Virus record (IMG/VR): IMGVR_UViG_3300031565_000427
Coordinates: 1 to 22,061 of that record
DNA: 22,061 bases
Reading direction: 5' to 3' (one strand)
Source: a virus
Notes under the pieces: generated by a model
What the model was told of the DNA's origin: nothing
Seen by the model: only the letters and a program-made list of their open reading frames with translations
Database searches by the model: none
Position numbers and translations under genes: made by a program
Part shown: piece by piece, positions 1-22,061 of the stretch
Numbering within the stretch: the stretch's first letter is position 1
Layout of the letters: each line of letters starts with the position of its first letter

Positions 1-1423
1 TCAGAGAGTACGCAGATACAGGCAGGTATAACTCAGATTCTATGAAGTTTTTACCGTTTTCTTGATCAGTTAAAACAAATCTATAGATATCTTCTTCAGA
101 TTCTAAGAAGGTGTCCTGAGTTTCCAGGTGTCCCTCAACGTCTACTTCATCAGGAGACATCTTCAGCCCGCACGTCGTCGGGTAGGTATCAAACTGGCTA
201 CGTAGTGCTACGACTGCTGACGTTGATAGATCTGTCAGCATAGTATCGTCTACTTCTACCACTTCGTTTTTTCTTATGTCATCAGGGCTTATAATCTGGA
301 TGATTCGAACGGTCTTATTATTAAACCCGAAGCCTGGAAAACTACCAGATACAGTGATGTAATCACCTATTGCAAGCCCATACTCTTCTTTTACATCAAT
401 GCCGTCAGGAAAACTAATGGTGTTAGGGGGAACTGTGGCAGTCGGGACTGGCAGTGTAGCGAATTCATTTATAGATTTTATGGCAACGTCAGTTAGAAAC
501 GGTCCGTTATATCCTGACATCATTATTTTCAGAGCCATCGTTAGAGACTGATCTGTAATCTGCACCAACGCATCAACGTCTGTGTTTATATCGTGAGCAG
601 CAGCGTCATTTAGCGGGCTTTCGCCGCCCACTATGGTTTTCCCCGCACCGAAACTTACCCCCCTCACGCAGTCTGTGAAGCTATTACCTACGACCTTACC
701 TTCAAAATATTCTATGTATTCATCATCGATTTTTAAAAACGTTCTTACTCCGGTTCCTGTGGAAAGCGGTGACGGGTAGTCTACCGTTCCGTCAGGGCCT
801 ATAATCTGCTGATGAAAATCTCCAGCGGCGATAACTGGAATCGTGGTATCAGTATCGCTTATCGCTGCGGTTAACGTAGAATTAGCAGAGAAAAAAACCT
901 GCTGATTTTTTCGCCTGACGTTGTAATCGTTTAGCTTCAGTATCGCGAGCCCAGCCCTATCATCGACGCCGGTAATAACCCCCCTGAATATAGTGAAGAA
1001 GTCTTGAGGGAAGCTTATCTGCTGGTAGCCCAGCAGTACCTTCACCTTCTTACCTAGGATTTCATCGACCAGCACTCCAGGCGACAGGAGTTTAGTCATA
1101 AACCCGTTCTTATCGATAAACCCAAGCGTCATGCTACTAGCAGAGCCTTTCGCCTGCTCGGGCTCTATTTTCTGGGTTATGGTAAACGTGCTACCGCTTA
1201 GAGATAGGATGTCCTGCTGGTCATCTAACGGGACTAGGGCAGGATCTCCATACTTCGATCCGCCTCCATAGGTAAGTCCCGCGTCACCGTACTTAATTCT
1301 GGTGAATAGAATCTTATTACTAAGTTTAGTCTCTAACCCTTCGATGCACACAGCGATCGCAATACTCTTGGTTTCTAGAGTATTGTAGTTCGCATAATTC
1401 TGTGTGAATACATCATCTGCCAT
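1..1423 (-). CDS. putative tail tip / baseplate hub-like protein, C-terminus cut by the window edge
   Basis: This frame starts with ATG at 1423 (MADDVFTQNYANYNTLETK) and stays open for 474 codons to the left edge, so the C-terminus is missing. It begins three nt after the stop of the upstream fibre gene. Residues about 70-170 alternate beta-strand-like segments (TFTITQKIEP, MTLGFIDK, VKVLLGY, FTIFRGVITGV, AILKLND), a pattern common in tail hub and baseplate proteins. Further on, IDDEYIEYFEG followed by SFTDCVRG resembles a short beta-motif often seen in phage tail-tip proteins. Its place after tape measure, distal protein and fibres fits a hub or tail-tip component that contacts the cell surface. 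I do not recognise a named family, so the functional call rests on position plus beta-rich character. No lysozyme or peptidase motif is visible in the part present. Confidence 0.6.
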   Translation of the reverse strand, partial: MADDVFTQNYANYNTLETKSIAIAVCIEGLETKLSNKILFTRIKYGDAGLTYGGGSKYGDPALVPLDDQQDILSLSGSTFTITQKIEPEQAKGSASSMTLGFIDKNGFMTKLLSPGVLVDEILGKKVKVLLGYQQISFPQDFFTIFRGVITGVDDRAGLAILKLNDYNVRRKNQQVFFSANSTLTAAISDTDTTIPVIAAGDFHQQIIGPDGTVDYPSPLSTGTGVRTFLKIDDEYIEYFEGKVVGNSFTDCVRGVSFGAGKTIVGGESPLNDAAAHDINTDVDALVQITDQSLTMALKIMMSGYNGPFLTDVAIKSINEFATLPVPTATVPPNTISFPDGIDVKEEYGLAIGDYITVSGSFPGFGFNNKTVRIIQIISPDDIRKNEVVEVDDTMLTDLSTSAVVALRSQFDTYPTTCGLKMSPDEVDVEGHLETQDTFLESEEDIYRFVLTDQENGKNFIESELYLPVSAYSL

Positions 1424-1426
1424 TGT

Positions 1427-3082
1427 TTACGCCGGATCAATGATCACCCAAGCAACGACGCAGGTATCTGTGCCTGACGTTGAAGTGATAGTGAATGAAG
1501 TAGAATCAACTCTAGCTGAAACATACGCAGCGCCAGGGGTACCGCCGTTTGGATCTTGGCAAGTCAGCATAATCTCACTAGCAGTCTTAGCTGCCGTTGT
1601 GTTTACCGTAACTGTGCCAGCTACCAGAGTGCTCCTACCCATCTTCGCGTTCGCGCCTTCTTTTATTTCTAACCCCTTGCCTACCGTTGTGAGAGAGAGG
1701 TTAGTTGAGATGTCTGTGTCATTAGTCGACGCGTTTAGCGTGATGTAATCATCGTTATTAATACCGATAGTAAAGTTTTTCTCTACTCCTGTGCCCGTTG
1801 TGAACTGCTGGAATACAAACTTATCGGGGCTATCCAGATATCCGAAGCGGATAGTTTCAGCATTCCCCGCTCCGTCGTTTAGCCCCTCTACTTGAATTAG
1901 GGTGTCTTCGTTTGAGGTGGGTGTGGCATCGCTTATGATTCTTACAACGTCAGCCGCTTTCATATCGATAGAGACAGCTTCTACGTTATCCGCTGACAGG
2001 ACGTTATTACTGTCCATGTTTAGATTCACGCCAGTTAGCTTGACTGGTACTGTAGTGAATTCAGAATCAGTCCCGTCTAGTACTAAGCTGTCTACTCCAG
2101 CGACTTTCAGGCTTAGATCGGTAGCGCTATCAATATCTTCTGTGTACACAACGCCGCTAGTGTAGACGTCTTTCCATCTTTCGCCAGTCGTACCCAAATC
2201 CTCAACTCCGCTAGTGCCCCTAGGAGATATATCCGCAGAGCTAACTCTCAGCCCTCCGCCGCCGGCGGTAGCCATTGTTATTTCACTCTCTGATCCAAGA
2301 AAAACTCCACCGCCACCACCGTTTGATACAGGCACATCAAACTCAATTCCTGGTACGTCGCCGTTATCATTTGAACTAATCCACAGTGGGTAAGCCCCAC
2401 CACTGTTAGTCTGCCTGACTATAATAGAGTGATAGTTCGTTAAAATATCCTCGACCGATCCCATCGCAAGGTAGGCGGTATCTGTGTCGCCTGGCTTACC
2501 CTCCTGGTATAAATTAATCGCTACTGCGTCAGTCCCGTCAGCATCAGCAGAGGTCATATTCAAATACATTGGAGTAGTGGTAGCTGGTGCCTCCATATCT
2601 ATGATCCCGTTTGTACCAGGAGCTATGGTGTCTACATTTACTAGGTTGTTATTACCCAGATCAATATTTCCAGCCATCGTTTTACTGCCATCTAGATACA
2701 GTGAGAGGGGATCGACTTCTACTCCTGAAATATCCCACGTACCGTTAGACGTGCCGTTATCTATTAGCCTAAACATAGAATCTGACGACGCAGTAGCTGA
2801 CAGCGCAGCAGAGTTATCATCGTACTCAACTGAAATAACCCCCGTTGATTTATTCATCACCTCAACGGACCAGCCGTTAGGCAGTGTAGTAGCGTCAGGC
2901 AGCACTAGCGTCTGGGTAGTAGCGCCAGTGAACTGCTGGTACGGATCAGAGGTTGCGACTAGTGTAGTCGTACCCGCTGCCGTCGCTGTCGTGGTGACAG
3001 ATTCAACTAAGCGCTTGTTTTTAAAATATACGTCAGCCGTCGCTGACAAACTCATTAGAAGTATTATAAAAATAGTTTTCAT
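1427..3082 (-). CDS. tail fibre-like protein with an N-terminal signal peptide
   Basis: A 551-residue protein. Residues 1-16 (MKTIFIILLMSLSATA) form a textbook Sec signal peptide: Lys-2, a hydrophobic core and an A-x-A cleavage site before Asp-17. This is unusual for a virion protein. The rest is rich in Thr, Ser, Asn, Gly and Asp. LGTTGERWKDVYTSG at 296-310 is the recurrent fibre motif (LG..xxRWKDlY.SG) that occurs in many tail fibres. The C-terminus, with SFTITSTSGTDTC then VAWVIIDPA, matches the ending of many phage fibre and spike proteins (VAW.II.PA). The gene is preceded by a strong AAGGGG ribosome site 5 nt before ATG and sits between another fibre-like gene and the hub-like gene. The fibre assignment is good; its receptor and the reason for the signal peptide are unknown. 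Confidence 0.72.
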   Translation of the reverse strand: MKTIFIILLMSLSATADVYFKNKRLVESVTTTATAAGTTTLVATSDPYQQFTGATTQTLVLPDATTLPNGWSVEVMNKSTGVISVEYDDNSAALSATASSDSMFRLIDNGTSNGTWDISGVEVDPLSLYLDGSKTMAGNIDLGNNNLVNVDTIAPGTNGIIDMEAPATTTPMYLNMTSADADGTDAVAINLYQEGKPGDTDTAYLAMGSVEDILTNYHSIIVRQTNSGGAYPLWISSNDNGDVPGIEFDVPVSNGGGGGVFLGSESEITMATAGGGGLRVSSADISPRGTSGVEDLGTTGERWKDVYTSGVVYTEDIDSATDLSLKVAGVDSLVLDGTDSEFTTVPVKLTGVNLNMDSNNVLSADNVEAVSIDMKAADVVRIISDATPTSNEDTLIQVEGLNDGAGNAETIRFGYLDSPDKFVFQQFTTGTGVEKNFTIGINNDDYITLNASTNDTDISTNLSLTTVGKGLEIKEGANAKMGRSTLVAGTVTVNTTAAKTASEIMLTCQDPNGGTPGAAYVSARVDSTSFTITSTSGTDTCVVAWVIIDPA

Positions 3083-3091
3083 TTCTTCCCC

Positions 3092-4891
3092 TTAATCATT
3101 TTCTACAGCTATGTATTCTAATACGTAGTTCGCCGAATCTGTGTTTGCAGGCCAATCAAATGTACACCCAGTCGATGACTTCGCTGTGGGCACTATCTCC
3201 TGAATCTGAGGCGTGATGTCTGTGCTGTTAAACATGATCGCAGTTACGTTGTAATCTGTAGTCCCGATGTCTGAGCTAAAAACAACCGCCTTAGTAGAAA
3301 TTCCACTGGCTAGCGTTTCAGACGCTGATCGGAACTGTTTACCGTTCAAACTATTAGGCCCGCTATTATCTCTCACCACAAAATCTAGGCTGTAATTAAC
3401 ACTATCTGTATTAGCAGACCATACAGCGGTGAAGGAGGTAGCTAGCTTAGAGGTCACGATAACAGGTACTAGGATAGGCGAGCCGTCTACTAGGTTAGTA
3501 AGCATCCCAGTCACCGCGTAATCGGTAGTGCCCATGCTAGAGAATGGGATTGACGCCGTTGCCACACCGTTAGCTATAGCTGTCGATCCGCTCTGAATCG
3601 AAACCACAGAGCTATCATTTCTGCTCGCTAAATAATCCAAGAAATAATTGATGCTATCTGTACTAGCAGACCATTCTGCCGTGAAGCCAGTTGAAAGTTT
3701 AGTAGTTACTGTTACAGGCGTGATAATAGGTGAAGCGTCTGTAAGGTTTACTAGATTTGCCTTCACACTGTATGAGGTGTCGCCGATGTCTGAGCTAAAC
3801 ACTGGTGAAATCGTAGAGATTCCGCTAGCTAGAGAGACGCTGGCCGATCTAACTACAAAGTCTCCGACAAGCGGAGGGGCTGCGTTATCTCGGATGATAA
3901 AGTCAAGCAAGTAGTTAGCTGAGTCTGTGTTAATCGCCCAGTCAGCTACGAAGCTATCGTTATTTTTTACACTCACTGTAACCGTTTGAATCTGAGGCGA
4001 GCCGTCTACGAGGTTTATTAGGTTTGCAGTCACCGCGTAGTTATTAGTACCCATATTTGAAAATGGGGCTGTGACTGTTTTAACACCGCTCGGGACTGAT
4101 ACAGTTCCCGCTCTTAAACCTGATGACACAACGGATCCCGCAGTGTCACCGAATATTGCAGGTAGTTGAGAGTAAACTTGGTTATTTGTCAGAATAGGGA
4201 ATAACTCTTGATAGTACCAGGCGACGTCAGAGGCGCCCACGAAATCATAGATTGTCTCGACGCCTGCTATGTCCACATAGAAAGATAGTGTCCACACAGA
4301 GGCGGCTTCTGTTAGCCTTCCATAGACTACGTTACCGTTTGCGTCTCTGAAATAATCTAGTGCGCTAGTACCTGTGGCTTGTCTTAGAAAGAGTTTATTC
4401 TCAGGAGCATTTACCACAACGCCAGCGGTTGTAGAATTCGTGCTAGGTGTGGCTGCTCCAAACTGAGAACTAACATCAGAGCTAGTACCAGAGATTGCGA
4501 CTAGTGATGTAGCTGCAACGAAGCGACCTTGCAGTGGAACGCCTCCAATGCCTGCACCTGTGATAGGAGCGCCTGATCCCTGCGATCCGTCGTGGTTATG
4601 TCCTGTCGTGTCGTTAAAAGCGATGTCGAGTTTATCGACTGCTGTTTTAAGGTTATCCCCGTCAGTAATGACATTCTCTTCAGTGTAATCTAGACCAGGA
4701 GATGACTCAGTAGCTCCTGTCGCTATGCGGGTATTATTCTGAAGCGCTTGGGTGTTTGTAATCGCAGCGCCTGATGCTGGAGTGGTGTTAGCTAGACCGA
4801 CGATGCCTACAGCTACGTCATTGATTTCTTTATCAAGCTTGGCTCGGTTGATCACCGTTGCTTCTACATTTTCACCGTCTGAAATCGCCAC
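3092..4891 (-). CDS. repeat-containing tail fibre or tail-tip protein
   Basis: A 599-residue protein starting with GTG at 4891; AGGGGG lies 5 nt before it. Residues 1-100 are a conserved-looking phage tail N-terminus (VINRAKLDKEINDVAVGI), ending in GHNHDGS, a His-rich motif frequent in tail fibre and tip proteins. Residues 120-250 form a middle domain. Residues 252-599 are four tandem repeats of about 83-85 residues, each ending in a W-[ASP]-x-x-TDS-x-NY signature. Repeats 1 and 3 resemble each other, as do 2 and 4. The beta-rich repeats suggest a rod or receptor-binding module outside the tail. The gene follows the distal tail gene with a 9 nt gap. Receptor specificity cannot be inferred. 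It could alternatively be a decoration of the tail tip rather than a true fibre. Confidence 0.68.
   Translation of the reverse strand: MAISDGENVEATVINRAKLDKEINDVAVGIVGLANTTPASGAAITNTQALQNNTRIATGATESSPGLDYTEENVITDGDNLKTAVDKLDIAFNDTTGHNHDGSQGSGAPITGAGIGGVPLQGRFVAATSLVAISGTSSDVSSQFGAATPSTNSTTAGVVVNAPENKLFLRQATGTSALDYFRDANGNVVYGRLTEAASVWTLSFYVDIAGVETIYDFVGASDVAWYYQELFPILTNNQVYSQLPAIFGDTAGSVVSSGLRAGTVSVPSGVKTVTAPFSNMGTNNYAVTANLINLVDGSPQIQTVTVSVKNNDSFVADWAINTDSANYLLDFIIRDNAAPPLVGDFVVRSASVSLASGISTISPVFSSDIGDTSYSVKANLVNLTDASPIITPVTVTTKLSTGFTAEWSASTDSINYFLDYLASRNDSSVVSIQSGSTAIANGVATASIPFSSMGTTDYAVTGMLTNLVDGSPILVPVIVTSKLATSFTAVWSANTDSVNYSLDFVVRDNSGPNSLNGKQFRSASETLASGISTKAVVFSSDIGTTDYNVTAIMFNSTDITPQIQEIVPTAKSSTGCTFDWPANTDSANYVLEYIAVEND
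3095..4138 (-). repeat. four tandem ~84-residue protein repeats, A-B-A-B order
   Basis: Within the fibre-like protein the repeats span residues 252-336, 343-426, 427-509 and 517-599. The signature WAINTDSANY / WSASTDSINY / WSANTDSVNY / WPANTDSANY closes each unit. Repeats 2 and 4 share RSAS..LASGIST and VFSSDIG, whereas 1 and 3 share PFS.MGT..YAVT and NLVDGSP. They are protein-level repeats; the DNA has diverged considerably. Confidence 0.85.
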
Positions 4892-4900
4892 GTAATCCCC

Positions 4901-5677
4901 CTAAAGTGTCGGCAATATTTGAGCTAGCCGAAAGCGCATTAGTCCTGTTTCGTATTGAAACGGGAATCCCGGTAACATCTCATTACCTCTAAACCCAAGC
5001 CCCTTACCGTCAGCGTTAGTAGATTCCAGTGTACTTTCTAACACAGTATTAGGGCTTGCGATATTCGGCGTGAATTCTAGTAGCCGCTGCTGGATCATCC
5101 AATTAAATAGAGGTGTCCACTGACTAGTCCAGGTCGATTCTGGTATATACCGAAAGCTTACCTGCCAGAATTGCTGGATATTGTAAACGATAGCTTCCTT
5201 CTGGCCTGACGCGCTGATATTCACATTCCCAAACACCTTGCGATCAAACTCAGGAGCTAGGAAATTGTACCCAGTCAGGTTAGGAAACAATCTAGTACCC
5301 GCTGACGTCGTCCCTGGATAGGTAGCAGCGCCAGTCAGATCTGTCTCAGTGAAACCTATCAGCTCGGCCACAGAGACAGACGCTCTAGGGCCTGTGCCAA
5401 ACAGCAGTTCGAAGTCTGCGGTATCAGCGCCTAGCGTTACTAGGTTTTCAGTCCCGCCTGCAATAGTTCTATCCGCAGTCGCTGTAAACACGTTACTAGG
5501 GGCCACTTCTGTGAGGGCTCGCACGATCTCTATCATAAGCGAGGACAGGCTATAGAATCCGAATCTAAGCGTAGCCTGACGCGGTGTTTCAGCAGGTACA
5601 ACTCTGAAATCAATAGCCGCATTATCGTCGTCTACTTCGAAGTTATATAAAAACAGGCTCTGTCCGGTAAGCGCCAT
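4901..5677 (-). CDS. putative distal tail protein
   Basis: A 258-residue protein whose ATG shares one base with the tape-measure stop (TAATG), so translation is probably coupled. LLFGTG (92-97) followed by ELIGFTETDLTGAATYPGT (105-123) is a motif I recognise from many uncharacterised phage structural proteins (LLGF...DLTGA.SYT). The C-terminal half is aromatic-rich (FWQVSFRYIPESTW, WTPLFNWMIQQRL), as expected for a tail-assembly interface. Position directly after the tape measure is where a Dit or tail-tip initiator lies in siphoviruses, so I infer a distal tail role. No family is recognised with confidence, and the protein could instead be an adaptor for the repeat-bearing fibre encoded next. 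Confidence 0.55.
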   Translation of the reverse strand: MALTGQSLFLYNFEVDDDNAAIDFRVVPAETPRQATLRFGFYSLSSLMIEIVRALTEVAPSNVFTATADRTIAGGTENLVTLGADTADFELLFGTGPRASVSVAELIGFTETDLTGAATYPGTTSAGTRLFPNLTGYNFLAPEFDRKVFGNVNISASGQKEAIVYNIQQFWQVSFRYIPESTWTSQWTPLFNWMIQQRLLEFTPNIASPNTVLESTLESTNADGKGLGFRGNEMLPGFPFQYETGLMRFRLAQILPTL

Positions 5678-7692
5678 TACAAGCCCCCTCCGACTGACTG
5701 AATTTTAAAGTCAGTCGCGTCAGCTTCTTCTCGGATCAACTCGACAAGTGCCGATCTGGTTTCAGCAGTATCGAAGTAATTCCCCTCGATGTGAATCGTC
5801 ACATACTTTCGCTTTAGCTCTTCCTGCTCGACCTCTGATGAAATCTCAGGGCCCGGCGAGAATGCCACGTTACTTCCAGTATCTAAGGCAGGTGCAGGCG
5901 TTACAGCCCCTCCGCCGCCAGAGCCTACACCACTAGACGCTGCCGATCGGATAACTCCAGACAGAGCCAAGAGCCCTGCGCCCACTGCTAGCTCTACAGG
6001 ATTCGGCGGCCATAAACCCTTGATTAAATGATACGCGCCTTCTTTGGCCGCGATATCAGCGAGCGTACCTAAGACAGCTTTTTTCATCTGCTCGCCGAAA
6101 ACCCAACCGGCCTGACCAGCAGATTCAAACGCCGTCACCAGTCCACCAGATAGAGACGCTGCTGCCATTGTGCCAAGCTCTGAGTACCTTATTAATTCGT
6201 TAGTACTCTGCTTAGACTGTTTACTCATCCCAGCGAAGAACGCATCCCACGCGTTCTTCTGATGTTTTACCTGTCTGTCTAATAATGCGTTTCGTTTCTC
6301 ATTCTCTGAATCTACAAGAGCCGTAATCTGCTGCTCATAGGTTTCGCGAATGTTAGCTATCGCTATTGCTTTCTCGCCTGCGCGGTTCTTAGCGCTAAAC
6401 GCCGCATCGTTTTCTAGCTGCTCTATTCGTACAGCCATCTCCTGCTCTAACAGCCATTTTCTATTAGCTAGCTCTTCTTCAAATTTAAGTGTACTGAGGC
6501 TGTTTTCTAAGATCGCCTGATTCGTGCCTTTCCTAAGCGCTAAAAGCTGCGCTGAAATCATAAAATCATTCTTACGTTTTTTCTCTAAGTCTACAGCTCC
6601 AGCTAATTCAGCGGCTCTTCTAGCAGCTTTGTTTTTCTCATCGGCTTCTTCAGCATTCCTTATCTTGTCCTGCGCCGCCTTCTTTCTAGCGAGCAGATCG
6701 ATAGACATTTGTATCTGATGTATCTCTTGTTTGTTTCGCTTTATAGAGCCTGCGCCTAATGGGGATTTAGCTAAGTCTTTATTTCTGTCATCGAGATCTG
6801 ACATCTCTAAGCGCAGCAGTTTAATTTGTGCCCCTAGGTCGCCAGCAGCAGCGGCCTGCTTGAGCATCTCTTTAGAAATTTTCTTGTCAGCGAGAAGAGA
6901 AATACCGTCAGCGACTTCTCTAAACCAATGCCCTACCTTGTTATTTATTACTATTCCGGCGACAGCTTTGAAGTCTTCGAGGGCTTTTTTAGCTCTGAGC
7001 AGGCTATCGGTAGTTTCAGTGATGCTTAGATCTACGCCATCATAAGCAGTCTTACCTGCATCGAGAGACGCGTTTAAGATCGCCGTCGCCTGAGCTTGCT
7101 TACTAAGCTCAGTTGTGGCAACGCCTATACTGTCAGCGTAATCTTTATACGCCTTATTCGTATCGACGATTAAACCAAACTGTTTCAGTGTGTCAGAGCT
7201 TCCCTGCTGGATGGCATCGGCTAGCCTTGTGAACGCTGTTTCTGTATCTGTGCCAGCGACGACAGAAGCGTTTCTGGCAAGTCTCATTAGCTCGGGCATT
7301 CGGGCTGCACTAGCTCCGAACGTGACCATACTTTTATTCGCTGTGGCTAGTAGCGCATCTGTAGATACCAGTCCATCAGAGGCGTCTTTCAGGGCCGCCT
7401 TCATCTTATCTCCAGCTATGCCGGATCGTTCGGCTAACAAATCGAACTGCTGATTGAGGGATTCGAGTTTTTCTCCTGCCTTCATCCCCTCGATAGTTTC
7501 TTGAATCGTCTTAATCGATAGCCAGGCAGCAGCCGCTGCAACGGCCATAGATTTCAGTTTGTCAGTGATCCCCCCAAAGGCACGCTTACCAGTATCGCCC
7601 GTTTCCTTCTGGGCGTTCTGTGCCTGCTTCATTCCCGTAAGAAATTTCTTGTTATCTAAATCAAGAATTATTTTTGTCGTATTATCTGCCAC
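5677..7692 (-). CDS. tail tape measure protein
   Basis: A 671-residue protein beginning with GTG at 7692, overlapping the preceding frame by 11 nt. It shows the tape-measure pattern: a short N-terminal strand (KIILDLDNKKFLTGMKQAQ), a hydrophobic stretch at 48-60 (SMAVAAAAAWLSI), and a long helical, Ala/Lys/Glu-rich middle with coiled-coil segments at about 330-470. Near the C-terminus come a second hydrophobic stretch (about 565-581), a Gly-rich linker and a beta strand YVTIHIEGNYFD, the usual tape-measure ending. The protein sets tail length during assembly and probably enters the host envelope during DNA delivery. At about 0.15 nm per residue the length predicts a tail near 100 nm (inference). 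No peptidase or lysozyme motif is visible. Confidence 0.9.
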   Translation of the reverse strand: MADNTTKIILDLDNKKFLTGMKQAQNAQKETGDTGKRAFGGITDKLKSMAVAAAAAWLSIKTIQETIEGMKAGEKLESLNQQFDLLAERSGIAGDKMKAALKDASDGLVSTDALLATANKSMVTFGASAARMPELMRLARNASVVAGTDTETAFTRLADAIQQGSSDTLKQFGLIVDTNKAYKDYADSIGVATTELSKQAQATAILNASLDAGKTAYDGVDLSITETTDSLLRAKKALEDFKAVAGIVINNKVGHWFREVADGISLLADKKISKEMLKQAAAAGDLGAQIKLLRLEMSDLDDRNKDLAKSPLGAGSIKRNKQEIHQIQMSIDLLARKKAAQDKIRNAEEADEKNKAARRAAELAGAVDLEKKRKNDFMISAQLLALRKGTNQAILENSLSTLKFEEELANRKWLLEQEMAVRIEQLENDAAFSAKNRAGEKAIAIANIRETYEQQITALVDSENEKRNALLDRQVKHQKNAWDAFFAGMSKQSKQSTNELIRYSELGTMAAASLSGGLVTAFESAGQAGWVFGEQMKKAVLGTLADIAAKEGAYHLIKGLWPPNPVELAVGAGLLALSGVIRSAASSGVGSGGGGAVTPAPALDTGSNVAFSPGPEISSEVEQEELKRKYVTIHIEGNYFDTAETRSALVELIREEADATDFKIQSVGGGL

Positions 7693-8041
7693 TCTGTCTC
7701 TTCTGGTTTCTGAATACTATCGTAAAAAAATTCCTTGAATCAGCGTTATCCATTACGGGCCTGCGCTCTTTCGGTAACGGCGTGGGCACATCTTTCGTAT
7801 GTATCTGTGAGGCATAAAACCCACGGATGTGCTTGTAGTACTTCGATCCACAGATAGCGATGGCGCCGATATCGATTAGCTCTACACGCTCTGCTGCTTT
7901 GATCTTCTGATAGGAAGAATACATAAGCCAGAAGTGTCGTGCAGGCATCGATAAAACGTAGTCCGTTCGCCATCCATAGAAGTGACATACTTCTCCTAAC
8001 ACCATATGCAAATCAATAGAAATTTCGGGTATGTCTACTCT
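7682..8041 (-). CDS. -1 frameshift extension of the tail assembly chaperone (GT-like)
   Basis: This is the downstream part of a lambda G/GT-type pair. The frame is open from the slippery run at 8041 to the stop at 7682 and adds 119 residues (RVDIPEISIDLHMVLGEVC...RNQKRQSGR) to the first 133 residues of the upstream chaperone, giving a 252-residue fusion. The only in-frame start candidates (TTG at 8011, ATG at 8005) have no ribosome site, which argues for frameshifting and not independent initiation. HFYGWRTDYVLSMP and FWLMYSSYQKI resemble the short T domains of tail chaperones. It overlaps the tape-measure start by 11 nt. The fusion is expected to bind the tape measure during tail assembly and to be absent from the mature virion (family knowledge). 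Confidence 0.78.
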   Translation of the reverse strand, partial: RVDIPEISIDLHMVLGEVCHFYGWRTDYVLSMPARHFWLMYSSYQKIKAAERVELIDIGAIAICGSKYYKHIRGFYASQIHTKDVPTPLPKERRPVMDNADSRNFFTIVFRNQKRQSGR

Positions 8042-8439
8042 TTTTTTTTAGAGTAGTCGTCGCCGCTATTTTCTTTAATCTGTCGCGCTTGGGATTTCCC
8101 CATACTGTGATCCATTACTAACTGTAACAAACCATTTAGCTGCTGCACCGTCATCTTGTTTACCATGTCTCTGGTAACGGTGTCGCAAACGCAAGAATAT
8201 AAATCGGCGTAGTAGGCCAGGAGGGCATCGGCGGTGAGATCGTTTTCTTTACTGAGGGCTGACATCTTTCCAAACATGTTTGAGAGTTTGAAGAAGGTAT
8301 GAGTATCTATCGGTTTAAATTTATGCACCTTACCGAATAACCTGAAGGAAACCTCCTCGGTGTCGAGTGCATCTAAATCCGACACGACCGGACCGCTAGC
8401 GTCCGATCGTGCCGGTTTAATATTAAACATCTTAGGCAT
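8035..8439 (-). CDS. tail assembly chaperone (G-like)
   Basis: A 134-residue, charged and mostly helical protein lying exactly between tail tube and tape measure, the conserved location of the siphovirus tail assembly chaperone. EVSFRLFGKVHKFKPID (29-45) is the beta-strand beginning typical of the family, followed by helices (ADALLAYYADLYSCV) and a polar C-terminus ending SKKKE. ATG at 8439 lies inside the end of the tube gene (8 nt overlap) with no clear ribosome site, so expression is probably coupled. The gene ends on the A9 slippery run described separately, giving a major short product and a minor fusion. It keeps the tape measure soluble until the tube polymerises (family knowledge). 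Confidence 0.8.
   Translation of the reverse strand: MPKMFNIKPARSDASGPVVSDLDALDTEEVSFRLFGKVHKFKPIDTHTFFKLSNMFGKMSALSKENDLTADALLAYYADLYSCVCDTVTRDMVNKMTVQQLNGLLQLVMDHSMGKSQARQIKENSGDDYSKKKE
8041..8049 (-). promoter_or_regulatory. programmed -1 ribosomal frameshift slippery run (A9)
   Basis: The minus strand reads TCT-AAA-AAA-AAA-GAG-TAG in the chaperone frame, so nine A precede a stop two codons later. It contains an in-frame A-AAA-AAA heptamer. Slipping back one base enters the open frame that continues to 7682. I see no obvious downstream pseudoknot; a homopolymer this long can slip without one. Confidence 0.8.
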
Positions 8440-9271
8440 AGTTAGCAGCAGTCATCGCAATAGTGAAGCTGTCACCCAGCGCGAAGTCTGTAGCACCGTC
8501 GTTTAAAGTAAACGATACATACGGAGATACAAACGCAACGCCCACGGTCGCAAGCCCTTGAGGGCCTGTGATGCTACCGTTAACGTCGAATACTCCGCCG
8601 TTAGTAATAGGAGTAACACACGTCATCGTAATAGTTTCGGTAACCGTAACACCGCTGAAGGCAGTCTCGCCTGATACCGTTCCGTCTCCAGTGTTACCGC
8701 CGTCTGCAACGGCAGTCCCTGCAATAGCTGCGACAAGGCCTACAGCGGGATCGCCATGAAACCAGTACCGAGGAGGTACGACGCTATCGTCCGGTAGGAT
8801 TTCCCAGACTACGTTTAGTTTCGACTGCTCAGTGGGGCTAAAAACTAGCTCACTCTGGGCAGTAGCTACGGCTTTATAGAACTGGTGATCTTGAGTTAAG
8901 TCCGCATCAGGCCTTGAGAGAGGATGCAGGATTAATTCCTGTGCCCTGGCCAAGTCATGATCTCCGATCTGTAAATCAAGATAGGTAGCTTTCGATCCGC
9001 TTGAGATCAGCTTCATATGTGGAAAGACTACTTTCCAGTTTTCTTTCAGGTTCGTTTCAGCTAACGAAGTAGTCACTGTTAGAGACTGCCCGCTAACGAC
9101 CTTATCTCTGACTGAGCTACCGGATTGATCTGCTAGAATATTGGATTTTTCGGTTTGAATGCTGAGAGTTACGTTATCTAGCGTCCCTCCGAGATCCACG
9201 CCGCCCAAGGTTACGCGACACGGCGTTAGTTCCATGTTTGTTGTAGTGGTATCTGCAAATGAGTTACTCAT
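8432..9271 (-). CDS. major tail tube protein with extra C-terminal domain
   Basis: A 279-residue protein with a strong AAGGGGG ribosome site 5 nt before ATG. Residues 1-172 look like a tail tube subunit: PCRVTLGGVDLGGTLDNVTL (17-36) is the N-terminal strand pair common in siphovirus tube proteins, and KLNVVWEILPDD (151-162) is a typical last strand. Residues 174-279 form a second domain starting GDPAVGLVAAIAGTAVADGG and containing GDGTVS, VFDVNG, ATVGVAF and DFALGDSFTIAM. This resembles a decoration-type domain found on other phage virion proteins (GNTGNGT ... GG.F.V..P.G ... DFA.GD.FTI). The extra domain is probably displayed on the outer tail surface. The tube subunit call is strong; the role of the appendage is inferred. 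Confidence 0.82.
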   Translation of the reverse strand: MSNSFADTTTTNMELTPCRVTLGGVDLGGTLDNVTLSIQTEKSNILADQSGSSVRDKVVSGQSLTVTTSLAETNLKENWKVVFPHMKLISSGSKATYLDLQIGDHDLARAQELILHPLSRPDADLTQDHQFYKAVATAQSELVFSPTEQSKLNVVWEILPDDSVVPPRYWFHGDPAVGLVAAIAGTAVADGGNTGDGTVSGETAFSGVTVTETITMTCVTPITNGGVFDVNGSITGPQGLATVGVAFVSPYVSFTLNDGATDFALGDSFTIAMTAANYA

Positions 9272-9280
9272 TTTTCCCCC

Positions 9281-9796
9281 TTAAAAATTTTCATAGTGTT
9301 CAACTTCTAATTCCATAACTGTTTCCTGTTTAAACATCCCCTTGTCTAGTGAACTGGTCTGGGTATCACCCGTCTCAGTTACAGCAGAAAAAGAATTTCT
9401 TACAAGCTTCGTTACGATTTTTACGTTATTTGGCACGTCTTCTAGAGGCGTGTTATGTAACAATTTTGACAACGCTGCCTGATACCGCCAGCCCTTTATG
9501 GTCAAAAGTCTTTCGTTTCGATCCTGGATTTCTACAGCCACGACCATATTTTCCACAGCACTTATATGGTTAGGTCCACGATCTAATCTAAAATCTAAAC
9601 TGGTAGATAAAACAAATACAGCAGGAGTGCGATACCCAGTATCTACGTTAGTAATCAGGTACGCCCTAGGCGGTATCGTGGTTACCATGTTATCCGGGTT
9701 TAGCGTGCGCACGTCAGTGAGGGCGCTAGCTATCTTATCCCGCAAGTGCGCTAGGATTAACTCTACTGATGCTTCTGTTAGACTATTCGCACTCAT
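9281..9796 (-). CDS. tail terminator-like protein
   Basis: A 171-residue protein overlapping the upstream morphogenesis gene by 4 nt (ATGA). It starts with a helix (SVELILAHLRDKIASAL) followed by alternating strands (AVFVLSTSLDFRL, MVVAVEIQD) and a helix GWRYQAALSKLLH, the fold order of tail terminator and minor capsid-completion proteins that cap the tail tube. It lies directly upstream of the tube gene, where the terminator normally is. I do not recognise a specific named family, so the assignment combines position and strand pattern. An alternative is a neck protein at the head-tail joint. Confidence 0.62.
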   Translation of the reverse strand: MSANSLTEASVELILAHLRDKIASALTDVRTLNPDNMVTTIPPRAYLITNVDTGYRTPAVFVLSTSLDFRLDRGPNHISAVENMVVAVEIQDRNERLLTIKGWRYQAALSKLLHNTPLEDVPNNVKIVTKLVRNSFSAVTETGDTQTSSLDKGMFKQETVMELEVEHYENF

Positions 9797-10335
9797 TTCT
9801 TAGGCTTCGTTTTCTTAGGCTTTCGGCTTAGCTTATGCTTGCCTGATAAATACCTTTCCATCTCGCGCTGCCATGACTGCTCTGTCTTGTCGCTAAACTC
9901 CATAATATCAAAGCGCTCGGCTACATCCTCTGCATACTCAACTGTCGTAGCGATTTCCATTCTAAGGCGCTTGATAATTTTCCTGTGATCAGCAGGCGCA
10001 TGCCCGAGTGACTTCATCTTATCTGAAGGCCCCACGATAGACGCCAGCAGCCTACCTGTAGCAACGAGGTCTTTCCTTCCCTTATATGGGTAGTCTTTAA
10101 ACCTGCGTCGCTTTAAAAGCGTCTCGCGGCTCTTAGGCCTTAGCTGACTAGATTTATAGCTTTCCCATGTCGTATCTTCGCTAGCACTTCTAGTGCGCCA
10201 TCGTTTAATCTGTGCCTGCTGGTACTTCGGGTAGATGCTTCTAGAAAACAGCACTCGCATATCCATGCCATCAGACAGCATAGCGTCTAGCCTGTCTTTA
10301 ATACCGTCTGAAAACCTTTTAATACTTACCTTCAT
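9793..10335 (-). CDS. virion morphogenesis / tail completion protein (Mu gpG/P2 gpS-like)
   Basis: A 180-residue, strongly basic protein. YPKYQQAQIKRWRTRSASED (36-55) followed by WESYK, then LVATGRLLASIVG and ATTVEYAEDVAERFD, match the pattern of the phage virion morphogenesis family: W..L...T, a Lys/Arg-rich link, L..TG.L..SI, and VEYA. Members act in tail completion or in joining the head to the tail. The C-terminus is a Lys-rich tail (KHKLSRKPKKTKPKK), possibly contacting DNA or the head. Start and stop overlap the neighbours by 4 nt each (ATGA), consistent with coupling. The family call is good; whether it ends in the virion cannot be seen. Confidence 0.68.
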   Translation of the reverse strand: MKVSIKRFSDGIKDRLDAMLSDGMDMRVLFSRSIYPKYQQAQIKRWRTRSASEDTTWESYKSSQLRPKSRETLLKRRRFKDYPYKGRKDLVATGRLLASIVGPSDKMKSLGHAPADHRKIIKRLRMEIATTVEYAEDVAERFDIMEFSDKTEQSWQREMERYLSGKHKLSRKPKKTKPKK

Positions 10336-11000
10336 CGCTTGGGTACGATCTCTTTCACGCGCCCCATGATAGACACGTTGTAGGGTTTATTCTGCTGCCC
10401 AGAGCCTGCATAGAAGTTATCCCTTAGCTCAATAGACTTCTTTCTAAAATCATCAGCCATCTGTCTGTAGTGATTGATAACCCCTACCTTCGTTTCCTTG
10501 GGGCCTTCCTGCATCAGGTACACATCGCTAACATTCTCAGCGAAGTACTGGGCTTGCTTATGCATGGCGCTCTGCGCGCCGTAGTGAAGCGCTGCTGGTC
10601 TTAGGCCTGTTTCGATATTCGAGTAGTTATCCCCAAGCGCTAGCCAGTTACTAGAAGAGATTAGAAACTCATCAAGCTGATCGTCTGTAAACCATTGGTA
10701 GTAATAGGTAGCTTCTACGATAGATCCAGGAGCAGGTGCTGTGGATAGCGTGAACTGCCCTAACGCCACATCATCGGTGGCGGCTGTCTCTATGGTAGTC
10801 ACTCCGTTTTCATCGGTAACGAAAACCCCAAGGGTAGCGGTAGGAGATGTGAAATCTGTAAGCCTGCGTTTTTCCCAAGTCTTAAACGCGACGTTAGTAC
10901 TGTCGACCTGGCCGACGCATCGCTTACGCCATCTTTCGTGATCGGTCGCGCCGTCATTGATAAGATTTCTTAGGTCCTCAATTGGATCAGTCCATGCCAC
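10332..11000 (-). CDS. head-tail connector / neck protein candidate
   Basis: A 222-residue protein starting with GTG at 11000, three nt after the previous stop; a GGGGGA purine run lies about 12 nt before it. Residues 1-20 contain DPIEDLRNLINDGATD. Residues 25-105 form a beta domain (VAFKTWEKRRLTDFT ... GQFTLSTAPAPGSIVEATYYYQWF) of a type frequent in phage neck proteins. Residues 107-200 are helical (DDQLDEFLISSSNWLALGDN; HYGAQSAMHKQAQYFAENVS), resembling the helical core of head-completion adaptors. Position between the capsid and tail completion genes supports a connector ring. The specific family is not identified. Confidence 0.55.
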   Translation of the reverse strand: MAWTDPIEDLRNLINDGATDHERWRKRCVGQVDSTNVAFKTWEKRRLTDFTSPTATLGVFVTDENGVTTIETAATDDVALGQFTLSTAPAPGSIVEATYYYQWFTDDQLDEFLISSSNWLALGDNYSNIETGLRPAALHYGAQSAMHKQAQYFAENVSDVYLMQEGPKETKVGVINHYRQMADDFRKKSIELRDNFYAGSGQQNKPYNVSIMGRVKEIVPKR

Positions 11001-11003
11001 GTC

Positions 11004-11414
11004 TTAGATTTCCCCCATTTGCTCGAGCGCCTGCTCGACAGTCATGCCAGGAGTTAGGTAACAGTAGCGACCTATCTTAAACTCTTTAAACGCGAGGGAC
11101 TTGATTTCGTATTTGTCCGCGCTGCCTTCTGCAACGTCGTCGATGTAAAGAGCGCCTCCAGCAGCATAAGGGAAATACCAACTGACAAGCTGCATGCTAA
11201 GATCGTCAGGAAAAATAGTCCGACTACCACGGTATGCCCAGTTCCGATGGCACATGGGATGACCTGCGATTTTCTGGTGAAGGCTTTTGAGATCGTCGTG
11301 ATTTTCTGCGACACGTAGCCGCCTGGCTTGCTTAGGACTTTCGACTGTCTCTTCTTCGGTTTCAAAATCAGCCTTCTTTCGCCTTCCTTGCTTTATCACC
11401 TTAGTTTTCGGCAT
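11004..11414 (-). CDS. hypothetical head-region protein
   Basis: A 136-residue protein with a good TAGGAG site 6 nt before ATG. The N-terminal 35 residues are charged and probably disordered (VIKQGRRKKADFETEEETVE). The rest carries CHRNWAYRGSR, aromatic segments (LVSWYFPYAAGGALYIDD) and YCYLTPGMTVEQALEQMGEI at the C-terminus. I do not recognise it. It is the first gene after the capsid hairpin and precedes the connector candidate, so a head or neck accessory role is plausible but only from position. Confidence 0.5.
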   Translation of the reverse strand: MPKTKVIKQGRRKKADFETEEETVESPKQARRLRVAENHDDLKSLHQKIAGHPMCHRNWAYRGSRTIFPDDLSMQLVSWYFPYAAGGALYIDDVAEGSADKYEIKSLAFKEFKIGRYCYLTPGMTVEQALEQMGEI

Positions 11415-11430
11415 AGATCTCCTAATCTAA

Positions 11431-11452
11431 TGCGGGGCCCGAAGGCCCCGCA
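11431..11452 (-). terminator. very stable UUCG hairpin after the major capsid gene
   Basis: On the minus strand a 9-bp perfect stem (TGCGGGGCC pairing with GGCCCCGCA) closes a TTCG loop with C-G closure, the unusually stable cUUCGg tetraloop. It starts 19 nt after the capsid stop. No T-tract follows; the next gene's ribosome site comes directly after. It could be a partial terminator or attenuator, or a 3' end that protects the capsid mRNA from nucleases. A full intrinsic terminator is unlikely. Confidence 0.7.
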
Positions 11453-11471
11453 CAGATATGCTTTTTAGTCT

Positions 11472-12698
11472 TTAGACAGAGCCATCATTTCCCTGCCAAG
11501 CGAAACGGGGATCAATGAAGTCACCGTTAACGCGTGAGCGAGATTTGAATCTGTAGATGTCCAACTCGAAAGACCGTCCGCTAGCAGGATCTTCCTGCAT
11601 GATAGCGACAGCCTCACGCTGCTGGAGTACAAACCATGGCTTAGAATCATCAACTAAGTACCATGCTTTAGACAGTCCATCAGCACTACCGTTTTGATCA
11701 AACATGTAGCGAGTGATCGTAGCATCAGCGATTCCTTTAATAGGATTAATCGCGAACGCTCCACCAGTGTCACCAGTCGCTGCTGCACCAGATGGGTAGT
11801 AAGCAGAATTAAGGAGAACTGCCAAATCAAACGATTGGGTAGCTCCTGCGATAATTCGGCTAGGACGTACTTGCATTTTGATTTCTTGCAAATTCTTTTG
11901 ATTCATCAATTGAATGATTCCATCTTGGATGTTTGCTTGATTCAACGCACCGTACGCAGTAGGCCTAGTGATACCGCCGCCGCGAAGCGGAGTAGCAGCA
12001 GGCGCCCATGGATAAGCAGTTTCATAGCTAGGCTTAGTTTCAGATACAGGAATCTGATAATCGATGTACTGCATGTTAGCTACAGAGGCTAGCTTTCCAT
12101 AACAGAGCACTTCGTTTAGAAGATTCAAGTATTCGCCGAGTAGACTTGCCTGACGCTGGAAGCTTCCCGTCTGATCATCTTCCAATAGCTCTCTTTCTAC
12201 GGCGTACATAGATCCAAACTTTCGATTCTTAAGTTTCAGATCTAAGGCAGCAGCTCCAACTTCTGGATACGGCATCTGCGGGCCTACCTCACGCGGGAAA
12301 CTTACCCCATGATTAGGTGCATACAATTCAGTATCAAGAGTAGAAGGAACTACAGTAACCCAGTCTTCGTAGGTAGTATCGACAGCTTCATACGCAGCTT
12401 GCGTAATATTCTGGATTCCAGCACGAAGAAATTGCGTGAAGGTAGAAGAAGCGTCAGCCTCTGCTAACTTCGTACGAAGTTTCTTCCAGCTAAATGACTC
12501 AGACATAACAGGAAACTGCTCGGGATCCGCGACGTCGATTCCGAATTGTTTCTTTAGCCCTTCTCGCAGTCCTTTAGCTTCATCTTGTTTCCAGAAGAAG
12601 TTATGAACTACTTTCTTATTTCGCTCGCGAAGCTTACTGGTCGGCTTTAGTCGCCCAGTAGTTTCGAGAAGCTTTTTAATGTCTTCTATAGTTTTCAT
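11472..12698 (-). CDS. major capsid protein (HK97-fold)
   Basis: A 408-residue protein with an AAGGGG site 7 nt before ATG. Residues 1-75 are charged and helical, like a delta or N-arm region. The middle carries WVTVVPSTLD, PREVGPQMPYPEVG and KFGSMYAVERELLEDD, where capsid proteins have the E-loop and spine-helix region. The P-domain/A-domain part includes VRPSRIIAGATQSFDLAVLL, and the ending WYLVDDSKPWFVLQQREAV followed by FELDIYRFKSRSRVNGDFID is the classic C-terminal strand set of HK97-fold and Mu gpT-like major heads. It follows protease-scaffold and decoration genes and precedes a stable hairpin. It forms the procapsid lattice. No Lys/Asn crosslink pair can be assigned. Confidence 0.88.
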   Translation of the reverse strand: MKTIEDIKKLLETTGRLKPTSKLRERNKKVVHNFFWKQDEAKGLREGLKKQFGIDVADPEQFPVMSESFSWKKLRTKLAEADASSTFTQFLRAGIQNITQAAYEAVDTTYEDWVTVVPSTLDTELYAPNHGVSFPREVGPQMPYPEVGAAALDLKLKNRKFGSMYAVERELLEDDQTGSFQRQASLLGEYLNLLNEVLCYGKLASVANMQYIDYQIPVSETKPSYETAYPWAPAATPLRGGGITRPTAYGALNQANIQDGIIQLMNQKNLQEIKMQVRPSRIIAGATQSFDLAVLLNSAYYPSGAAATGDTGGAFAINPIKGIADATITRYMFDQNGSADGLSKAWYLVDDSKPWFVLQQREAVAIMQEDPASGRSFELDIYRFKSRSRVNGDFIDPRFAWQGNDGSV

Positions 12699-12722
12699 TT
12701 TAAATCCCCTTACAGGTTTAGA

Positions 12723-13214
12723 TTACAGAGAGAGTACGCCACTAGGTACTTGCGATCCGACGTGTACTTCGCCCTGCTCACCAGCCGCAGCCGAAGCTAC
12801 AGCGGGACCAACGAATACGCCAACGGATTCAGCACCAGCGCCTTGAGTAATCGTGACAGTCTGAGGATCACTGACATCGTGATAAACAGCATCGCCAGGA
12901 TTAAACGCGTCAGAAGTAGTAAGCGTGAATTTGCAAACAACCCCGTAAACAGGTCCTGTAATTCTTCCAGAAGCTTGAGCAGCATCGACATCGGTTAGTC
13001 CGTCGTACGGTCCTGCAAGCTTCCCATCAACGACTTTAACTACAGCGACACCTAAAGCGTTTGCAGTATCTGCATCGGCAGTAGAGCGCTGTACTAAGCC
13101 AGCCTTGAGACATAGAAGGTCGCCTTGATCATAAGACACCGCTGCCGATGTCAGATCTGTAGCGTCTGGAAAGACGCTCTTTCTAGCTACTTCTCTAGTA
13201 ATATTGTTTCCCAT
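12723..13214 (-). CDS. head decoration / capsid cement-like protein
   Basis: A 163-residue protein with AGGGGA 5 nt before ATG. It is Ala/Gly/Val-rich with VSYDQGDLLCL, ANALGVAVVKV, FNPGDAVYHDVSDPQTVTIT, SVGVFVGPAV and GEVHVGS. This strand-turn-strand pattern, with GD.VY.d and vG........GE..V., recalls the DUF2190/cement-type beta-barrel proteins encoded next to major capsid genes. It sits between scaffold and capsid, as in many siphoviruses. It would bind the outside of the mature head to stabilise it (family knowledge). The exact family is uncertain. Confidence 0.68.
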   Translation of the reverse strand: MGNNITREVARKSVFPDATDLTSAAVSYDQGDLLCLKAGLVQRSTADADTANALGVAVVKVVDGKLAGPYDGLTDVDAAQASGRITGPVYGVVCKFTLTTSDAFNPGDAVYHDVSDPQTVTITQGAGAESVGVFVGPAVASAAAGEQGEVHVGSQVPSGVLSL

Positions 13215-13228
13215 TGTTTTCCCCTAAA

Positions 13229-13990
13229 TTATTCTGACGCGCAGTCAGATAGATTCAGCTTACCGTTTCCCTTGCCGGAAACCGTAGGAGCTTTCTCAGT
13301 GTTAATAACAAAGCCCTCAAAGCCAGACTTACCTCTGGATTCAAGGCCCTTACAAAATAGATTCCACTTGCGTTCGAGATCCTTCTCGTCTCGTACATCA
13401 AGCATCGTATCCCCATCTTTCTTGATGGAGATAGCTTCTCTGAAAGCCTTGGTTACCTTCGTAGATTCGCCAGTGCCCTTCAAAAATTTATCAAGATGCT
13501 CGACAAGCTTCTTAGCTTTTAACTCATTCTCAAGAAACGCAACGCGCCCTTTGAGCTGAATCATAGATTCTTTAGCATCTTCTTTATCTTCCTTGTCGTC
13601 GCCAGCTTCTTCTGTTTTTTCAGCGTCATCGCTGTCAGCAGATTCTTCTGACTTGTCTTCTTTATCTTCTGGCTTCTCTTCTTCTTCAGCTTCAGCAGAT
13701 TCAGCAGCATCCTTGCAGGCCTGCTGCATAACCTTAGCTCCGAAGTCTGCCATCTCTTGAGCTTTCTCGCCATCAAAGCCCATCTCTTTAGCCATCGCTA
13801 AGGATTGCTTCATATATCCTTCCATAGCACCACGTTCGCCTTCATCCATATCAGAGTATTGATCCATCAATTTCTTGATTAGCTCAATGTCCTGATCCAC
13901 ATCAGAGTGCGGCTGCTCATCTTGCTCTTTAAGATTAAGGACCGGCTTCTTTTTAGTAGCCGCTTCCTTAGTTGTTTTACGTTTCTTCAT
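13229..13990 (-). CDS. putative internally initiated scaffold protein (nested, same frame)
   Basis: ATG at 13990 is codon 353 of the protease-scaffold gene, exactly at the end of the protease domain (…GGKG|MKKRKTTKEAATKKKPV). It is preceded by AGGGGGAAAAGGA, a ribosome site like those of the true genes here, with GGGGGA 6 nt before ATG. Initiation would give a 253-residue scaffold without protease, as lambda Nu3 is made within gene C. The start is seen in sequence; its use is inferred. Confidence 0.55.
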   Translation of the reverse strand: MKKRKTTKEAATKKKPVLNLKEQDEQPHSDVDQDIELIKKLMDQYSDMDEGERGAMEGYMKQSLAMAKEMGFDGEKAQEMADFGAKVMQQACKDAAESAEAEEEEKPEDKEDKSEESADSDDAEKTEEAGDDKEDKEDAKESMIQLKGRVAFLENELKAKKLVEHLDKFLKGTGESTKVTKAFREAISIKKDGDTMLDVRDEKDLERKWNLFCKGLESRGKSGFEGFVINTEKAPTVSGKGNGKLNLSDCASE

Positions 13991-15046
13991 TCCTTTTCCC
14001 CCTGTTTCTTCTTCAATTAGTTTAAGGACTTTACCGCCTGCTCCAGCCTCGGTAACAAGGTCACAGGAGACAGCATCAATTATTCGGCGAACTACTCTAA
14101 GTACATCTATCCCGAATTCTTTAGCTTCGTTTAATTTACCCTTAGCAGAATCGGGAACGGTGTCAGAGTTGAGTACACTATCAAGACTCTCTTCACTCGC
14201 CTCACCTGAAGCGTTGATTGAAAGCCCTACGAATTCTTTATCAGGAAATTTCTTAGCGTATTCTATCGCGTGTCGCATAAGCCCCCTAGCCCACGCATAA
14301 CCCTTCTCATCCATAATAGTCACGTCACCGACTAGCATAGCTCTGCCTTCATTCTCTTCAACTCGGACGTTTTCGAAGTGCCCTAAGATATCGCGCACGC
14401 TTCTCTCTGGGCGTTCGGTATCTTCGCTAGCTGCTGGGTGATCGGCGTAGATCTTCCTTCCTTCGAAGATCGTTACAGAGGATTCAATCGCCTCACGTGA
14501 GTAGTAAAACGCATCGGTGAAATTTCCCATGCCCTCTTCAATGAGCACAGCTTCAAACTTAGTGATGCCGATTCCGTCATCACTCGCTGCTCTTTCACGT
14601 AGTTTGGAAGTTTTAAAGAAGATTTTAGAGGATTCTTTAGGACGGGTAGTTTGGGAAAGCGATGAAGCGGAATCGGCTTCATCAGTCTTATCGGTATCCT
14701 TCGGAGCAGGTGTAGCCATCTTAGATTTAGTCACGTTGATAAGTGTGGCTGCTGAAATCTCTGGGTTCTCTAACAGGCAGCGTTGAGCTACAGCTTCCCA
14801 AGAATCCTCAGGGACTTCTGGTGTCGTGTGGCTAGCTCCGCTATCAGTATCGTCATCGCCTTCTGAGGATGATTCAAATGTACCGCCTAGTTTCTTATAT
14901 AGAGTTGAGACGACGCCGTTATACAAACCAGAGCCCTTATATTTTTTAGCCTTACCCTCGGCGCGTTTCCATAGCTCTGGATGATTGATGATCTTCGGAT
15001 CAAGCATCCCATAGAAACCGTCTTTAGATTCTTTACCAGTCTGCAC
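13229..15046 (-). CDS. prohead maturation protease fused to scaffold
   Basis: A 605-residue protein starting with GTG at 15046 (GAGGGA site). Residues 10-55 carry PELWKRAEGKAKKYKGSG and YKKLGG, a short motif found on other phage head proteins. Residues 56-155 are a low-complexity linker. Residues about 160-342 are an assemblin-like serine protease: ADHP with His-203, EFVGLSINASG with the probable nucleophile Ser-276, and SCDLVTEAGAGG at 327-338. From 353 on, the protein is charged, with an acidic stretch (about 440-505), a coiled-coil (RVAFLENELKAKKLVEHLDK) and a basic end, as in scaffolds. The fusion guides capsid assembly and then digests the scaffold. A likely internal start at 353 is listed separately. 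The third catalytic residue is not assigned. Confidence 0.83.
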   Translation of the reverse strand: MQTGKESKDGFYGMLDPKIINHPELWKRAEGKAKKYKGSGLYNGVVSTLYKKLGGTFESSSEGDDDTDSGASHTTPEVPEDSWEAVAQRCLLENPEISAATLINVTKSKMATPAPKDTDKTDEADSASSLSQTTRPKESSKIFFKTSKLRERAASDDGIGITKFEAVLIEEGMGNFTDAFYYSREAIESSVTIFEGRKIYADHPAASEDTERPERSVRDILGHFENVRVEENEGRAMLVGDVTIMDEKGYAWARGLMRHAIEYAKKFPDKEFVGLSINASGEASEESLDSVLNSDTVPDSAKGKLNEAKEFGIDVLRVVRRIIDAVSCDLVTEAGAGGKVLKLIEEETGGKGMKKRKTTKEAATKKKPVLNLKEQDEQPHSDVDQDIELIKKLMDQYSDMDEGERGAMEGYMKQSLAMAKEMGFDGEKAQEMADFGAKVMQQACKDAAESAEAEEEEKPEDKEDKSEESADSDDAEKTEEAGDDKEDKEDAKESMIQLKGRVAFLENELKAKKLVEHLDKFLKGTGESTKVTKAFREAISIKKDGDTMLDVRDEKDLERKWNLFCKGLESRGKSGFEGFVINTEKAPTVSGKGNGKLNLSDCASE

Positions 15047-15386
15047 GTTTTTCCCTCACTGACTTAGGTACAAATTTTATATACAGATCGCACTTATGGC
15101 CAGCCCTTGGAATGACCTCGGGTTTGTAGTCTAAGTCTTTCACTGGGATTCCGAAGTCTTTCGCAACGCGTTCAACTTCTTCCAGAGATTTACACTTAAA
15201 GCCTTCAATTTCATAAATATGTTTCTTAGTCGGTGCATTTATCCCTTTACCGCCCTTATCAACTTCAGCGAGTTTATCATCGTCTTTACCTAAATACCTT
15301 TCAGGATTCGCGCAGAATTTTTCAAACGATGGGAAGCCTGCATCTAAGATAGGCTGCGGTGTGTCTACGCTAAAGCTTGTTTTCAT
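15033..15386 (-). CDS. hypothetical protein between portal and protease
   Basis: A 117-residue soluble protein overlapping the portal stop by 4 nt (ATGA) and the protease start by 14 nt, so it is almost certainly translated with them. It has a Lys/Asp-rich middle (GKDDDKLAEVDKGGKG), then a compact-looking half: KHIYEIEGFKCKSLEEVERV, FGIPVKDLDYKPEVIPRAGH and CDLYIKFVPKSVREK. The SLEEVERVAKDFGIP segment resembles a helix in small sequence-binding domains, but I recognise no family. A head-assembly accessory role is suggested only by context. Confidence 0.5.
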   Translation of the reverse strand: MKTSFSVDTPQPILDAGFPSFEKFCANPERYLGKDDDKLAEVDKGGKGINAPTKKHIYEIEGFKCKSLEEVERVAKDFGIPVKDLDYKPEVIPRAGHKCDLYIKFVPKSVREKRADW

Positions 15387-17080
15387 AGAGTAGTGTCCTG
15401 TCTGGCTATGGCGGCTCGATCGTCGCTAGTAATACCGCGTGGCTCGCTACTCCTATCGTCAGAAAGACCAGGGCTTGTTAGCGGATCTAATGGAGATAGC
15501 TCATCTTGAGAGATCTCATCACTCTCAGCTTCCCAGTTATAATCTGTAATCTCTAGCTCACTCGCTGCAATCTCAGCAGCTCGCTTGCGAGAGATCCAAC
15601 CTCTGGATTCAGCAGTAGCGATATCTCTAAGCTTGGCTGATCTGTCTTGAGTAATATTCTCAGGGAAGGTCACTTCAACGTCTGACTCAATTCCAAACTG
15701 TTTAAACAACCTGATAGCGACTTCCTTTAGAATGCGTTCGTATAATAATTGACGCATCTCAAATAACTTCGCGACAGGCTCGCTTGCGACTAACGCGCTA
15801 GCTCTGGTCTGCCCGCCTGATATGTGGGATCCAAAGTAACTAATAGGAATCCCAGTACCCATCGCGATCATCGACATGCACCATTCAAACGATCCCGACT
15901 GCTGTCCACGCGATGAAGAGAGGTTAGATAGATATTCTCGCTTCACCTTACTAGTGTGTACAAACTCACTGCCAGCGTTAGGGATAGTTCCTAATCCCTC
16001 CTGGCTCTGCACGTAAGCATCGACATCCACTTGGCTACCGTCGATCGTCGTATCGATAGACCAGGCAGTCGCCTTCTGCTGTCCAATGATTGAATAGTTC
16101 ACCGTATCTCTCAGGCGTTTCATATACCCAAGTACTGGGAAGAGATCGCTTCGCCCGCGCTTCTCATTAGACATAGAATTGACCTTGAAATGCATGACTT
16201 CATTTGCAGGCAACTGCTGATAAATAAACTTCGAGGACGACACGCCAGGCGCGGTATATGTTTGATACTGCGTGGGGGCAACCCACTGATAGTACAGCAC
16301 TCTTGAGATATCCTCAGGATAGGTCACGATATCCCAGATATTAGAAGGATCGAGTAATCTGATTCTAGGGATCAGTCCCTTAGGCGGCTCTTGATCGGGA
16401 CGTACGTTGTAGGCAATCTTCGTTTCGTTATTCGGTAACCACCAGATCATGGTCTCACCGTACACGCCGATCTCAACGGCTAGATCACTCATCATCCCAT
16501 AGATGTCATTCACTTCTTCAAACGCATCCCATAGCACACGCGCTTGCTTATCATCGGGACCGTCGAAATCAATTCGAAACCCACGTCCTAGTGTGAAGTC
16601 TCTGACTATGGAGATTGTACGCTTGGCAGTCGGATCGTGGTGATAGGCATGGAATGCAAGCGAATGCATTCGTATGTAATCGTAGTAGTAAAGCTGTTTA
16701 AAGAAAGGTCCGCCTAGTAGGGGAATGAAATCTGATGAACCCACATAAGGCCCGCCAGCGTTAGAGACGTCATCAAAATTAAAGTAGTCCGCAGATTCAT
16801 TTAGGCTGTAGTTCTTGTTAGCTTCAGTAGCAGACAGAAACTGCTCTTTATTCATTCGGACGATTCGCGACGATCGCGTGCCCGCCTCTATTACGCGAGC
16901 GTCGATGTCTACCTTACCAGACTTGAGGGCTTCAACTAATTCGTACTGAGTATGGATGTCCTCGATGCCAGTGCATGGTACAAACGCATCACTGTATTCC
17001 CAACTGCCTTCATCGAATTTAATCCCGTTGCGGAGCGTTCTTGAGTATGGGGTTTCTTTCTTGTCGTCTATGCTAGCCAT
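15383..17080 (-). CDS. portal protein
   Basis: A 565-residue protein. After an 80-residue polar N-terminus come portal-like segments: LAFHAYHHDPTAKRTISIVR (141-160), DFTLGRGFRIDF, LWDAFEEV, DLAVEIGVYGETMIWWLP, RIRLLDPSNIWDIVT, EVMHFKVNSMSNEKRGRSDL, and a long helix region with MIAMGTGIPISYFG and TRASALVASEPVAKLFEMRQ. The sequence GIP.S.FG followed by basic, helical residues is the usual wing/stem region of portals. The C-terminal about 60 residues are acidic and Ser-rich, probably flexible. As a dodecameric ring it occupies one capsid vertex and is the docking site for the terminase. It overlaps the Mu F-like gene by 13 nt, and unusually lies after it. Confidence 0.88.
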   Translation of the reverse strand: MASIDDKKETPYSRTLRNGIKFDEGSWEYSDAFVPCTGIEDIHTQYELVEALKSGKVDIDARVIEAGTRSSRIVRMNKEQFLSATEANKNYSLNESADYFNFDDVSNAGGPYVGSSDFIPLLGGPFFKQLYYYDYIRMHSLAFHAYHHDPTAKRTISIVRDFTLGRGFRIDFDGPDDKQARVLWDAFEEVNDIYGMMSDLAVEIGVYGETMIWWLPNNETKIAYNVRPDQEPPKGLIPRIRLLDPSNIWDIVTYPEDISRVLYYQWVAPTQYQTYTAPGVSSSKFIYQQLPANEVMHFKVNSMSNEKRGRSDLFPVLGYMKRLRDTVNYSIIGQQKATAWSIDTTIDGSQVDVDAYVQSQEGLGTIPNAGSEFVHTSKVKREYLSNLSSSRGQQSGSFEWCMSMIAMGTGIPISYFGSHISGGQTRASALVASEPVAKLFEMRQLLYERILKEVAIRLFKQFGIESDVEVTFPENITQDRSAKLRDIATAESRGWISRKRAAEIAASELEITDYNWEAESDEISQDELSPLDPLTSPGLSDDRSSEPRGITSDDRAAIARQDTTL

Positions 17081-18132
17081 GTTTCGAAATCCCCCAAATC
17101 TTGCGGCGTTGTATCAGGGATGTCAATCATCGGTGCCAGGTCGCATCTACAATTGAAGTGCGCTGGAGGTACCGACACTTTACACTTATCTCCTGAGTGC
17201 TCACCTTTTAACAGCTTTTCGATTTCAGTGGTAGTCTTTCCGTCTCGCCATAAGCAGCACTTATCCGTTACGCTATCGACTACTGCAATCCAAACAAACT
17301 CTTCAATCCCGTTTTCATTCGCCGCGTCTACCTGTCCTTTACGTACCTTAGTAATGAAGTCTTGAGTAATCTCCTGCTCGACTTCCCAAGCGTAGCGCTC
17401 CCCTGCGAGCCCCTTAGCAGCAGTGGTGAGTATATCTTCTGGTCCCCTAGATGGGATGACACGCCCTATATAATCTTGGACTAAGTCATCCCAAGCCTGG
17501 TCATCAATGAAGCCTGTGGTTATTGCAATGTTATCAGGTTTCTTGGTAGGCGGTTTCGCCTCAGTTAGTTTTCGTGGCTTGATAACTCGCTTTGGTTTTT
17601 TAATTTTTCTCTTTCTTGGGAAAGCTGATTCAATACGCTCACCCATCGATTGACCACTTTCTCCTCTGACAAGCCCCAGCTCAATAGCGTCAAGTACTCG
17701 CCTTCGTAGTCTCGAGAGATATAAGGACATTCGCTGCTGGAGACTACCGCCAGAGGGGGTTTCTTTTTCATTCTCTTCTTCTCCTATCTTGGCTTTAGAT
17801 ATGTCAGCGGTCGCTGGCGTCCCCATCGTGCGGGCGATCGCCTCGACTTCTCCAGCATAGGACAGTAGGTAGGCATCGGCTCTGAGCTGTTTGGTTAGTT
17901 CGGTAACTTTACCTGCTGCGTAGCTGAAGGCTTGAGAGAGACGCTGATCGATGTAGGCCATCGATGCTTGATTTCTGTCTACTGAGTAGCTCACGATTTC
18001 TTTTGTGACGATCTCAAGGCCTGCGATAATCTTGTCTATGCGTGTCAAGTATTTATTAAGAATCTCTTCTAGCGCGCGATTGCGAGCGTCGATAAATTTA
18101 CGGTATCTAGGCGATTCGTTTGCAGGCTGCAT
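17068..18132 (-). CDS. Mu F / SPP1 gp7-like minor head protein
   Basis: A 354-residue protein. The N-terminal 110 residues are helical (ARNRALEEILNKYLTRIDKI). A linker at about 120-215 is Lys/Arg/Pro-rich (RKRKIKKPKRVIKPRK). The C-terminal domain has the Mu F family signature: VDSVTDKCCLWRDGK at about 285-299, then PPAHFNCRCDLAPM at 322-335, with the P.H.NCRC core. Family members are minor capsid proteins near the portal needed for DNA packaging or early ejection. No toxin domain is fused. It overlaps the DUF3307 gene by 26 nt at its start and the portal gene by 13 nt at its end. The usual order is portal first, so this arrangement is inverted. Confidence 0.85.
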   Translation of the reverse strand: MQPANESPRYRKFIDARNRALEEILNKYLTRIDKIIAGLEIVTKEIVSYSVDRNQASMAYIDQRLSQAFSYAAGKVTELTKQLRADAYLLSYAGEVEAIARTMGTPATADISKAKIGEEENEKETPSGGSLQQRMSLYLSRLRRRVLDAIELGLVRGESGQSMGERIESAFPRKRKIKKPKRVIKPRKLTEAKPPTKKPDNIAITTGFIDDQAWDDLVQDYIGRVIPSRGPEDILTTAAKGLAGERYAWEVEQEITQDFITKVRKGQVDAANENGIEEFVWIAVVDSVTDKCCLWRDGKTTTEIEKLLKGEHSGDKCKVSVPPAHFNCRCDLAPMIDIPDTTPQDLGDFETWLA

Positions 18133-18427
18133 ATAACCAAACCAGTTTACAAATGAAGTGCATCAGTTGATCGACTTTAAGATTGTACAGTTTGTAGCAT
18201 TTCCCCATATCTATCAGGGAATGCAGTACTGTCTCAGCTATCCCGAGTATCACAGAATTAGTAGCTAAGAAAACCCCTAACCCATTGATCAACCCATGCG
18301 CAGGTAATACGAAAATAAACATCGGATTACCAGGGACTTTATTTCGAGAGATGAAGTCTGTTTGTAACGCTGCGTCAGTGACTGCGTGAGCTGCAATGAG
18401 CAGGAAGAATATTCGAAGCGCATTCAT
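18107..18427 (-). CDS. DUF3307-family membrane protein
   Basis: A 106-residue, highly hydrophobic protein with about three membrane segments (about 3-20, 36-55, 58-72). It matches the DUF3307 pattern from memory: AHAVTDAALQTDFISRNK (13-30; family: AH...DF.LQTD....K), a conserved His in PAHG (44), HSLIDMGK (69-76; family: H...D..K) and VDQLMH (85-90; family: DQ.lH). Function of the family is unknown; it is scattered across bacteria and phages. ATG overlaps the large terminase stop by 4 nt and the C-terminus overlaps the Mu F-like gene by 26 nt, so it is translated within the packaging operon. It is not obviously a holin because of the charged conserved residues within the membrane region, but that cannot be excluded. 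Confidence 0.72.
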   Translation of the reverse strand: MNALRIFFLLIAAHAVTDAALQTDFISRNKVPGNPMFIFVLPAHGLINGLGVFLATNSVILGIAETVLHSLIDMGKCYKLYNLKVDQLMHFICKLVWLYAACKRIA

Positions 18428-19746
18428 CGTCTGATCACCCTTATCCCGCCTACCTGTACGCGCGAAGGCACAGGGCCTAGCTCGCAGACCGCGTACCCAA
18501 CGCCGTCTGTAGAGTGAGTGAGCATGCGCTTCTTACCTGGATCGAGAATAAACATAGCTCCTACTTTCCAAGTCACCCGCTCGAAATCCTTACGTAGCAT
18601 GACTGTGCGCGGGTGATGCCATAAGCTTACCTTGCCTGAAGCGCTAAGTAACTTAGCGTTGACTGCGTTTACACGATCGCGGATATGTGGGTTACTATTC
18701 GGCGTTCGATTCACCCACTTGATGCCAGCAGTGCTCAGCGTCTGGCATAGGATATCATAGTCTGATTCTCCAGCAGCCGCCCTCTGCCCGGCTTTCGCGG
18801 TCGCGTCACCACAGATTAAAACTCCAGCCGGGTGTGCCTTCACACGATTCACTAGCTCGCTTGCAGCTTCCTGTGTATGGGAATTCTCTAAAACGATTTC
18901 GTCGTGAAAATATAATCCCTCCCCGCGCTGCTGTCCGAGCGTCCACGCCATGGGACTGAGATTAAAATCAGCAGCCACGATAATAGGAAGGTGTGGGGAG
19001 ATCTCCCCGTTAGTTGTAATGGGCGATGTGGGTGATTCGTTTCTGTCAGAGCTGTAATTTACGTAGGCCTTACCCGCTTGGATGTCTCTAAACTCTGCCA
19101 GAATTTCTTGGGCGAACTGTGCTTCGGTCATGGTGTTTCTGCACTCTTGGATTTCTTCTTCTGTCCAGGAGGGGTTAACCCATGACGGGGCGTGGAAGTA
19201 TGCCCACTTACCTGATTTATCGTTACGTGCAATTTCAGCTAAATCATAGAATTCATCATAGCCGTTGCAGGTAGAAATAAACTCAGCCCACCCGCCAGTA
19301 GTGGCGAGCATGGGACGGATTACCATGGGCCATAGGTCTGGATCCTGATCCCTGACTTCATCTATTACCACCCCATCCAGTGTTTCAGCACGTAAGTTAT
19401 CTGGCCTGTCACCAGATTTATAAAATACCTGCGATCCAGTAACTAACTTCAAACGCAGCTCCGTCTGGTTTCGCTTAGATATTAAACTACGCGCTGGCCA
19501 CAAAAGAGCTACGCTCCTCCTGTATTGCAAGAGCGCTTGATTATAAGTAGGCGCGATAAACCAGTACGTTTTATCCCTCTCTGCCAGTAACCGCTTGAGT
19601 AACCCTCGATTGCATCCAGTAGATTTCCCTGACTGCCTACCCCAAGCGCCTACCTTGTATCGTGCGGTAGATGTATCCCACTGCTCTTGCATCGTGTGGC
19701 CCGGCTTGAATGTAACGGTGTATTTCCCCATGTATGACACGACCAT
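18424..19746 (-). CDS. terminase large subunit (ATPase-nuclease)
   Basis: A 440-residue packaging motor protein with all expected motifs: Walker A GRQSGKST at 36-43, Walker B VVIDE at 126-130, the coupling motif STCNG at 158-162, and nuclease acids in VAADFNLSP (Asp-260), ICGDATAKAG (Asp-314) and HSTDGVGYAV (Asp-414). The ATP-driven motor docks on the portal, threads DNA into the head, then cuts it. I chose ATG 19746 because it has a weak GGA site; ATG 19731 (MGKYTV) is equally plausible by sequence, and GTG 19779 would lie inside the tandem operator-like repeats. It is separated from the small terminase by a reverse-strand cassette, so it may need its own promoter in the 52 bp upstream. Confidence 0.93.
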   Translation of the reverse strand: MVVSYMGKYTVTFKPGHTMQEQWDTSTARYKVGAWGRQSGKSTGCNRGLLKRLLAERDKTYWFIAPTYNQALLQYRRSVALLWPARSLISKRNQTELRLKLVTGSQVFYKSGDRPDNLRAETLDGVVIDEVRDQDPDLWPMVIRPMLATTGGWAEFISTCNGYDEFYDLAEIARNDKSGKWAYFHAPSWVNPSWTEEEIQECRNTMTEAQFAQEILAEFRDIQAGKAYVNYSSDRNESPTSPITTNGEISPHLPIIVAADFNLSPMAWTLGQQRGEGLYFHDEIVLENSHTQEAASELVNRVKAHPAGVLICGDATAKAGQRAAAGESDYDILCQTLSTAGIKWVNRTPNSNPHIRDRVNAVNAKLLSASGKVSLWHHPRTVMLRKDFERVTWKVGAMFILDPGKKRMLTHSTDGVGYAVCELGPVPSRVQVGGIRVIRR

Positions 19747-19763
19747 AGCGCATCCGATTTCTA

Positions 19764-19792
19764 TTGCAAAGTGTGTCACAGTGTGTCACAAT
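19764..19792 (+). promoter_or_regulatory. weak candidate promoter of the reverse-strand cassette
   Basis: TTGCAA (19764-19769) and CACAAT (19787-19792) match four of six consensus bases each with a 17-nt spacer, and the tandem repeats fill that spacer. Transcription would begin near 19799, the ATG itself, giving a leaderless message; indeed no ribosome site precedes that ATG. This is suggestive only. Confidence 0.3.
19771..19790. repeat. perfect tandem 10-bp repeat, candidate operator
   Basis: GTGTGTCACA occurs twice head to tail with no gap, one helical turn apart, in the short divergent space between the large terminase start and the plus-strand cassette. Tandem sites about one turn apart are typical targets of ribbon-helix-helix repressors. 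The third gene of the cassette encodes such a protein, so autoregulation is a reasonable inference. Confidence 0.65.
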
Positions 19793-19798
19793 ATAAAT

Positions 19799-20071
19799 AT
19801 GAGAGAAAACAAACGGAAATTAAAGAAGGTTATTAGAGATACTAATAAAGTCAGACGGGCTATGGGCGCTCCTGAGATGAGAGTGGCCAGCTCTACGAAA
19901 GAAGAAATAACAGAGCATGTACACCGTGCTATCCGTGAGTACTTCGCTTCAGGCGCATTCTCTAGCGACATATATTCTTGGGGATCCGCCGCAAGAAAGG
20001 TGTCACTCACGTTGGCAGTCAACGGTGAGTTGTTTGTAATAAAAATCTATAAAACAAAGGAGAAAAACTAG
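19799..20071 (+). CDS. hypothetical protein of the reverse-strand cassette
   Basis: A 90-residue protein on the opposite strand to all structural genes. The first 25 residues are very basic (MRENKRKLKKVIRDTNKVRR). TKEEITEHVHRAIREYFASG (33-52) is a predicted helix, then SSDIYSWGSAARKVSLTLAV and ELFVIKIYKTKEKN, ending in strands. I recognise no family. The start is ATG 19799; GTG 19781 is in frame but lies in the tandem repeat and neither has a ribosome site. The stop TAG abuts the next ATG (TAGATG), a strong sign that both are expressed together. A small regulator or DNA-binding role is possible from its charge but unproven. Confidence 0.6.
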   Translation: MRENKRKLKKVIRDTNKVRRAMGAPEMRVASSTKEEITEHVHRAIREYFASGAFSSDIYSWGSAARKVSLTLAVNGELFVIKIYKTKEKN

Positions 20072-20164
20072 ATGGGTACAGAAGCTGCAATGATGTTAGA
20101 GATGGCGCACGTTGTGGGTGTGTTTATGTTTTTAACAGCGTGGCTAATTGTTAGTTTGGGATAG
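20072..20164 (+). CDS. 30-residue single-pass membrane peptide
   Basis: A tiny gene with an excellent ribosome site, AAAGGAG at 20056-20062, 9 nt before ATG, inside the end of the previous gene. The product is a short N-terminus (MGTEAAMMLEMAHV) followed by a hydrophobic span VGVFMFLTAWLIVSLG. The strong ribosome site and the TAGATG junction make it credible despite its length. Its function is unknown; single-span phage peptides include regulators and lysis effectors, but no lysis genes are visible nearby. Confidence 0.6.
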   Translation: MGTEAAMMLEMAHVVGVFMFLTAWLIVSLG

Positions 20165-20166
20165 CT

Positions 20167-20310
20167 ATGAAAAAAGACATCACATTACACGTGCGATTGC
20201 CTGAAGAAGTGAAGCGAAAATGCGTCGATAAAGCGAAGAAGAAATATCCAGGCGAGAAGAACGCGCTAAGCTTATGGATTAGGCACCTACTTAACGTCAA
20301 TCTCGAATGA
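20167..20310 (+). CDS. ribbon-helix-helix DNA-binding protein (Arc/CopG-like)
   Basis: A 47-residue protein, complete: the strand DITLHVRLPEEV, helix KRKCVDKAKKKYPG, turn, and helix NALSLWIRHLLNVNLE. The strand followed by LPEE..., with two helices of this length, is the ribbon-helix-helix fold, which dimerises and inserts a beta ribbon into the major groove. GGGA lies 5 nt before ATG, which starts 2 nt after the membrane-peptide stop. Its last 24 bases overlap the 3' end of the small terminase gene on the other strand. The likely target is the tandem repeat ahead of the cassette (inference), which would also control the large terminase region. Confidence 0.72.
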   Translation: MKKDITLHVRLPEEVKRKCVDKAKKKYPGEKNALSLWIRHLLNVNLE

Positions 20311-20631
20311 TTCGTCTCTGTCATCTACCGCCTCTGGCTGTGTATCTCGCCATCCGAATCTGTTTTTCATAGTGAAAATCCACACGGCTGCGTTTGATCC
20401 TTTTAGTTTTCCCACCGCCATCGATCTCCCCATTTTCTCCCAGTACAAAAGAGATGCATCTATTCCACGCTCCTTAGCGTCTTTCCATTCTGGGAATTTG
20501 GCTTCCCACTGATACATGGCACGTCGATTAACTTTTATCTCAGCAGAGAATGATTCGTAAGATAATCCTTCGGACAGGTGATCAACTAACCTGTCACAGA
20601 ATTCTTTTTTATATTTAGGTTTTGCTGGCAT
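20287..20631 (-). CDS. terminase small subunit
   Basis: A 114-residue protein. YKKEFCDRLVDHLSEGLSYE (7-26) and SFSAEIKVNRRAMYQWEAKF (27-46) form a helix-turn-helix of the type that opens small terminases, followed by the conserved-looking WKDAKERGIDASLLYWEKMG and WIFTMKNRFGWRDTQ, the hallmark KNrfGWrd segment. It recognises phage DNA and stimulates the large subunit. ATG 20631 lies inside the end of the methyltransferase gene (17 nt overlap). Unusually it is not adjacent to the large subunit: the 510-bp reverse-strand cassette intervenes and overlaps its 3' end by 24 bp. Confidence 0.87.
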   Translation of the reverse strand: MPAKPKYKKEFCDRLVDHLSEGLSYESFSAEIKVNRRAMYQWEAKFPEWKDAKERGIDASLLYWEKMGRSMAVGKLKGSNAAVWIFTMKNRFGWRDTQPEAVDDRDESFEIDVK

Positions 20632-21817
20632 GCTTACCTGTATACTCTTCCCATCTCTGAATTATTACATCGCAATAGTGGGGGTCGATTTCCATTCCAT
20701 AGCATTTGCGCTTTGTTTTCTCGCAGGCGATTAGGGTTGAGCCGGAGCCGAGGAAACCGTCTAGGACTGTTTTTGGCTCGCCGTAATTCTCAAAGCACCA
20801 GGCTGCAAGTGCGACCGGCTTTTGTGTTGGGTGACAACGCTTCTCATTACGTTCTGATTCTTTTATTAGGCCGTTCCAGGTGTGTTTAAATATTCGAATC
20901 GCCCTATTTTGATTAGTCCAGGCTAGCTCGCCGTCGCCTAGCGTTCCGGTGGTATCCTTATCCCAAACAATCCATCCTTGGCTCGGTGGTAGGTGTTCGG
21001 CGTAGCACTGTGCTCCCCAGAAAATCTTGACCTTGCCCTCAAGGGCCTTGATACCCCTAATCGCTGTGTCGGTTGTGTCGTCCCCAACTACTGGCTTGTA
21101 AAGGTTCGCTTTTATTATTTTGTTTTTATGTGTCTCTCGGGATCGCCGACGGTCCCAAACGGCTTTACTTCCCCCTATAGAACCTTGAGGCCCATTGGAA
21201 CCGCCACCAACGTTAACCGCATTTACTCCATACGGCGGATCAGTAAAAACCATATCCGCCTTCTCCCCATCCATCAATCTGTCGACGAGACTCGCGTCCG
21301 TACAATCTCCGCAAAGCAATCGATGCTCCCCCAATTGCCAGAGATCGCCTGGCTTGCAAACCGATTCGACGTCTGTGGGGATTTCATCGGCGCGCGCGTT
21401 TTCCTCTTCCTCTTGTTCTGGCAGTTTAAAATCAGCCATACCGAGATATTCAAAATCACCAATTTCATCTTTCATTCGCCTGGCATCTTCTTCTACCATC
21501 TTCATGTCGGGATCAGACAATTCCTGAATCTTGTTATCCGCTACCATGTCAGCGTATTCTTTAGCTTCACTATCGTAGTCTTGATAATCAACCGGAACGG
21601 TAGCCCACTTGTTTTTAATCGCGGCCAGAAGTCTCCCATGTCCCTTAGTAATAAAACCGCTTCGATTGCTAACTACAATTGGGTATCGCCATCCGTTGTA
21701 ATTAATTATCTTGGCAAGTAATTCAATCTGCCTGTCCGGATGTTTGTTTGGATTGCGTGGGTTTGGTATGAGTTTATCGACGGGCTCTAGCTTGTCATGT
21801 GCACAAAAAACATCCAT
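20615..21817 (-). CDS. ParB-domain / DNA methyltransferase fusion
   Basis: A 400-residue protein, ATG 21817 with AAAAGGAA before it. Residues about 10-95 are a ParB/Sulfiredoxin-type nuclease-like domain: LIPNPRNPNKHPDRQIELLA, FITKGHGRLLAA (GHGR), and YADMVADNKIQEL. Residues about 155-395 are an N6-adenine/N4-cytosine methyltransferase: DPPY at 193-196 (motif IV), HPTQKP at 329-334, FLGSGST at 355-361 (AdoMet binding, motif I) and EIDPHYCDVI. DPPY before FLGSGST is the beta-group order. An 18-residue Gly/Ser-rich insert follows DPPYG. It likely modifies phage DNA before packaging, protecting it from host restriction or marking sites. No partner restriction enzyme is visible. Confidence 0.9.
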   Translation of the reverse strand: MDVFCAHDKLEPVDKLIPNPRNPNKHPDRQIELLAKIINYNGWRYPIVVSNRSGFITKGHGRLLAAIKNKWATVPVDYQDYDSEAKEYADMVADNKIQELSDPDMKMVEEDARRMKDEIGDFEYLGMADFKLPEQEEEENARADEIPTDVESVCKPGDLWQLGEHRLLCGDCTDASLVDRLMDGEKADMVFTDPPYGVNAVNVGGGSNGPQGSIGGSKAVWDRRRSRETHKNKIIKANLYKPVVGDDTTDTAIRGIKALEGKVKIFWGAQCYAEHLPPSQGWIVWDKDTTGTLGDGELAWTNQNRAIRIFKHTWNGLIKESERNEKRCHPTQKPVALAAWCFENYGEPKTVLDGFLGSGSTLIACEKTKRKCYGMEIDPHYCDVIIQRWEEYTGKHASKT

Positions 21818-21846
21818 AAATTCCTTTTATAGTGTGTAGCATTGTT

Positions 21847-22014
21847 CTAGTCATCTTTTATATCTTCCCGATTCAGTAGAGCGTCTTTTAGTTTCTGCAC
21901 TTCTTCGGTGAGTAGTTCAACCTGCTCGCGTAATGCAGGAACGCTATTGGCGGCGGCTGCGTTTGATTTAATTTCATTTAGTGCCCTATCCTTCTGTGAA
22001 ACTACCGTACCCAT
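21847..22014 (-). CDS. small coiled-coil protein
   Basis: A 55-residue protein with a clear TAGGAGAG ribosome site 5-6 nt before ATG 22014. It has a polar N-terminus (MGTVVSQKDRALNEIKSN), an Ala run, then a heptad-like helix VPALREQVELLTEEVQKLKD with Leu/Val spacing typical of a short coiled coil, and an acidic end. No family is recognised. Such small proteins often precede terminase genes in phages. The gene sits 29 nt upstream of the methyltransferase start. The good ribosome site is the main reason for believing it. Confidence 0.62.
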   Translation of the reverse strand: MGTVVSQKDRALNEIKSNAAAANSVPALREQVELLTEEVQKLKDALLNREDIKDD

Positions 22015-22022
22015 AAACTCTC

Positions 22023-22061
22023 CTACTTAATATAATCATTTATTTCAGCGAATGTGCTGCC
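22023..22061 (-). CDS. C-terminal end of an unknown protein, cut by the window edge
   Basis: The minus strand from the right edge reads GSTFAEINDYIK followed by TAG at 22025-22023. The stop overlaps the ribosome site of the next gene (TAGGAG) and is 8 nt before its ATG, the spacing seen between true neighbours here. Twelve residues cannot identify the product. Confidence 0.4.
   Translation of the reverse strand, partial: GSTFAEINDYIK

Follow-up and report, generated by a model that had tools for sequence, protein, structure and literature searches.

Gene arrangement and the A9 junction

The window analysed here comprises positions 1 to 22,061 (22,061 bases) of the IMG/VR virus record IMGVR_UViG_3300031565_000427, and its minus strand carries the structural genes, namely those for the terminase, the portal, a Mu gpT-like capsid protein, tail proteins and the tape measure. 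Within the tail genes, a gene for a probable major tail protein is followed by two overlapping open reading frames, G and T, and by the tape measure gene, an order that is also found in annotated relatives. The features of this region are the following:

8432..9271, minus strand: gene 5' of G, probable major tail protein
8035..8439, minus strand: gene G with a frame-0 product of 134 amino acids (open reading frame and phrog_893)
8041..8049, minus strand: A9 run containing one in-phase A_AAA_AAA (sequence)
8048..8050, minus strand: TAA closing the -1 frame 5' of the shift and overlapping the start of the run (sequence)
8035..8037, minus strand: TAG, frame-0 stop of G, one codon past the A9 run (sequence)
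7682..8041, minus strand: T frame of 119 codons plus TAA, reached solely by a shift; partner in the predicted GT fusion
8013..8015, minus strand: TGA, first stop in the third (+1) frame, nine codons past the A9 run (sequence)
5677..7692, minus strand: tape measure protein with a GTG start at 7692 inside the 3' end of T (phrog_3779)

The role of the gene at 8432..9271 was assigned from gene order; its product matches the Ig-domain PHROGs phrog_2175 (E = 2.9e-14) and phrog_1280 (E = 1.4e-13), and its stop codon overlaps the start of G. The tape measure gene matches phrog_3779 (tail length tape measure) with an E value of 0.0018 and shows weak tblastn similarity to the tape measures of Providencia phages.

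On the minus strand, bases 8052 to 8035 read TCT AAA AAA AAA GAG TAG, exactly as an earlier sequence-only reading of this DNA had described the end of G, and no homopolymer in the 22,061 bases other than the A9 run at 8049-8041 exceeds a length of seven. The same reading had proposed that a shift to -1 enters a frame open for 119 codons up to the tape measure. This is borne out by the sequence, where the -1 frame starting with AGA (8041-8039) is open for 119 codons and is closed by TAA at 7684-7682. Since a -1 stop at 8050-8048 and the frame-0 stop at 8037-8035 flank the run, the change of frame has to occur inside the A9 run or in the next codon. In the window, the T frame contains the start codons TTG, ATG and GTG 5' of its conserved domain (29, 35 and 38 nt past the run, respectively), none of which is accompanied by a Shine-Dalgarno-like sequence, in agreement with the claim that the second frame has no ribosome site of its own.

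Relatives of T in named phages and in IMG/VR

A tblastn search with T returned Nickievirus phages (ZY21, hairong, nickie and others), the Stenotrophomonas phages ANB28 and BUCTxx99, and Rhizobium phages such as RHph_X66, with E values between 1e-6 and 0.3. Six of these loci (L003-L007 and L009) were opened, and in all six a T-like frame lies at -1, directly 3' of a G-like open reading frame and 5' of the tape measure. A further hit with an E value of 0.8 (L008, H5) fell in an unrelated gene by chance and was dropped. The Pseudomonas and Rhizobium phages share with the window a homologous T domain in the -1 frame between G and the tape measure. However, their junctions consist of the ordinary heptamers CCCAAAG, GGGAAAA and GGGAAAG, read as C_CCA_AAG in ZY21 and nickie, as G_GGA_AAA in hairong and as G_GGA_AAG in RHph_X66; the Nickievirus phages and RHph_X66 have no long A run, and their third frame is not closed early. 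ANB28 and BUCTxx99 carry an A8 run with an in-phase A_AAA_AAA as well as an ATG of T that overlaps the stop of G. Among the homologues checked, it is only in these distant Stenotrophomonas phages that a separate start of T is possible.

Further T relatives in IMG/VR show the same gene order, with G_GGA_AAN, C_CCA_AAG, G5 runs, A8 or A9 at the junction. Scans of IMG/VR with G or T as single proteins gave IMGVR_UViG_3300031566_001035 as the sole match, which does not differ from the window in the part retrieved and is hence not independent, and a profile scan with a reduced set of T proteins found no additional contigs.

Every distinct G gene of the clade carries nine or more A

To collect the window's own clade of uncultured phages, a capsid profile (A3) was built from the window and 10 of 14 loci, leaving out L025 and L026 (100% identical capsid), L036, and, because of a stop codon, L032. 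This profile identified 69 IMG/VR loci and one contig of a Cytophagales MAG, the only one of 395 genomes of its phylum with a capsid match, which may be due to binning. Shine-Dalgarno-like sequences at first ATGs (223/507) were not decisive for the host. An iterated G profile yielded 48 G open reading frames, reduced to 37 distinct G genes by exact G-core identity; most of those removed represented the same contig twice. G was not matched in 32 of 80 sources, 31 of which extend no more than 3.04 kb past the capsid match, while the capsid match of L103, with 7 kb, is weak. L060 was omitted from the steps A4 and A5, and L059 from A5 as well.

All 37 distinct G genes contain at least nine A near their end (13 with A9, 23 with A10 and one with A12, L037 being scored as A9 though its contig ends within the run). 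Loss of the A run in close relatives, for which these genes were checked, was therefore not seen. The run starts in codon phases 1, 2 and 3 in 4, 29 and 4 genes, respectively, and is followed by C (17), G (15) or T (4), with one contig ending in the run. Clustering at 60% identity divides the distinct G proteins into 33 groups, and the T proteins of the clade are only 16-31% identical to that of the window, so that the A run has been kept while most else has diverged. A T-like frame at -1 was found in all 35 loci that could be judged, the contigs L037 and L059 ending too early, and T is complete in 33 clade loci. Four other same-strand runs of at least nine A occur in the 482,417 nt of clade loci, one of them (L065) within the same G gene. 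With a T frame that is homologous in many other phages and at least nine A in every G gene, the arrangement seen in the window is beyond chance. A frameshift caused by sequencing error was rejected, as 33 diverged clusters share the arrangement.

Identity of G and T

G matches phrog_893, a family that carries no function, in 34 of 35 clade members. The AlphaFold model of G (pLDDT 86) has the HK97 chaperone 2ob9 and YqbN 3klu as its best solved structures, with Z scores of 4.9 each that are too low to stand alone, and its best BFVD match is a tail assembly chaperone (E = 0.019). The Foldseek list against the PDB contained no match to the G model at E values up to 0.001. T is predicted to be all-helical (pLDDT 87.5) and likewise has no PDB match at E values up to 0.001. 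Pfam searches with G and with T gave no match, and the same was true for lambda protein families in the family searches run, for an Rfam search, and for tblastn searches of 50,697 phage records with either G or the capsid protein as query.

Because homologous T domains follow G in the -1 frame both in the clade and in other phages, comparison of the sequences indicates that T is a real protein. G and GT are almost certainly tail assembly chaperones, a role for which the order of the genes and the G-T architecture are our main grounds. The earlier proposal of a G/GT-type chaperone pair entered at -1 in the A9 run is well supported by the homologues, the gene order and the weak match of G to the HK97 chaperone fold.

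Most relatives have an early stop in the third frame

Stops in the third frame were evaluated in 33 of the 37 loci, excluding L034, L037, L048 and L059, in which T is cut by the contig end. A +1-frame stop lies no more than three codons past the run in 22 of these 33 complete loci, compared to an expectation of 11.0 (sd 2.4) when the amino acids of T are fixed and codons are drawn from the usage of the locus. None of 100,000 such simulations reached 22 early stops. Counted per 60% cluster, the value is 19.5 of 30. Among eight relatives with classical heptamers, which are partly near relatives of each other, none has an early third-frame stop (7-49 codons). Such a stop is also missing in L049, L047, L096, L043, L060, L094, L032, L038, L091 and L055, and in the window, where the distance of nine codons speaks against polymerase slippage.

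The 60 nt past the run do not fold better than shuffled sequences (mean z -0.24, with z below -2 in 1 of 35), and a Shine-Dalgarno-like sequence upstream of the run was found in 12 of 35 loci. As a strong stimulator may be dispensable at lambda-type sites, the missing stimulator says little about the mechanism. Half of the T frames (16/32) contain no ATG, GTG or TTG before the conserved helix, while the other 16 have a start codon there, which is accompanied by a Shine-Dalgarno-like sequence in 4 of 32. T was accordingly rejected as an independent gene.

The minimum of nine A does not depend on codon phase

An in-phase A_AAA_AAA requires at least 9, 8 or 7 A when the run starts in phase 1, 2 or 3, respectively. 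The heptamer is present in all 37 runs (seen directly in the window and deduced from length and phase in the others), yet none of the 29 phase-2 loci has A8 and none of the four phase-3 loci has A7 or A8. The lower bound is therefore nine A whatever the codon phase, although 29 of the 37 runs are in phase 2.

Avoidance of A runs was assessed in 458 other open reading frames of the same loci, with expected numbers obtained by synonymous shuffling. Runs of at least nine A were observed three times compared to 20.2 (sd 3.1) expected and are depleted in every codon phase. Runs of A8 (37 vs 40.4 expected) show no depletion in any phase, and in-phase A7 (29 vs 26.9) is not avoided. The picture is not perfectly clean, since A7 in phase 2 is depleted (22 vs 42.0) and in-phase A_AAA_AAG mildly so (32 vs 45.6). 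The mild avoidance of A_AAA_AAG suggests that ribosomes may also slip on A runs in these hosts. Avoidance of long A runs could also stem from replication slippage.

Efficient slippage of bacterial RNA polymerase is reported at nine A or T (PMC5009743, PMC1088944), and the errors of this enzyme in A runs are described as mostly single-A insertions that rise steeply with run length (PMC5574713). Conservation of a 9A length among homologues has been read as a sign of purposeful transcriptional slippage (PMC1088944). Ribosome sliding in vitro is reported to require 11 A (PMC4363877).

Discussion

Conserved across long-tailed phages, the G/GT frameshift is a textbook example of recoding by the ribosome. 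As in lambda, the clade has overlapping open reading frames between the tail tube and the tape measure genes, a T without a start of its own in the -1 frame, and a predicted pair of a short and a fused product (PMC5009743). It differs from lambda in having at least nine A instead of GGGAAAG, in a length threshold that is independent of codon phase, and in a third frame that is closed early in most relatives. The sequence-only reading had seen in the window a reproduction of the conserved siphovirus frameshift. The G/GT pair and the entry at -1 stand, whereas the lambda-type ribosomal mode is less likely than slippage in transcription, which the same reading had mentioned as an alternative. Judged from sequence comparison, the clade pattern fits RNA polymerase slippage better, because the minimum of nine A holds in all phases and all 37 G genes, avoidance elsewhere begins at nine, and early closure of the third frame prevails among the relatives.

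We therefore consider slippage of the polymerase at the A run to be probably the main route to GT. RNA polymerase would slip on the A9 run, so that a share of the mRNAs gains one A (or loses two) and T is joined to the frame of G, while mRNAs of templated length would give G. An mRNA that gains two A (or loses one) would, in most relatives, meet the third-frame stop at once and yield a G-like protein. Since both the templated and the third-frame mRNAs would end as G or a G-like protein, the mixed mRNA pool would set the ratio of G to GT in these relatives, and GT would link the tape measure and the tail tube as it does in lambda. The slip in transcription, the control of the ratio and the role in assembly are all put forward here as parts of a model. 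Our confidence in polymerase slippage is not higher because the shift is always -1, the phase is skewed to 2 and an in-phase heptamer is always there. The occurrence of both shift directions among orthologues is a diagnostic sign of transcriptional slippage, though not its definition, and only -1 was seen in the clade. Single-A insertions, the prevailing polymerase error, would likewise give -1 (PMC5574713).

The features that temper this confidence are those expected of ordinary -1 programmed ribosomal frameshifting on A_AAA_AAA (or A_AAA_AAG), in which, as in lambda, the ribosome would slip and the longer run would add efficiency or slip positions. A_AAA_AAA is listed among known ribosomal sites and a single shift direction is taken by Antonov et al. 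as a sign of ribosomal frameshifting (PMC3711429), and the distant T relatives use classical heptamers. We nevertheless regard the ribosomal route as rather unlikely to be the main one. It does not account for the lack of A7 and A8 sites among the 37 genes, given that A9 in phases 1 and 2 adds no in-phase heptamer over the minimum, nor for the sites that end in AAC or AAT, AAG being found in just part of them. Moreover, in-phase A7 and A8 are not avoided in other genes, and a -1 shift offers no reason for stops in the third frame. Polymerase and ribosome could also each supply part of GT, the run being suited to both mechanisms in all 37 loci. In E. coli, cassettes derived from magnesium chelatase genes gave a frame-change yield that rose from 10% with 7 A to 40% with 9 A and 63% with 11 A (PMC3711429), which lends this some support, but such joint action cannot be separated by sequence from either single route and appears improbable to us. 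The junction peptide SKKKRVDIPE is likewise expected from both mechanisms and does not discriminate between them, since an mRNA with one added A and a -1 slip of the ribosome lead to identical peptides.

We give the lowest probability to T being an independent gene with a start codon of its own, or to the run serving as a DNA-level switch for phase variation. The start codons found in half of the T frames and the overlapping ATG in the Stenotrophomonas phages would suit a separate gene, but the other half of the loci offers no start before the conserved helix, and starts led by a Shine-Dalgarno-like sequence are few. Long A runs are reported to be prone to replication slippage (PMC1088944), as phase variation would require, but no in-frame fused G-T occurs among the 37 distinct G genes, and near-identical G genes with different run lengths were not seen; phase variation was rejected on the lack of fused genes.

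Polymerase slippage at runs of this kind has precedents. The dnaX gene of Thermus thermophilus is reported to use RNA polymerase slippage at nine A (PMC5009743), and it resembles the clade in a homopolymer about as long as the RNA:DNA hybrid, in mixed mRNAs and in nearby stops in both other frames (PMC5009743, PMC1088944). However, slippage in dnaX shortens the product, whereas here it would lengthen it, and gene and role differ. In IS elements and in Shigella spa13/mxiE, slippage at A9 or similar runs fuses two open reading frames (PMC1088944, PMC5009743), as proposed here for G and T; one IS630 family is reported with both shift directions (PMC3711429), in contrast to the clade with its -1 only. 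No description of transcriptional slippage in tail chaperones turned up in a search of open-licence PMC papers; the word "realignment" is used in PMC10299305, though not for tail chaperones. The new part of our results is the clade pattern of the A run.

Whether programmed polymerase slippage at A9-A10 runs of hybrid length has taken the place of the ribosomal G/GT frameshift throughout a lineage of uncultured tailed phages, with a closed third frame that leaves only G-like and GT products, is in our view evenly balanced. The ratio of GT to G might then be far above the 1 in 30 reported for lambda (PMC5009743); this would be the case if yields resemble those of the magnesium chelatase cassettes, which is a prediction and not a result. 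If polymerase slippage holds true, the ratio of G to GT would be set at the mRNA level in one lineage, and searches for recoding that rely on heptamers could assign the wrong mechanism. It would also parallel dnaX, for which the ribosome is used in some bacteria and the polymerase in others.

The frameshift joining the tail assembly chaperone gene (G) to the -1 frame that follows it (T) is present but not annotated in the Nickievirus phages and in Rhizobium phage RHph_X66 (loci L003, L004, L007 and L006, around 2960-3330). The heptamers at this junction are CCCAAAG, GGGAAAA and GGGAAAG, and the records place the T start at a later internal codon and label the product hypothetical. Three Nickievirus-like contigs (L014, L018 and L021) carry a G5 run (GGG GA) immediately 5' of the G stop codon. 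The end of G in these contigs lacks an in-phase X_XXY_YYZ heptamer, and a different type of site may bring about the shift.

In the Stenotrophomonas phages ANB28 and BUCTxx99 (L005 and L009; 2960-3005), G contains an A8 run and its stop codon also overlaps an ATG for T (TAATG), so T would possibly be reached by two routes. Within the window's own uncultured clade, the A9 run of one contig (L037, which is also L079; 12313-12321) is cut by the contig end; long A runs may therefore break assemblies at the end of G.

Two further genes were noted. In the Cytophagales MAG contig G001:C304 (loci L104, L107 and L108), matched by the capsid profile of the clade, approximately 250 extra nucleotides split the capsid gene between residues 325 and 346, and an in-frame TAA is present. 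An Rfam search detected no intron in L107 or L108. The window also encodes a 400-amino-acid ORF with a DPPY motif (20615-21817), which, judging from its motifs, is probably a DNA methyltransferase fusion, its N-terminal part appearing to resemble ParB.

At the distal end of T in the window, the last codons contain the GTG start of the tape-measure gene (7682-7692, an overlap of 11 nucleotides), so that translation of the tape measure could be coupled to the ribosomes reading T.
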